Assembly: GCA_003647645.1 (NCBI GenBank) | Contig: QMNG01000004.1 | Span: 1 to 56,795 of the forward strand | Direction: 5' to 3' | DNA: 56,795 bases | DNA from: a candidate division Kazan bacterium | GTDB lineage: Bacteria > Patescibacteriota > Kazan-3B-28 | In this document: positions 1-56,795 of the stretch, in pieces | How the letters are laid out: each line of letters starts with the position of its first letter | How positions within the stretch are numbered: position 1 is the stretch's first letter | The notes under the pieces: model-generated | What the model was told of the DNA's origin: nothing | Seen by the model: the letters and a program-made list of their open reading frames with translations, nothing else | Databases searched by the model: none | Position numbers and translations under genes: made by a program

Positions 1-843
1 GGTGTATTGCAGGGTGACGTGAAGGACGTCTTGCTATTGGACGTGACCCCGCTGTCGCTCGGCTTGGAAACACTCGGCGGTGTTGGGACCAAGCTTATTG
101 AACGAAACACTACAATTCCAACTAGTAAATCACAGATATTCTCAACGGCGGCCGATAACCAACCAAGTGTCGAAATACATGTATTTCAAGGCGAGCGAGA
201 AATGGCCGCAGATAATAAGTCGCTGGGCCGGTTCATACTGGATGGTATCGCGCCAGCGCCCCGCGGTGTGCCTCAAATTGAGGTTACCTTTGACATCGAT
301 GCCAATGGTATTCTCAACGTTACGGCCAAGGACAAGGGAACTGGCAAAGAACAGCATATTACCATTACTGGCTCAAGTGGTATGAGCAAGGAGGAGGTAG
401 AGAGAATGGCCAAAGAGGCTGAGGCACATGCGGAAGAAGATAAAAAGAAAAGAGAGAAAATAGAAACCCGCAACCAAGCTGACAGTTTGGTCTATTCCTC
501 TGAAAAGGCCCTGAAAGATGCCGGCGACAAGGTTGATACTGCCCTCAAAGGCCAGATTGAAGATAGAATTAAAGCTGTTAAGGACGCATTAGAGAAGGAT
601 GACACCGAGACGATTAAAAAAGCAACCGCCGAATTGTCTGAGGCTATTCAAAAAATTGGCCAAGCGGTTTACGGGCAGAGTGGGCAAGGCGCTTCTCAGA
701 CAGGTGCTAAAACCGAGGGAGACAAAGGTGCCAAAGATGCTGATTTTACTCAGGCATCCGATTCGACCTCCGGTTCGAAAGGGTCAACTCAGGACGAACC
801 TTCACAATCCAGTGACGACAAATCTAGCGACGAGCAAAAATAA
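1..843 (+). CDS. dnaK: Chaperone DnaK (Hsp70), C-terminal part, truncated by window start
   Basis: Frame is open from nt 1: [28 protein letters not shown]...; typical Hsp70 substrate-binding domain and Ser/Asp-rich tail. Confidence 0.97.
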
Positions 844-950
844 CTGCTATGATTTAAGGTGTTATGGGGGAAAACACTGCCAATCCCATAAGGGATTATG
901 ATAATTCCTCTATCAACTACCTCAGCATAGAACGATGACTAAGAGAAAAT

Positions 951-1715
951 ATGAGGGAAGATATCACAATCTCACACGGATTAAGAAAATCTAGCATTTG
1001 GTTGGCATTTGTCAGCTTGCTGGTGTTTATTGTTCTGGCCGCTCCGAGGTGCAGCAGTTCAGAACCCGAGCCAACTTCGTCTGATAATGTTGTTTCTAAT
1101 GATAATAACTTTTTATCAGACAATCCGATTGGCAATATTGATTTACCCGGTTCTTCTCTGCCGGAATCAACGCCGGGTAATCAATATGACTCCGGACTGA
1201 ATAACTCGGCAGCGATGTATGCTTTGCTTCAGGACGAAAAAAACACAGCCATTGCCTCGATTCGGGCCCTGCAGGAGGATGTGATCCTAGCGTTGGTGTC
1301 ACTTAAATTTGTCAATGGATTATCAGATAGCAACTTGGTGACCAACTATTATATCTATTTATCGGCTTCTAATCCCGATTACTATTATTTGGTGAATATG
1401 CCCAGAAACAGCGCAAGTTTAAAGAGGTTTCTAATGCCCAAGGAGGATCTGGCGCTGCCGTTCAATCTGTTAGAAGTTCAGGATCAATATTGGAAACTTT
1501 CTTATGCTGACGCGTTGCAGGAAGTTGAGAAGCGAGGAGGGTTGACCTTTAGGGCTAATCATCCGGATGCGTTTGAAGTTTCTGCCATCTTGGCTAAACC
1601 AGCCAATCAGTTCACCAACTGGTTTATAACTTATCGGGCAACTGATGGTACTGGCGAAGTTTTCAAAGCGACTGTTGATGCGGTAAATGGAGAGACAACG
1701 ATAGTTGGGAACTAA
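951..1715 (+). CDS. Hypothetical membrane-anchored/secreted protein between dnaK and dnaJ
   Basis: 254 aa ORF with N-terminal hydrophobic segment (IWLAFVSLLVFIVLAAP). Confidence 0.75.
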   Translation: MREDITISHGLRKSSIWLAFVSLLVFIVLAAPRCSSSEPEPTSSDNVVSNDNNFLSDNPIGNIDLPGSSLPESTPGNQYDSGLNNSAAMYALLQDEKNTAIASIRALQEDVILALVSLKFVNGLSDSNLVTNYYIYLSASNPDYYYLVNMPRNSASLKRFLMPKEDLALPFNLLEVQDQYWKLSYADALQEVEKRGGLTFRANHPDAFEVSAILAKPANQFTNWFITYRATDGTGEVFKATVDAVNGETTIVGN

Positions 1716-1768
1716 GAAATAGCGAGTATAGAACAGGGTATCGACCTGTATGGGTCGTCGGTTAATTT

Positions 1769-2860
1769 ATGGGTAAAGACTATTACAACATATTGGGTGT
1801 AGACAGAAATGCCTCACCGGAAGAAATTAAAAAGGCTTATCGTAAGCTGGCTTTAAAGTATCATCCTGACAAAGGCAAGAACGGTGACGAAACCAAGTTT
1901 AAAGATGTCAACGAAGCGTATCAGGTGCTTGGTAATGAACAAAAGCGCCGGCAGTACGATCAGTTTGGGCAAGCTTTCAGCGGATCCAGCAAAGCGGGCT
2001 TTGATTTTACCTCGGGGGGTGTGCCGCCTCAGTGGGATTTCAGCGGATTCCAGCAAAGCGGATTTGGCGATATGGGAGATATTTTTGAAACCTTTTTTGG
2101 CAGAAGCGGCTCACGCCGCAGAAGCCCCGCAGATATTAAACGGGGCAGGGATTTAGAAACTGTGATTGAGATAACTTTTGACGAAGCCTTGTTCGGAGCA
2201 AGTAAAGATGTATACGTCAACCGGGAAGTTCCATGTGATTCATGCTCGGCTACCGGGTCTGCCACTGGTAAGCAAAAAACTTGTGATAGATGTGGGGGTA
2301 AAGGACAGACAGAAGTCATCCGCAAGACCATGCTGGGTGCCATTCGCCAAGTGCAGGTTTGTCCGGAGTGTAAGGGCTTGGGTGAGGTACCCGAAAAGAA
2401 CTGCAAAGCCTGTCGGGGGGAAGGAAAGATTCGTAAGTCCGAAAAAATTAAAGTTGAAATCCCGGCTGGAATTGATCAGGGCCAAACAATTCGGGTGACC
2501 AGCAAGGGTGACGCTGGTTGGCGGGGCGGCAAAATCGGTGATTTGTATCTGACCGTAAATATTTTACCAAGCAAGGAGTATGCGCGAGAGGGAGATGACC
2601 TAAGCAAAGTTGTTTCAATTCCGTTTACTACTGCGGTATTGGGGGGAAGTGTTGAAGTAACTACGCCGTATGATTCGATTAATTTAAAAATTCCAGCCGG
2701 AACCAAGGCTGGGGAGATATTCAAAGTTCGCGATCATGGAGTTCAGAAGCTGAATAGTCTTAAAAAAGGCAATCTCTATTTAGAGATAGATATTGATGTT
2801 CCCAAACGTTTAACTCTAAAACAGCGTAGGCTGCTACAAGAGCTAGACAAGGAATTTTAA
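1769..2860 (+). CDS. dnaJ: Chaperone DnaJ
   Basis: J domain with HPD ([10 protein letters not shown]), CxxCxGxG-type zinc repeats. Confidence 0.98.
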
Positions 2861-2862
2861 TT

Positions 2863-2995
2863 GCCGCATTTTGCTCGTCCAAAATGTGGCACAAAAGGGC
2901 GCCGCAGTTCGTCGAAGCTAACTAAGAGATTTATCTCATTGGCTAACGCTTCTCCTCCAATGCGGGTAGAAATCCAAGGAGGGGATTTTTTTATT
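2863..2995 (+). repeat. Structured intergenic element, copy F (short/divergent)
   Basis: Hairpin GCCGCATTTTG-CTCGTC-CAAAATGTGGC (one G.U), CAAAAG, GCAGTTCGTCGAAGCTAACTAA, CTCCAATGCGGG; starts 2 nt after the dnaJ stop; first hairpin nearly identical to copy D. Confidence 0.65.
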
Positions 2996-3019
2996 CTTTT
3001 TTGATATGATTAGACTGTT

Positions 3020-3535
3020 ATGGTTCCTACATGGGATATAGTTTTACTAGCTTTTGGGGGCGCAAGCATCGTCTACGGTTTGATGTTGCGCGAGCGAGTG
3101 ATAGTAACCTTATTGGGGGCCTATGCTGCTATAGTGATAACCAACATTTGGGGAGTTGCGCTTTATGAAATAGTAACCAACCAGAGCGCGGCAGTATTAA
3201 GCGAACAATTGGTTAACACCAATAACATCTCCGTATTTACAATGCAGATGGTTATTTTTGCGGGGGTACTGTTGATTATTGCTCTTAAGGGCGGAGTGTT
3301 GATTCATCCAGAATCGCTTGGTACTGGAGTGATGTCGATGATTGTGCTGGTATTATATGGTCTGCTAAGTGCAACATTGATAGCTTCAGCAATATTGGGA
3401 TTTTTACCACAAGACCAACTTAATGTTGTCTATGAAGGCTCCAACATAGCTCGCTATTTAGTGGATTACCAAAACTGGGTTCTTATCGCGCCGCTTTTGG
3501 TAATGCTGGTTTCCGGTTGGGGGTCGAGAGAATAA
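3020..3535 (+). CDS. Hypothetical multi-pass membrane protein
   Basis: 171 aa hydrophobic ORF. Confidence 0.7.
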   Translation: MVPTWDIVLLAFGGASIVYGLMLRERVIVTLLGAYAAIVITNIWGVALYEIVTNQSAAVLSEQLVNTNNISVFTMQMVIFAGVLLIIALKGGVLIHPESLGTGVMSMIVLVLYGLLSATLIASAILGFLPQDQLNVVYEGSNIARYLVDYQNWVLIAPLLVMLVSGWGSRE

Positions 3536-3574
3536 TGATTTGTCATTTTAGGCGTTTCATTTTAAAGTGTAGTC

Positions 3575-3967
3575 ATGCGGATACGCTTGTTAAATTTTGG
3601 CAAGGATAATATTGCTTGGCTTCAATGGGGCCGATTTAAACGGCGCGAGCAGAGTCTGTTCGTTTTTGTTTGGCTGTCGGCCGTATTGCACGTTATATTT
3701 TGGGTAATTTGGCATTTCTTCGTGGCGCCGTATCCCATCGCTCTAACCATTCCTTTGGCCACAAATTTGGGGATATTCAATTTCTTATATGATTATTTTT
3801 GGCCTCTGGGTAACACAGCTATTTTGATATTGAATACACTGCTAGCTTTCCAGATATACAAAAAGGATATCTTCGCCAGCTGGCTTTTAATTGGTGCTAA
3901 TATTTTCTTACAAATTTTGGCCTTAGCGATTACTCTTTTCCTCATATCGTTTAGTAGCTCATTGTAA
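3575..3967 (+). CDS. Hypothetical membrane protein
   Basis: 130 aa hydrophobic ORF, 2 nt before the next gene. Confidence 0.7.
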   Translation: MRIRLLNFGKDNIAWLQWGRFKRREQSLFVFVWLSAVLHVIFWVIWHFFVAPYPIALTIPLATNLGIFNFLYDYFWPLGNTAILILNTLLAFQIYKKDIFASWLLIGANIFLQILALAITLFLISFSSSL

Positions 3968-3969
3968 TT

Positions 3970-5199
3970 ATGATATTTTTCGAGTCAAATTTAATTCTTT
4001 ATTACTTTGGAATTTTCTTCACCTTGTATATAGGCGTCTTCTATCTGATTACATTATTTGAAAACAGAGAGAAAATTAGAGATCCTAAGGTTGGTAAGCT
4101 TTACACCCTTAGTATTATTGTGCCGGCGTTCAACGAGGCCAAAACCATTGGCAAGACTTTGGTATCTTTAAAGAATTTAAATTATCCCCAAGATAAAATA
4201 AAGATCATTGTGGTAGATGACGGCTCTACTGACAACACATATGAGATTGCCAGCAGATTTTCTGGCGTAAAAGTGATTAAAAAAGAAAATGGGGGCAAGG
4301 CCAGCGCTATTAATATTGGATTGAAAGAGGTTGGCACAGAGTTAGTAGCGGTGATGGACGCAGATTCGTTTGTAACTGAGCATGCCTTGTGGTCAATGGT
4401 GGGATACTTTAGAAATAAACGAACAATGGCCGTGACGCCGGCGTTGAAAGTTTATAGTCCCAAGGGTTTTTGGCAGGGAGTCCAATATGTCGAGTATCTT
4501 TTTTCTGTATTTTTCAGGAAGATGTTTTCGTTTCTAAATGGAGTGTATGTCACCCCGGGTCCGTTTTCGGTATATCGCAAAGAATTTTTTGACAAGTACG
4601 GCGATTTTCAGGAAAACAATATGAGTGAAGACCTGGAAGTTGCCTTAAGGATTCAATCTCATGATTATAAGATTGAAAATTCTATTAATGCCGAAGTATT
4701 CACTGTGGCTCCGAATAATTTTAAAGCTCTGCTAAAACAAAGAGTGAGATGGTATAGCGGAGTATTAAACAATCTTTATGCTTACCGCCATTTGTTCGGG
4801 TCTAGAAGGGGATATTTGGGGATATTTGTTTTGCCGGTAACACTTGTATCTATTGTTCTGGTTTTGGCGCTCTTGGGATATTATGGAGCAACGCTGTTTA
4901 TAAGTCTGTTAAAAAATCTTTATCAAATTAGGTTGGTCAGTTTTGATGTCATGGGTATAGCACAAGACTATCTTGCTAATTTTTCAGTGCTCAAATATAT
5001 TAGTCCAACCTTGGTACTGTTTGTTCTAACAATCAGCTTTACGGTAACAATATTCATTTTGTCTCGCATTTATTCACAGGATAAAGGCAAGGTCTTCGGT
5101 AGTTTTTTGATGTATGCATTGGTTTATGGCCCTATATTTGGCGTGATGTGGATTACTACCATAGCGCACAAGATTTTAAATCTTAAAATAAAATGGTAA
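3970..5199 (+). CDS. Family 2 glycosyltransferase, membrane-bound (PgaC/cellulose-synthase-like)
   Basis: SIIVPAFNEAKTIGKTL, VVDDGSTDNT, MDADSFV, QRVRWYSG; C-terminal TM helices. Confidence 0.92.
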   Translation: MIFFESNLILYYFGIFFTLYIGVFYLITLFENREKIRDPKVGKLYTLSIIVPAFNEAKTIGKTLVSLKNLNYPQDKIKIIVVDDGSTDNTYEIASRFSGVKVIKKENGGKASAINIGLKEVGTELVAVMDADSFVTEHALWSMVGYFRNKRTMAVTPALKVYSPKGFWQGVQYVEYLFSVFFRKMFSFLNGVYVTPGPFSVYRKEFFDKYGDFQENNMSEDLEVALRIQSHDYKIENSINAEVFTVAPNNFKALLKQRVRWYSGVLNNLYAYRHLFGSRRGYLGIFVLPVTLVSIVLVLALLGYYGATLFISLLKNLYQIRLVSFDVMGIAQDYLANFSVLKYISPTLVLFVLTISFTVTIFILSRIYSQDKGKVFGSFLMYALVYGPIFGVMWITTIAHKILNLKIKW

Positions 5200-5855
5200 G
5201 TCGCAGGATAAACTATGTGAAGTTTGTTTTTGCCTTTCTCATTGCTGGCGCGATATTTTTTGGAGGCCTGTTCTTAGGTAGTCAGTTAACTTCTCTGCAG
5301 ATTCATAACATTACCAGCATTCAGGAAGATTTGAAAACATCACTGGCAAGTTTAGAGCTTCGTCATGATTTACTAAAACAAAATATTTGTGGAATATCTG
5401 ATTTTGGTTTGTTTGGAGCGGAACTGGGTGATTTAGGCAGGCAGCTAGCAGATGTGGAAAAGGGCTTTGGGAAAAATAAAGAGAACATTCTGAAACTCAA
5501 AGAACCATATTTCTTGCTGGAAATCCGTCATTTCTTATTATTGCAGGAGGCCAAAAACAAATGTGGCAATGATATTGATTTGGTTTTGTATTTTTATTCA
5601 AATGATCCCAAACAGTGCGAACAATGTGATGACCAAGGATATATTCTAAGCTATTTGCAGGACAAAATAGGCTACGAAAAAATTAAAATTTATTCTTTCG
5701 ATATTCGTTCCCAATCGCCGTCAGTCCAAACTTTAATGGATTTGTACAATGTTGAGAGAGTTCCGTTGGTGGTGATAAACGACAATGTTTACAATCAGTT
5801 TTTGACCCTTGAAGAAATTCAGGAAATCTTAGGGGTGGCAGATACTCTTGGTTAA
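5193..5855 (+). CDS. Membrane-anchored protein with possible thioredoxin-like C-terminal region
   Basis: N-terminal TM segment; CEQCDDQGYILSYL...RVPLVVINDNVY. Confidence 0.6.
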   Translation: MVSRRINYVKFVFAFLIAGAIFFGGLFLGSQLTSLQIHNITSIQEDLKTSLASLELRHDLLKQNICGISDFGLFGAELGDLGRQLADVEKGFGKNKENILKLKEPYFLLEIRHFLLLQEAKNKCGNDIDLVLYFYSNDPKQCEQCDDQGYILSYLQDKIGYEKIKIYSFDIRSQSPSVQTLMDLYNVERVPLVVINDNVYNQFLTLEEIQEILGVADTLG

Positions 5856-6048
5856 AACTAAACATACAGAAAGTCTTAAAATAGTGTCTTGATTTTTGAT
5901 TATATCGGTTGCTAGAATCAAGTATTTATTTTATCTAGAGAATAACGCGCTAGATCATTTTACTTGTCTGAAAGCAGTTTTTATGATAGGTTGGTAACAA
6001 ACTTGTTCGTATTGATGAGTGTTCATTACCAAAAAGGAGGTGACTCTA

Positions 6049-6840
6049 ATGCCGAAATGTGCTGGTGGATGCGGTCGTGAGGTTGCCAGTGAGGGCGACT
6101 ACTGTAAGATTTGTGGTTATGGACAGTCAGATACTTTGAGAAGTAACCACAATGTTCAGCCCATTATTCCTGCGCAGGGGACAGATGAAGATTCTAACTC
6201 CCATCGGCTCTCTGAATTTCTTAAGGGAGGTATGTCTTCCGCAGCGAACCAAGGACCAGCTTATCGTGGGAGTGTTGGTGAAAGGATGGGAAAAATCATT
6301 GGACCCTTGGTTGGTGTTGTAGTAGTTTTAGTCATTGCGGGTTTTGTAGCTGCGGGCATCAAGATCACTGCAGAGACCGTTGGAGTGGTCTCCCAGGAAG
6401 TTGATGAGCAGATGAAGGAGAAAATCGAGAGAAAATTTAATCCGCCATCCTCAACATTCTCAGCTTCGTTTAAGGACAAAGGGGGCAATTATCGTGAAGT
6501 TCAGATGTCTCTGATAGCTGATCCCAGACCATATGACGGTAGCTGTCTCATCGTCAATATTGGTGAAACGGGTACAATTCGCGCCAGGGTTCTAGGTATT
6601 GAGGAGAAAGATTACTATATCAAGTGGATTCTCAAACCCCAGTTGGTTGGGATCACGGATTGGGAGCAAGTCGATCACAACACGATTAATGTTTCATTTA
6701 GCAAGAAGATTCCCTGGAAAGTTATTGGTGATAAAGACCCACGATCGCTGAACGGGAAGAACGGGTTTCGTGCAGAATTATACCTTCGGTCTGAACGGAG
6801 GTTGCTATGCACCTGCTGGATGGATGTTCAGTGCAATTAG
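6049..6840 (+). CDS. Hypothetical zinc-ribbon membrane protein
   Basis: Strong AGGAGGTGA SD upstream of ATG 6049; MPKCAGGCGREVASEGDYCKICGYG then one TM segment. Confidence 0.75.
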   Translation: MPKCAGGCGREVASEGDYCKICGYGQSDTLRSNHNVQPIIPAQGTDEDSNSHRLSEFLKGGMSSAANQGPAYRGSVGERMGKIIGPLVGVVVVLVIAGFVAAGIKITAETVGVVSQEVDEQMKEKIERKFNPPSSTFSASFKDKGGNYREVQMSLIADPRPYDGSCLIVNIGETGTIRARVLGIEEKDYYIKWILKPQLVGITDWEQVDHNTINVSFSKKIPWKVIGDKDPRSLNGKNGFRAELYLRSERRLLCTCWMDVQCN

Positions 6841-7287
6841 CTGTATTGGTTCGTTGATAAAGGCCTTTGTAAAAGATACTTAGGCCTTTTTTATTGGCTG
6901 TCTGGGGTCAGCAATCCTGCATATTTTTGTTTATGTCGATTATTAAAATTAAATAACGTGTTTTATACCGAGGAATAATATATTAGTTAATTATCCAAGC
7001 GTTCCGGCATTATGGAATATAATCAGTTCCAAAATGCTCTACAGAGTTGACATTAGAAGAGTTATCCCTTAGCATAACTAACGGTATATTATAATCTTTT
7101 AAAAGGAGTAAATTACAAGGTTTCTGGCTTTCTTTTGATCTGATCAAAGGACTTAAGAAATCTGCCTGTCCCGACGCATTTCGGGGTCGGTTTTTATTCC
7201 TTACTACCAGCACTTTTCCATCTAGATAGTACTTAGAGAGTTTTAGTTTTTACTTTAACTTTTCGTAATTTTACGTTAACGTTAATC

Positions 7288-7312
7288 GTTTTTGAAACAT
7301 TTTTGTTTCAAA

Positions 7313-7315
<3 letters not shown>
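7288..7315 (+). other. 12-bp hairpin abutting the 16S 5' end
   Basis: GTTTTTGAAACA-TTTT-TGTTTCAAAAAC. Confidence 0.6.
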
Positions 7316-8790
<1,475 letters not shown>

Positions 8791-8949
8791 GGGAGACCCA
8801 TATATTTGGCAGCTAGATTACTAGGTGTGCAAATATTAAAGGTTCTTACTAGAATCATTGGTCGAGATTTCGCTATATGCGAAATCAATTCTGCTGTACA
8901 GCAGAATCTCCGACTCTCTAAGTACTATCTGGGTGGATAAGTATCCTTC

Positions 8950-9147
8950 GGTACTTTGTCTTGCCAAAGTACCCAAAGCGTCTCCGCAGTCGCTCTCATT
9001 ATTCATCTAATAAAATCCCCTTACTGCTCTCGCCAAACTTGCCCTACGGGCTTCGGACAGATGGCTTCGCAACAGGGATTTTATTGATTCAGGACATTCG
9101 AGCTCCAATGCTCGATGGTTGGCTCCGCCAAAAGGAAGATATTATTT
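8950..9147 (+). repeat. Structured intergenic element, copy A
   Basis: GGTACTTTG-TCTTGC-CAAAGTACC; TAATAAAATCCC/GGGATTTTATTG; CCAAACTTGCCCTACGGGCTTCGGACAG; TCGAGCTCCAATGCTCGA; TTGGCTCCGCCAA; GGAAGATATTAT. Confidence 0.9.
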
Positions 9148-9162
9148 AAAATAAAAACCACT

Positions 9163-9190
9163 CCCTGTTCGGGGTGATTTTTATTTTTGG
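9163..9190 (+). terminator. Putative terminator after 16S plus element A
   Basis: CACTCC-CTGTTC-GGGGTG (one T.G) followed by ATTTTTATTTTT. Confidence 0.65.
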
Positions 9191-9204
9191 TGGACCCGGG
9201 CGGA
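9188..9204 (-). repeat. Duplicated 3' end of tRNA-Ala
   Basis: TGGTGGACCCGGGCGGA, 17-nt identity with 9310-9326. Confidence 0.85.
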
Positions 9205-9309
9205 TTATCTTATTGCCACAGTACCAGTCGCAATGCTCCGGTACGTGGCACTCACTATTCGCTCTTATCGTGGCGGCGCCACGAACTTGAGCATAAGGCG
9301 AATAGTTCG

Positions 9310-9385
9310 TGGTGGACCCGGGCGGACTCGAACCGCCTACCTCCGCATTGCAAATGCGACGTTCTACCGGGTGAACTACGGGCCC
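9310..9385 (-). tRNA. tRNA-Ala(TGC), CCA encoded
   Basis: Minus strand GGGCCCGTAGTTCACCCGGTAGAACGTCGCATTTGCAATGCGGAGGTAGGCGGTTCGAGTCCGCCCGGGTCCACCA. Confidence 0.96.
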
Positions 9386-9616
9386 CTATGTTCCAAACCA
9401 AATGAGGTCAATGTTTCCAAATCCTACCAGAAGCCCTATCAGGATGGCAAGCACTCCAAACAAAACATAAGCCAAGTAGGTGCCCCCGCCGCCCAAGAAC
9501 TTCTCAGCCCAGCCGATTTTATAACCAATTAGATCAGCTAGTTTTTTGTGGTAGATGATCAATAAAATTCCCCCAAAAACTCCAATAATGAAAATTAGAA
9601 ATCTCATAACATTCAA
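9386..9616 (-). CDS. Small two-helix membrane protein
   Basis: 76 aa, two hydrophobic helices; stop codon abuts tRNA-Ala. Confidence 0.6.
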   Translation of the reverse strand: MNVMRFLIFIIGVFGGILLIIYHKKLADLIGYKIGWAEKFLGGGGTYLAYVLFGVLAILIGLLVGFGNIDLIWFGT

Positions 9617-9752
9617 ATTATATCAGGCAATCGCGTTGATAGAGAGTAAAATTCCTGTTAATCTACTGTTGTTGTATATTTAGACTAGAATCTACTTGAT
9701 AGTTAATTGTTAGTAGTTGGATATTGGAAATTAAATTGCGGAGCAATTTTGG

Positions 9753-10008
9753 GGGCATGTAGCTCAGTTGGTTAGAGCGCAGTCCTGACCAGCCGACGCA
9801 TAAATACATTTTGAAATTGTGGGCACATAGCTCAGTTGGTTAGAGCGCAGTCCTGATAAGACTGAGGTCCCTGGTTCGAGTCCAGGTGTGCCCACCACAA
9901 TTTCAAAATATGCTATGGCTGGCTAGGTAAGACTGCCTGTCCTCCGTAGCTCTATGAAATAGAGCGAAGGACGAAAGGTCCCTGGTTCGAATCCAGGCAT
10001 GCCCACCA
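9753..10008 (+). pseudogene. Interrupted tRNA-Ile(GAT): exon-like segments 9753-9788, 9928-9935 and 9976-10008
   Basis: Segments join to a 77-nt cloverleaf with perfect acceptor GGGCATG/CATGCCC; inserts 9789-9927 and 9936-9975. Called pseudogene for lack of expression evidence. Confidence 0.75.
9821..9897 (+). tRNA. tRNA-Ile(GAT), nested in the interrupted tRNA-Ile
   Basis: GGGCACATAGCTCAGTTGGTTAGAGCGCAGTCCTGATAAGACTGAGGTCCCTGGTTCGAGTCCAGGTGTGCCCACCA. Confidence 0.97.
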
Positions 10009-10149
10009 GTAGGTTTTGTTAATATAAAATTTGGCTCTATTTTATTTTGTGATATGATACTCTTTCGGGTGAGAAGCAATCTCCCCCCACATCAACGTTC
10101 CGCTGCATAGCAAAATCAAGCATGAGGCGGGTACACCCATCAAAAATTT

Positions 10150-10680
10150 ATGAACACTAGAGAAGGGGGATTATCATCCGGAGAATCGGGGGAAGAAGAT
10201 AGCGCTGCTGGTTTTGAAGTAGTGCCTGGTTTGGAATTGGAGGATGGCAAAGAAGATGGCGAGGAAGAGGATTCTGTGCTGACAGCGGAAGAAGCTGTAG
10301 GGTTTATCAATGAGCTGGCTCAAAATGGGCAGACTGAAACGCTTCTGAATATCAAAGATAACTTCATTGAGTGCAAAGTATGCAGCGAAGATGAGTTTGA
10401 TGAACTGGTTGTTTTGGCCACAACAAAGCGAATCAGACGCTATATTGACATAGCTCAGGAAATTGAATCACAGATCGAAGAAATTAACAGAGTGCTTGGC
10501 CCAGATTGTGCTGGCTCGAATCATAATCAGGAAGTTGTTAGAGATTACTATCAACGGGCAGCTGAGCTAGATTTAGAGAGAGCTAAGATAATCCGTGGAC
10601 GGGAGTGGAGACACGACACTCATACAAAGCAGCTGCTAAAAGAATTGGGAAATGGGCTAAATCTTACCCCAGAAGAATAG
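10150..10680 (+). CDS. Hypothetical acidic protein
   Basis: 176 aa ORF followed directly by a terminator. Confidence 0.7.
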   Translation: MNTREGGLSSGESGEEDSAAGFEVVPGLELEDGKEDGEEEDSVLTAEEAVGFINELAQNGQTETLLNIKDNFIECKVCSEDEFDELVVLATTKRIRRYIDIAQEIESQIEEINRVLGPDCAGSNHNQEVVRDYYQRAAELDLERAKIIRGREWRHDTHTKQLLKELGNGLNLTPEE

Positions 10681-10696
10681 CTGGCTAATTCAATGA

Positions 10697-10720
10697 AAAC
10701 CGCTCTCGGAGCGGTTTTTT
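10697..10720 (+). terminator. Rho-independent terminator
   Basis: AAAACCGCTC-TCG-GAGCGGTTTTTT. Confidence 0.92.
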
Positions 10721-10722
10721 AC

Positions 10723-10751
10723 TTGACAGGTTGTAGGTTTTCTGATAGACT
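10723..10751 (+). promoter_or_regulatory. Sigma70-like promoter
   Basis: TTGACA, 17 bp, TAGACT, right after the terminator. Confidence 0.75.
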
Positions 10752-10834
10752 GCTTTCGATGGTTTCCTAGCGGTGGAGGCCGGGTATTCTTTACAAATCC
10801 GGAGCAGATTGCTCTATATCAGGAGGGGACAGCA

Positions 10835-11800
10835 ATGTCTCGTATTCACACTGTTTGGATGCACATAAAGCCGCATCTGGACGAGATTTGTGCCTTTTGG
10901 TTGTTAGTCCGCTTTGGGGAAAAGATGTTTCCGGGAATAGGCGACTGTGAGCTTCGGTTTACGGCTAACGGAGGAATCGTCTCTGACCAAAAAACTGCGG
11001 ACATGGAAGCCCAGGGACATCTATTCTTGGGCTGCGGCGATGAGGGAGCGCGCTTCAACGATCATCGTGGCGGTGTCAAGAAGAAATGCACTGCCGAGTT
11101 GGTGGCTGAGACACTCGGTCTCAGCTCCAAGGACGAGATTAAGTTGATGTTGGATTATGTTCACAAGGCAGATTTGGGAACGGGCATGGGCCCGTTCGAG
11201 TTTGCCTCTCTGATCAAGATGAAGCACAACTTACCCAACGGTGACACCGAAGAGGTGGTTCGCTGGGCCATGGCAGTCCTGGATGAAATACACCAGGATC
11301 AATATCTGTTTTGGTCAGAAGCGAACATTGAACTCGCCAAGCTTCAGTGCAGGCATCTTACTGAGTGGTCCATCATCTACATTGATGGAGTTGACAGTCC
11401 TCGAGTTCTACGAGCTGTTCGGGCTAACGTTGAGAAATGCGCTGTGTTTATCCAGCGTACGAAGACTGGAAATGTGCAGATCTTCTGCACAGACCAGCAC
11501 CGGCTTAAATTTCGGCTCCACTGGGTCGCCGGCGAACTTCGTCGGTTAGAAGATTTGGTCCGGTATGGTAAAGTCCGATGTGAAGATGCTGCTAAGAGAA
11601 TGGCAGTGGGAAAACTCGATGACAGTGACCCGTGGTATCTCATGGAGGGTAAAACCAAAGCGACTACGGGTGTTATGCTCCTTAACGGGTCGCTGACCCA
11701 TTCGGACGTCTCTCCAACCCGTTTGGGATTGGAAGAGATAGTGGATGTAGTTGAGAAATCTCTGGATTACTACCTTGAAAGAAAGAGAAAGAGAAGATAG
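10835..11800 (+). CDS. Hypothetical protein, possibly MYG1/DHH-like metal-dependent hydrolase
   Basis: SD AGGAGGGG; MHIKPHLDEICAFWLL and FNDHRGG...CTAELVAETLG loosely resemble MYG1-type motifs. Confidence 0.6.
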   Translation: MSRIHTVWMHIKPHLDEICAFWLLVRFGEKMFPGIGDCELRFTANGGIVSDQKTADMEAQGHLFLGCGDEGARFNDHRGGVKKKCTAELVAETLGLSSKDEIKLMLDYVHKADLGTGMGPFEFASLIKMKHNLPNGDTEEVVRWAMAVLDEIHQDQYLFWSEANIELAKLQCRHLTEWSIIYIDGVDSPRVLRAVRANVEKCAVFIQRTKTGNVQIFCTDQHRLKFRLHWVAGELRRLEDLVRYGKVRCEDAAKRMAVGKLDDSDPWYLMEGKTKATTGVMLLNGSLTHSDVSPTRLGLEEIVDVVEKSLDYYLERKRKRR

Positions 11801-11824
11801 AAAAGATTTTGCTCATTTGTACAT

Positions 11825-11856
11825 AGAGGCGGGACCTAAAAGGTTCCGCCTCTTTC
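11825..11856 (+). terminator. Terminator
   Basis: AGAGGCGGGACC-TAAAA-GGTTCCGCCTCTTT. Confidence 0.8.
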
Positions 11857-12398
11857 TATTTCTTCCAAAAATTCTCTGGGATTTTGTTAATTAGATATTC
11901 TATTCTTTCCAGTACAAATAACAGATCTGATAAACGATTCAGAAATTTATGGATAATCGGATCGACAATTTCTGTTTCAGATAATCTCAAAACCTCGCGT
12001 TCAGCCCGGCGACAAGTGGTGCGGGCAATATCTAACATTGCTCCAGGTTTGTTATTGCCGGGAATAATGAAGTTTGAGATTGGAGGCAGAAATTGATTAA
12101 AATAGTCAATGCTTTTTTCCATACCGACGATATCCATTTCTGAAATGGTTGGTGTAAGTATCTGTTCTTTGGCAGCCAACATTGACATCATATTCATAAT
12201 TTTATTTTGAATTTTAAGTAGTAACTTGCGTGTGTCTGCATTAGTTGAAAAGGCTCGGGCAGCACCGAGAGTGGAGTTCAGCTCATCAACTGTGCCATAA
12301 GCGGAAGTTCGTAGATCAGTTTTGTTGACTCGTTCGCCAGTTCCGAGCGAGGTAGTGCCTAAATCACCTTTGCGGGTATATATTTTTTCCCTCTTCAT
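11856..12398 (-). CDS. ATP:cob(I)alamin adenosyltransferase (PduO-type)
   Basis: YTRKGDLGTTSLGTGERVNKTDLRTSAYGTVDELNS; RRAEREVLRL; NRLSDLLF. Confidence 0.92.
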   Translation of the reverse strand: MKREKIYTRKGDLGTTSLGTGERVNKTDLRTSAYGTVDELNSTLGAARAFSTNADTRKLLLKIQNKIMNMMSMLAAKEQILTPTISEMDIVGMEKSIDYFNQFLPPISNFIIPGNNKPGAMLDIARTTCRRAEREVLRLSETEIVDPIIHKFLNRLSDLLFVLERIEYLINKIPENFWKK

Positions 12399-12439
12399 GA
12401 CAGATTATTTTATCAGGTAAACTGCTAAAATAGAAATAG

Positions 12440-13186
12440 ATGGCTACCATAAAAACATCGGGAATAGTGATAAGACAAATAAATCTGGGTGAGGCAGATA
12501 AGATTTTAACTATTTTGACCAGAGATAGAGGGAAAATCCGAGCTGTGGTTAAGGGGGTAAGACGGCCCAAGGCCAAATTGGCTGGTTTTACCGATATGTT
12601 CAGGTATAACGATTTTGTTCTGGCCGAGGGCAAGAATTTAGATATCGTAATTTCGGCTGTAACAATTGAACAATTTATTTCCGATGGCATAGAGCTGGAA
12701 AAGATCGGGATAATATATTATCTTTGCGAGCTGGTGGACAAACTGATGGAAGAAACCAATGAGGTCAAAGGAGTTTTTGAACTCCTACGTGAAGCTCTGC
12801 ACTTCGTAAGAAATCATGATATTGATTCAGCTCTGATAAAAAGTTATTTTGAGATGAAGATGTTATTGCTTTTGGGTTACTCGCCAGAGCTGAACCAGTG
12901 TGTGGCTACCCATAAAAAACTTGGCGATGAGGATGAACTAAGTTTTAGTGTGCGCTTAGGGGGAGTATTATGCGGCGACGCAAAAATAAAAGACGATTTT
13001 GCCCGACCCATATCGCAGAATACATTGAAATTTTTGCGGTTGTTGCAATGTTATCCACTTGCGGATGTTTCAAAAATTAAGGCTGATCCAGAAATTTTGA
13101 ATCAGATGTCGGCCGTAACTTCTGATTTTGTTGAATACGTAATGGAGGTGAGGCCAAAATCACTCGCCGTACTCGGCGAGTTATAG
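12440..13186 (+). CDS. recO: DNA repair protein RecO
   Basis: GIVIRQINLGEADKILTILTRDRGKIRAVVKGVRRPKAKLAGF. Confidence 0.93.
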   Translation: MATIKTSGIVIRQINLGEADKILTILTRDRGKIRAVVKGVRRPKAKLAGFTDMFRYNDFVLAEGKNLDIVISAVTIEQFISDGIELEKIGIIYYLCELVDKLMEETNEVKGVFELLREALHFVRNHDIDSALIKSYFEMKMLLLLGYSPELNQCVATHKKLGDEDELSFSVRLGGVLCGDAKIKDDFARPISQNTLKFLRLLQCYPLADVSKIKADPEILNQMSAVTSDFVEYVMEVRPKSLAVLGEL

Positions 13187-13217
13187 TGCTACTTTTTCCC
13201 AAAGTAACCAAAAGCTG

Positions 13218-13432
13218 TTGGCACTTTGTCTTGGCAAAGTGCCAAAAACCGTTTACGCATTCACTCTCGCTGTTAGCTATTAAAGAAATCTTTTCTCTGG
13301 CTTATCTCTAAACTCACCCCGATGTTCCACATCGGGATTTAGACATAGAGCACACTAGGGTGATAGATTTCTTTTATTCAATACGCTCGAGCTCAATGCT
13401 AGGGGTTGGCTTTGCCAAATAGAGGAAATACT
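13218..13432 (+). repeat. Structured intergenic element, copy C
   Basis: TTGGCACTTTG-TCTTGG-CAAAGTGCCAA; AAAGAAATCT/AGATTTCTTT; CTAAACTCACCCCGATGTTCCACATCGGG; GAGCTCAATGCT; TTGGCTTTGCCAA; AGAGGAAATACTAT. Confidence 0.88.
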
Positions 13433-13435
13433 ATA

Positions 13436-13466
13436 AAAACTAATCGGCCCATCCACGGGCCGATAG
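13436..13466 (-). terminator. Terminator for xer gene
   Basis: Minus strand ATCGGCCC-GTGGAT-GGGCCGATTAGTTTTTATAG. Confidence 0.7.
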
Positions 13467-13525
13467 ATTCTCCCTGTTTTTTCCATGATTCATAATTCTC
13501 TATTCTCTTCTCTGTATGTTATATA

Positions 13526-14443
13526 CTATCTTCTGCGCCGGCTGTGGAAGGCGCGGTGGACGTCCTTCAGCTGGCGGTTAGTGATGTGGGTGTAGACTTG
13601 GGTAGTGGTAATAGAGGAGTGGCCCAGCAGGGCTTGGACGGAGCGGATGTCGGCTCCGTTTATTAACAAATCAGTAGCATAAGAATGGCGCAGGGTGTGA
13701 GGCGTTACTTTTTTCACTATGCCGGCTTTGGTAGCATATTTTTGTATAATTCGCTGAACACTGCGGGGGGTAAGGAATTTGGCATTGGAATTAATTCCAT
13801 GTGAAATAAACACATATTCATTGTTATCCTTGCGTTTTTCTAAGTATCGTCTGAGAGTTGTCTTGGCTTCGTCAGACATAAACACAATTCGAGGTTTGTC
13901 GCCTTTGCCCCGGACCATAAACTCTCCGCGTTGGAGGTTAATTTTCTCTTTTTTAAGGGCAGTTAACTCAGAAACTCGCAGGCCGGTAGAAAAAAGAGTC
14001 TGAAGAATGGCATAATCTCTTAAATGTTGAAGTTTATTATCTTTGGGTACAGCTTCAAATAACCGATCGAGTTCATAAATTTCCAAAAAATCAACTGATC
14101 GTGGCGGGGTTTTGGGCAGTTCTATTTTTTCTGCCGGCAGAGATTTGACATCATTCCTAGCGAGGAACTTTAAAAATGCTCTAAGTGCGATAATGTGGTA
14201 ATTCTGAGTAACAAGTTTTAAGCTCTTTCCACTTGCATCTTTATAGCGATTAAGCCATTGGCGATATTTGCGAACCAAGGGCAGATCAATTTGGGCGGGG
14301 GAGAGGTTCTGTTTGCCAGCGCGTTTGGCAAACTCCAAAAAGCGCATCAGATAATGGTGGTAGTTATTCAGTGTGCGCTGGCTGCGATTTTTCTCGATTT
14401 CCATATAATCGAGAAAATCATTTATGTAATTCTTAAATCTCAT
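13526..14443 (-). CDS. XerC/XerD-type tyrosine recombinase
   Basis: STGLRVSELTAL, HTLRHSYATDLL, LLGHSSITTTQVYTH; start placed at MRFKNYINDF. Confidence 0.93.
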   Translation of the reverse strand: MRFKNYINDFLDYMEIEKNRSQRTLNNYHHYLMRFLEFAKRAGKQNLSPAQIDLPLVRKYRQWLNRYKDASGKSLKLVTQNYHIIALRAFLKFLARNDVKSLPAEKIELPKTPPRSVDFLEIYELDRLFEAVPKDNKLQHLRDYAILQTLFSTGLRVSELTALKKEKINLQRGEFMVRGKGDKPRIVFMSDEAKTTLRRYLEKRKDNNEYVFISHGINSNAKFLTPRSVQRIIQKYATKAGIVKKVTPHTLRHSYATDLLINGADIRSVQALLGHSSITTTQVYTHITNRQLKDVHRAFHSRRRR

Positions 14444-14482
14444 GATTTCATCCCTTGCTATATTGTGCGACATTATACTAAA

Positions 14483-14515
14483 TAAAAAAAGAGGCTCCGA
14501 ACTAGTTCGGAGCCT
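14483..14515 (-). terminator. Terminator overlapping the stop of the 14514 ORF
   Basis: Perfect 24-bp palindrome AGGCTCCGAACTAGTTCGGAGCCT then CTTTTTTT on minus strand. Confidence 0.88.
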
Positions 14516-14813
14516 AAGTGTCCGGCCACCAGATGATAACTGGCTGATTCTCAAGTAGAGGACAAGGCCCGATGACACCACTGAGAGAGGAAGAGCACTT
14601 GGGTAACTTCTGCCTTTGCCACCGTCCGTAAACGTGTGTCAGAAATATAGATTGGTGGTTGGCGCAGAGCTGATGGAGTTGTTCGTCACCAATCAGCCGG
14701 TGCACTTTGCAGTTGGCTATACTCTCGTGGCACTGAGCCATCATAAAAAGAACATTGTAAACATGGTTTGGTATCTGAGACCCAAACTTCGTAATGAATT
14801 CCATTAGGGTCAC
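14514..14813 (-). CDS. Hypothetical small protein
   Basis: SD AAGGAG on minus strand, GTG start likely; own terminator. Confidence 0.6.
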   Translation of the reverse strand: MTLMEFITKFGSQIPNHVYNVLFMMAQCHESIANCKVHRLIGDEQLHQLCANHQSIFLTHVYGRWQRQKLPKCSSSLSGVIGPCPLLENQPVIIWWPDT

Positions 14814-14906
14814 TGTGACACATCTCCTTTTCAAGTTACTCCCAATTGTCTCACTGGATGATGAAGAAGAGAGTAGTGTATCACATTTAGAGATTATAGT
14901 TAATCT

Positions 14907-16082
14907 CTAGCGGGGTAGATAACTAAGCGGATTCAAGGGTTTGCCGTTGTATCTGATTTCGAAATGTAAATGAGGCCCAGTGGAGCGGCCGGTTGAACCC
15001 ATCCGGGCAATCAGTTGCCCCTGCTGGACATAATCTCCAGATTTTACGTTAAATGAACTCAAGTGAGCGTAGCGAGTAACCCAGCCATCGCCGTGGTTGA
15101 TATCAATGTAATTGCCATATCCATATCGGCCGGTATAGGTGCGAACAATACCTGCAGCTGAGGCATAGATGCCCCAGCCATTCAGGCGGTTAAGGTCAAT
15201 TGCTTTATGGCGGTAATAATATCCCTGTGAAATAAAGTGTGTGTGGGTACTGGTTGGCCAAACAAACTGGCCGCTGCCAGATAAGGGGTTAAATGCGGGC
15301 AAATTGGCAACATCACCAGACGGGACGTATCTGCCACCGGATGTTTTGGGTGCGACCACACCCGGTACCAGAATTTCTTGTCCGGAGAATATTGGATCTT
15401 CCCGGTTGATTTTATTGTATTTAACAATGTCGTCAACACTAACATGGTAGCGACTGGCAATGGTACTGAGGGTATCGTTTTTGCGCACAGCTATAAAGAC
15501 GCCGTCAACCGCGGGGATCTTTAATTCCTGTCCGACTTTGAGTGAGTTGCCGGAAAGTTTGTTGGCATATTTTATTGTGTCAACGCTCAAACCAAAATCG
15601 CTGGCGACCGAAGCGACCGACTCGCCCTCTTTTACTGTGTAGATAATCGTCTCCCGGCGGCTGTTGCGGCTGATAACTGTCTGGGTGGCACCGGTTTTGA
15701 ATATATAATCGTTGTTTTCGCCAACAGTGGTGATAACTTCGTCATAGACGACATCTTCATGGAAATACTCGACAGATGCCAGCTCGGCAATGGTTCGGTA
15801 TCGGTTTTGCAGGCGGCCTTCTTCGCCACCGATCGCCACAGCGGCGCTGCGGGGAGTCAGACCAGAGAGAATGACTGAAATCGCCAAAATTGTGATGGCC
15901 CAGTGGCTACCAAAACCGTGGAGTGAACGCATCATTCCTTTAAATGAGAAATTAAATCGTGAAAGATTAGAAGTTACTGTAAAACCCAGATTGCGAAGCG
16001 ATCTCTGGTTATTTGGTTTACGAGTTGGTTGCGACTGCTGGGAGGTCGGCTGACTGACAGGCAGATGTTTTATGATATGCAA
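14907..16082 (-). CDS. LysM-domain M23 metallopeptidase (peptidoglycan endopeptidase)
   Basis: Two LysM repeats; GWGIYASAAGIVR...HGDGWVTRYAHLSSF...GRSTGPHLHFEIRYNGKPLNP. Confidence 0.95.
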   Translation of the reverse strand: MHIIKHLPVSQPTSQQSQPTRKPNNQRSLRNLGFTVTSNLSRFNFSFKGMMRSLHGFGSHWAITILAISVILSGLTPRSAAVAIGGEEGRLQNRYRTIAELASVEYFHEDVVYDEVITTVGENNDYIFKTGATQTVISRNSRRETIIYTVKEGESVASVASDFGLSVDTIKYANKLSGNSLKVGQELKIPAVDGVFIAVRKNDTLSTIASRYHVSVDDIVKYNKINREDPIFSGQEILVPGVVAPKTSGGRYVPSGDVANLPAFNPLSGSGQFVWPTSTHTHFISQGYYYRHKAIDLNRLNGWGIYASAAGIVRTYTGRYGYGNYIDINHGDGWVTRYAHLSSFNVKSGDYVQQGQLIARMGSTGRSTGPHLHFEIRYNGKPLNPLSYLPR

Positions 16083-16252
16083 TCTTTCTGATAATCTTTT
16101 TGGGCGAGAATGTTTGCTGGTACTAATGGCTTTATTGGTTAATAGTATGCCCTAGTTCCATTTGGTAAATACTCCCTAAAAAAGAACTACTAAGTCGGTA
16201 GCTCTACATGTGGATAATATCTGATAAACACTGATTTGTCAATTGAGCATTC

Positions 16253-17251
16253 TCAAGAGATAACTGTGATTGAGATTGTGTTATCAAAGCGGCTGATGTT
16301 CCCGCTGACATCGGCTACGATAACGTCCCCAACATAAATGCCAGGCTCGGTTGGAGCCGGCAAAGTAGCCACAAAAACACTAGTTTTGTTGAAATCAAAT
16401 AGTTCATATGTCTGCCCAGCCATTTCAACTGTCACTTTGGCGGCGTTGAGTGAAGCCGGAACAAATATAGCAAAACTCTCCCCGGCAACGACCCGTGCCG
16501 GAATAATTCTGATATTGGCTCTGTCTATACCGGCGGGGTCGGTTTTTATGGTGATGGTTACCAGATTGCTAGTCGCACTTTCAATTCCCAGATCGTTGAT
16601 GGCTATAGCTGCCAAAGTATGTTGGCCGTTGTATAGAGGTTTGTCTAAATGGGTCTGGAAATGTCCATGCTCGTCGGTTTTGGTGATGGTGTTATGTTTA
16701 CCGTTATCAGTGATGATAATTTTAGTATTTTGGGCACCAGCACCGATAATTTCCGGTTTGGAGTTATTGATTTGACTTTTGTCCGGCGGACTGGTGATTG
16801 TCGGGGCGGGAGGAACTTCTGACTGGATGAGTTCTATTGTTGTGGTTTGCCTCAAAATGCCGGAGGTGAACACGATTACTGATTTACCCGGATTGGAGCC
16901 GGCAGTGTATATGAACTGAATGTTATTATCTTTATGTTCTAAAAGCTCCACTCGGCCATCACCCCGAATAATGTTGGCAGTAAGAGGGCTGGATGTATTG
17001 ATGGGGGTAACCCAAATTTTACTTTGGCTCTTGCCGTCGGCCGGTAGCTGGCTATGCTCTACCTGAACTAATAAGTCGGAACCACCCAAATGAGCGGCCA
17101 GTTGGCTGATGCTGTTTTTTAGTGTTTGAAGACTAACGCCAGTTTGAGCTACAGCAACTGTTGAACCGATCAAGATTATCAGCCCGATAATGCCCAGAGC
17201 TATATATAGGATTCTATGCCGGTTAGCTTGGGGTGATTTTGTTTGTGCCAT
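16253..17251 (-). CDS. Secreted protein with Ig-like/bacterial surface repeats
   Basis: N-terminal TM plus beta-rich repeats (PPAPTITSPPDKSQINNSKPEIIGAG). Confidence 0.7.
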   Translation of the reverse strand: MAQTKSPQANRHRILYIALGIIGLIILIGSTVAVAQTGVSLQTLKNSISQLAAHLGGSDLLVQVEHSQLPADGKSQSKIWVTPINTSSPLTANIIRGDGRVELLEHKDNNIQFIYTAGSNPGKSVIVFTSGILRQTTTIELIQSEVPPAPTITSPPDKSQINNSKPEIIGAGAQNTKIIITDNGKHNTITKTDEHGHFQTHLDKPLYNGQHTLAAIAINDLGIESATSNLVTITIKTDPAGIDRANIRIIPARVVAGESFAIFVPASLNAAKVTVEMAGQTYELFDFNKTSVFVATLPAPTEPGIYVGDVIVADVSGNISRFDNTISITVIS

Positions 17252-17379
17252 AAGTCAATTGTAGCCACACTAGGCAGGTCGAAGCAATTTTTAGGCTTTG
17301 TGAGTGTAGCTCTTTCACCTTTATGATATATTAAGGATACACACGTTAAAGATTCACTAACATTTAAGGGGGTTTTGTT

Positions 17380-18795
17380 ATGGTCAGAAGAAAAGAAAGT
17401 CCAAAAGATCAAGAACGTCGAGTCAAGATTACAAAAAAGGCACAGGCAGAGGAGCCAGAAGTAACCATGACGGGGAGCAGTCGGCTGATGCGGGCTCGTC
17501 GGACTGGCGGGGTTAAACGGACGTTCTGGTTGTTTGCATTTATTATTATTTTCTTGGGTGTAGGCTGGTTCGCTGCTAGGGCAATGATTGTCGGATTAGG
17601 CGGGGACAGCAGCAACTTTTGGGCAGGCCTGTTCAAAACCAGTTCAGTCAATCTGATTGGCGAGGAGGACGGCCGGGTTAATATATTGATACTGGGCCAT
17701 CCCGGTGGCGGTGATGAGGTAGATGGCCCGTTTTTGACAGACACGCTGATGGTAGCCAGCTACAACGTAGAGGATAATTATCTGCATCTTTTCTCGATTC
17801 CACGTGATACTTATGTCTCAATCGAGGACTACGGTATGAGTAAAATTAACGGAGTGTTTGAAATTGGCAGAACTAAATTTGACGATGGTCCGGGTACAGC
17901 AATGCGAACTGTGGGAGATTTACTGGGACTTGGTATTCCCTATTATGTCAAAATCGATTTCGAGGGATTCGAGCAGGTTATTGACAGCTTGGGCGGCGTT
18001 AACATTGAGGTAGAAAAAGATCTGCATGATCAGTATTATCCAACCCCTGACAAAGGCTATGAGACACTCGATATTCCGGCTGGTACATATACAATGGACG
18101 GGGCCATGGCGTTGAAGTATGCCCGTTCTCGCAAAACCACATCGGATTTTGACAGGGCCAGACGACAACAGAAAATTCTTTTAGCTTTACGTGACCGGGC
18201 TATGGACATGGAGTTGCTCACCGCTCCCAAAAAGGTGATCGAAATCAGCGAAATAGTTAAAGATCACTTCTCAACTAACCTAAAAACAGGTGAGATAGAG
18301 CGGGCGCTGGAATTAATGGTAGGCATTGATCCTGAAAGAATATATAACAAAGTGTTCGACGATGGGCCTAACGGTGTGCTCTACGGTACCAAAGTGGATG
18401 GCATTTTTGTTCTAAAACCAATAAACGATGACTACACTAAGATTAGTGACTCTGTTGCTCTAGCCCTTTCTCGAGTAGGTGATGAAGCAACAACGGATGA
18501 GGATGCTGATCTGGAGCCCCTGAAAGTAGAGGTGTTAAATGGCACTAATATTACCGGGCTGGCCGGTCGGACGCGAGATAAACTTGAACAGGCCGGTTTT
18601 GAGGTGGTAAGAGTTGGCAACAACCCAACCAGAGGATTCACTGACTCTATTATCTATGACGGAACCGGTGGAGGCAGGTTCAGTGCAATCAATCGGTTGG
18701 CCGATTTGATGAATGCGACTATTAGTGAAGATGATAGTATAACTCCGGGATCGGGAGCAAATGTCCGCCTGGTATTGGGCGAATCGGCAAAATAG
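17380..18795 (+). CDS. LytR-CpsA-Psr family protein with LytR C-terminal domain
   Basis: NILILGHPGGGDEVDGPFLTDTLMVASY, FSIPRDTYV, KINGVFEIG, ALKYARSRKTTSDFDRARRQQKIL. Confidence 0.95.
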   Translation: MVRRKESPKDQERRVKITKKAQAEEPEVTMTGSSRLMRARRTGGVKRTFWLFAFIIIFLGVGWFAARAMIVGLGGDSSNFWAGLFKTSSVNLIGEEDGRVNILILGHPGGGDEVDGPFLTDTLMVASYNVEDNYLHLFSIPRDTYVSIEDYGMSKINGVFEIGRTKFDDGPGTAMRTVGDLLGLGIPYYVKIDFEGFEQVIDSLGGVNIEVEKDLHDQYYPTPDKGYETLDIPAGTYTMDGAMALKYARSRKTTSDFDRARRQQKILLALRDRAMDMELLTAPKKVIEISEIVKDHFSTNLKTGEIERALELMVGIDPERIYNKVFDDGPNGVLYGTKVDGIFVLKPINDDYTKISDSVALALSRVGDEATTDEDADLEPLKVEVLNGTNITGLAGRTRDKLEQAGFEVVRVGNNPTRGFTDSIIYDGTGGGRFSAINRLADLMNATISEDDSITPGSGANVRLVLGESAK

Positions 18796-18899
18796 TTTGA
18801 ATCTGCTCTATAGAGGATTTCAAAAGTGGGGCAAGGTGTTGTTTAATGTAAAAGTTGTGCTGTCTTGGATACAATTGATTCTAAAATCTTCTATAAAAT

Positions 18900-19688
18900 A
18901 TGATAAATGAGGTTCGTAGTTGGCTCTGGGATAATCGGAAAGTTTTAATTGTCATAGCGCTGTTCATAGGTGTGCTTGAGCTGGTCTATTTCGTTCCCTT
19001 TTATCTCATGTGGTGGACATTGGCCTTGGCAGTCATATTGGCCTTGGGCATCTGGTGGCTGAGCGGCTTTACCAGTGAGATTAGCAAATGGTGGCTGTTG
19101 TGGCTGGAGTCTATTTGGATGGTTGCCGGCGGTCTCGGCTTTTTGTTGTTCAATTTGCTGGATAATTGGCAGTTTCAGATTGCTGCTGCGGTTTTGGCGA
19201 TTATTGTGTTTGCTATGATCAGGGCATATGAGATTTATCTAACGACTGGTAAATGGCCGGTGCGGGCATTTGCCTTTCTCAATTTTCTTAATGTTTTGGC
19301 CTTTTTCTTTGTTAGTGCCGGTCTGCTGTCAGCTGCCGACTTTTATTCCTTAAATCTGGGTGTACTGCTGATAGGCTTTGCGGCTCAAGTACTCCTAGCG
19401 ATTAACTTAAGGTTCTGGCGCGAGGGGGTGGCCTCTGTACGCAAATGGCTCTACGCCACAATTACTGTATTGGTGATGGAAGAGATCTTGTGGATCGTTA
19501 GTTCATGGCATCGGGGTGTTTATCTTAAAAGTTTTCTTCTAACTATTATTTTTTATATTTTTGCTGATTTTATAATGCACTACAGCCGAGGTAGCTTAAC
19601 AGTGAAGGTTGCAGTAGAATATGTCGGCTTGGTTCTGCTTTTGTTGGTAGCGATGTTTGTATTTGACTGGTTGTTTATTTTGCAATAA
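18900..19688 (+). CDS. Hypothetical polytopic membrane protein
   Basis: 262 aa hydrophobic ORF. Confidence 0.7.
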   Translation: MINEVRSWLWDNRKVLIVIALFIGVLELVYFVPFYLMWWTLALAVILALGIWWLSGFTSEISKWWLLWLESIWMVAGGLGFLLFNLLDNWQFQIAAAVLAIIVFAMIRAYEIYLTTGKWPVRAFAFLNFLNVLAFFFVSAGLLSAADFYSLNLGVLLIGFAAQVLLAINLRFWREGVASVRKWLYATITVLVMEEILWIVSSWHRGVYLKSFLLTIIFYIFADFIMHYSRGSLTVKVAVEYVGLVLLLLVAMFVFDWLFILQ

Positions 19689-19762
19689 GTGTAAACATTA
19701 AAAATTTAACGGCTTGTTCTTGAGCAGTTAGTGAGATAAGAGTTTTTGGTATAATAGTTCCC

Positions 19763-20869
19763 ATGGGAAATGTAAACTTCAAGCAGTGGAGTGTGGTTAT
19801 TGTGGTTGCTCTAATCGCTGGCGTACTGTCGGGTTGGGGAACGGTTTGGTATTTATCTTCAGAGAAGCCAGAAACGGTTTTTAATCGGACAGAAAGTGTC
19901 ACACTTAATGAAGACTCGGCAATCATCCATGCTGTGGAGAAAGTTTTGCCTAGTGTGGTGAGCATCATCAGCAGTGAGAATGTCAGAAATATATTTGGTG
20001 GCGTATTTGAGCAGCGGGGAGCCGGCACGGGTTTTGTTATCAGCTCCAACGGTCTGATTGCAACCAATAAACATGTAGTTGAATCCGATAGAGCAGATTA
20101 TCGGGTGATTACCTATAATGGCGACAGTTTTGACGCTGAAATAGTTGCCAAAGATCCGCTTGCTGATTTGGCTATCTTAAAAATAAAAGCCAAAGATCTG
20201 CCTGTGGTTGAGTTGGGTAACTCTGATGAGGTGGTGTTAGGCCAGAGGGTTATTGCTATTGGAAATGCTTTGGGCGAATATCAAAACAGTGTGACTACCG
20301 GTATTATCTCAGGTATCGGCAGAACGATAACGGCAATTAATCAGGCTGGTCAACAAGAGAGGTTAGAGGACGTTATTCAAACTGATGCAGCAATCAATCC
20401 CGGCAATTCTGGCGGTCCCCTAGTTAATTTAGCTGGACAGGTAGTGGGAATTAATACTGCTATTGATAATCAAGGACGGCTGGTGGGATTTGCAATTCCG
20501 ATCAATAGTGTTCAATCGGCAATTGAATCTGTACTGAAGAGCGGCGAAATAACCCGGCCCAGATTAGGTATCCGCTACATTCCCATTACTAAGGAGTTTG
20601 CTGCATTGAACAATATGGATATTGTACAGGGAGCGCTAGTGGCTCGGGGCGAAACAGAGGCTGAACTGGCTGTGCAGCCGGGAGGCCCAGCCGACTTAGC
20701 CGGGATTAAAGAGGGCGATATTATCATTTCTATCGGGGGAGAGGAAATTACCGAAGCCAGAAGTTTGATAGCAATTTTGCAGAATTTTAAACCGGGTGAT
20801 TCAGTGCAGGTGAAATTTATTCGCGAAGGTAAGGAAAGGCAGGTAACAGTCAGATTGGGCAAACTTTAG
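19763..20869 (+). CDS. HtrA/DegP-type trypsin-like serine protease with PDZ domain
   Basis: ATNKHVV, DPLADLAILKI, INPGNSGGPLVN catalytic motifs. Confidence 0.96.
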   Translation: MGNVNFKQWSVVIVVALIAGVLSGWGTVWYLSSEKPETVFNRTESVTLNEDSAIIHAVEKVLPSVVSIISSENVRNIFGGVFEQRGAGTGFVISSNGLIATNKHVVESDRADYRVITYNGDSFDAEIVAKDPLADLAILKIKAKDLPVVELGNSDEVVLGQRVIAIGNALGEYQNSVTTGIISGIGRTITAINQAGQQERLEDVIQTDAAINPGNSGGPLVNLAGQVVGINTAIDNQGRLVGFAIPINSVQSAIESVLKSGEITRPRLGIRYIPITKEFAALNNMDIVQGALVARGETEAELAVQPGGPADLAGIKEGDIIISIGGEEITEARSLIAILQNFKPGDSVQVKFIREGKERQVTVRLGKL

Positions 20870-20893
20870 AAATAACTCATACCAAACTCAAAA

Positions 20894-20932
20894 CTCCGCT
20901 CGAGCTGTACAGCAGAGCGGAGTTTTGATTAT
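20894..20932. terminator. Bidirectional terminator between convergent genes
   Basis: CAAAACTCCGCTC...GAGCGGAGTTTTG. Confidence 0.85.
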
Positions 20933-20946
20933 GATCACAAGATAAC

Positions 20947-21654
20947 TTACTTCTTGTGGCCGACTTCTTTCCTAATGTCATCCAGAGTTTCAGAAGCAGC
21001 TTTTTGTCCCCCCAAACCGAAGGCCAAACCACCGGCCAGAGCAACCATAAAGAAGATGGCAGTGATAAGACGGTCGACAATTGAGGCAGCAATGCCCAGC
21101 TGGTTCAAAGCCACCAAAATGGTGAAGATGTAAATTACCCACTTGGTAGTAGCAGCCAGAAATTGTGCTGCGTGGACTTTGGCGGCTCCAACTGCACCGC
21201 GGACAAGACCTGCAAAGAAGTGCGCTGCTAGCACACCAATAAGCAGGATAGCGATGGCCACGAATACGTTGGGAATATAGACCAAAATCTGGTTAAGGAA
21301 GTCAGTCACTTTAGACAAGCCGAGAACATCTGCAGCGGCCAAGAAGGCGACCAATAATATGGTCCATTTGACCAATGCTCCCACAAACTCTGAAACTTCT
21401 AGCTCAAAACCAGACTTTTCAAACAGGGTTTTGGTGCCCACTCGGTTCAAGGCAGCGTCAACCCGAAGTTGTTTTAAGATTTGAGTTACCAGTCTGTCCA
21501 AACCAACTGCCACAATCCAGCCCACTAAGAGGATGATAACAGCGCCAACTAAGTTTGGCAGAAAGACCAGGAAACGTCCCCAAATATCTTCTAACGGGTT
21601 TAGAACGGCGTTGCCCCATACGGCAAAAAGATTTTCTTGCATCTTGTTCCCCAC
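20947..21654 (-). CDS. Conserved TM-helix (MscS-like channel-associated) membrane protein
   Basis: LVGAVIILLVGWIVAVGLDRLVTQIL; repeated TM units; C-terminal AFGLGGQKAASETLDDIRKE. Confidence 0.8.
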   Translation of the reverse strand: MGNKMQENLFAVWGNAVLNPLEDIWGRFLVFLPNLVGAVIILLVGWIVAVGLDRLVTQILKQLRVDAALNRVGTKTLFEKSGFELEVSEFVGALVKWTILLVAFLAAADVLGLSKVTDFLNQILVYIPNVFVAIAILLIGVLAAHFFAGLVRGAVGAAKVHAAQFLAATTKWVIYIFTILVALNQLGIAASIVDRLITAIFFMVALAGGLAFGLGGQKAASETLDDIRKEVGHKK

Positions 21655-21784
21655 AAATTATTTTTTATTATGCGCGCATAGATGATTCCATAGTTTCGAC
21701 CCTATAAGTCAATGAACAAAACGTCCCAATGACAAGTATATTATAACCAAAAATTGTTAATTTTGCCACTTGGCAATATTTGTT

Positions 21785-21871
21785 TGGTGGCGCGGGTGGG
21801 ACTCGAACCCACACATCCTCTCGGACACATGGTCCTAAACCATGCGTGTCTACCAATTCCACCACCGCGCC
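21785..21871 (-). tRNA. tRNA-Leu(TAG)
   Basis: GGCGCGGTGGTGGAATTGGTAGACACGCATGGTTTAGGACCATG...CCGCGCCACCA. Confidence 0.96.
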
Positions 21872-21993
21872 ATAACCAATATGCCTGTCCCGTAAACGGC
21901 ACTACCGTGGTAAGGGAATGTAACCCATTTTACAGCAAGGAACCGTATGATGCCTACCGTTCCACCGTCTCATTATGATTCTCACCGTCTGTT

Positions 21994-22674
21994 CTAGACT
22001 GTGATTCGGTCTTTTAAATTATTAAACTTGCTATCGCTGATGCCATAAACCTTCTTTATTTCATCAATATCAGAGAAACCACCGTTCTGTAAACGATAAT
22101 CTATAATTCTCTGAGCTGTGATGGGACCAATGCCTGGGAGGCTATCAAGCTCTGAATTTGTGGCAGTATTAATGTTTATCAAATCAGTAATTTGGTTATT
22201 ACTGGTGTCTGTAGCGGAGTTGCTGGACGAATAGGATGGAGGGCTAATATAAACTATTTGGTTGTCGCCAATTTTGGGTAAGTAGATTTTGCTGTGATTA
22301 TCTACCAAAGCTGCACGATTAATATTGCGGGCGATTTCATCTATATCGGCTTCCGGACTAAATCCGCCGGCTGCGGCAATAGCATCTTCAATTATGCTTT
22401 CTGCGTCTAGCTCATAAACTCCAGGATGGTTAACTCCACCACTAACATCCACAACTAATTTTAAACTGTGGCCGACAATATTTTCTTGGTCGGTAACAAA
22501 AATATCGTCGTCCTCGGCTAGGGTGCTGACCGGAGGTGTCAGAATAAGATAAATACCAATAGCGGAGATGATCAGCAGAATTCCCAATATCCAGTATTTG
22601 TACTGCTCGAAGAACTCCAGTTTATTTCTTTCTAATTCAGGCTCGGGTGTAAAAGGCGAGAGAAGTGTCTCCAT
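21994..22674 (-). CDS. ComEA-like SLBB plus helix-hairpin-helix DNA-binding protein
   Basis: VDVSGGVNHPGVYELDAES; ININTATNSELDSLPGIGPITAQRIIDYR. Confidence 0.92.
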   Translation of the reverse strand: METLLSPFTPEPELERNKLEFFEQYKYWILGILLIISAIGIYLILTPPVSTLAEDDDIFVTDQENIVGHSLKLVVDVSGGVNHPGVYELDAESIIEDAIAAAGGFSPEADIDEIARNINRAALVDNHSKIYLPKIGDNQIVYISPPSYSSSNSATDTSNNQITDLININTATNSELDSLPGIGPITAQRIIDYRLQNGGFSDIDEIKKVYGISDSKFNNLKDRITV

Positions 22675-23158
22675 ATCGTTTTTGATTTATGATTCTTAAA
22701 TTAGGGTTTCTTGGAGGCTTTGCGCTGCTGCGATATTCAATGACCAATACTCCCTCATCAGCCAGCAAATCTTCCCATCCGGTGATGTCAAGTGCATCGT
22801 CATACCACGGAGCAGCAAAGATGACATCATAAGTAGCCCGATTTGCCAGAACAAAATCCTCCACTCTCATAAGCCTGACAGTTGCCTCCTTTATGTTGAG
22901 CAATTTTAGATTTTGTTTGATTAAATTGTAGTGACTTCTGTCCTTTTCAATAAAGACAGCATGGGCTGCTCCCCGGCTCAACGCTTCGATGCCAACAGCT
23001 CCGCTGCCCGCAAAGAGGTCAAGAAATTTAGTATCAATAACCTTGTTGCCCAAAATATCAAAAACGGCTTTGCGGACCTTGTCTGTGGCCGGACGCAGAG
23101 TTGGTGCACTTTTGAGTATCCTGCTACCAAATTTTCCGCCAGTGATTCTTAGATTCAT
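22637..23158 (-). CDS. rsmD: RsmD-like 16S rRNA (guanine966-N2) methyltransferase
   Basis: MNLRITGGKFGSRIL, RPATDKVRKAVFDIL, FLDLFAGSGAVGIEALSRGA; motif IV is APWY instead of DPPF/Y. Confidence 0.88.
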   Translation of the reverse strand: MNLRITGGKFGSRILKSAPTLRPATDKVRKAVFDILGNKVIDTKFLDLFAGSGAVGIEALSRGAAHAVFIEKDRSHYNLIKQNLKLLNIKEATVRLMRVEDFVLANRATYDVIFAAPWYDDALDITGWEDLLADEGVLVIEYRSSAKPPRNPNLRIINQKRYGDTSLAFYTRA

Positions 23159-23182
23159 CTTTTTGCTTCGTGATTCAGGTTT

Positions 23183-25222
23183 TTATTCTCTGTGCATTAT
23201 GGCATCGTTTATGTTAATTCGACTCGCCAACATAGGCGACTGGGTCAGCTCTGGGTCTTTTTCCAGCATCTCCCTGGCTGCGTTTCGAGCGATCTTGATA
23301 GCCTCTGTGTTTGTCCAGTCAGCTAGTTTATATTTTATAAATCCGGCTTGGAGCTGGCCGAATAGGGCCCCGGGGCCCCGTGTTTTCAGGTCCAGTTCGG
23401 CCAACTTGAAGCCATCGTCTAGTTTGGCGAATTCTTCCAGCCGTCTAATTATCAACTCATCATCCAGGCTGGGAATAACGTAACAATATGATTGTAAATC
23501 ACTTCTGCCAACCCGCCCCCGGAGCTGGTGCATTTGCGCAAGCCCAAAGCGTTCGGCGCTTTCTATAGATATAACGGTGGCATTGGGAATATCAATGCCG
23601 ACTTCAATTACGGTGGTTGATACCAAAACCTTGATCTTACCGCTTTCAAAGTCCTTCATAATTTTTTGTTTGATTACGGCATCGAGTCCGCCGTGGAGCA
23701 GACCAACTTTAACATTGGGAAATTCATTTTTAATATGTTCAAATTCTTGTTCAACCGATTTAGCTGAGATGGTTTTACTCTCCTTGATTAAAGGGGCAAC
23801 AATAAATGCTTGGTGATTCTTTTTGACCTCTTCCAATATTTTTTGGTAGGCAACCTTTCTTGTTTTCTCGGTCAGAACTTGTGTGATAATCCTTGGCCGT
23901 TGACTGGGTTTGCTAGCAATTATCGATATATCCAAATCCCCAAAAATGCCCAGAGCTAGAGAACGGGGGATGGGGGTTGCTGTCAGAGAAATAAAGTGCG
24001 GCAAAAACTCTTGGTCGGATGGATGTTTGTCTGGATGGGTCTTATGTTTCAGGGCCTCACGTTGTTTGACTCCAAAGCGGTGCTGTTCGTCGATAACTAC
24101 AAGGTTTAGGTTTTTGAACTGAACGTTGTTATAAATCAACGCGTGTGTACCGATGACAATATCAGCGTCGCCGGGGCCCTTGTTGAAAGCATTAGTGCGG
24201 AGAGCTACAGTGGTGTTCATTTTGTCAAAGAGTGGTTTAAGTTTGTCAAAATGCTGATTAGCTAATACCTCCGTCGGTGCCATCATCGCGGACTGGAAGC
24301 CGGATTGTTTAGCCGCTATCATTGCAATTGCCACAACAATAGTTTTTCCCGATCCCACATCGCCCTCAAGTAGGCGGCTGGCGGGGGATTTTTGGGAAAT
24401 ATCTTGTAAAATTTCCCAGAGAGCCTGTTTCTGAGAATCAGTCAATTTGAACGGTAGTTGTTCAAGTACTTTTTTCACTAGGCCAACATCTGTCGGAATT
24501 GGGTGGGCGGCCTGCTTTTTGAGGTAATTTTTTATTTGCTGAATTGTCAACTGGGTGGTTAACAGTTCGTCAAAAGCCAAGCGGTCTTTGGCAGTTTGAA
24601 GCGTTTCAAGCGACATAGGAAAATGGATTTCGGTCAGTGCGTTATTCAGAGGCAATAATTTATATTTTTTTACAACCGCCGCTGGCAGAATTTCTGGCCA
24701 TTGGCTTATTGTTTTCACTAAGCCCTTCATAATTCGACGGAACATCTTGGAAGAAATATTTTTGTGCTCGGGATAGACGGGAATAATTCGACCGCTGTGT
24801 AACGGGGTATCGGAGACTGTTTCAAAGTTGGGATTGATCATTTGCAAGCCATTTCGGTTTTTATCAACCTTGCCGGTGAAGAAGTATTCCTTATCCTTTT
24901 TTAATGAAGTTCTAAGATATGGCTGATTGAACCAAATTAATGATATCTGGCCAGAGTCATCGACGGCTCTGGCTTGGGTGAGGTACATTCTCTTGATCGG
25001 TGAACGGAAAGTAGAGATCGCAGCTAATTTAGCCCTGATGGTGAATTTGTCACCGGACGGGACTAGGTCAGCAATGGCAATAATTTGGCTTAAATCCTCC
25101 CAAGCTCTGGGGAAATAGTATATTAGGTCATCTATATTTTTTATATTCAAATCGGCTAAAATCTCAGCTATTTTGGGACCAACATAAGGAATAGATTGAA
25201 GCCCGAGAGTGGTTACTGCCAT
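23183..25222 (-). CDS. recG: ATP-dependent DNA helicase RecG
   Basis: LLEGDVGSGKTIVV, DEQHRFGVKQR, TATPIPRSLAL, QLRGRVGRSD. Confidence 0.97.
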   Translation of the reverse strand: MAVTTLGLQSIPYVGPKIAEILADLNIKNIDDLIYYFPRAWEDLSQIIAIADLVPSGDKFTIRAKLAAISTFRSPIKRMYLTQARAVDDSGQISLIWFNQPYLRTSLKKDKEYFFTGKVDKNRNGLQMINPNFETVSDTPLHSGRIIPVYPEHKNISSKMFRRIMKGLVKTISQWPEILPAAVVKKYKLLPLNNALTEIHFPMSLETLQTAKDRLAFDELLTTQLTIQQIKNYLKKQAAHPIPTDVGLVKKVLEQLPFKLTDSQKQALWEILQDISQKSPASRLLEGDVGSGKTIVVAIAMIAAKQSGFQSAMMAPTEVLANQHFDKLKPLFDKMNTTVALRTNAFNKGPGDADIVIGTHALIYNNVQFKNLNLVVIDEQHRFGVKQREALKHKTHPDKHPSDQEFLPHFISLTATPIPRSLALGIFGDLDISIIASKPSQRPRIITQVLTEKTRKVAYQKILEEVKKNHQAFIVAPLIKESKTISAKSVEQEFEHIKNEFPNVKVGLLHGGLDAVIKQKIMKDFESGKIKVLVSTTVIEVGIDIPNATVISIESAERFGLAQMHQLRGRVGRSDLQSYCYVIPSLDDELIIRRLEEFAKLDDGFKLAELDLKTRGPGALFGQLQAGFIKYKLADWTNTEAIKIARNAAREMLEKDPELTQSPMLASRININDAIMHRE

Positions 25223-25333
25223 ATTGTTATTCTATCATTTAATACTATAAGAAGACGTTTTTTAGATTCTGCTTTAAAACATCGACTCCAGATGCCAATT
25301 GATGAAAAAGTAGCTCCCAGAGCAGAAAAACTC

Positions 25334-25362
25334 TTGACTCAAAGCAGAAAGTATAGTACAAT
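25334..25362 (+). promoter_or_regulatory. Sigma70-like promoter of the 55-aa ORF
   Basis: TTGACT, 17 bp, TACAAT. Confidence 0.7.
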
Positions 25363-25415
25363 GAAAGCGATATAGTATTAAAAATAGGAGGGCAAGGAGG
25401 GGGAGTACATTCACT

Positions 25416-25583
25416 ATGAAAACCCCTAAAAAGATTATAGATTTTACGGGACTGGAGTTTCGTCCCGATCGGCGGCCGGCCGCTAGACTTCGCCGCAGGG
25501 CTCAGGTGTTAAAAGCGAAAAGAGAGACGGGCAATGTGTCTCGTAATGTGAGAACTATTTTAGGGGAAATGTTTGGGCTTTAG
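25416..25583 (+). CDS. Small basic protein, 55 aa (absent from supplied ORF track)
   Basis: ATG with GGAGGGGGAG SD; MKTPKKIIDFTGLEFRPDRRPAARLRRRAQVLKAKRETGNVSRNVRTILGEMFGL. Confidence 0.65.
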   Translation: MKTPKKIIDFTGLEFRPDRRPAARLRRRAQVLKAKRETGNVSRNVRTILGEMFGL

Positions 25584-25586
25584 GGG

Positions 25587-26771
25587 TTAGCCCAGTTGGA
25601 TAAAGTGACGTTTGCCGACTTGGATAATGGTGCCGGGTTCGTTTTCAACTATCAGATTGGGGTCTGATACGATGTGATGGTTAATTCGAACTCCTCGCTG
25701 TTCAATTAGTCGTCTGGCTTCTGACTTTGAGCTGGCCAGATTGTATTTGGCCATAATATCCACCAGTCGAGTAGCTTTTTTAATTTTTATCTCGGATATA
25801 TCGTCAGGTGTTCTACCCTTTTTAAAAATTCCCACAAAGTTATCTTCTGCTTTTTTAGCTGCCGCTTCCCCATGATAGATTTTGACAATTTCATACGCTA
25901 ATCTCGCCTTGGTATCGCGGGGTTCTTTTTTGGCTGCGACTTTGATGGCTGGCAGGTCGCTGGTCGGTACACTAGTGGCCAGTTCGAAGTAGGTATAGAT
26001 TTGGTCGTCTGGCAGCGACATAATTTTGCCATACTGTTCATCAGGACTCTCTGTGATGCCGATGTAATTACCGAGGCTTTGGCTCATTTTTTGTTTGCCA
26101 TCAAGTCCGATCAACAGAGGCACGCTAATGATTGCCTGTGGCTCTTGGCCAAAATCTTTTTGCAGATCTCGGCCACGCATCTCGTTAAAAGTTTGATCTG
26201 TACCAATAATTGTCACATCACTTTCCAGCATAACGGAGTCATAGCCCTGCAGCACCGGATAGAGTGGTTCGTGTAATCCAATCTCTTTGTGTTTTTTGAT
26301 ACGTTGTTGAAACATATCCCGCTCGATTAATTGGGCGTGAGTAAAATGACTCATTAGCCGAATTATGTCCTCGGCTGACATTTTGTCGTACCATTCGGAG
26401 TTGTAGCGAATTTCAGTCTTTTTCGGATCCAAAATGGTTAAAACCTGCTTAATATAATGCTCTGACATTTCCCTGACATCGTGGGCATCGCGAAGTTGGC
26501 GGACATCGTTTTTGTTCGTGGGATCGCCGAATCTTCCGGTAAAGTCGCCAATTAAAAAGATGACGGTATGTCCCAGATCTTGAAACTCTCGCATTTTGTG
26601 ATAGACCACACTATAGCCCAGATGCAAATCGGGTGTGGTGGGATCAACTCCATGTTTAATCCTAAGAGGTTTGCCGGAGGCCAGCTTAGTGCGCAATTCC
26701 TTTTCGCCGACAATGGAATTTACTCGCCGGCTTAAAAGTTCGTCTATCGTTTTTTTGTCTGGTCTGTCCAT
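25587..26771 (-). CDS. tyrS: Tyrosyl-tRNA synthetase
   Basis: GVDPTTPDLHLGYSVV (HIGH-like), KMSQSLGN (KMSKS-like), C-terminal S4 domain. Confidence 0.95.
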   Translation of the reverse strand: MDRPDKKTIDELLSRRVNSIVGEKELRTKLASGKPLRIKHGVDPTTPDLHLGYSVVYHKMREFQDLGHTVIFLIGDFTGRFGDPTNKNDVRQLRDAHDVREMSEHYIKQVLTILDPKKTEIRYNSEWYDKMSAEDIIRLMSHFTHAQLIERDMFQQRIKKHKEIGLHEPLYPVLQGYDSVMLESDVTIIGTDQTFNEMRGRDLQKDFGQEPQAIISVPLLIGLDGKQKMSQSLGNYIGITESPDEQYGKIMSLPDDQIYTYFELATSVPTSDLPAIKVAAKKEPRDTKARLAYEIVKIYHGEAAAKKAEDNFVGIFKKGRTPDDISEIKIKKATRLVDIMAKYNLASSKSEARRLIEQRGVRINHHIVSDPNLIVENEPGTIIQVGKRHFIQLG

Positions 26772-26865
26772 CGAATGTTAAACATTAAGTATCTAGTATT
26801 TAGTATACTGTGTGTGGGTTGTCTTATACTAGATACTGTACACCAGATACTATATACTAGTTCCT

Positions 26866-29403
26866 ATGTCAGAATTAATGCCCTTTGGGGGGAACAGATA
26901 CAATCGGGTTAGACAGAAGATAAGGAGCAGACGGTTTGTCAGAAAAACCAAGAAGCATTTTTTTGGCCTTTTGGGCAAATTTGGCATATACAACATACCT
27001 CGATTGACACTGTTCATTGCCGTGATGGGGTTGTTTGTAGTGAGTTTTTTCATGGCGGTGTTTTCCATTGGCCTGCCCAACCCGTCTCGTTTAATTGTTT
27101 ATGAAGCAACTGAATCAAGCAAAGTTTTTGACAGAAATGGAGAAATGCTTTATGACATCTTTAATCAAAAGCGTCGCTCCAACATTGAGTTTGAAGATAT
27201 TCCGGAGGTGGTGAAACAAGCCACTATAGCGATTGAAGATAAAAATTTTTATCATCACAGGGGTTTTGATATTACTGGCTTTCTAAGGGGATTGATCTTG
27301 CAACCCTTGAGAGGTCGGGGAGTCCAAGGGGGCAGCACCATTACTCAGCAATTTGTAAAAAACGCTCTACTGGGACCAGAGCGGGTTATTTCTAGAAAAA
27401 TTCGGGAGTTGATTTTAGCTTTTGAATTGGAGCAGATCTATTCCAAGGATAAGATTTTATCTCTGTATTTAAATGAAGTGCCGTACGGCAGCGGTGGATA
27501 TGGCGTGGAAGCAGCTTCGCAAATATATTTTGGTAAGGATGTGACGGATATTACACTACCGGAAGCGGCTGTGTTGGCAGCTCTGCCTCAGGCGCCCAGC
27601 CGGTATTCACCCTATGGTCAGAATCCAGATTTGTTGATGGCCAGAAAAGATTTGGTATTAGAGCAGATGTACAAACAGGGATATATCACTTTCGAAGAGA
27701 CCGAAGCAGCAAAAGAGGCAGAGATAGAATTTCAGCCACGGAGCGAATCAATTCGGGCGCCTCATTTTGTTATGTATGTTCGGGAGCAATTGGCAGCCAA
27801 ATATGGAGAAAAAATGGTAGAGGAAGGGGGATTGAGAATTATCACCACTTTGGATTGGAATAAGCAAAAGGCCGCCGAAGCTGCTATTGCGTCCAGAGCG
27901 GAATACAATAAAGAGCATTACAATGCCGGTAACGCCGCTTTGGTTTCGATTGATCCTAACACCGGTGAAATTTTGGCAATGGTCGGCAGCAAGGATTATT
28001 TTGATATGGAAGAAGATGGGCAAGTGAATGTGACCATCCGGGAGCGCCAGCCGGGCTCGTCCATAAAGCCAATCGTTTATGCTACGGCTTTCAAAAAAGG
28101 GTACAATCCAGCCACGATGCTGATGGATGTTAAAACCAACTTTGGGCAGGGCTGGACACCGCGCAACTACGACGGCGTTTACCGCGGGCCGATATCAATT
28201 CGTGATGCGCTGCAGGGTTCTATAAACGTGGCGGCGGTGAAGGCATTAGCCTACGCCGGAGTTAAAGAAACCACTAATACTGCCCACGATATGGGCATCA
28301 CTACTCTTAATGATCCGGAGCGATATGGTTTGTCCCTCACTTTGGGCGGCGGCGAAGTAACTTTGTTAGATCTCACTTCTGCTTATGGCGTATTCGCAGC
28401 TGCGGGTATGCGGACGCCAACAGTGGCAGTTTTAAAGGTAGAAGACAAAAACGGCCGGGTGCTGGAAGAGTATGATCCCGTTAGGCCACGCCGGGTTCTG
28501 GATGCACAAATAGCTTATTTGATAAATGATATTTTAAGCGATAATGAGGCCCGTTCTAAGTTTTTTGCCGGTGGCAGTTTAACTTTGCCAGATAGAATTG
28601 TGGCTGCCAAAACTGGTACGACTAATGAATATCGCGACGGCTGGACAGTTGGCTACACTCCGGATTTGGTGACAGGCGTGTGGGTAGGCAACAACGATAA
28701 TGAATCAATGAAAAACGGTGCCGGCCTGAACGTGGCAGCCCCAATTTGGAAGGCATATATGCGTTCAGCTTTAGCGGGCACTTCCAATAAAGCATTCACC
28801 CGTCCTCCGGGTATTCGGGAAATAGAAGTTGATGCGGTATCCGGTAAACTGCCAACCGATGCTTCGCCCAGCACTAAGACAGAAATATTCACGAGTTTTG
28901 CTGTGCCGACTGAATACGATGATGTTCATACTAAAGTTCGGGTGGTGATATCAGCTCCGGACAAATTGGCTCCGGAAGATTTTCCCATCGATTTGACAGA
29001 GGAGCGAATCTTCTCGGAATTTCATTCTGAACGGCCCAATAATGCCAACTGGGAAAATCCAGTCATCGCCTGGGCCAAAGAGAATGGCTACAATAACATT
29101 CCAACAGAATATTACAATGGTAGCCCCGACGATATTGATAGAATCATCATTATGCATATGCCCGGGCAAAGTTCTTTTCCCATCACTCTGATTGCCCACC
29201 TCTCAAGTGAAGGGCTGGAAAAGACATTTGAAAAAGTTGAATTTTATCTTGATGATGTTATGGTTGGTTCACTGGATAGCGGCGGTCCGCAGTTTGTCCT
29301 TGATGTTAATGAGGGCGAGGCGGGTGAGCATACTGCTTATGCCAAATTAGTCACTGATGAGGGTACTTTCAATAGTATGACAGTTCAATTTACAATTGAT
29401 TAG
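26866..29403 (+). CDS. Penicillin-binding protein 1A (transglycosylase/transpeptidase)
   Basis: AIEDKNFYHHRGFD, GGSTITQQFVKN, RQPGSSIKPIVYATA, AAKTGTTNEYRDGW. Confidence 0.97.
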   Translation: MSELMPFGGNRYNRVRQKIRSRRFVRKTKKHFFGLLGKFGIYNIPRLTLFIAVMGLFVVSFFMAVFSIGLPNPSRLIVYEATESSKVFDRNGEMLYDIFNQKRRSNIEFEDIPEVVKQATIAIEDKNFYHHRGFDITGFLRGLILQPLRGRGVQGGSTITQQFVKNALLGPERVISRKIRELILAFELEQIYSKDKILSLYLNEVPYGSGGYGVEAASQIYFGKDVTDITLPEAAVLAALPQAPSRYSPYGQNPDLLMARKDLVLEQMYKQGYITFEETEAAKEAEIEFQPRSESIRAPHFVMYVREQLAAKYGEKMVEEGGLRIITTLDWNKQKAAEAAIASRAEYNKEHYNAGNAALVSIDPNTGEILAMVGSKDYFDMEEDGQVNVTIRERQPGSSIKPIVYATAFKKGYNPATMLMDVKTNFGQGWTPRNYDGVYRGPISIRDALQGSINVAAVKALAYAGVKETTNTAHDMGITTLNDPERYGLSLTLGGGEVTLLDLTSAYGVFAAAGMRTPTVAVLKVEDKNGRVLEEYDPVRPRRVLDAQIAYLINDILSDNEARSKFFAGGSLTLPDRIVAAKTGTTNEYRDGWTVGYTPDLVTGVWVGNNDNESMKNGAGLNVAAPIWKAYMRSALAGTSNKAFTRPPGIREIEVDAVSGKLPTDASPSTKTEIFTSFAVPTEYDDVHTKVRVVISAPDKLAPEDFPIDLTEERIFSEFHSERPNNANWENPVIAWAKENGYNNIPTEYYNGSPDDIDRIIIMHMPGQSSFPITLIAHLSSEGLEKTFEKVEFYLDDVMVGSLDSGGPQFVLDVNEGEAGEHTAYAKLVTDEGTFNSMTVQFTID

Positions 29404-29600
29404 TGTGGAAAGTAAAAGAAGAATCACGAATCATGAATCAGGGAAAAGACAAAAATATATTTCCTGAGCGTAGTCGCCTCCGGTCCAGAGGGCCTCTGGC
29501 TCAGAAGGAAGGACTACCCTAATGTAACTCTTCGATTTCACTCAGAGAATAAAACTATAAAAAACCATAATTCATTACTCTTAATTCGTAATTCAAACAC

Positions 29601-30884
29601 ATGCAAGTAGAAAAAATATCCACTAAAAATAATTCTGTCAGTTTAAAAATCTCACTCAACAAAAAGGAATGGGACAAAACTTTAGATAGGGCAGCCGCGG
29701 ATGTTGCCGCGGTTGAAAAGATTCCGGGGTTCCGCCCAGGCAAGGCTCCGCGCAAGGTAGTTATAAATAAAGTTGGCGAAGCTAGAGTTCTGTCAACAGC
29801 TATCGAGCAGGCAGTCCAGGAGTTCTATCCGGTGGCAGTTAAACAAGAAGGACTACGGCCGGTGGCACTGCCCAAAATATCTATCGATAGAGCCACCCCC
29901 GAAAACGAGCTGGTTTTTACAGCGGATGTAACAGTTTTGCCCAAGGTAACTTTGGGTGATTACAAGAAGATCAAAATAAAGAAGGTTGTTGAACCAGTCA
30001 CTGAGAGCCAAGTAGAAGATGTACTAAAAAATATCCAAAAGCGCCAGGCTGAATTTGTGGAAGTCGAACGACCGGCCAAGATGGGCGACTGGGTAGAGGT
30101 AGATTTTGTCGGCTACATCGACAATAAGCCGTTTGAGGGAGGCCAAAGCAAAAATCATCCAATGATATTGGGTGACAAATTGTTTATTCCCGGTTTTGAA
30201 GAGGGAATTGTAGGCATGAGAGCAAAGGATAGAAAGACCATAGAAGTTGAATTTCCCAAAGATTATGGCAAGACCGAATTGGCTGGCAAGAAAGCTAAGT
30301 TTGATATTACCCTTCACAAAGTAAAATCTGTAAACTATCCGGAGATTAATGATAAATTTGTGCAAAAGGTCAGTAAATTTAAGACCTTGGACGAATTCAA
30401 GGCGGATATAAAAAAGTTTTTGGAAGAAGAGGCCGAGAAAAGAGCTGAAACCAAATCCCGTGAAGATGCAATTATGGAGTTGGCTAAATTAGTGAAAGTG
30501 GATTTGCCAGATGAAATGGTCGATTCAGAGTTAGAAGCCATGCTCAAGGACCTGCGTATGCGGGTTGCCCAGCAGAAAATGGAGTTTGCAGATTATTTAA
30601 AGAAGGCTGGTGTTAATGAAGAGGGCCTAAAAAGCCAGTGGCGGGATCAAGCCAAGCAAAGAGTTTTAGCCGGCTTGGCTCTGGATGAACTGCGCAAAGC
30701 TGAACAGATAGAGGTTTCCGACAAAGAAATTGAGGAAGAAATTAAAAAGCTGGAAGCGATGTATCCGCAGGATATAGAAAAAATTAGAGAAGAGTACAAA
30801 AAGCCAATCGCCAGAGACAGGTTAAAAAATATGTTGGCAAGCCGCAAAGCGGTGGATAGACTGGCGGAGTTGGCTACTCCGTAG
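29601..30884 (+). CDS. tig: Trigger factor
   Basis: IPGFRPGKAPRKVV, FKBP-like domain, C-terminal helical domain. Confidence 0.95.
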   Translation: MQVEKISTKNNSVSLKISLNKKEWDKTLDRAAADVAAVEKIPGFRPGKAPRKVVINKVGEARVLSTAIEQAVQEFYPVAVKQEGLRPVALPKISIDRATPENELVFTADVTVLPKVTLGDYKKIKIKKVVEPVTESQVEDVLKNIQKRQAEFVEVERPAKMGDWVEVDFVGYIDNKPFEGGQSKNHPMILGDKLFIPGFEEGIVGMRAKDRKTIEVEFPKDYGKTELAGKKAKFDITLHKVKSVNYPEINDKFVQKVSKFKTLDEFKADIKKFLEEEAEKRAETKSREDAIMELAKLVKVDLPDEMVDSELEAMLKDLRMRVAQQKMEFADYLKKAGVNEEGLKSQWRDQAKQRVLAGLALDELRKAEQIEVSDKEIEEEIKKLEAMYPQDIEKIREEYKKPIARDRLKNMLASRKAVDRLAELATP

Positions 30885-30916
30885 CCCATCCTGCCGAACA
30901 TAAGTAATAGGTACCA

Positions 30917-30942
30917 AAAAACTCACGGCCGTGAGTTTTTTG
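30917..30942 (+). terminator. Terminator after tig
   Basis: AAAAAACTCACGGCCGTGAGTTTTTT. Confidence 0.85.
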
Positions 30943-31064
30943 ATAATGGTAGTGTATACTGTTGCAGGGGAAGTTTTTTGCCTAGTTTCAAATCTGCGAT
31001 AAAATGGTAAACTTATTTGGTGTCGGTGTTCGGCGTTATATTTTTATTTTTTTAATGGTGGATT

Positions 31065-32426
31065 ATGAGTAATGTTACCGTTGTGGGTTTGCAATGGGGA
31101 GATGAGGGAAAGGGCAAAATCGTTGATTTGCTTTCGGAGCAAGCCGACATAGTCGTGCGTTTTCAGGGAGGGAATAATGCCGGGCACACATTAGTTGTCA
31201 ACGATATTACTTACAAACTTAGCCTTTTGCCCTCAGGAATCGTGAGAAAGGGGAAATTATCCGTCATTGGAAATGGCGTGGTTATTGACCCCTGGTCTCT
31301 GGTGGACGAAATAGAACGAATCGGTAAACTGGGTGTAAGCATCACTCCCCAGAATTTGATAATTGCAGATAATGCCTGTTTGATTCTTCCCCTGCACCGG
31401 GATTTAGATGCCCTGCGGGAAGAGAATGCAGGCCCCAAGGCGCGGATTGGCACACTTAAGCGGGGAATCGGACCAGCCTATGAGGACAAAGTCGGACGTC
31501 GGGCTATCCGAGCTTGTGATTTAGGGGAGAAGACAACGCTGCAGAACAAAGTGGAGCGGCTTTTAATTCATCATAATAGTCTGCGAAAGGGGCTGGGCGC
31601 AAAAGAAATCGACACTCAAGAACTTTTGGAATCTCTTTATAAAATTGCCTCCAAGATTCTGCCTTATGTTAAGCCGGCTTGGAAGTATCTTTATAATGCC
31701 AAAGGGCAAAATAAAAAAATTCTGTTTGAGGGAGCCCAAGGCGCTATGTTGGATATTGAACATGGCACGTATCCCTATGTAACCTCGTCCAATACTTATG
31801 CCGGCCAGGCGGCAGTCGGTTCCGGTATAGGTGTTGGCAGCATTGGATATATTTTGGGTTTGACTAAGGCCTACACAACCCGAGTTGGGGGCGGCCCGTT
31901 CCCAACCGAGCAAAGCAACAGCGTTGGCAAGTTATTGCAGGAAAAGGGCAACGAATTTGGGACTGTTTCCGGACGTTCACGCCGCTGCGGGTGGTTAGAC
32001 GCCTGCATGCTTCGGCAGACTGTAATTAAGGAAGGTGTTCAAGGGATTGCCCTGACTAAAATTGATGTGCTGGATTCGCTTAAAGAAATTAAAATCTGCG
32101 TTGGCTATAAGTTGGACGGAAAAAAGATTGATTACTATCCTTCGTCTCAGATAGCCCAGGCCAAAGTTGAACCCATCTATGAAACAATGGCGGGGTGGCA
32201 AACTAAAACCCAAGGCCTGCGCGACTTTGATGCTTTACCCAAGGCAGCCATTCGATACATCAAAAGGATTGAAGAGCTTCTTGGGGTACCTGTTGTAATT
32301 ATCTCCACAAGCCCTGAGAGGGAGGATACGATCGTAATTAAAAATCCCTATGCCACTGACAACACTGAAAATTTGTCTGCCCATTCGGCTTTATTAGGCC
32401 GTACTCTGGCTGACGCGAGCCGATGA
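31065..32426 (+). CDS. purA: Adenylosuccinate synthetase
   Basis: [41 protein letters not shown]. Confidence 0.98.
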
Positions 32427-32469
32427 AATAGGGTATAATTAGCAGGTATAGCAGATAAAAATAGAGATT

Positions 32470-33060
32470 ATGAATGTTGTTCCAATGGTTATAGAAAAAT
32501 CTCCGGCAGGAGAGCGGGCATATGATATTTATTCGCGCCTGTTGAAAGACAGAATTATTTTCATCGGCAGTCTGATTGATGATCAGGTGGCTAATATGGT
32601 GATTGCCCAGTTGTTGTTCTTGGAAAACGAAGATCCCAAGAAGGACATATTCATCTATATCAATACTCCCGGTGGCTCGGTTACGGCCGGCATGGCCATT
32701 TATGACACAATGCAGTATGTGAAACCGGACGTAGCGACGATGTGCGTAGGTATGGCCGCTTCAATGGGCTCGATACTGCTGGCCGGCGGGGCGAAAGGCA
32801 AGCGCTATGCTCTGCCAAACTCTCGTGTAATGATCCATCAGGTACTGGGCGGAGCCCAGGGGCAAGCGAGTGATATTGAGATTCACGCCAAAGAAATCTT
32901 GAGCTGGAAGAAACAGTTGAATGAGATATTGGCGTATCACACCGGCCAAAAAATAGGCAAAATCGAAAAGGATGCCGATCGCGACTTTTTCCTGAAAGCC
33001 CAAGAAGCCAAGGCCTATGGCATTGTTGACGAGGTGATGGAAACTAAAATCCCGGTCTAA
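32470..33060 (+). CDS. clpP: ATP-dependent Clp protease proteolytic subunit
   Basis: [34 protein letters not shown]. Confidence 0.98.
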
Positions 33061-33078
33061 TAATTATAGGTATTAAGG

Positions 33079-33978
33079 GTGAATAAAACGGATTTTTTCC
33101 CCGGCTTGGTCGGCCAGGCAAGGGCAAAAGAGATTTTAAATCGGGGGATTGAGTCAGGCAAACTGGCCCAGACCTTGATTTTTGTCGGAAGACGGGGCGT
33201 TGGTAAAAAGATGGCCGCCTTATTATTGGCAAATGCACTACATTCGAGAGGCAACGCTTCTGCTATCGGCAATGCTAATCAAGCGGGCAAAGCTGATACT
33301 TTTGTTTTTTCCGAGATTTTGGCTGAAATGCGTGAGCAAAAAAAAGAAAATCCGTTTATGGAAGCTGCTCGGTCCATTATTAAGTTTTTAGAAATGTCAC
33401 CTCTGTCTTCTGAAATGAAAGTGGCCATTATCGATAATGCGGATATGCTCACAGCTGGATCGCAAAACTCTCTTTTAAAAACTCTGGAAGAACCTCGTCT
33501 GAATGCAGTTTTAATTTTAGTTACGGAGGATGAAGATAGGCTGCTGCCGACGATTGTGTCCCGTTCTCGGATTATTAATTTTGCACCCCTTACTAATGAT
33601 GAAATAAAAAAGGTTGTCCCCGACGTTAGTCCGGAGATTTTAGAACTGGCAGACGGCAGTATCGGATTTGCCAAGCAGATGGCAGAATCTATAGATGCGC
33701 GGCTTGAATTAAACCAAATACGGGATTTTTGGCTTAGTATAAAAGATGCAGATATAGAAACAAAAATCTCTTGGGCAAATGACAAGAGGGACAGGCAGGA
33801 CGCGATAAAGTTTTTGGAAATAGGCCTGGTTGCGATTCGAAATCAATGGCTTGCAAACCCCACGATCATTGGAGCCAGAGTTATCTGGTTAATTCAAAGA
33901 ACTATTTATCAGATAAGAGAGAATGTTAATGCCCGGGCGGCGCTCGAGGCGATGTTGCTAGCGCCGGTTTTCAATTGA
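33079..33978 (+). CDS. holB: DNA polymerase III delta' subunit-like
   Basis: GTG start; LVGQARAKEILNRGIESGKLAQTLIFVGRRGVGKKMAA, NSLLKTLEEPRLNAVLILVTED. Confidence 0.88.
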   Translation: MNKTDFFPGLVGQARAKEILNRGIESGKLAQTLIFVGRRGVGKKMAALLLANALHSRGNASAIGNANQAGKADTFVFSEILAEMREQKKENPFMEAARSIIKFLEMSPLSSEMKVAIIDNADMLTAGSQNSLLKTLEEPRLNAVLILVTEDEDRLLPTIVSRSRIINFAPLTNDEIKKVVPDVSPEILELADGSIGFAKQMAESIDARLELNQIRDFWLSIKDADIETKISWANDKRDRQDAIKFLEIGLVAIRNQWLANPTIIGARVIWLIQRTIYQIRENVNARAALEAMLLAPVFN

Positions 33979-34034
33979 GATAAAGGAAATTGGTTGCTAT
34001 ACTTGGCAGGTAAAAATAGCCTTAAGTTTAGCTT

Positions 34035-34604
34035 ATGTTAGAAATTATTATTTTTGTCGCTACAGTAATTGTGCTGATTATGATTTTGCGTAAATTGCCG
34101 GTAGATGCAGACGTGGCATTGAAGCAGGCCTCAGGCAGGGGCAGCCAGGAAAAAAATCAGCTAGCCGAAGCTGATGAGTTATTTGAACAGGGTGAATTGA
34201 AAAAGGCTGAGAAGATGTATCTAAAGTTGCTGGACAAAGATTCAAAAGATGCTACTTTGTATAACAAGCTAGGGCTTATCTATTTGGCGGATAAAAATTT
34301 TAAGGATGCTAAATCGTCTCTAAAGCAAGCGCTAAAATTGGAACCAGAGAATGATACCTTCTATAATAACCTTGGACTTCTGTACTATGAAATGGGCAAA
34401 TATGATGATGCGATTGAGGCCTATGAGGCATCGATTAACATAAATGACAAAATTGCCTCTCGTCTAATAAATTTAGGTTTGGCCTACTTTATGAACAAAA
34501 AGTACAGAAAAGCTGCCGATGCCTATGAAAAAGCCGTGATTTTAGACCCCCGAAATGAAAGCTATGTAGAACTTTTAAAAAAAGCAGAAGAAAAGATCAA
34601 ATAA
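34035..34604 (+). CDS. TPR-repeat protein
   Basis: Repeated YNKLGLIYLADKNFKDAKSSLKQALKLEPEN units. Confidence 0.9.
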   Translation: MLEIIIFVATVIVLIMILRKLPVDADVALKQASGRGSQEKNQLAEADELFEQGELKKAEKMYLKLLDKDSKDATLYNKLGLIYLADKNFKDAKSSLKQALKLEPENDTFYNNLGLLYYEMGKYDDAIEAYEASININDKIASRLINLGLAYFMNKKYRKAADAYEKAVILDPRNESYVELLKKAEEKIK

Positions 34605-34622
34605 CGCCGATTGTGTACATTT

Positions 34623-34698
34623 GCCGAGATAGCTCAGTCGGCAGAGCGCACCCATGGTAAGGGTGAGGTCACGGGTTCGATTCCCGTTCTCGGCTCCA
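34623..34698 (+). tRNA. tRNA-Thr(GGT)
   Basis: GCCGAGATAGCTCAGTCGGCAGAGCGCACCCATGGTAAGGGTG...TCTCGGCTCCA. Confidence 0.97.
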
Positions 34699-34800
34699 GA
34701 ATTCACTCAATCGAACTATAGAGTCGAGTGAGTTCTGCCCTCCGAAGCGTTATCTGTATCACAAGAGGCGAATGTCCTATTTGTGACGGGATGAAGAGAT
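34697..34800 (+). repeat. tRNA-Thr trailer element, copy 1
   Basis: CAGAATTCACTC...GAGTGAGTTCTG then CCCTCCGAAG...TATCACAAGAGGC; homologous to 35108-35215. Confidence 0.8.
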
Positions 34801-34835
34801 GAAGAAAAAAGACGGGTTAACTCTTTTGATAATTT

Positions 34836-34922
34836 GCTGGGGTATGCAAGCGGTCAAAGCAACCGGTCTGTAAAACCGTCGGCTTTATGCCTTCGCAGGT
34901 TCGAATCCTGCCCCCAGCACCA
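34836..34922 (+). tRNA. tRNA-Tyr(GTA)
   Basis: GCTGGGGTATGCAAGCGG...CTGTAAAACCG..., long variable arm, CCA encoded. Confidence 0.96.
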
Positions 34923-35034
34923 CGCAAAACTCACTTCGTCCGTCGCGTGATGCAGCCATAATGTAAAATAGTTCTTTGCGTGAGCTGGGCGCTGCCATAT
35001 TTGGACAGACAACTCAAGAATTGTTTAACAACAC

Positions 35035-35109
35035 GCCGAAGTAGCTCAATGGTAGAGCAACCGCTTTGTAAGCGGTAGGTTGGGGGTTCGAATCCTCTCT
35101 TCGGCTCCA
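35035..35109 (+). tRNA. tRNA-Thr(TGT)
   Basis: GCCGAAGTAGCTCAATGGTAGAGCAACCGCTTTGTAAGCGGT...CTTCGGCTCCA. Confidence 0.97.
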
Positions 35110-35215
35110 GAATTCGCTCAATTTTAATATAGCGTCAAGCGAATTCTGCCCTCCGAAGTGCTATCTATATCACAAGAGGCAAATGACTTATTTGTAATGA
35201 GATGAAGCAAAGGAT
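35108..35215 (+). repeat. tRNA-Thr trailer element, copy 2
   Basis: CAGAATTCGC...GCGAATTCTG then CCCTCCGAAG...TATCACAAGAGGC. Confidence 0.8.
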
Positions 35216-35408
35216 GGGCAAAACTATTTTACACTTCGCCTGGCTACGCCGAAAGGTAGTTACAATAGTGTTTTTTATTTTCCTATTGCGTTTTTTGGGG
35301 CTTTGTGTATGATTTATCCGAAAGTATGGTGATCTCATTTTGTTCGAAGTTTTCGAGTGTGTGAGACGGTCGCACCTACGGTATATTATTCAAGTATTGT
35401 TAATTCAC

Positions 35409-35675
35409 ATGGAAGAAAACAAGAACAAGTTGTTTGTTGGTGGAATTAGTTTCGATTCAACAGAGGATTCACTGAGAGATCTATTTTCTACAGTTGGAAC
35501 TGTGGAATCTGCTGTTATCATCACAGACAAAATGTCTGGTCGCTCCAAAGGTTTTGGCTTTGTTGAAATGGGTTCTGAAGAAGAAGCTCAGAAAGCCATC
35601 GCTGAATTGGACGGCAAAGATCTTGATGGCAGAACAATTGCTGTCAATGTCGCTCGTCCAAAAGTCGACAGATAA
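35409..35675 (+). CDS. RRM-domain RNA-binding protein
   Basis: NKLFVGGISFDSTEDSLRDLFSTVG (RNP2), SKGFGFVEM (RNP1). Confidence 0.95.
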   Translation: MEENKNKLFVGGISFDSTEDSLRDLFSTVGTVESAVIITDKMSGRSKGFGFVEMGSEEEAQKAIAELDGKDLDGRTIAVNVARPKVDR

Positions 35676-35690
35676 ATCAAATTAGAAACA

Positions 35691-35722
35691 AAAAGCTCCG
35701 GTATGCATCGGAGCTTTTTGTT
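35691..35722 (+). terminator. Terminator
   Basis: AAAAAGCTCCG-GTATGCAT-CGGAGCTTTTT. Confidence 0.88.
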
Positions 35723-35762
35723 GTTGACTTTTACACTGTAGTGCTCAATAATATTCCTTGTT

Positions 35763-36209
35763 ATGGCAAAAAAAGTTTTAGCAGTTGTAAAGCTTCAGTG
35801 CGAGGCTGGAAAAGCTAACCCGGCTCCGCCAGTTGGTACTGCCTTGGGTCCCCACGGGATTCAGATTATGGATTTCTGCAAGCAATTTAATGACAGAACC
35901 AAAGATATGATGGGCAATGTTGTGCCGTCTGTAATTACTATCTATGAGGATAGGTCTTTTGATTTCATCCTTAAACAGCCACCGGCATCAGCGTTGATTA
36001 AAAAAATGTTGAATTTGGAAAAAGGTTCTGCCGTGCCTAACAAGGAGAAAGTGGCCAAGCTGACCAGAGCCCAGCTTAAAGAAATTGCCGAGAAGAAAAT
36101 GCCTGACCTAAACGCTAATAATATTGAAGCAGCAATGAAAATCATTGAAGGCACTGCTAAAAACATGGGTGTGGAAGTGCAGAATGGTCCAAACGGAATG
36201 AAAAAATAA
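35763..36209 (+). CDS. rplK: 50S ribosomal protein L11
   Basis: [34 protein letters not shown]. Confidence 0.98.
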
Positions 36210-36211
36210 TT

Positions 36212-36892
36212 ATGGGAAGAAAATATGCGGAGGCTGTTGCCAAAGTAGACAAGAAGAAGCTTTACTCCGTTGATGAAGCGCTGAAATTAGTGAGGGAGAC
36301 CTCACCCGTGAAGTTTGATGCTACGGTTGAGTTGCACGTGCAGATGGGTCTGGATCCCAAACAGGCGGATCAAAATATTCGGGGAACAGTCAATATGCCG
36401 GCTGGTACAGGCAAGGTTCAGAAAGTATTGGTTATCGCCGGCGAGGCAGATGCCCAAAAGGCTGCTGCGGCCGGCGCTGACTTCGTTGGTCTTGACGATA
36501 TTATCGAGAAAATTGAGAAGGGCTGGATGGATTTTGATGTGGTTATTGCCACACCGGATGTTATGCCCAAAGTTGGTAAATTGGGACAAACATTAGGCAC
36601 CAAAGGCATGATGCCGAATCCTAAATCTGGCACAATAACAAAAGATATCGAAAAGGTAGTTAAAGAATTTAAGGCGGGTAAAATTGAGTTTCGTTTAGAC
36701 AAAGATGCCATTATACATTTGGGGCTGGGCAAAGTTTCTTTTAAACTGGAAGATTTAAAAGATAATTTTAACGCTCTGATGGCAGCCATTAAGACAGCCA
36801 AACCAGCCAGCGCCAAAGGCACCTACATTAAAAGAATTACTCTCACTAGTACAATGGGACCGGGAGTAAATGTGGACGTGACGTCTATCTAA
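36212..36892 (+). CDS. rplA: 50S ribosomal protein L1
   Basis: GTKGMMPNPKSGTI, C-terminal TLTSTMGPGVNVD. Confidence 0.98.
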   Translation: MGRKYAEAVAKVDKKKLYSVDEALKLVRETSPVKFDATVELHVQMGLDPKQADQNIRGTVNMPAGTGKVQKVLVIAGEADAQKAAAAGADFVGLDDIIEKIEKGWMDFDVVIATPDVMPKVGKLGQTLGTKGMMPNPKSGTITKDIEKVVKEFKAGKIEFRLDKDAIIHLGLGKVSFKLEDLKDNFNALMAAIKTAKPASAKGTYIKRITLTSTMGPGVNVDVTSI

Positions 36893-36901
36893 ACTTTCTT
36901 T

Positions 36902-37155
36902 TCACTACTTTTTAAAAAGTAGTATAAAACTTTATGCCAGTCAGCCTCTCTACGAACTAGTAGAGAATTTTTATGAAGGCTGACGCTAAACTCCCCCGAC
37001 AAGTCGGGGTCAAACAGTAGCTACGCTTCTATAAAAATTCTCTAAGTTCGTGACGCGCCGGCCTCCAATGGCTTGGATACTATAGCCAGAGTTCCAACGC
37101 GGGGTTATTTACTCTGCGAAAAGAAGGGAATTTATTGATGGTTTGTTTTGCCAAA
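36902..37155 (+). repeat. Structured intergenic element, copy G (divergent)
   Basis: ACTACTTTTTAAAAAGTAGT; ACGAACT + AGAGAATTTTTAT / ATAAAAATTCTCT + AGTTCGT; CTAAACTCCCCCGACAAGTCGGGGTCAAACAG; GCCTCCAATGGC. Confidence 0.8.
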
Positions 37156-37189
37156 TAAAAGTTATGTTAGAATGGTATGTGGAGGAGAT

Positions 37190-37690
37190 ATGGCGAGACC
37201 GAGTTGGGATGAGTATTTTTTAGATATTATGGCATCCGTTGCCAGGCGGTCGACTTGCGATAGAGGGAGAAGCGGCGCTTTAATAGTAAAAAATAAGAGG
37301 ATTTTAACCACTGGCTATGTCGGTTCGCCGGTGGGTTTGCCTCACTGCGATGACGTTGGACATGAGTTTAAGGAGACTATCCATGCTGATGGTCATGTTA
37401 GTAAACACTGTGTTCGCACAGTTCATGCTGAACAAAATGCTATTTGTCAGGCAGCGCGGTACGGTATTCCCATTGATGGAGCGACTCTCTATTGTACGAT
37501 GACACCGTGCTATGTTTGCGCCAAAATGATCATTAATGCGGGGATTAAACGAGTAGTGGCAGAGAAAGATTATCAAGCCAGTGCCGAAACAAAAAGGGTT
37601 TTTAGAGAAGCAGGAATTCAATTCGAACTTCTTAGTGAAGACATCAAGGAATATGCTGATCAGATAGGGGAAAAGATTGGAGGCAGATGA
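37190..37690 (+). CDS. dCMP deaminase
   Basis: VHAEQNAI and TPCYVCAKMI zinc motifs; start set at MARPSWDEYF after GGAGGAG. Confidence 0.93.
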   Translation: MARPSWDEYFLDIMASVARRSTCDRGRSGALIVKNKRILTTGYVGSPVGLPHCDDVGHEFKETIHADGHVSKHCVRTVHAEQNAICQAARYGIPIDGATLYCTMTPCYVCAKMIINAGIKRVVAEKDYQASAETKRVFREAGIQFELLSEDIKEYADQIGEKIGGR

Positions 37691-38118
37691 AGGTAAAGAT
37701 AAAAAGAATAGACAAATCGCTGCCCCTGCCGACCTATGAAACTGCCGGTGCGGTATGTTTTGATTTGTCTGCAAGAGAAAGTGTTATTGTGCAGCCGGGC
37801 GGGTTAGCAAAGATAAAGCTCAACATAATTGTGGAAACTCCGGCTGGTTATATGTTGATGTTGGTGCCGAGAAGCTCTTTGCCGGCTAAAAAACCGGGAT
37901 TAATTTATCCTCATGGGGTGGGTGTAATTGATCAGGACTATCGTGGACCGGATGACGAGCTGATGTTGCAGGTAAAAAATGTCGGCAGTCAGTCGGTTGA
38001 AATTAAAAGAGGTGAAAGAATAGCTCAGGCTGGGTTTGTGCGAATTGAACATGCCGAACTAGAGGAAGTTGAAGAAGTTGCCGCTTCAAGCCGCGGAGGG
38101 TTCGGCAGTACCGGGTAA
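37687..38118 (+). CDS. dut: dUTPase-like protein
   Basis: PTYETAGAVCFDLSA, PRSSLPAKKPG, GVIDQDYRG, ERIAQAGF, SSRGGFGSTG. Confidence 0.92.
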   Translation: MKVKIKRIDKSLPLPTYETAGAVCFDLSARESVIVQPGGLAKIKLNIIVETPAGYMLMLVPRSSLPAKKPGLIYPHGVGVIDQDYRGPDDELMLQVKNVGSQSVEIKRGERIAQAGFVRIEHAELEEVEEVAASSRGGFGSTG

Positions 38119-38123
38119 TCTCT

Positions 38124-38723
38124 ATGTTTATTGTATTTGAAGGGGGGGATGGTTCAGGGCAGGATACACAGGCAGATCTTCTGCAGGATTACCTGATTGA
38201 TTTGGGGTATAAAGTATGGAGAACCAGAGAACCGACCAAGGGGGAGATTGGTCTTCGAATTAAAAGGATTTTGCAAGGCAAAGAACCCAAGCTTGGCGCC
38301 TTTGAACTGCAGGAACTGATGTCCAAAGATAGGGAAGAACATGTCAAAGACATTGAGAAAAGTCTGAAAAACGGTGAGATTGTAATTTCCAGTCGGTACT
38401 TTTACTCGACTCTGGTTTATGGAATGGCTGATGGAGTTAAATATAAAAAGTTGTGGGATTTGAACAAGAATTTTCTGCGCCCGGACATGGTTTTTTATCT
38501 GGACTTGGATCCTGCGCTGGCTATCGAGCGCATTGAGAAACGGGGGCAGCCCAAGGAGTTATTTGAGCGGCAGGAATTTTTGCGTAAGACTAGACAGGGA
38601 TTTTTGAGTTTAAAGAACAAGTTTCCAGAATTTAAAGTGATAGACGGTTCAGGCACAATTGAGCATGTGCACAACCTGATAACTGCCGAAGTTCGCAAAC
38701 ACCTAGAAGAGGTTACGGTTTAA
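38124..38723 (+). CDS. tmk: Thymidylate kinase
   Basis: FIVFEGGDGSGQDTQADLL, RTREPTKGEIG, SSRYFYSTLVY. Confidence 0.94.
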   Translation: MFIVFEGGDGSGQDTQADLLQDYLIDLGYKVWRTREPTKGEIGLRIKRILQGKEPKLGAFELQELMSKDREEHVKDIEKSLKNGEIVISSRYFYSTLVYGMADGVKYKKLWDLNKNFLRPDMVFYLDLDPALAIERIEKRGQPKELFERQEFLRKTRQGFLSLKNKFPEFKVIDGSGTIEHVHNLITAEVRKHLEEVTV

Positions 38724-38808
38724 ATGACTCAGATGTTGAAGACCCGCTAAGCGAGGGGCTTTTTGGTATGATACAATGCAGTGTGGAAAATTTTCCAGGA
38801 GGTGAACC

Positions 38809-39717
38809 TTGAGAAAAACAAAGCAGCGGGCCAATGTACCCGAGTTGGATGCTATCCTCGAGCGGAAGTTTCAGGTTCTTGATCAGGGGTTCATCCGTCT
38901 GGTCGATTATCTTGGCACCGAAGCTCGAATTGTGCAAGCGGCACGGGTTTCGCTTGGTAGGGGAACCACTACTCCGCAGCGGGATGCGGAGCTGATTCGG
39001 TATCTCTGGCGAAACAAGCATACCAGTCCGTTTGAACAGCTCCAGATCACCCTTCATTGTAAACTGCCTATCTTTGTGGCTCGTCAGTGGGTTCGTCACA
39101 GAACAGCCCGTCTTAATGAGCTCTCCGGCCGTTATTCTAAATTGCCCGATGAGTTCTATGTTCCTGGCTTGGGGCGTGTCCAATATCAGGCAACAGAAAA
39201 CAAACAGGGTAGTGAGGGCAGTCTTCCCAAGGACGAGGCCAGCCAAATTGTAAGGGTGATGAACGCCGGACGGGTTTTAACCCACAGTAACTACGAGGGC
39301 ATGGTGAAGCGGGGTGTAGCGCGAGAATTAGCGCGGATTGATCTGCCCTTGAGCACGTACACCCAGTGGTATTGGCAGATTGATTTGCACAACCTACTTC
39401 ATTTCTTAATGCTCCGGTGCAGCGAGCATGCTCAGTGGGAGTTCCGCCAGTACGCTAACACGATTAGGGATGAAATCGTTAGGCGGTGGGTGCCCACTGT
39501 ATGGCAGGCGTTTGAGGATTTTACACTGAAGGCACTCCATTTCACCCAGCCTGAAGTTGGTCTTTTGGCGTCTGTGATTAATGCCAGGAAGCTTAAGAAA
39601 CTTGTTGGGCAAGTGGAGAACGACTCTGCTCGGAAAGAGCTAGCCGCTCAGATCGGTGTGTCAACAACGGAACTTAAGGAAGTATCCGACAAACTCCAAC
39701 GTCTTTTGGACACCTAG
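38809..39717 (+). CDS. thyX: FAD-dependent thymidylate synthase ThyX
   Basis: RHRTARLNELSGRYS ThyX motif; TTG start after AGGAGGTG. Confidence 0.95.
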   Translation: MRKTKQRANVPELDAILERKFQVLDQGFIRLVDYLGTEARIVQAARVSLGRGTTTPQRDAELIRYLWRNKHTSPFEQLQITLHCKLPIFVARQWVRHRTARLNELSGRYSKLPDEFYVPGLGRVQYQATENKQGSEGSLPKDEASQIVRVMNAGRVLTHSNYEGMVKRGVARELARIDLPLSTYTQWYWQIDLHNLLHFLMLRCSEHAQWEFRQYANTIRDEIVRRWVPTVWQAFEDFTLKALHFTQPEVGLLASVINARKLKKLVGQVENDSARKELAAQIGVSTTELKEVSDKLQRLLDT

Positions 39718-39736
39718 AGTGTTTCAAGGGATACGG

Positions 39737-39762
39737 GCCCTGCCGTGAGGCGGGGCTTTTTT
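39737..39762 (+). terminator. Terminator after thyX
   Basis: GCCCTGCC-GTGA-GGCGGGGC-TTTTTT. Confidence 0.88.
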
Positions 39763-39763
39763 A

Positions 39764-39792
39764 TTGACATAAATTGCCGTTGTGTTTAGAAT
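39764..39792 (+). promoter_or_regulatory. Sigma70-like promoter of rplJ-rplL
   Basis: TTGACA, 17 bp, TAGAAT. Confidence 0.8.
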
Positions 39793-39799
39793 AGCCAAT

Positions 39800-39896
39800 G
39801 TATCCTTTAAAGACAGTAGGCAAACACTTAAGACCTACCGAGAAGGCGAGACAAGTCATTTTGTTTTAGCTAACTCGGTGAAAAGCCGAGGTTTTT
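39800..39896 (+). ncRNA. L10-leader-like regulatory RNA
   Basis: AAAGACAGTAGGC...AGACCTACCGAGAAGG upstream of rplJ resembles the L10 leader; CTCGG/CCGAG hairpin followed by TTTTT directly before ATG. Confidence 0.75.
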
Positions 39897-40421
39897 ATGC
39901 CCAAGTCAAGAGAACAAAAAGAGCAGGCAGTTGCCACCTTAACTAAGGAGCTAAAGTCTAACGATTTTGGCGTACTGACCGATTTTACCGGTCTGTCGAT
40001 GATTGATTTAGATAATTTCAGAGCTAAAGCCAGAGAACAGGGGGTTAAATATACTATAGTTAAGACCGCTCTGTTGGATATAGCTGCTGAAAACGCGGGG
40101 CTGAAAGACATTAAGACTGCCAAAACCGGCAAGAGTTATGCTCTGGCGTTGGGCGGTAGGGACGAGGTTAGCATTTCAAAGTTGATTCACGGATTTGCTT
40201 TAGCCAGTGATAGCAGAGTAAATATTGTCTGTGGAATCATAAATGGCGAGATCGCACCGGCGGAAACAGTTCAGCAGTTGGCAATGTTGCCGTCCTATGA
40301 AGAATTGATGGCTAGGGTGGCTGGCAGCATGAATGCGCCGGTGTCTAATTTTGTTTATTCTATAAATTACACATTACAGTCGTTTTATAACGTTATAAAA
40401 GCTATACAAACAACAAAATGA
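39897..40421 (+). CDS. rplJ: 50S ribosomal protein L10
   Basis: MPKSREQKEQAVATLTKELKSNDFGVLTDFTGLSMIDLDNFRAKARE. Confidence 0.95.
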   Translation: MPKSREQKEQAVATLTKELKSNDFGVLTDFTGLSMIDLDNFRAKAREQGVKYTIVKTALLDIAAENAGLKDIKTAKTGKSYALALGGRDEVSISKLIHGFALASDSRVNIVCGIINGEIAPAETVQQLAMLPSYEELMARVAGSMNAPVSNFVYSINYTLQSFYNVIKAIQTTK

Positions 40422-40473
40422 CCCTTCGACTATGCTCAGGGTAGATTAATAAAATTAATTTAGGAGAAAGATT

Positions 40474-41079
40474 ATGGCAGACAAAAAAGATACCACAGAG
40501 GAACAAGCAGCCGCTGATAGCGGGACCCCGCAGAACACGGTGGAGGAGAAAAAGGAGGAAGCCCCAAAGGAGGAACCTAAGGTCGAGTCCGGCTCCAGTT
40601 CTGGCGAAGCTACGCCGGACAAGGAAAAAGCAATGGTTGAGGAGCCCCAAGCTGAAGAATCTAAAGCTGAGCCGGCTAATCAAGTTGACACCAGCAAACT
40701 TTCCGATACGGCCAACAAAGTATTAGACATGGTTTCTGAAATGACTATATTGGAGCTGGCCGAACTAGTTAAGGTTCTAGAGGATAAGTTTGGAGTAAGC
40801 GCTGCTCCGGCTGTTGCAGCGGTAGCTGGCGGCGCGGCCGGCGAAGCGTCAGGCGAAACCGAGGGAAAAAGTACTTATAACGTCAATTTAACTGACACTG
40901 GCAGCAACAAAATCGGCGTGATCAAAGCAGTCCGTGAAGTTACAGAGCTGGGCTTGAAAGAAGCTAAAGATTTAGTTGAGGCTGCTCCCAAGCTTGTTCG
41001 CGAAAATGTCAAAAAGGAAGAAGCTGAAGAGATTAAGAAAAAGCTTGAAGCCGCTGGTGCCAAAGTGGAGTTAACTTAG
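40474..41079 (+). CDS. rplL: 50S ribosomal protein L7/L12 with long acidic N-terminal extension
   Basis: C-terminal [61 protein letters not shown] at annotated start. Confidence 0.95.
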
Positions 41080-41278
41080 CCGCATTTTGCGTGCCCAAAA
41101 CGCGGCGCAAAAGGGCACACCATTCACAAATTTATTAGTCAAAAAACAAAACTGCCTTACTGGCTATCGCTGAACTCGCTACGCTCGAACAGCAGCTTCG
41201 CCAACGGCAGTTTTGTAATTGACTGACATAATTTGCTCAATGGGGTATATTGGCTTCGCCAAGCGGAAGAGATTTTTT
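41079..41278 (+). repeat. Structured intergenic element, copy D
   Basis: GCCGCATTTTG-CGTGCC-CAAAACGCGGC; ACAAAACTGCC/GGCAGTTTTGT; GAACTCGCTACGCTCGAACAG; GCTCAATGGGG; TTGGCTTCGCCAA; GCGGAAGAGATTTTTT. Confidence 0.9.
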
Positions 41279-42361
41279 ATGAGTATTGATTTTGAAATTA
41301 GGGCTAAGGATGGGAGGGCGAGGGCTGGTGTTATCACAACCAAGCGGGGAGAGATTAAAACTCCGACAGTGACGGTTAATTTTACCCCGGCGCTTTTGCG
41401 TAGTGGTTTAGAGCCGGCACAAGTTAAGGAATTAGGCGTGGATTTAGTATTAGTAAATACTTTGCATACATATTTATCAAATGTAGGCGATATTCATGAA
41501 TTTTTAGGTTGGGCTGGACCAGTGATGGCGGACTCTGGTGGCTTTCAGATGATTTCGCTAGCTGACAAGTTAAATGTGAAAAACCATGGAATTGAATTTA
41601 TCATTGATGAAAAAAAACTCTTTTTTACTCCAGAGAAAATTCTGGATATTCAGCGGAATATGAGTGTTGATTTGATGATGCCGCTTGATTATGTGGTCAG
41701 CGTGCGGAAAAAGAACATCTGGTTATTTGTTAAATCGGTAATTAGAACAGAACGTTGGTTCAAACAGACGCATACAACAGATTTTGATAATCTTTATTAC
41801 ATCGTGCAAGGTGGAACAAGCAGTTTGGCGCGCTATCTTAGTTTAAAAAATGCTAATGCATGGCTTAGCCGAGGCATATCGGCTGTAGCTCTGGGCGGCA
41901 TCTCTTTGGGTGAAACTAAGGACGAGATTTATCAAACGGTAAAATTTTGTTGTGACAGATTGCCAGAAGATAAACCACGGCACTTGTTGGGCGTAGGGGA
42001 GCCGGATGATCTAATTCGGTGTATTGGTTTAGGCGTCGATACTTTCGATTGTGTGGTAGCTACTCGCGAGGCTCGGCACGGCAGGGTATGGACCGGTAAA
42101 GGACCGATTCGCCTGTTAAAAAGTGATTATGCAGAAGATAGGCGAGTTATTGATGAGGATTGTGACTGTCCAACTTGCAGAGCGGGTAAAACCAGAGCCG
42201 AGCTTCGGGCGGGCTTGAAATTGGGGAACAGTGATACAAAAATTGACCTTATGCTCCACAATATTCGATTTATGATGCGGCTGATGGAACAGGCCCGACA
42301 GGCTATCGAAGATGGGGTATATTCTCAATTTCAAAACAGGTTTTGGAGATCACGTAAATAG
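41279..42361 (+). CDS. tgt: Queuine tRNA-ribosyltransferase family protein
   Basis: MADSGGFQ, GVDTFDCVVATREARHGR, CDCPTC...H zinc site; ORF-track N-terminus (41219-41278) is element D translated, so start moved to MSIDFEIRAK. Confidence 0.92.
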   Translation: MSIDFEIRAKDGRARAGVITTKRGEIKTPTVTVNFTPALLRSGLEPAQVKELGVDLVLVNTLHTYLSNVGDIHEFLGWAGPVMADSGGFQMISLADKLNVKNHGIEFIIDEKKLFFTPEKILDIQRNMSVDLMMPLDYVVSVRKKNIWLFVKSVIRTERWFKQTHTTDFDNLYYIVQGGTSSLARYLSLKNANAWLSRGISAVALGGISLGETKDEIYQTVKFCCDRLPEDKPRHLLGVGEPDDLIRCIGLGVDTFDCVVATREARHGRVWTGKGPIRLLKSDYAEDRRVIDEDCDCPTCRAGKTRAELRAGLKLGNSDTKIDLMLHNIRFMMRLMEQARQAIEDGVYSQFQNRFWRSRK

Positions 42362-42475
42362 CCCCGGGCGGACTACGCGCAATTATAAGTAGTTGAGATC
42401 ACTATCTGTATTGTGTGTTTGACAGATGAGAAGTATTTATGTATCCTGAATATCCACTCCCAGAGCTAATTTATT

Positions 42476-45400
42476 ATGATAGATAAAAATATGGGGGAAC
42501 AAGTTGAAGGAGAGGATTTAACTTCGGTTGAAGATGAAAAAGAATCTACTCCGTCCATTCCCGAAAGGCCAATCGGGGACAAAATTGAGCTTGTTGAAAC
42601 TGTCGAAGATTCCGACAGACAGCTCTTTGATAAGGAATACAAAGGTATTTCTCGGGAGCGAATTTACGACGATGAACGCTTTTGGAATGATCCCAAATAT
42701 CTGTCAATGTTGAACAAAGCTGTATTTCAAAGCATTGTCAGCTATGAGCTATATGAGAAAAGAAAAATTAAGAAGAAGGACATTGCAATAATCGATATAG
42801 ATATTCCCGATTCTACTGTTGGTTTGGAAGTGGCCCTAGAAAAATTCGAGAGAGAAGATATCACCAGAACACCAGACATCAAAGCGGTGGAAGACCATAT
42901 TCCGCTACTTTTGACAGTTCATGATTCGGTTGTTGATGTGTTTTACCAATGCGGTGTTAAGGGAGATAAGTTTTTTGGAGATGGAGCCAGGGGCCTATGT
43001 GAAGGTGGTGTAGATCAAGCAGTAGCAACTGCTAATCTCTTAAAGGAGAGTTTATCCCAGTACGGTTTAGATGTCCGTGTTGGTATAGATGTTGGTGACG
43101 TGACAATTATAGGCTGTGGAAATGAGAAAACTAAAAAAGCCTTTTTGATGGGCGACACAGTCAAAAATGCCGAGGCTATTCAAAAACATGCCCGGGTCGG
43201 TGATATTGCAATGTCTTTAGAAGCTCAGAAGAAAAAAAGAGGCCAAGCAGAAACAGACCTTTTGGAATGGACAAAGTATAGAGAAATACTCATAGCCCCC
43301 GATGAAATAAGACGAGAGATTAAAGCCAGGGAGGCCTTTTTGCCTGCCTCGAGAGTCAGGGAATTAAGATATCAGTACTTGAGCGGAGAAGAGCTTAGCC
43401 CCAGTGTGATTGAGGTCTGCACTTTGGTGATTGATCTGCCGGACATTGAAGACCGGCCATTTGATGAAGCTAACAGAATAATAACGGAAATTTTTGAGAT
43501 TATTACGAATTCTGGGGGTGAAATAGATAAAACAGACGGCCGGAAAATTATGGCTAACTTTCTTGCTGGTCGGAGTGATTTTGACGGCGTTCAGGCAGGT
43601 ATTAGACTAGTCGAAATACTTAAGGGTCTGAATGTCCCATTTAATATTGCTGCTGCCAGATCGAATGCTTTATCCGTGGTTATGGGCGGGGACAGAACTG
43701 TCATTGGCAGAGTGGCCAATCTTGCCTATCGCGAAGTTGTCGACAGCCCTGCGGGAGTTTTAACGATTGATGAGGATTTGATGAGGCGGGTGGAAACTCA
43801 AATCAAAAAGGGTGAATCGATTGGTGTATCGGAATATAAGGGAATAGGTCGGCGCGAAAGATTCGTTGTCTCCGAACTAAAGGGCTGGTATGAACTTGCC
43901 AGGGCAGAGAGGCTTTTGTTTAGACAGGATGAACTCGATGAGTTAAGCAAGGAATGCGGCCTTGTAGAGCAATCTGGCGGTCGCTGTCTGGCGATTGCTG
44001 GGAGACAAGGGTTTGGTAAATCTGCGCTTGTGGCTGAATTTTTGGCGATGAAAAAGAGAGAGGGATATAGCACGTATTTTGGCAGAGCGGAAGAATATAC
44101 GTCAAAACAGCAATTCGCGGTTTGGAGAGATTTGTTTAAGCGTATTTTTAATTTAGAAGAGATGAGCACAGAGGAAAGAACTGAAATGATACTGGGGAAA
44201 TTCCCACATTTGAGTGAGTCGCTGGCATTACTCGATCCAATTTTGGGAACCAAATTCGAAAGGACTACTTTAGTCAAATCATTGGAAACCCGTCCCAAGG
44301 ATATGAGAGAGATGCAGGCAGAAATAGTGGTTGAATTGCTCAGTACTCTATCCCGGAACAGCTCCAATGCGGCGGTAGTGCTGCTCGAGGATATGCAGTT
44401 TTTTGATGAAGATTCTCAAAGTCTACTGATAGAGGTTTTATATAAGATCAAGGATTCTAACTCTCTTTTAATTGTCACTACCAGACCGCATGATCTGGAA
44501 GGAACATTAAATCTGCCCCCGGAAGAATTTGGAAAGCTGGAAAATGTTGGAAAGATGGAAATAGGGAGCGTCCTACCGGTATTTGACGACGAAAAGTGGG
44601 AAAGGGTCAAGGAGGACTGGTGGACTGCAGCCAATTTGTGTGTACCACTGGACAGAACAGACTTTGAACAGGACGGTGATTTCTTCAAAAGAATGTTTAG
44701 GAAAATCTATGAGGAGACCGAGGGTAATTTTCGGGCGCTTCAAACCTATTTGCGTTCATGGACGGTCTACGGAGTTCAAAAAGGGTATTTTGAGGCCAAG
44801 GATAAAGTAGTTGATGGGAAATTGCAGACTGTTTATTCATTAGTTCGCGACAAAGATGGAAATCCAATGAGAATATCAGACGAGAATTTTAAAAAACTGG
44901 GTGATGTCAGCGGAATTGAAACAAGGCGCTTCCATAACTTGGAGTTGCCTAAGGTAAAAAATATATTGTTGAGTGCGTCTGTTATTGGTTCGAGCTTTTC
45001 CATAGATGAGTTGTTGTATGTTAGCGGCGGTCTGAATGAGGAAGAAGTTATCGGGTTGTTGGGAGAAGCTGAAAGGCGGGGATTCATCCGCCACATTGGA
45101 GGCGACATGTATGCTTTTGCCAACAATGAGATCAGCACAGCCATATATAGGACCCGCTCTGAGGAATTAGATCCAACTCTGCAGTATCAACATCGTTTGT
45201 TGGGTCAATACTACCACACAAAAAATCCTGACGATTTACACAAAATCGCCTTTCATCTTCGGCATAGCGATGATTATTTGGCAGCGCTTGAGGTCTTGGA
45301 TAAACTTGTACGACAATCCAAGAATTCTTTTTCATGGGAAACAATGCTGAATAGCGTTAACCATTCCAGCAAAATATTTGCCAAGATAAAAGGAGGCGGC

Positions 45401-46657
45401 GGGGAATGGCGAGCCATTCCGCCGTGGAGCAACGAGCAATTTGTTCAGTCGGAACCACAGAGCAAACTTGAAAAAGATAAGTTGATCAGTGGGGAAATTA
45501 ACAGATTATTGATAGCCTCAATAACATTACGACGGTTTAGGCGCGGAGACATTATGGAACCTGTTGATTTGGCACTGGATGAGTTTAAGAATTTAGAGAA
45601 CAAAGACAGAGAGTTGCCCACGAAAGAATTGATTACTTGGTGTAGGATCCTGATTTGTAAGGCATGCAACTATGATTTACTGAAGCAGATTGATAAGGCT
45701 GATGAAATATTTGAGCAACTCTTCAATATCACAAATTACAAATTTTGTCTTGGTGATGACAGTCCGGATGCAACCAACAGCGCGTTACACAAAATGATGT
45801 CAGACTTTTTATATTTTTACGGACTGCACTTATCAAAAAAGGGTCAGTATGAGTCTGCTATTGGTGAACTGGAAAAGGCGCTGGAATTCAGTACGGATCC
45901 GATCCAGGAGGCCAGGATAAGAAATGGTATCGGTGTCGAGAATATGAGAATCGGTGAGCTGGAACGGGCAAAACAGGAGTTTAAAACTTTAATATCATTA
46001 GCCGGTCAAAACCGGGATTTGAAAAAAAATCTGAATATATATTGGATGAACTTGGGCGAGGTGTATGAGCGTTTTGGAGAATTTGAGCTGGCGATGGATT
46101 GTTTTGATAAATCTATTGAGGCTGCAGACAAAGTGCAAAATGTTACAAGCCGACTTGGCACACGTGCTAATCAAGGTTTTGTAAGAAAATTTCAAGGAAG
46201 ATTTAAGGATGCTCTGCATATTTACCAAGAAGTTATCCAGCAAGCCGGTCGGAGGGGTATCGGAGAACTAACATCATTGTGCAAATCGGAATCAGTTTTT
46301 TGCTATTTTGAAATAGGAGATTATACAGAAGCCAGAAGAGCCATCAACAAATTGCAGGGCACAGAATTTCAGGGCAGAGGACTCACATTGACAGCCATTG
46401 AAAAGTTGCTGCTGGGAGAAAATGACACTGATTTGCTGGAAGATATATTCCTAAGAGGCAGTAAAAAAATGTTACAGGCAAAAATAGACCAACTTCATAT
46501 TGCGTTTGACAACTATTATTTTGGGAAAAAGCTACTACATCTGGGGCATCGGGATTTGGGCAAACAGCACCTATTGCAAGCCAGGGAATATTACCAAAGG
46601 AAACAAGTGCCAATGTTAATCTCTGAAATTGAGGCACTGCTTGAAGAACTTGTATAA
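42476..46657 (+). CDS. Tandem class III nucleotidyl cyclase domains + P-loop ATPase + TPR protein
   Basis: DIDIPDST...KGDKFFGDGARG...MGDTVKNAEAIQ; VIDLPDIED...KTDGRKIMANF...IGRVANLAYREV; Walker A AGRQGFGKS; C-terminal TPRs. Confidence 0.88.
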   Translation: MIDKNMGEQVEGEDLTSVEDEKESTPSIPERPIGDKIELVETVEDSDRQLFDKEYKGISRERIYDDERFWNDPKYLSMLNKAVFQSIVSYELYEKRKIKKKDIAIIDIDIPDSTVGLEVALEKFEREDITRTPDIKAVEDHIPLLLTVHDSVVDVFYQCGVKGDKFFGDGARGLCEGGVDQAVATANLLKESLSQYGLDVRVGIDVGDVTIIGCGNEKTKKAFLMGDTVKNAEAIQKHARVGDIAMSLEAQKKKRGQAETDLLEWTKYREILIAPDEIRREIKAREAFLPASRVRELRYQYLSGEELSPSVIEVCTLVIDLPDIEDRPFDEANRIITEIFEIITNSGGEIDKTDGRKIMANFLAGRSDFDGVQAGIRLVEILKGLNVPFNIAAARSNALSVVMGGDRTVIGRVANLAYREVVDSPAGVLTIDEDLMRRVETQIKKGESIGVSEYKGIGRRERFVVSELKGWYELARAERLLFRQDELDELSKECGLVEQSGGRCLAIAGRQGFGKSALVAEFLAMKKREGYSTYFGRAEEYTSKQQFAVWRDLFKRIFNLEEMSTEERTEMILGKFPHLSESLALLDPILGTKFERTTLVKSLETRPKDMREMQAEIVVELLSTLSRNSSNAAVVLLEDMQFFDEDSQSLLIEVLYKIKDSNSLLIVTTRPHDLEGTLNLPPEEFGKLENVGKMEIGSVLPVFDDEKWERVKEDWWTAANLCVPLDRTDFEQDGDFFKRMFRKIYEETEGNFRALQTYLRSWTVYGVQKGYFEAKDKVVDGKLQTVYSLVRDKDGNPMRISDENFKKLGDVSGIETRRFHNLELPKVKNILLSASVIGSSFSIDELLYVSGGLNEEEVIGLLGEAERRGFIRHIGGDMYAFANNEISTAIYRTRSEELDPTLQYQHRLLGQYYHTKNPDDLHKIAFHLRHSDDYLAALEVLDKLVRQSKNSFSWETMLNSVNHSSKIFAKIKGGGGEWRAIPPWSNEQFVQSEPQSKLEKDKLISGEINRLLIASITLRRFRRGDIMEPVDLALDEFKNLENKDRELPTKELITWCRILICKACNYDLLKQIDKADEIFEQLFNITNYKFCLGDDSPDATNSALHKMMSDFLYFYGLHLSKKGQYESAIGELEKALEFSTDPIQEARIRNGIGVENMRIGELERAKQEFKTLISLAGQNRDLKKNLNIYWMNLGEVYERFGEFELAMDCFDKSIEAADKVQNVTSRLGTRANQGFVRKFQGRFKDALHIYQEVIQQAGRRGIGELTSLCKSESVFCYFEIGDYTEARRAINKLQGTEFQGRGLTLTAIEKLLLGENDTDLLEDIFLRGSKKMLQAKIDQLHIAFDNYYFGKKLLHLGHRDLGKQHLLQAREYYQRKQVPMLISEIEALLEELV

Positions 46658-46658
46658 T

Positions 46659-46697
46659 AAAAAACACCTCTCAACAGCCTGAGAGGTGTTTTTTATA
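46659..46697. terminator. Bidirectional terminator
   Basis: AAAAAACACCTCTCA-ACAGCC-TGAGAGGTGTTTTTT. Confidence 0.92.
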
Positions 46698-46703
46698 TTT
46701 TAT

Positions 46704-46904
46704 TTAACTTGGGTCGTAAACATCATGCTCACCTCCGATATGCATTGGAGCGGCTGGTTCTCCAACTATCGGTTCTTCCGCAACCGGCCCCAGCCGGCTC
46801 ATGGCCAGAGAATATCCAAACAAGACACCTAACAGTAATACGATAGCCAGCACAACAATCAGCTCCGCTTCGAGCCAACGAACAGCTTTTTCATTTAATT
46901 TCAT
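46704..46904 (-). CDS. Small single-pass membrane protein
   Basis: 66 aa with LEAELIVVLAIVLLLGVLFGYSLAM; next to paralog-like LAEAELGLSLAVLILG N-terminus of the adjacent gene. Confidence 0.65.
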   Translation of the reverse strand: MKLNEKAVRWLEAELIVVLAIVLLLGVLFGYSLAMSRLGPVAEEPIVGEPAAPMHIGGEHDVYDPS

Positions 46905-47000
46905 GATAAAACCATTAATGATATAAATTCATCTGTATTATATCCCGAACCGAGTCAGATTTCCAAAAAATATTCCGTCATAGGGGTTTGAAAAAATAAG

Positions 47001-47921
47001 TTATTTTACAATTTCTTCAAACAGAGTAGAAAACAGGTTGATCGGCTGTAAAAATTGGGATTGTAATAGAACAGCCATTATAGTGGTGGGGGCATGTTTA
47101 ACTGAGATTTCACAATAGGCAGTAGATTTGTTGGTTTTAGCAATGGCATATCCGCGACCGGGAGCAAGTCCAGTAACCAAACCCTTATTACTGATCCTAA
47201 TAATGTTTTTACTACTTTCCTCAACCTGCCAAATCGGATTAGATACAAGGGCCCGGCCAAGTTTATCTACTTCAACAGCTCGAAGCTGGATTTGTCCACC
47301 AACGGCGACTTCGGTTTCATCCGGAATGACAACCAGATCGGTTGCAGAGACCGATGCCAGCATAACTCCTGGATAACTTCTGTCTTTTACTTCAGTGAGA
47401 GCGGCAAAAGTGTTTTTATCCCCACCCTTAAATTTGAGAGTTATTTCTGAAGCTTTGTTCAGATTCACCAAAGCCTGTGACGGCGTAACGCTAATTCCGT
47501 TGACCTCTGCCGATTCATATCTGCCAGCCAGCCAAACCATACCACTGTATGGCCGGCTGAGATCTATTCTATATATGTAAGTTTTGTTATCGCTGGCTCC
47601 GCGAGTACCTTGGCGGGTAGTAATTAAATCTTGATTATCGCCCTGCCAGCCGGTGGTTACCCGGTAAAGATTTTTGTCGTCTGTGGCGGTAAAGTTAAGT
47701 CCATCTACTTCTATCTGATCAATAATTAGCTGACTGTTAGTCGGTGCACCGGGGTATGTAGTAATTGAATTTTCAACATTGCCTGTGCTGAGCGGAGCAG
47801 GCGATACATAAGCGGTAGTTCCGCCGATCATAACAGCTCCCAAAATTAAGACTGCTAAGCTCAGCCCCAGCTCGGCTTCGGCGAATCTGATTATTTTATG
47901 CAGTAAATTTTTGTTTTTCAT
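47001..47921 (-). CDS. Secreted/membrane protein with Big2-like domain
   Basis: N-terminal TM; TEVAVGGQIQLRAVEVDKLGRALVSNPIWQVEESSKNIIRISNKGLVTGLAPGRGYAIA. Confidence 0.75.
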   Translation of the reverse strand: MKNKNLLHKIIRFAEAELGLSLAVLILGAVMIGGTTAYVSPAPLSTGNVENSITTYPGAPTNSQLIIDQIEVDGLNFTATDDKNLYRVTTGWQGDNQDLITTRQGTRGASDNKTYIYRIDLSRPYSGMVWLAGRYESAEVNGISVTPSQALVNLNKASEITLKFKGGDKNTFAALTEVKDRSYPGVMLASVSATDLVVIPDETEVAVGGQIQLRAVEVDKLGRALVSNPIWQVEESSKNIIRISNKGLVTGLAPGRGYAIAKTNKSTAYCEISVKHAPTTIMAVLLQSQFLQPINLFSTLFEEIVK

Positions 47922-47976
47922 TCCGTTTGGAAATTTTTGTTTTTATCGAAGCAAGCAAAAGCTTCATTTGCTTTTT

Positions 47977-48005
47977 ATTATATCATAAAAATATGTTTTC
48001 GTCAA
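47977..48005 (-). promoter_or_regulatory. Sigma70-like promoter
   Basis: Minus strand TTGACG, 17 bp, TATAAT. Confidence 0.8.
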
Positions 48006-48011
48006 GTAAAT

Positions 48012-48042
48012 CAACGGCTCACGATGAGCCGTTGATTTTTTC
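48012..48042 (+). terminator. Terminator-like hairpin
   Basis: TCAACGGCTCA-CGA-TGAGCCGTTGATTTTTT. Confidence 0.75.
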
Positions 48043-48060
48043 GCCCTAGTATTAGATAAT

Positions 48061-49149
48061 TTGTCTATGTTATATGCGGTAATTGTAGCTGGCGGACAAG
48101 GCACTCGTCTGTGGCCTGTAAGTCGCAGAAACAATCCCAAACAGTTATATTCCTTTGATGGGGGCGAGACGCTGTTGCAAAGAACCTACAAGCGGATGCT
48201 TAAAGTTGTTCCGCGTGAACAGATTTTTATCGAAACAAACAAAGATTACAAAAAGGAAATTTTAGAACAACTGCCTAATATAGATAAAACCAACATAATT
48301 TTGGAACCAGCTTCGCGCAACACTGCTCCGGCTGTGGGACTGGCCGCAGCCGTGATTCAAAAGCTCGACGCTGATGCCACTATGATCAATGTTTGGGCGG
48401 ATCATTATATCGCAGATGAGAAACAATATAAGAACAAAATTTTGTTGGCTGATAAGCTGTTGCAAAAGCATCCGGGGTATTTGGTTAATATCGGATCTGA
48501 GCCGAAATATCCAGCTACAGCTTTTGGTTATTTAAAAACTAGCGGCAGGTTGGGTGTTATTAATGGTGAGGTCATATATAAGGTTTCTCAGTTTGTCGAA
48601 AAACCAAACCTTACTGCAGCTAAAAAATATGTTAGGGCCGGCAACTATTATTGGAACACAGCCCTTTTTGTCTGGAAGGTAAATACTCTTCTTGAGATGT
48701 ATCAGCAATATAAGCCGAAGATTTACGACGGTTTAATGAAAATTCAGGCTGCATGGGGCACGAATGATCAGGACAAAACAATAAACAGAATTTTTCCCAA
48801 ATTGGAGAAGGTAGCCATCGATTACGCTATATTTGAGAAGGCCAGAAACATTGCTCTAATTCCCGCTGATATTGGCTGGCGGGATATTGGCAGCTGGAGG
48901 GATGTGTATGATATTTTAAGCAAGACTGGCGGAACAATAGTGCAGAAGGGAAAAGTTCGAGCAATCCAGACAACTGACTCTTTGATTTTTAATGAGAATA
49001 AGGATAAATTAGTGGTTGTAATTGGTATGAACAATGTTGTAATAGTCGATACACAAGATGCTTTGCTGGTTATGCAGAAAGATCGGGACCAAACTATTAA
49101 GAACGTAATTAAAGAGATTGAAATTTCGAAAGAAGCAAAATTCTTATGA
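48061..49149 (+). CDS. manC: Mannose-1-phosphate guanylyltransferase
   Basis: AVIVAGGQGTRLWPVSRRNNPKQL, EPASRNTAPAVGLAA, FVEKPN. Confidence 0.93.
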   Translation: MSMLYAVIVAGGQGTRLWPVSRRNNPKQLYSFDGGETLLQRTYKRMLKVVPREQIFIETNKDYKKEILEQLPNIDKTNIILEPASRNTAPAVGLAAAVIQKLDADATMINVWADHYIADEKQYKNKILLADKLLQKHPGYLVNIGSEPKYPATAFGYLKTSGRLGVINGEVIYKVSQFVEKPNLTAAKKYVRAGNYYWNTALFVWKVNTLLEMYQQYKPKIYDGLMKIQAAWGTNDQDKTINRIFPKLEKVAIDYAIFEKARNIALIPADIGWRDIGSWRDVYDILSKTGGTIVQKGKVRAIQTTDSLIFNENKDKLVVVIGMNNVVIVDTQDALLVMQKDRDQTIKNVIKEIEISKEAKFL

Positions 49150-49224
49150 ACTGAAATTAAGCATTGTGAATCAAAAATCAAAGAAAAATAAAAACACAAA
49201 TTTTAATTCGTAATCCTAGCTGAG

Positions 49225-50580
49225 ATGACAAAGCAGGTTTGGTTAATTAGTTTTATCGTTGTGGTGCTATTGGGAGCGCTGGTTATTGATTTTCCAGCTA
49301 TTGCAGAGTTTGTTGGATTCCCTGAAGGACAATTTCAAATAAGGCAAGGCCTGGACTTAAGCGGGGGAACCCATTTGGTATATCAAACAGACCTTACGGA
49401 TGTCGAACCAAAGGAGCGGTCCGACTCAGTTTCTGGTGTAGTTGAAGTGATTCGTAGACGAGTTGATGCTCTGGGAGTAGCCGAGCCGTCCATTCAAAAA
49501 ACCAGGGACAATTCGCGAGTCATCGTTGAATTGCCTGGAATTGATGATGTCAACGAAGCCATTTCATTGATCGGAGAAACAGCTGAGCTAGAATTCCGTG
49601 AGGGCATAGTTGGCAAGAGCATAGATGAAAACGGTTCTATGATTTCGAGCAACTATGACGACTGGGCAGATGTGGGCCTAACCGGGGCTAATTTTGTAAA
49701 GGCCGAAGTCCAGTTTGCCCAGGGCAGTACTGTTATTGTTTCGGAGCCGGAGGTAGTGATCAAATTTGACGCAGAAGGACGCCAGAAATTTGAGGAAGTT
49801 ACGGGGAGGAATATTAATAAGCCGCTGGCAATATTTTTAGACAAGCAGCTGCTTTCGGCACCCAAGGTAAAATCCAGAATAAATAGTGAAACCGCTGTTA
49901 TCTCGGGTGGTTTTGATCTACCCGAAGCAAAACGGTTAGCTATTCAGTTGAATGCCGGTGCTTTACCAGTGCCAATTGAACTGATTGCACAGAATAATAT
50001 TGGGGCGACACTAGGCGCTGAATCAATTCAGAAAAGTATTATCGCCGGACTGATTGGTTTATTGATGGTGATGCTATTTATGATTATCTACTATCGCCTG
50101 CCGGGTTTGGTCGCTGCGTTGGCTTTATCCATATATGCGTTAATTACTCTAGCCATATTCATTGCTATTCCAGTTACCCTGACATTGGCTGGCATCGCTG
50201 GTTTTGTACTGTCCGTCGGCATGGCCATTGATGCCAACATTTTGATATTTGAAAGAATGAAAGAGGAAGTTAGAAGGGGTAGTACTGTTAGATTGGCGAT
50301 TGATACCGGCTTTAAACGAGCGTGGACATCAATTCGCGATTCTAATATTGCCTCGTTGATTACTGTGGTAATTTTGTATTTTGGAGCCTCCGGCCTAATT
50401 CGCGGTTTTGCTGTAACATTGGGCATTGGTATTTTGGTCAGTTTGTTCACAGCCCTGACCTGTACTCACATCGTTTTACAGCTGCTAGCCAGCACCGGGT
50501 TGAGAAATAAGGCATCGCTGTGGATGGGGGGAGCATTAATAGGCCAGGATCAAAAGTCAGAAATTAAGAATCAAGCATAA
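49225..50580 (+). CDS. secD: Protein translocase subunit SecD
   Basis: QGLDLSGGTHLVYQTD, RRRVDALGVAEPSIQ, SVGMAIDANILIFERMKEE. Confidence 0.96.
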   Translation: MTKQVWLISFIVVVLLGALVIDFPAIAEFVGFPEGQFQIRQGLDLSGGTHLVYQTDLTDVEPKERSDSVSGVVEVIRRRVDALGVAEPSIQKTRDNSRVIVELPGIDDVNEAISLIGETAELEFREGIVGKSIDENGSMISSNYDDWADVGLTGANFVKAEVQFAQGSTVIVSEPEVVIKFDAEGRQKFEEVTGRNINKPLAIFLDKQLLSAPKVKSRINSETAVISGGFDLPEAKRLAIQLNAGALPVPIELIAQNNIGATLGAESIQKSIIAGLIGLLMVMLFMIIYYRLPGLVAALALSIYALITLAIFIAIPVTLTLAGIAGFVLSVGMAIDANILIFERMKEEVRRGSTVRLAIDTGFKRAWTSIRDSNIASLITVVILYFGASGLIRGFAVTLGIGILVSLFTALTCTHIVLQLLASTGLRNKASLWMGGALIGQDQKSEIKNQA

Positions 50581-50681
50581 TAAAGGAAGGGAATCTGTCT
50601 CGTTGGAAACGCACGAAAACGGGCTGACAGATAAAATAACAAAAACAGCTGTTAACAAACATAGCAAAAATTTCTAACAGG

Positions 50682-51623
50682 ATGAACATTATTGGAAGAC
50701 GCAAAATTTGGTTTACACTCTCAAGCATTTTAGTCACCGCCAGTGTTATAGCGATGATTATATTTGGATTCAGGACCGGTATTGACTTTGCGGGTGGGAC
50801 ACTTATTGAGATCGAAGTCGGAGATATTGATGCTGGGTTGTTGCCAGAGAATGTCGGTTTGGAAAATTATTTAGAATCTGCTTATTTAGAGACGACTGGC
50901 GAGGAGACCGTAGCCCAACCGTCCGGTCCGGCCACTACTTTGGTTGATGATGCCGGCAAAAAGGTTAGTGGAACCCGCTGGATATTTAAAAGTAAGATTA
51001 TTACCAACGATCAAAAAAATGCTTGGATTGAAGCAATTAGCGAAACCTTGCCTAAACTTTCAGAACTGAGATTTGAAATAGTTAGTCCGGCTATTGGCGC
51101 AGAGGTTGTTAATAAAGCGATTTTTGCTGTGGCTTTGGCGGTTATCGCAATTTTACTATATGTAGCTTTTTCGTTTCGCAGAGTGCCCAGGCCAACCAGC
51201 TCGTGGCGGTTTTCTCTGGCAGCGATTGCCGCTCTGGCCCATGATGTTATTATTTTGCTGGGCGCCTACGCAGTTATGGGTTATTTCTTCGGTGCCGAGG
51301 TGGATGGGATGTTTATTGTAGCGCTGTTGACCCTGCTGGGATTTTCTGTACATGACACGATTGTGACCTTTGACAGGTTACGGGAGAATTTAATTAAACG
51401 CGGCGGCTCTGAATTTGAAAAAACTGTTAATGACAGCGTTGTTGAAACAGTTACACGATCGCTTAATACCTCCGTCACTTTGATCTTCGTGTTGTTGGCT
51501 ATGGTATTGATGGGCGGCAGTACGATTACATTCTTTACTTTGGCGCTACTAGTCGGCGTAGCCATCGGAACCTATTCTTCGATCTTTGTGGCAGCGCCGT
51601 TATTGCTACTAGGTAGAAAATAA
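50682..51623 (+). CDS. secF: Protein translocase subunit SecF
   Basis: GIDFAGGTLIEIEV, LGFSVHDTIVTFDRLREN. Confidence 0.96.
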   Translation: MNIIGRRKIWFTLSSILVTASVIAMIIFGFRTGIDFAGGTLIEIEVGDIDAGLLPENVGLENYLESAYLETTGEETVAQPSGPATTLVDDAGKKVSGTRWIFKSKIITNDQKNAWIEAISETLPKLSELRFEIVSPAIGAEVVNKAIFAVALAVIAILLYVAFSFRRVPRPTSSWRFSLAAIAALAHDVIILLGAYAVMGYFFGAEVDGMFIVALLTLLGFSVHDTIVTFDRLRENLIKRGGSEFEKTVNDSVVETVTRSLNTSVTLIFVLLAMVLMGGSTITFFTLALLVGVAIGTYSSIFVAAPLLLLGRK

Positions 51624-51627
51624 GCCC

Positions 51628-51677
51628 GTCATTCCCGCTCCTCTCATCGTCATTTCCGCGCAGGCGGGAACCCAGAC
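51628..51677 (+). repeat. GTCATTCCCGC/GCGGGAA short palindromic repeat
   Basis: CGTCATTCCCGC...GTCATTTCCGCGCAGGCGGGAACCCAGAC. Confidence 0.6.
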
Positions 51678-51693
51678 ATTAAAATATTTTTTT

Positions 51694-51922
51694 GCCACCC
51701 ATTTGCTTGTCCAAACGGGTGGCGCCCAAAAGACACCCTGTTCACAAATTGTGAGCCAATTTAAGCAAAATCACCCTATCTGGATTTAACCGCAAACTCG
51801 TCAGAGCTAAAGCTCTTCCTCAAACAGTGCTCATCCAGAATAGGGTGATTTTACTATTGGCTTACACAATTTGCTCAATGGGAAATGTTTGCTTCGCAAA
51901 GTGGAGGAGGTTTTTATATCTT
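51694..51922 (+). repeat. Structured intergenic element, copy E
   Basis: GCCACCCATTTG-CTTGTC-CAAACGGGTGGC; CAAATTGTGAGCCAAT/ATTGGCTTACACAATTTG; AAAATCACCCTA/TAGGGTGATTTT; CAAACTCGTCAGAGCTAAAGCTCTTCCTCAAACAG; GCTCAATGGG; TTTGCTTCGCAAA; GGAGGAGG. Confidence 0.9.
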
Positions 51923-51924
51923 AT

Positions 51925-51965
51925 CCAATGGCTTAGGGGTTTGCTTTGTAAAGGAGAGGAAATTA
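51925..51965 (+). repeat. 3'-end fragment of a structured element (C-like)
   Basis: CCAATGGCTTAGGGGTTTGCTTTGTAAAGGAGAGGAAAT vs copy C CTCAATGCTAGGGGTTGGCTTTGCCAAATAGAGGAAAT. Confidence 0.7.
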
Positions 51966-51968
51966 TTC

Positions 51969-52168
51969 GGATAATATCTTCCTCTTGGCATTAGCCAACA
52001 ATCGAGCATTGGAGCTCGAATGTCCTGAATCAAGCCAATCGCTTTAATCAGCGTGTTCACTGTTTGAGCGAAGCGAGTTTGGTAATAAGCAGATAAAGCA
52101 ATTGACTTAGATGAATAATGAGAGCGACTGCGGAGGCGGTTTGGGTACTTTGCCAAGACAAAGTACCG
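51969..52168 (-). repeat. Structured intergenic element, copy B
   Basis: Reverse complement nearly identical to both flanks of copy A; central stem replaced (TAAGTCAATTGCTTTA/TAAAGCGATTGGCTTG). Confidence 0.92.
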
Positions 52169-52315
52169 AAAAGAAAGATTGACTGGGAGAGGGTTTTGTG
52201 ATATACAGGAGGTGTCAGCGGATGTGCTGACCCGACGCTGAGGAGGTGGTTTATCCCGCAAGCCCGAAAAATCGGGAACCTCGCAGATAGTCGGTATTGA
52301 AAAAGGAGACTTCAA

Positions 52316-53224
52316 ATGCCACGGAAGTCAATGACAGCTGGTCAGATCAAACAGTTTATCGACTTTGTACGTGCTGTAGTTACTGACTCAAGTATCAGTT
52401 TCGCTCAAGCGCAAGCCCTCATCAGTAACTCCGATCGGGTAGGCCAGTTTAAGCAGGGGTTTAAAAACCTGTTGAACCGGTCCATTCGCAACCCTTCACT
52501 GGAAATAAGGCGACTTAGTGAGCTTGCCCAAGCGGTCATCGATCAACTCCTAAAGCTTGACCCGGATCTAGATTTGAACCCAGAACGGCTTCGATATCTT
52601 GTCAAGCACCCAGAAAACCTCAAGAGTATGCTTGATGAAGCTTTCATTTTTGTGATTCCTGAACTCTATCTCTATCCCATTGTCGTGGATTATGATATAG
52701 ATCTTGAGGAAGCAATCAAGCCGTTCGAGTTCTCCAAGTGCTCTCGCTGCTATCGCTCCTATGTTAGACCAGATATTACGCCCAAGAACTTTCCGACATT
52801 ACAGACAGGAAAAGCCAAGTTGGTCGTAGAATTATTTAGTTCTGCTAACATATTTGATGATGTCAAGAAAATCAAGAAGATGTCTGCGACTCAAGTTCTC
52901 CGGAGACTTGATAAGATAGGATACCGGCCAGCAGAACTGCGCGAACTTCTCGCATTAGCAGTCACACACCCGAAGGTTATGCAGGAACGTCAGATTCTTG
53001 CACTTGGCTCTATTTGGCATGAGATGTGCTGGGACCGATACCACATTCCATTTGTATACGAGCGGAGTAGCGATATGGCAAAAGCCTACGGGACTGTTGA
53101 TGTGCAGCGTGAGCTGGGACTTCTGTCGGAGTATCATAAGATGCCCAGTGTTACCTATTTTTTTGTGCAGGGTGGAAAGGCTCAGTACAGCAGAGATATG
53201 CTGTTCGCTGCCATTCGCAAGTAG
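52316..53224 (+). CDS. Hypothetical protein
   Basis: 302 aa ORF, SD AAAGGAG, own terminator. Confidence 0.75.
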   Translation: MPRKSMTAGQIKQFIDFVRAVVTDSSISFAQAQALISNSDRVGQFKQGFKNLLNRSIRNPSLEIRRLSELAQAVIDQLLKLDPDLDLNPERLRYLVKHPENLKSMLDEAFIFVIPELYLYPIVVDYDIDLEEAIKPFEFSKCSRCYRSYVRPDITPKNFPTLQTGKAKLVVELFSSANIFDDVKKIKKMSATQVLRRLDKIGYRPAELRELLALAVTHPKVMQERQILALGSIWHEMCWDRYHIPFVYERSSDMAKAYGTVDVQRELGLLSEYHKMPSVTYFFVQGGKAQYSRDMLFAAIRK

Positions 53225-53344
53225 TGTGCTTTGAACTTGGCTTTGCTTATGACGGTTCTGCCCTGGCGCTTCTGCTTGTTCAGCAGGCAGATCCCGAGAG
53301 GGATACTGCTTGAGCTTAGTTCTTTGTTCGATTTTGAGTTTTAT

Positions 53345-53376
53345 GGGCGGCCGCCGCAGCGGCCGCCCTTTCTTTT
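53345..53376 (+). terminator. Terminator
   Basis: GGGCGGCCGC-CGCA-GCGGCCGCCC-TTTCTTTTT. Confidence 0.9.
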
Positions 53377-53405
53377 TGCTTTATTGGAAATGGATTTTTT
53401 ATGAA

Positions 53406-53467
53406 ATAATATATACTATAGTATATATTATAGTATATAGCATAGTATATACTATGCTATATACTAT
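53406..53467. repeat. Adjacent perfect AT-rich palindromes (26 bp and 38 bp)
   Basis: 53406-53431 ATAATATATACTATAGTATATATTAT; 53430-53467 ATAGTATATAGCATAGTATATACTATGCTATATACTAT. Confidence 0.9.
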
Positions 53468-53571
53468 TACACAGCATACATAGCACTACAGTGAACAGCT
53501 GTTCATTATAGTGCTTTTGGTAGTATATGTTACTATGTGCCCAACGCTAATTCTTTTATAATAAACCCACG

Positions 53572-55302
53572 ATGGTTATAACTGCTGGGGTAAAATCAGA
53601 AGTTCGTTTTAATGTAGCGGATATACAACAGGATATTCCCGTTTCTTTAAGGGGTTTTGATTTTATCACAGCCCAGTTGTTACTGCAGCGGGGGATTAGG
53701 ACCAAGGAAGCTGCCGATAAGTTTTTGAGTCCAAAACTAGAGGATTTAGGCAACCCGAGTTTGTTCAAAGATCTGGATAAGGCCGTTGCGCGGATTAAGC
53801 GGGCGATAGCCAAGAAAGAGCATATTACTGTATATGGTGACTATGATGTTGATGGTATTACCTCCGCGACTATATTAATTTCTGTGCTTAAAACATTAAA
53901 AGCTATTGTGAATGTCTATTTGCCGGAACGGTTGAAAGAAGGATACGGGTTAAATAAAAAGGCAATTAAAAAACTGCGAGAGAAGGGAACCGACTTGCTG
54001 ATTACAGTTGATAATGGCACCACAAATATTGACGAAATCGCTTATGCCAATAAGCTGGGCATGGATGTAATAGTTGTTGATCATCATCAAATCGGCAACA
54101 AGCTACCCTTAGCCTATGCCTTAATAAATCCACATCGGCCGGATGATGGATATCCAGATAAGAATTTAGCTGCTGTAGGAATAGTATATCACCTCGTGAG
54201 ACGACTCATTGGCGATGGAGCGGCTGTGAAATATTTGGACTTAGTGGCTCTTGGAACTGTGGCCGATGTGGTGCCGCTGATTGGAGACAATCGAATATTT
54301 ACAGTTTTTGGTTTAAAAAAATTAAATAAAACTGAACGGATCGGCTTGAAAGCACTGATTGATGTTGCTTCCCTTAAAGGCAAGGCACTGGGAGCCTACC
54401 ACATTGGTTTTCAACTTGGTCCGCGCATTAATGCGGCCGGGCGGATTGACCATGCTGCTAAGGCATTTGCATTGCTCAATGAAACTGATGAAGCGCGTGC
54501 CTATGATGTTGCTCATGATCTCAATAGTTTGAATACAAAGCGGCAAAAGATGACGGAGCAGATTTTAGAATCGGCTTTGGTTCATGCTGGTGAATGGGAT
54601 AACAAAAAAATAATTATTGTCGGGGATGAGGGCTGGTCGATTGGTGTGGCGGGAATTGTAGCCGGCCGGCTGACCGAAAAATATTCCAAGCCTTCAATGG
54701 TTTTTGAGTATCAGAAGGATATATGCAGAGGCTCTGCCCGAAGTGTTGACGGTGTGCATTTAATTGAGTTGCTGAATAACGTCGATGAGTATATTCAGGG
54801 ATACGGCGGGCACGCTAAAGCTGCCGGCGTAACAATAAAACGAGCCAAATTTGAAGATTTTAAAAAGGCTTTGGAACAGTACGCCTTAACTACGATTCAC
54901 CCGGACCTGCTTAGGCCGAGCGTAAATATTTCTCTGTTAATAGAGCCAAATCTGGCTGATTCTAGGCTGTTTGAGATAATATCCAGATTGGCACCATTTG
55001 GCTTCGGTAATCCCACGCCGGTATTTGGGATGAAAAAGGTAAAACTCGAGAGCTATGATGCCGTCGGCAACGCGGCTTCAATTATTCGGATGATATTTTC
55101 TAAGGGTGAGCAACGAGTTCAAATTACAGGTTTTGATAGGAACGGTGAGTTGATTTTGTCTCTTCAGGAGGGCAGTGAATTTGATGTGGCCTTTACTATT
55201 TCCGGCAGTGAGTGGTCTTCAACCCGGGATAGTCTTAGGTTTGGAGGAAAACCCCGAAAGTTTATAGACAGAAAATTAGTACAGCTCCGGCAGTCTGTCT
55301 AG
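53572..55302 (+). CDS. recJ: Single-stranded-DNA exonuclease RecJ
   Basis: VYGDYDVDGITSATIL, VVDHHQ, NPHRPDD, GPRINAAGRI, YGGHAKAAG. Confidence 0.97.
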   Translation: MVITAGVKSEVRFNVADIQQDIPVSLRGFDFITAQLLLQRGIRTKEAADKFLSPKLEDLGNPSLFKDLDKAVARIKRAIAKKEHITVYGDYDVDGITSATILISVLKTLKAIVNVYLPERLKEGYGLNKKAIKKLREKGTDLLITVDNGTTNIDEIAYANKLGMDVIVVDHHQIGNKLPLAYALINPHRPDDGYPDKNLAAVGIVYHLVRRLIGDGAAVKYLDLVALGTVADVVPLIGDNRIFTVFGLKKLNKTERIGLKALIDVASLKGKALGAYHIGFQLGPRINAAGRIDHAAKAFALLNETDEARAYDVAHDLNSLNTKRQKMTEQILESALVHAGEWDNKKIIIVGDEGWSIGVAGIVAGRLTEKYSKPSMVFEYQKDICRGSARSVDGVHLIELLNNVDEYIQGYGGHAKAAGVTIKRAKFEDFKKALEQYALTTIHPDLLRPSVNISLLIEPNLADSRLFEIISRLAPFGFGNPTPVFGMKKVKLESYDAVGNAASIIRMIFSKGEQRVQITGFDRNGELILSLQEGSEFDVAFTISGSEWSSTRDSLRFGGKPRKFIDRKLVQLRQSV

Positions 55303-55340
55303 CTTAAAGAAGGGCTTTTTAATACAATAACCTTACGAGT

Positions 55341-56606
55341 ATGGGAGTAAAATTTCAAAAACCTAGAGGAACTCAGGATATTCTGCCCAGTGAACAGAAG
55401 TATTGGTATTGGACAGAAGACAATTTTCGCAGTGTTATGCTCTCGGCTGGCTTCGGACGGATCATCACACCGACTTTTGAAAATACTGATCTGTTCGTGC
55501 GCAGCGTAGGCGAAGACACTGATATTGTTTCAAAGGAAATGTATACCTTTACCGATCGCGGGGGAAATAGTCTGACTTTGCGTCCAGAGGGCACTGCCGG
55601 GGTGGTCCGAGCGTATATCGAAAACGGGATGCACAAGGAACCTCAGCCGGTGAAGGTATTTTACTGGGGTCCGGTATTCAGATATGATCGACCGCAGGCT
55701 GGGCGATACAGAGAATTTTGCCAGCCCGGTTTGGAGATGTTCGGGGAGCAAGATCCGATTGTTGATGCGCAAGTGATTGCGCTAATGATGAAATTTTATC
55801 GGAAAATCGGTCTCAAAGATTTGGTAGTCAAAATAAATAGCATCGGTGATATAAAAGGCCGGGCCAAAATGCAAAAGGCGCTGGTGGACTTCTTATCAGC
55901 TCACCGGCGAACACTTTGTGCCGAATGCAAACGACGGATGATTCAGAACCCGATGAGGGTACTGGATTGCAAGGAAAAGAAATGCCAGCCGGTTATAGAG
56001 GAAGCTGGTGGAGTACTGATTGATAATTTAAATACTGCCTCCAAGGAACACTTTACCAAAGTGTTGGAGTATCTGGACGATATGGGTGTTGAGTACGAAC
56101 TTGATCATCGGTTAGTCAGGGGGCTTGATTATTATACTCATACGGTTTTTGAAGTAGTTGCAAAAAATGGGGGCCTGTCAATTGGCGGTGGTGGCAGATA
56201 TGACGAATTAGTGAAGATGTTAGGCGGTCCGGCCACACCGGCTATTGGATTTGGGGTCGGTTTGGACCGAACGATCGATTTGTTGAAAAAACAGAATGTG
56301 GCTGTTCCCGAGGTGGTGTTCAGCGATGTGTTTATAGTTCAACTTGGCGATGAAGCTAAAAAGAAGGCAATTAGAGTAATTGACCAACTGGACGAGGCAG
56401 GCTACCGAGTGGCGCATGCGCTGGGGCGAAGCAGCATTAAATCCCAACTTAGGGTGGCTAATCGATTAGGCACTAAGATAGCGATAATTATTGGTGAACG
56501 TGAAGTACACGACAAAAGCGTGATTATCCGTGATTTGTCCGATAGTACCCAAGAATCTGTCTTGGACCGTGACTTAATTAAGATGCTTAAGAAAAGAATC
56601 CAGTGA
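55341..56606 (+). CDS. hisS: Histidyl-tRNA synthetase
   Basis: PRGTQDILPSE, TLRPEGTAGVVRAYIE, RYREFCQPGLEMFG, VRGLDYYTHTVFEV. Confidence 0.97.
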   Translation: MGVKFQKPRGTQDILPSEQKYWYWTEDNFRSVMLSAGFGRIITPTFENTDLFVRSVGEDTDIVSKEMYTFTDRGGNSLTLRPEGTAGVVRAYIENGMHKEPQPVKVFYWGPVFRYDRPQAGRYREFCQPGLEMFGEQDPIVDAQVIALMMKFYRKIGLKDLVVKINSIGDIKGRAKMQKALVDFLSAHRRTLCAECKRRMIQNPMRVLDCKEKKCQPVIEEAGGVLIDNLNTASKEHFTKVLEYLDDMGVEYELDHRLVRGLDYYTHTVFEVVAKNGGLSIGGGGRYDELVKMLGGPATPAIGFGVGLDRTIDLLKKQNVAVPEVVFSDVFIVQLGDEAKKKAIRVIDQLDEAGYRVAHALGRSSIKSQLRVANRLGTKIAIIIGEREVHDKSVIIRDLSDSTQESVLDRDLIKMLKKRIQ

Positions 56607-56688
56607 ATTTTCTTAGGAATTTAATAAACGGACTGACGAATTAATTTAAAAATAAAAGCGAGTGTACATAGTATAAGTTGCCAGCGGG

Positions 56689-56795
56689 ATGAATGACGAT
56701 AAATGGGGAGAAATCTTAGACAGAGTTGAAGAAAAGTTTGACGTAGTTGATAGTGGAAAGGAAATATTAGAAGACATTCCAAATGCTTTTGTCGA
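56689..56795 (+). CDS. Hypothetical protein, truncated by window end
   Basis: ATG then open frame MNDDKWGEILDRVEEKFDVVDSGKEILEDIPNAFV. Confidence 0.5.
   Translation, partial: MNDDKWGEILDRVEEKFDVVDSGKEILEDIPNAFV

Follow-up and report, generated by a model that had tools for sequence, protein, structure and literature searches.

A 105-bp double-hairpin segment, lying between two copies of the 3' end of a tRNA-Ala gene in the window (the whole stretch of DNA analysed, 56,795 nucleotides long), is probably the nuclease-less relic of a small GIY-YIG homing-type mobile element that resides directly behind the CCA of tRNA and tmRNA genes, the repeat being the resident 3' end displaced by cutting and repair. 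At the level of sequence comparison the family, its position, its link with the nuclease, the variable occupancy of its sites and the displaced tRNA ends are established.

The target gene is an intact tRNA-Ala(TGC) with encoded CCA (9310–9385, minus strand; ARAGORN, Rfam), and the features that accompany it are all on the same strand. Read in this direction, the gene runs from 9385 to 9310 and ends with TCCGCCCGGGTCCACCA, the proximal copy of the 17-nt tRNA 3' end (9310–9326). It is followed by the 105 nt of the non-autonomous element (9205–9309), by a second TCCGCCCGGGTCCACCA (9188–9204) whose left edge is at −17, at the T-loop/T-stem boundary, and, directly after this distal copy, by a terminator-like inverted repeat (9148–9187, arms 9148–9164/9171–9187). 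The element is composed of hairpin 1 (CGAACTATTCGC ... GTTCGTGGCGCCGCCACGA ... GCGAATAGT, 9254–9306), nearest the CCA, and of hairpin 2 (TGCCACGTACC GGAGC..GCGACT GGTACTGTGGCA, 9214–9250), which has the imperfect hairpin motif in inverted form. The repeat TGGTGGACCCGGGCGGA is identical at 17/17 positions between 9188–9204 and 9310–9326, its copies are 122 nt apart and it is the sole direct repeat detected in the region examined (8800–9700). Both the exact repeat, whose second copy is the tRNA-Ala(TGC) 3' end including CCA, and the two strong hairpins had been reported in the preliminary description and are found as described; the 105 nt fold with −46.1 kcal/mol versus a shuffled mean of −26.9 (z −6.6, 0/200 shuffles). 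In an alternative 5' stem of hairpin 1 the tRNA CCA takes part in pairing (CCACGAAC/GTTCGTGG). Rfam gives rRNA, tRNA and tmRNA matches only, with no intron and no known RNA family for the hairpins. From the terminator-like repeat behind the distal 17-nt copy it appears that the gene originally ended with this copy and that the 105 nt were inserted between, the inverted repeat at 9148–9187 being probably the original terminator of tRNA-Ala. That the bounded segment is very short and non-coding, as first described, is correct for the window copy; its shortness would be explained by its being the nuclease-less form of a larger element.

Other hairpin segments at tRNA 3' ends were sought, and homologues are dispersed in the genome of origin (G000) and in relatives, those recovered by DNA search being candidate division Kazan bacteria. 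They are found at the tmRNA gene in G000 (contig C6) and in G005, and further after tRNA-Met, -Tyr and -Phe genes and after broken ends of tRNA-Ala. Ten copies share a common structure in which both sides are changed in 10/26 pairs and 95% of cells are paired, versus 29–45% when the pairing is slid by 1–3 columns. The covariance model R1, trained on these ten copies from the hairpins only, without tRNA or CCA, has matches in 27 of 379 same-phylum genomes (102.7 bits for the window copy, a training member). Among the 54 R1 copies inspected with their surroundings, ten of which are the training copies, 35 start flush (0–1 nt) at an annotated same-strand tRNA or tmRNA 3' end and 15 more lie directly after CCA, several of them at recognisable tRNA 3' remnants, while the remaining four do neither. 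Leaving out the training copies (n = 44), 29 are flush with a tRNA or tmRNA and 11 are directly after CCA. The targets cover eleven tRNA species (Ala, Val, Leu, Phe, Met, Gln, Arg, Ile, Asn, Pro, Tyr) and tmRNA. A test for a CCA-including inverted-repeat arm in the genome of origin is positive at 7/35 ends versus ~1.7 expected (4.9% control); with 8-nt arms sought at +0 to +2, an earlier test (2/33) was insensitive because the stem starts inside CCA. Note that CCA-flush hairpins stand behind ~7–10 tRNA or tmRNA genes of this genome; among these are Ser(TGA), Ala(GGC) and Pro(AGG), the last accompanied by a GIY-YIG gene. Within the window such hairpins also follow tRNA-Thr(GGT) (34699–34745), tRNA-Tyr (34923–34985) and tRNA-Thr(TGT) (35110–35150), those behind the two tRNA-Thr genes having sequence in common.

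Behind the hairpins of 19 of the 54 R1 copies lies a GIY-YIG ORF, which starts −2 to +228 nt from the element end and usually within ~60 nt. These ORFs were detected by profile, a regular-expression search having missed members; several are preceded by TATAAT and a few are truncated. The encoded nuclease is a single GIY-YIG domain of ~85–95 aa whose catalytic core is intact in full-length relatives, residues Y5, Y16, G18, R26, H30 and E62 being invariant in 15 longer proteins. Its structure model (pLDDT 91.5) resembles UPF0213 BH0048 and the branched-DNA nuclease Slx1, a predicted likeness that would fit an enzyme recognising hairpins or cruciforms. There is no GIY-YIG gene in cis in the window copy, whose link to the nuclease thus rests on homology. 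No Rfam intron family reaches the gathering threshold in ten element loci, showing that the element is not inside a self-splicing intron.

The association is also seen when starting from the protein. In GTDB species genomes, the best 80 of at least 507 relatives of the nuclease were examined, and 52 of these 80 loci have a same-strand tRNA or tmRNA less than 500 nt upstream of the GIY-YIG gene, with none of the same 80 having an antisense one within 600 nt. In a small control, ~3 kb at each of seven UvrC loci, a tRNA is found in 0/7. The other 28 of the 80 have no recognised upstream tRNA, some lying at contig ends or beside tRNA remnants. The surveyed loci come from many Patescibacteria and from Omnitrophota, Nitrospirota, Planctomycetota, Zixibacteria, Cloacimonadota and others. 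In 36 of the 52 tRNA-linked loci an inverted-repeat arm begins 2 nt inside the tRNA end (background ~2.4%), which means that the CCA itself belongs to the palindrome. The nuclease tree, which is weakly resolved, needs 31 changes of tRNA identity, and moves of elements between tRNA species seem to be common. GIY-YIG matches per genome, UvrC included, amount to 14 in G001 (700 kb), 17 in G006 and 13 in G007.

A second downstream copy of the locus's own tRNA 3' end is present at a minority of occupied sites, 10 of the 52 GIY-YIG loci, versus 0.9 expected from the tRNA ends of other loci. Together with the window, where 17 nt of the native 3' end are duplicated and displaced past the element, and three model loci, there are 14 displaced copies in all, of which eight lie beyond the GIY-YIG gene. 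Their left edges fall at −24 to −16 in 10/14, within the T-loop (GTTCRA at −24 to −19) or at its edge; control matches to tRNA ends mostly begin further out than this region. A target duplication at every copy was considered and dropped, a longest-common-substring test on the first 50 copies having given few positives downstream. The preliminary description had taken the repeat of the window for an att footprint, and the direct duplication of a tRNA 3' end is indeed the classical mark of integration: a tyrosine recombinase, either an integrase or a housekeeping Xer protein acting in trans, would have inserted the segment between attL and attR of 17 bp, and an Xer-type recombinase is encoded in the window (13526–14581). 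This origin is unlikely, however. In the 54 R1 copies and the 80 GTDB loci no integrase gene recurs with full-length relatives of the element, the recurrent linked gene being the GIY-YIG gene that follows the hairpins in longer copies, and the window recombinase resembles XerC/D/A, which is present in most bacteria. Moreover, most flush copies are without a downstream repeat, whereas integration leaves one unless it has decayed, and the displaced copies mostly start in the T-loop, a known GIY-YIG cut region. The att reading was abandoned on these grounds in favour of the GIY-YIG element.

Single-strand transposition of the IS200/IS605 or REPIN type, in which a Y1 transposase would act on the hairpins and the GIY-YIG gene would be a passenger, is similarly improbable. 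It would agree with the two imperfect inverted hairpins, their conserved bulge and internal loop, and with insertion directly after the fixed word CCA, and REPINs and other IS200-IS605 derivatives are likewise short non-autonomous units with two imperfect inverted hairpins. Their mover is nevertheless a Y1 HUH transposase, which was not found in the carriers G001, G005 and G006, each with several copies of the element, and the gene that recurs beside the hairpins codes for a GIY-YIG protein. REPINs are not known to be tRNA-directed.

Insertion of the GIY-YIG element at tRNA and tmRNA ends is best seen where relatives differ at the same site, a presence/absence polymorphism found at both the tmRNA and the tRNA-Ala end. 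The last 20 nt of tmRNA are nearly identical among the Kazan genomes compared, making the orthologous ends directly comparable. The element and a GIY-YIG gene are found there in G000 and G005, a different hairpin and a GIY-YIG gene in G001 and a terminator-like hairpin in G006; G002 and G004, the latter from the genus of G001, lack any such element. At the tRNA-Ala(TGC) end, G000 has the window element and G002 has none, G004 and G006 have another insert, and in G007 the hairpin is of another type. The same arrangement in every relative, with no empty tRNA-Ala site, had been named at the outset as the finding that would speak against insertion; the end is empty in G002. Such variable occupancy argues for insertion rather than a conserved trailer, and insertion directed at the tRNA 3' end, as first proposed, is strongly supported by homologous segments that abut the CCA of tmRNA and of many different tRNAs, at ends that are occupied or empty among relatives. 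That the hairpins are an immobile structured 3' trailer for tRNA maturation or termination, inherited with the tRNA, is very unlikely: it would account for their strong structure with covariation and for their constant location on the tRNA strand flush with CCA, but as a full explanation it is contradicted by the empty sites, by orthologous tmRNA and tRNA-Ala ends that carry the element, a different version or none, and by the same sequence standing behind unrelated tRNAs and tRNA remnants in linkage with a nuclease gene. A processing role of the element once inserted is possible.

A full copy of the GIY-YIG element is laid out as tRNA ending in CCA, hairpin 1, hairpin 2, a promoter-like TATAAT (in some), the GIY-YIG gene and (in some) the displaced tRNA 3'-end duplicate. 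Its cleavage activity, repair route and the role of the hairpins we infer as follows. The nuclease would break an unoccupied tRNA gene in the conserved T-loop (GTTCRANTC), acting in trans for short copies without the gene. Repair from an occupied copy would bring a new tRNA 3' end together with the element, by which the tRNA would stay functional, and the resident 3' end (17 nt and the terminator in the window) would remain further downstream, forming the second direct repeat. The structure recognised by the Slx1-like nuclease is probably that of the imperfect hairpins, with a stem that includes CCA. This model of T-loop cutting and repair leans on analogies with SegB and mORFs and on the left edges of the displaced copies. 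Simple homing with a donor-borne 3' end poorly explains the frequent switches of tRNA species, since acceptor stems must match and such an end cannot easily change species; a second route, by precise joining at CCA, is likely on account of these switches.

Among known systems, one of the closest is SegB, a free-standing GIY-YIG homing endonuclease of the tRNA arrays of phages T4/T6 (PMC2988022; PMC13096335, citing Brok-Volchanskaya 2008). Its reported cut motif, RAWTSGAAC (PMC13096335), is complementary to the T-loop sequence GTTCSAWTY of tRNA. SegB is alike in the location of a GIY-YIG gene beside tRNA genes of many types, outside introns, and in the match of its motif to the T-loop complement; it differs in being a phage gene between tRNA genes, with no CCA-flush paired hairpins described in the passages on it. 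The window family, in contrast, has a short single-domain protein, is found in bacterial chromosomes and includes nuclease-less copies. The mORFs of fungal mitochondria with duplicated C-termini (Allomyces atp6; Glomus atp6/atp9/cox2/nad3) are endonuclease elements, in one case GIY-YIG, that supply or duplicate the 3' end of the target gene and displace the native end downstream (PMC3630166). They differ in having mitochondrial protein genes as targets and larger endonucleases, whereas the window family is found at bacterial tRNA and tmRNA genes with conserved hairpins. The rRNA genes of CPR bacteria hold GIY-YIG insertions that belong to neither of the intron groups I and II (PMC11270868). 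These share with the window family the occurrence in Patescibacteria and of GIY-YIG genes in structural-RNA genes, but they lie inside rRNA genes, their authors place them outside spread by homing and tRNA is absent from the main text (PMC11270868). The GIY-YIG proteins of UPF0213/COG2827 and Slx1 have similarity in sequence and fold to the element nuclease; no description of either as part of a tRNA-linked mobile element was found in the open-access literature. Nor was one found there of the tRNA-end hairpin/GIY-YIG element family, a description elsewhere being possible, and the family at the tRNA and tmRNA CCA ends of several bacterial phyla is apparently undescribed.

Several further peculiarities are found in the window and at related loci. 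The 16S rRNA gene (7316–8787) has no 23S gene in the window and the next gene is tRNA-Ala on the opposite strand, showing that the usual 16S-Ile-Ala-23S order is broken here. An intact tRNA-Ile(GAT) (9821–9897, plus strand), flanked flush by a perfect 15-nt inverted repeat (9808–9822/9895–9909), lies within the anticodon loop of another, disrupted tRNA-Ile (9749–10008, plus strand), whose 5' half (9749–9788) is 93% and 3' half (9976–10008), further split by a palindrome, 91% identical to the intact copy. The tRNA-Ile(GAT) with its inverted repeat resembles a mobile unit that brings a replacement tRNA with it. A dispersed repeat at 9100–9145 has copies with 88–90% similarity at 51971–52017 (minus strand) and in contigs C3 and C64 of G000. 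Remnants of tRNA genes are interrupted by short palindromes, for example TTCTGCTG..CAGCAGAA and TCCGCCAGCTGGCGGA, which are also found repeatedly between genes (L039, L057, L070, L078, L082; window ~8890–8910). A conserved stretch, ~TGATATCTATATCA..AAGAGGCAAATGACCTATTTGTGATGAGA, recurs in inserts beside tRNA 3' ends in several genomes (L010, L011, L039; window 34757–34800 and 35157–35203); in L010 and L011, after tRNA-Ala, a displaced 3' end of tRNA-Ala comes next, its T-loop damaged. In a second arrangement the GIY-YIG gene overlaps the following tRNA, its stop codon falling within the 5' end of that tRNA (L070, L078, L094, L099; L048 downstream). In the first four of these loci a broken 5' end of that tRNA, palindrome-interrupted in some, is found upstream of the GIY-YIG gene, as if the element had replaced the tRNA 5' half.

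A broader reading, plausible but tentative, is that there is a widespread class of bacterial mobile DNA without transposase or integrase in which a hairpin pair and an Slx1-like GIY-YIG nuclease would transpose among tRNA and tmRNA genes with a CCA-exact junction, in Patescibacteria, Omnitrophota, Nitrospirota, Planctomycetota, Zixibacteria and other phyla, time and again breaking and restoring essential tRNA genes and so reshaping tRNA loci. The 3' ends of tRNA genes are among the commonest docking sites of bacterial mobile DNA, normally via integrases; the recurring partner here is a tiny single-domain nuclease, annotated no further than GIY-YIG domain, and the sequence targeted is both essential and universally conserved. 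The large and poorly understood GIY-YIG protein family to which it belongs (at least 507 relatives) gains a testable function and site, and the element could explain the broken and duplicated tRNA pieces found in streamlined genomes.

Follow-up and report, generated by a model that had tools for sequence, protein, structure and literature searches.

A tRNA-Ile gene nested inside a tRNA-Ile gene of a Kazan bacterium: one case of a recurring CPR pattern, with serial gene replacement as its probable origin

Few genes are as conserved as those for tRNAs, and most tRNA genes of CPR genomes are single-copy. How, then, does a complete tRNA-Ile gene come to lie inside a broken tRNA-Ile gene, and which of the two is the working one? 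The question is raised by a locus in the 56,795-nt stretch of a candidate division Kazan genome (G000) that was analyzed here and is called the window.

The outer gene, on the forward strand like all features described at this locus, consists of three pieces that join into 77 nt with the anticodon GAT. Its 5′ piece (9753-9788), 94% identical to the inner gene, carries nt 1 to 35, i.e., the 5′ acceptor strand, the D-arm, the 5′ side of the anticodon stem, and the loop bases CTGA. The middle piece TAAGACTG (9928-9935) supplies nt 36 to 38 and the 3′ side of the anticodon stem, and the 3′ piece (9976-10008) holds the variable loop, the T-arm, the 3′ acceptor strand, and CCA; both were assigned from the sequence and from their match to a relative, G005. 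Insert 1 (9789-9927, 139 nt), defined by sequence, MFE fold, and helix score, splits the anticodon loop between nt 35 and 36. Its outer arms, CCAGCC (9789-9794) and GGCTGG (9917-9922), pair in the MFE fold, and its inner arms, ATTTTGAAATTGT (9808-9820) and ACAATTTCAAAAT (9897-9909), form a perfect 13-bp stem. The helix ATTTTGAAATTG/CAATTTCAAAAT of this insert has a score of 26, reached by 0.3% of mispaired flanks. Within the palindrome lies an intact tRNA-Ile(GAT) with CCA (9821-9897), the last A of which is also the first base of the right inner arm; it is the sole call of ARAGORN and Rfam at the locus (73.6 bits). Insert 2 (9936-9975), recognized by its fold and by hairpin class counts, is an empty 40-nt hairpin, CCTGTCCTCCGTAGC...GCGAAGGACGAA, at the junction of the outer anticodon stem and the variable loop. 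The inner tRNA differs from its own outer tRNA at 5 nt, and their acceptor stems are two compensated pairs apart (outer GGGCATG/CATGCCC, inner GGGCACA/TGTGCCC), with the outer halves still matched. A sequence-only reading had drawn this anatomy; the coordinates and sequences of the three segments were all confirmed, as were the nested gene, the bounds and stems of insert 1, the position of insert 2, and the compensated acceptor pairs.

The MFE fold of 9753-10011 (259 nt) contains all four stems of the outer tRNA (acceptor, D, anticodon, and T), continues the anticodon arm through the insert 1 palindrome with the inner tRNA as its cap, and places a second hairpin between the outer anticodon stem and the variable loop. 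None of 200 shuffles folded as well (z = -6.4). The joined outer tRNA folds like the inner one (-31.3 vs -31.7 kcal/mol), and the hairpin claimed earlier for insert 2 is borne out by a fold of -14.8 kcal/mol (z = -4.2). The proposal of a tRNA scaffold displaying a tRNA thus describes the predicted RNA fold correctly; a display function is unlikely.

Is the locus peculiar to one genome? We scanned 85,462 species for two D-arms closer together than a tandem tRNA pair permits and added a sample of 384 genomes of the phylum, 11 of which fit this narrow pattern. The scan and the sample gave at least 117 two-D-arm loci with an intact inner tRNA. Among the matches listed, which set a lower bound, 29 of the 117 are truly nested, i.e., with a matching outer 3′ half downstream (a few duplicates included), at a false-positive rate of 2.9% with scrambled acceptors. 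The unique CPR nests among these listed matches number at least about 20 to 21 and come from Kerfeld-, Nomura-, Uhr-, Berkel-, Falkow-, Levy-, Peri-, Moran-, and Parcubacteria, WWE3, and Kazan. They follow a common plan: the inner tRNA is intact, palindromic arms flank it, and the outer halves belong to the same tRNA. The window locus is one case of this recurring tRNA-inside-tRNA pattern. The detection pattern needs two AGCTCAG-type D-arms and includes acceptor pairing as part of its filter; most nests are from metagenome assemblies, and some loci were classed by eye. Further nests, of Arg, Ala, Cys, Thr, Val, and Ile, were seen on inspection, most of them with decayed outer shells. Strong palindromic flanks accompany 13% of the examined CPR tRNAs, a sample enriched for nests, against 0.3% in the control. 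The few non-CPR nests among the matches listed are near the false-positive level, and outside CPR the two-D-arm pattern mostly reflects, among these matches, 5′-half duplications without an outer 3′ half. As separate observations, five Clostridia MAGs (L078, L150, L153, L172, and L179) have the 5′ half of tRNA-Phe duplicated just 5′ of the intact tRNA-Phe, L150 with a distant outer 3′ half in addition, and a Nanoarchaeota tRNA (L122) with a 5′-half duplicate and an intron-like insert also matched the pattern. No description of a tRNA nested in its own isotype was found in the open-licence literature on nested tRNA and on CPR tRNA or palindromes.

An assembly chimera of two tRNA-Ile loci might be suspected, as the window contig comes from a fragmented assembly of 138 contigs. 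However, unrelated assemblies show the same anatomy, among them the single-contig genomes G001 and G004, and we regard a chimera as extremely unlikely. The recurrence of the architecture in independent genomes argues against chance and leads us to reject a one-off misassembly, the doubt that had been attached to the sequence-only reading.

A search of relatives for uninterrupted or nested forms of this locus found both. G001, G002, and G004 have a plain tRNA-Ile here. In G005 (candidate division Kazan bacterium RBG_13_50_9), of the same order as the window genome but another family, one tRNA-Ile likewise lies inside another, and the insertion point, CTGA|TAA, is that of the window. This genome also holds a tRNA-Val(GAC) within a broken tRNA-Val, and both of its nests, like that of the window, have a second, tRNA-free hairpin elsewhere in the outer gene. 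When its three pieces are joined, the outer tRNA of the window matches the intact inner tRNA-Ile of G005 at all 77 positions; the inner tRNA of the window has A7 and GAGTCC in common with G002. A tRNA-Val(TAC) nest is common to the congeners G001 and G004, its left arm CCCCGCATAAGATTT being identical in the two; the two genomes have different hairpins in the D-loop, and the outer 3′ half is no longer present in G004. At the position of this nest the window genome has a plain gene, so an empty state exists. Of the 41 tRNAs of G001, those for Met, Val, Cys, Pro, and Ala show nests or relics of nests, and inspection of the tRNAs of G013 and G025 revealed no convincing nests. These three single-contig genomes, 95 to 100% complete, were not selected for nesting; the trait is thus patchy.

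The nests show several regularities. In 13 of the 26 CPR cases listed, the inner anticodon begins with the two letters that the outer tRNA has at nt 34-35, against a mean of 3.3 and a maximum of 9 in 5000 permutations. When the insert splits the anticodon loop, nt 35 is usually the exact end of the outer 5′ piece, whatever the anticodon: GA|T in the window, CG|T in L112, CA|T in L128, CA|C in L158, TA in L123, L134, and L173, GA in L102, and TG in L105. Other insertion sites are the D-loop (L081, L082, and L154) and nt 26. Because the search pattern favors inserts between the D-arm and the anticodon loop, this spectrum of sites is biased; the exact nucleotide is not. Palindrome ends of the CPR type are frequent in the arms: nests in the anticodon loop show CCCCGTTA..TAACGGGG flanked by TTCA/CAAG, and nests in the D-loop show CCCGCC..GGCGGG. 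Nesting can be repeated, as in the three tRNA-Ala(CGC) layers of L154 and the extra shells of L123, L071, and L039. Pure survivorship, in which cassettes land at random and only same-isotype insertions survive, is disfavored, since the anticodon match is exact even for tRNAs that wobble can render dispensable and since palindrome-flanked tRNAs are hardly seen outside same-isotype shells.

Which of the two genes works in the window? A putative sigma-70-type promoter, TTGATA-17-TAATCT, lies 5′ of the outer tRNA (9636-9664) and is kept at the syntenic tRNA-Ile locus of G001, G002, and G004. The outer gene therefore appears to sit at the native locus, with transcription probably passing through it to the inner gene. 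No intact tRNA-Ile(GAT) other than the inner gene was found in the 1.14-Mb assembly, which is 88% complete, so that its lack of a second tRNA-Ile, or of RtcB, is not final. Most likely, the inner tRNA is the one in use, and the outer copy is what is left of the native gene after its displacement, a relic that still follows a conserved promoter. In related nests, the 3′ anticodon stem of the outer tRNA is gone (L105, L143, and L083) or empty hairpins occupy the outer D-arm or T-arm (L123, G001, and G007); such decay, like the lost 3′ half in G004, is relic behavior. The sequence-only reading had named decay of the outer halves in relatives as evidence against itself. In the window genome the outer halves are undecayed, as had been claimed: the free decay of stems and invariant positions that marks a plain pseudogene is not seen in an outer tRNA identical throughout to a functional one. 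This leaves room for function and counts against a relic. The intact state fits a recent event, and continued function appears less likely.

That the outer tRNA is functional too would mean that both inserts are removed as bacterial tRNA introns of a new kind and that one transcript yields two tRNA-Ile. The precise joining of its pieces into the tRNA that functions in G005 speaks for this, as do its perfect acceptor and anticodon stems, the good folding of the whole locus, and several other nests whose outer acceptors are perfectly paired with compensated differences from the inner ones. However, acceptor pairing belonged to the detection filter and is therefore no independent evidence of selection; in many outer shells the 3′ anticodon stem is missing or several hairpins are present, and the outer Val shell of G001 and G004 decays while the inner gene is kept. 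Introns of the archaeal/eukaryotic type lie one nucleotide 3′ of the anticodon, carry a BHB motif, and depend on a splicing endonuclease and a ligase (RtcB). The site of insert 1 is 35^36, and RtcB (PF01139), present in 4 of 26 genomes, was not found in G000 (88% complete) or G005 (98% complete). Rfam intron families gave no match at the gathering threshold in the window and none up to E = 10 in 9700-10080, so a group I or II intron was rejected. A spliced outer tRNA was likewise rejected, given the missing RtcB in these two genomes and the decay of outer shells elsewhere; overall, we hold a functional outer tRNA to be very unlikely. The description of a doubly interrupted gene is therefore right as anatomy and unlikely as a statement about a functional gene.

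Several known kinds of interruption invite comparison. Disrupted tRNA genes of the intron-containing, split, and permuted kinds have been reviewed (PMC4390854), and a term search of the text of that review brought up no nested class. They share with our locus the interruption of the anticodon loop; here, in contrast, the site 35^36 is not canonical, the insert holds a whole tRNA, splicing machinery was not found, and outer shells decay. Group I introns occur in bacterial tRNA genes (PMC3984707). These mobile inserts share the anticodon loop as their site, whereas the insert in the window, 139 nt and mostly tRNA, has no detected catalytic core. Genomic islands integrate at tRNA genes, some with a crossover in the anticodon loop. 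As proposed for our case, a tRNA gene is the insertion site and the incoming DNA restores a working tRNA; however, the window insert is 139 nt without an integrase or direct att repeats, and the restoration would come from a whole nested gene instead of a 3′ half. Rickettsia palindromic elements, mitochondrial hairpin elements, and GC clusters are inserted in genes (e.g., PMC2800124). The empty hairpins of the outer shells resemble them, although those elements carry no complete copy of the gene that they interrupt.

We consider it probable that the tRNA gene at this locus has been replaced serially, by a process that recurs in CPR. A native tRNA-Ile, still behind its conserved promoter, would have taken a palindrome-flanked cassette with a complete tRNA-Ile(GAT) at nt 35/36. 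The inner gene would be transcribed from that promoter and presumably released by RNase P and 3′ processing; it would now serve as the working tRNA-Ile in place of the native gene, and the interrupted outer gene would be a recent relic whose RNA is probably not repaired. Insert 2, a dispersed hairpin element, may have entered the outer gene later or simultaneously. In CPR at large, palindrome-flanked tRNA cassettes would enter loops of a same-anticodon tRNA gene, sometimes repeatedly, giving double and triple nests with decaying outer shells. The candidate agents are a REPIN-like or other hairpin-mobilizing system, recombination with a relative's nest through the tRNA halves as homology arms, and local duplication by template switching.

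Local duplication, in which the polymerase, replicating across tRNA hairpins, switches template and places a copy of the tRNA and its flanks in the anticodon loop, would make the isotype match automatic and the palindromic arms either by-products or pre-existing flanking palindromes. It agrees with the exact anticodon match even where wobble can spare the tRNA (Val CAC, Thr CGT, and Ala CGC) and with the un-nested 5′-half duplications common in other phyla among the matches listed. In L123, L132, and L177 the sequence 5′ of the outer tRNA recurs 5′ of the inner one, which suggests local duplication over a foreign cassette at least there. In the window, however, the inner and outer tRNAs are 5 nt apart, whereas the outer one equals another species' gene, and their upstream flanks are not clearly similar; the arms, moreover, look like dispersed palindromes in G067 and others. 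Local duplication is a possible explanation, held tentatively. A nest taken up by the cell could also recombine with the recipient gene through the tRNA halves and import its cassette, the halves playing the part that exons play for a homing intron. Such recombination accounts for the anticodon match, the fixed position, and repeated nesting, and the outer tRNA of G000 equals the inner one of G005 while its inner tRNA carries A7 and GAGTCC as in G002; similar arms also occur in tRNA-Val nests across CPR groups. Yet homology arms of 35 to 40 nt are short, the CCCGCC/CCCCGT arms track the site and not the isotype, and the first nest of each isotype still needs another origin, so this route seems unlikely to us.

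A third kind of agent is a mobilizer of tRNA cassettes resembling the Y1 system of REPINs. REP/REPIN palindromes are moved by Y1 (RAYT) transposases and have TIR-flanked TIRYT relatives (PMC3733652, PMC8049555). The palindromes of some CPR genomes are likewise short and dispersed, with conserved arms and variable loops: palindromes with conserved arms number 12 to 20 in G067, G060, and G059 against 0 to 2 in controls, the CCCCGTTA..TAACGGGG type alone 20 in G067 against 1 in the reversed control. The loose hairpin class CGTAGC..GCGAAG, to which insert 2 belongs, occurs six times in G000 against none in the reversed control; it is this looser class alone that is dispersed, the stricter form GTAGC..GCGAAGNANGAC having no match in nine Kazan genomes. 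Y1 transposase genes are present in G000 (two) and in 13 other genomes, one of them, in G060, flanked by such palindromes. They are absent, however, from the nested genomes G001, G004, and G005, which weakens this reading, and the arms CCAGCC/GGCTGG of the window are not dispersed in G000; the idea that the insert 1 arms are a dispersed repeat of that genome was not supported. To our knowledge, no REPIN carries a tRNA gene or targets tRNA loops. On balance, a REPIN-like mobilizer appears rather unlikely, and what probability remains falls to some agent other than these three. Apart from this, the G060 gene (IS200/RAYT-like; L215/L225, contig C20) lies among three copies of the palindrome CCCGTCAAGGAGGCTCCTTGACGGG, a candidate pair of mobilizer and element.

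Serial replacement, if it recurs as proposed, would be a new route of essential-gene turnover, as the tRNA gene is broken and replaced by a same-anticodon nested copy in one event. Either a mobile cassette or a replication error at tRNA hairpins would be new as a mechanism. A more far-reaching version, that CPR harbor a dedicated mobile system of palindrome-flanked tRNA genes homing to a position fixed by structure, after nt 35 of the same-anticodon chromosomal gene, self-replacing and a natural 'cleave-and-rescue' system of essential RNA genes, is conceivable and, in our judgment, doubtful. Nesting would offer an explanation for the fast compensated change of acceptor stems in these lineages, and the outer shells could be read as datable fossils of earlier tRNA alleles. 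Standard annotation tools report the inner gene only.

Three further observations concern other loci. In the window, two tRNA-Thr genes (GGT and TGT; 34640-34796 and 35051-35207) with palindromic downstream tails form a 157-nt repeat with 77% identity. The window also holds a 16S rRNA gene (7316-8787) with a flanking tRNA-Ala on the opposite strand and no 23S gene within the window, and the rRNA genes may be unlinked. Finally, the tRNA-Gly/tRNA-Cys spacer of G000 (L058, contig C3) and of G004 (L325) has kept in both genomes a sequence, GGATGACGAGACC..hairpin..TCGAGTCCATCC, that resembles the relic of a hairpin-interrupted tRNA T-arm.
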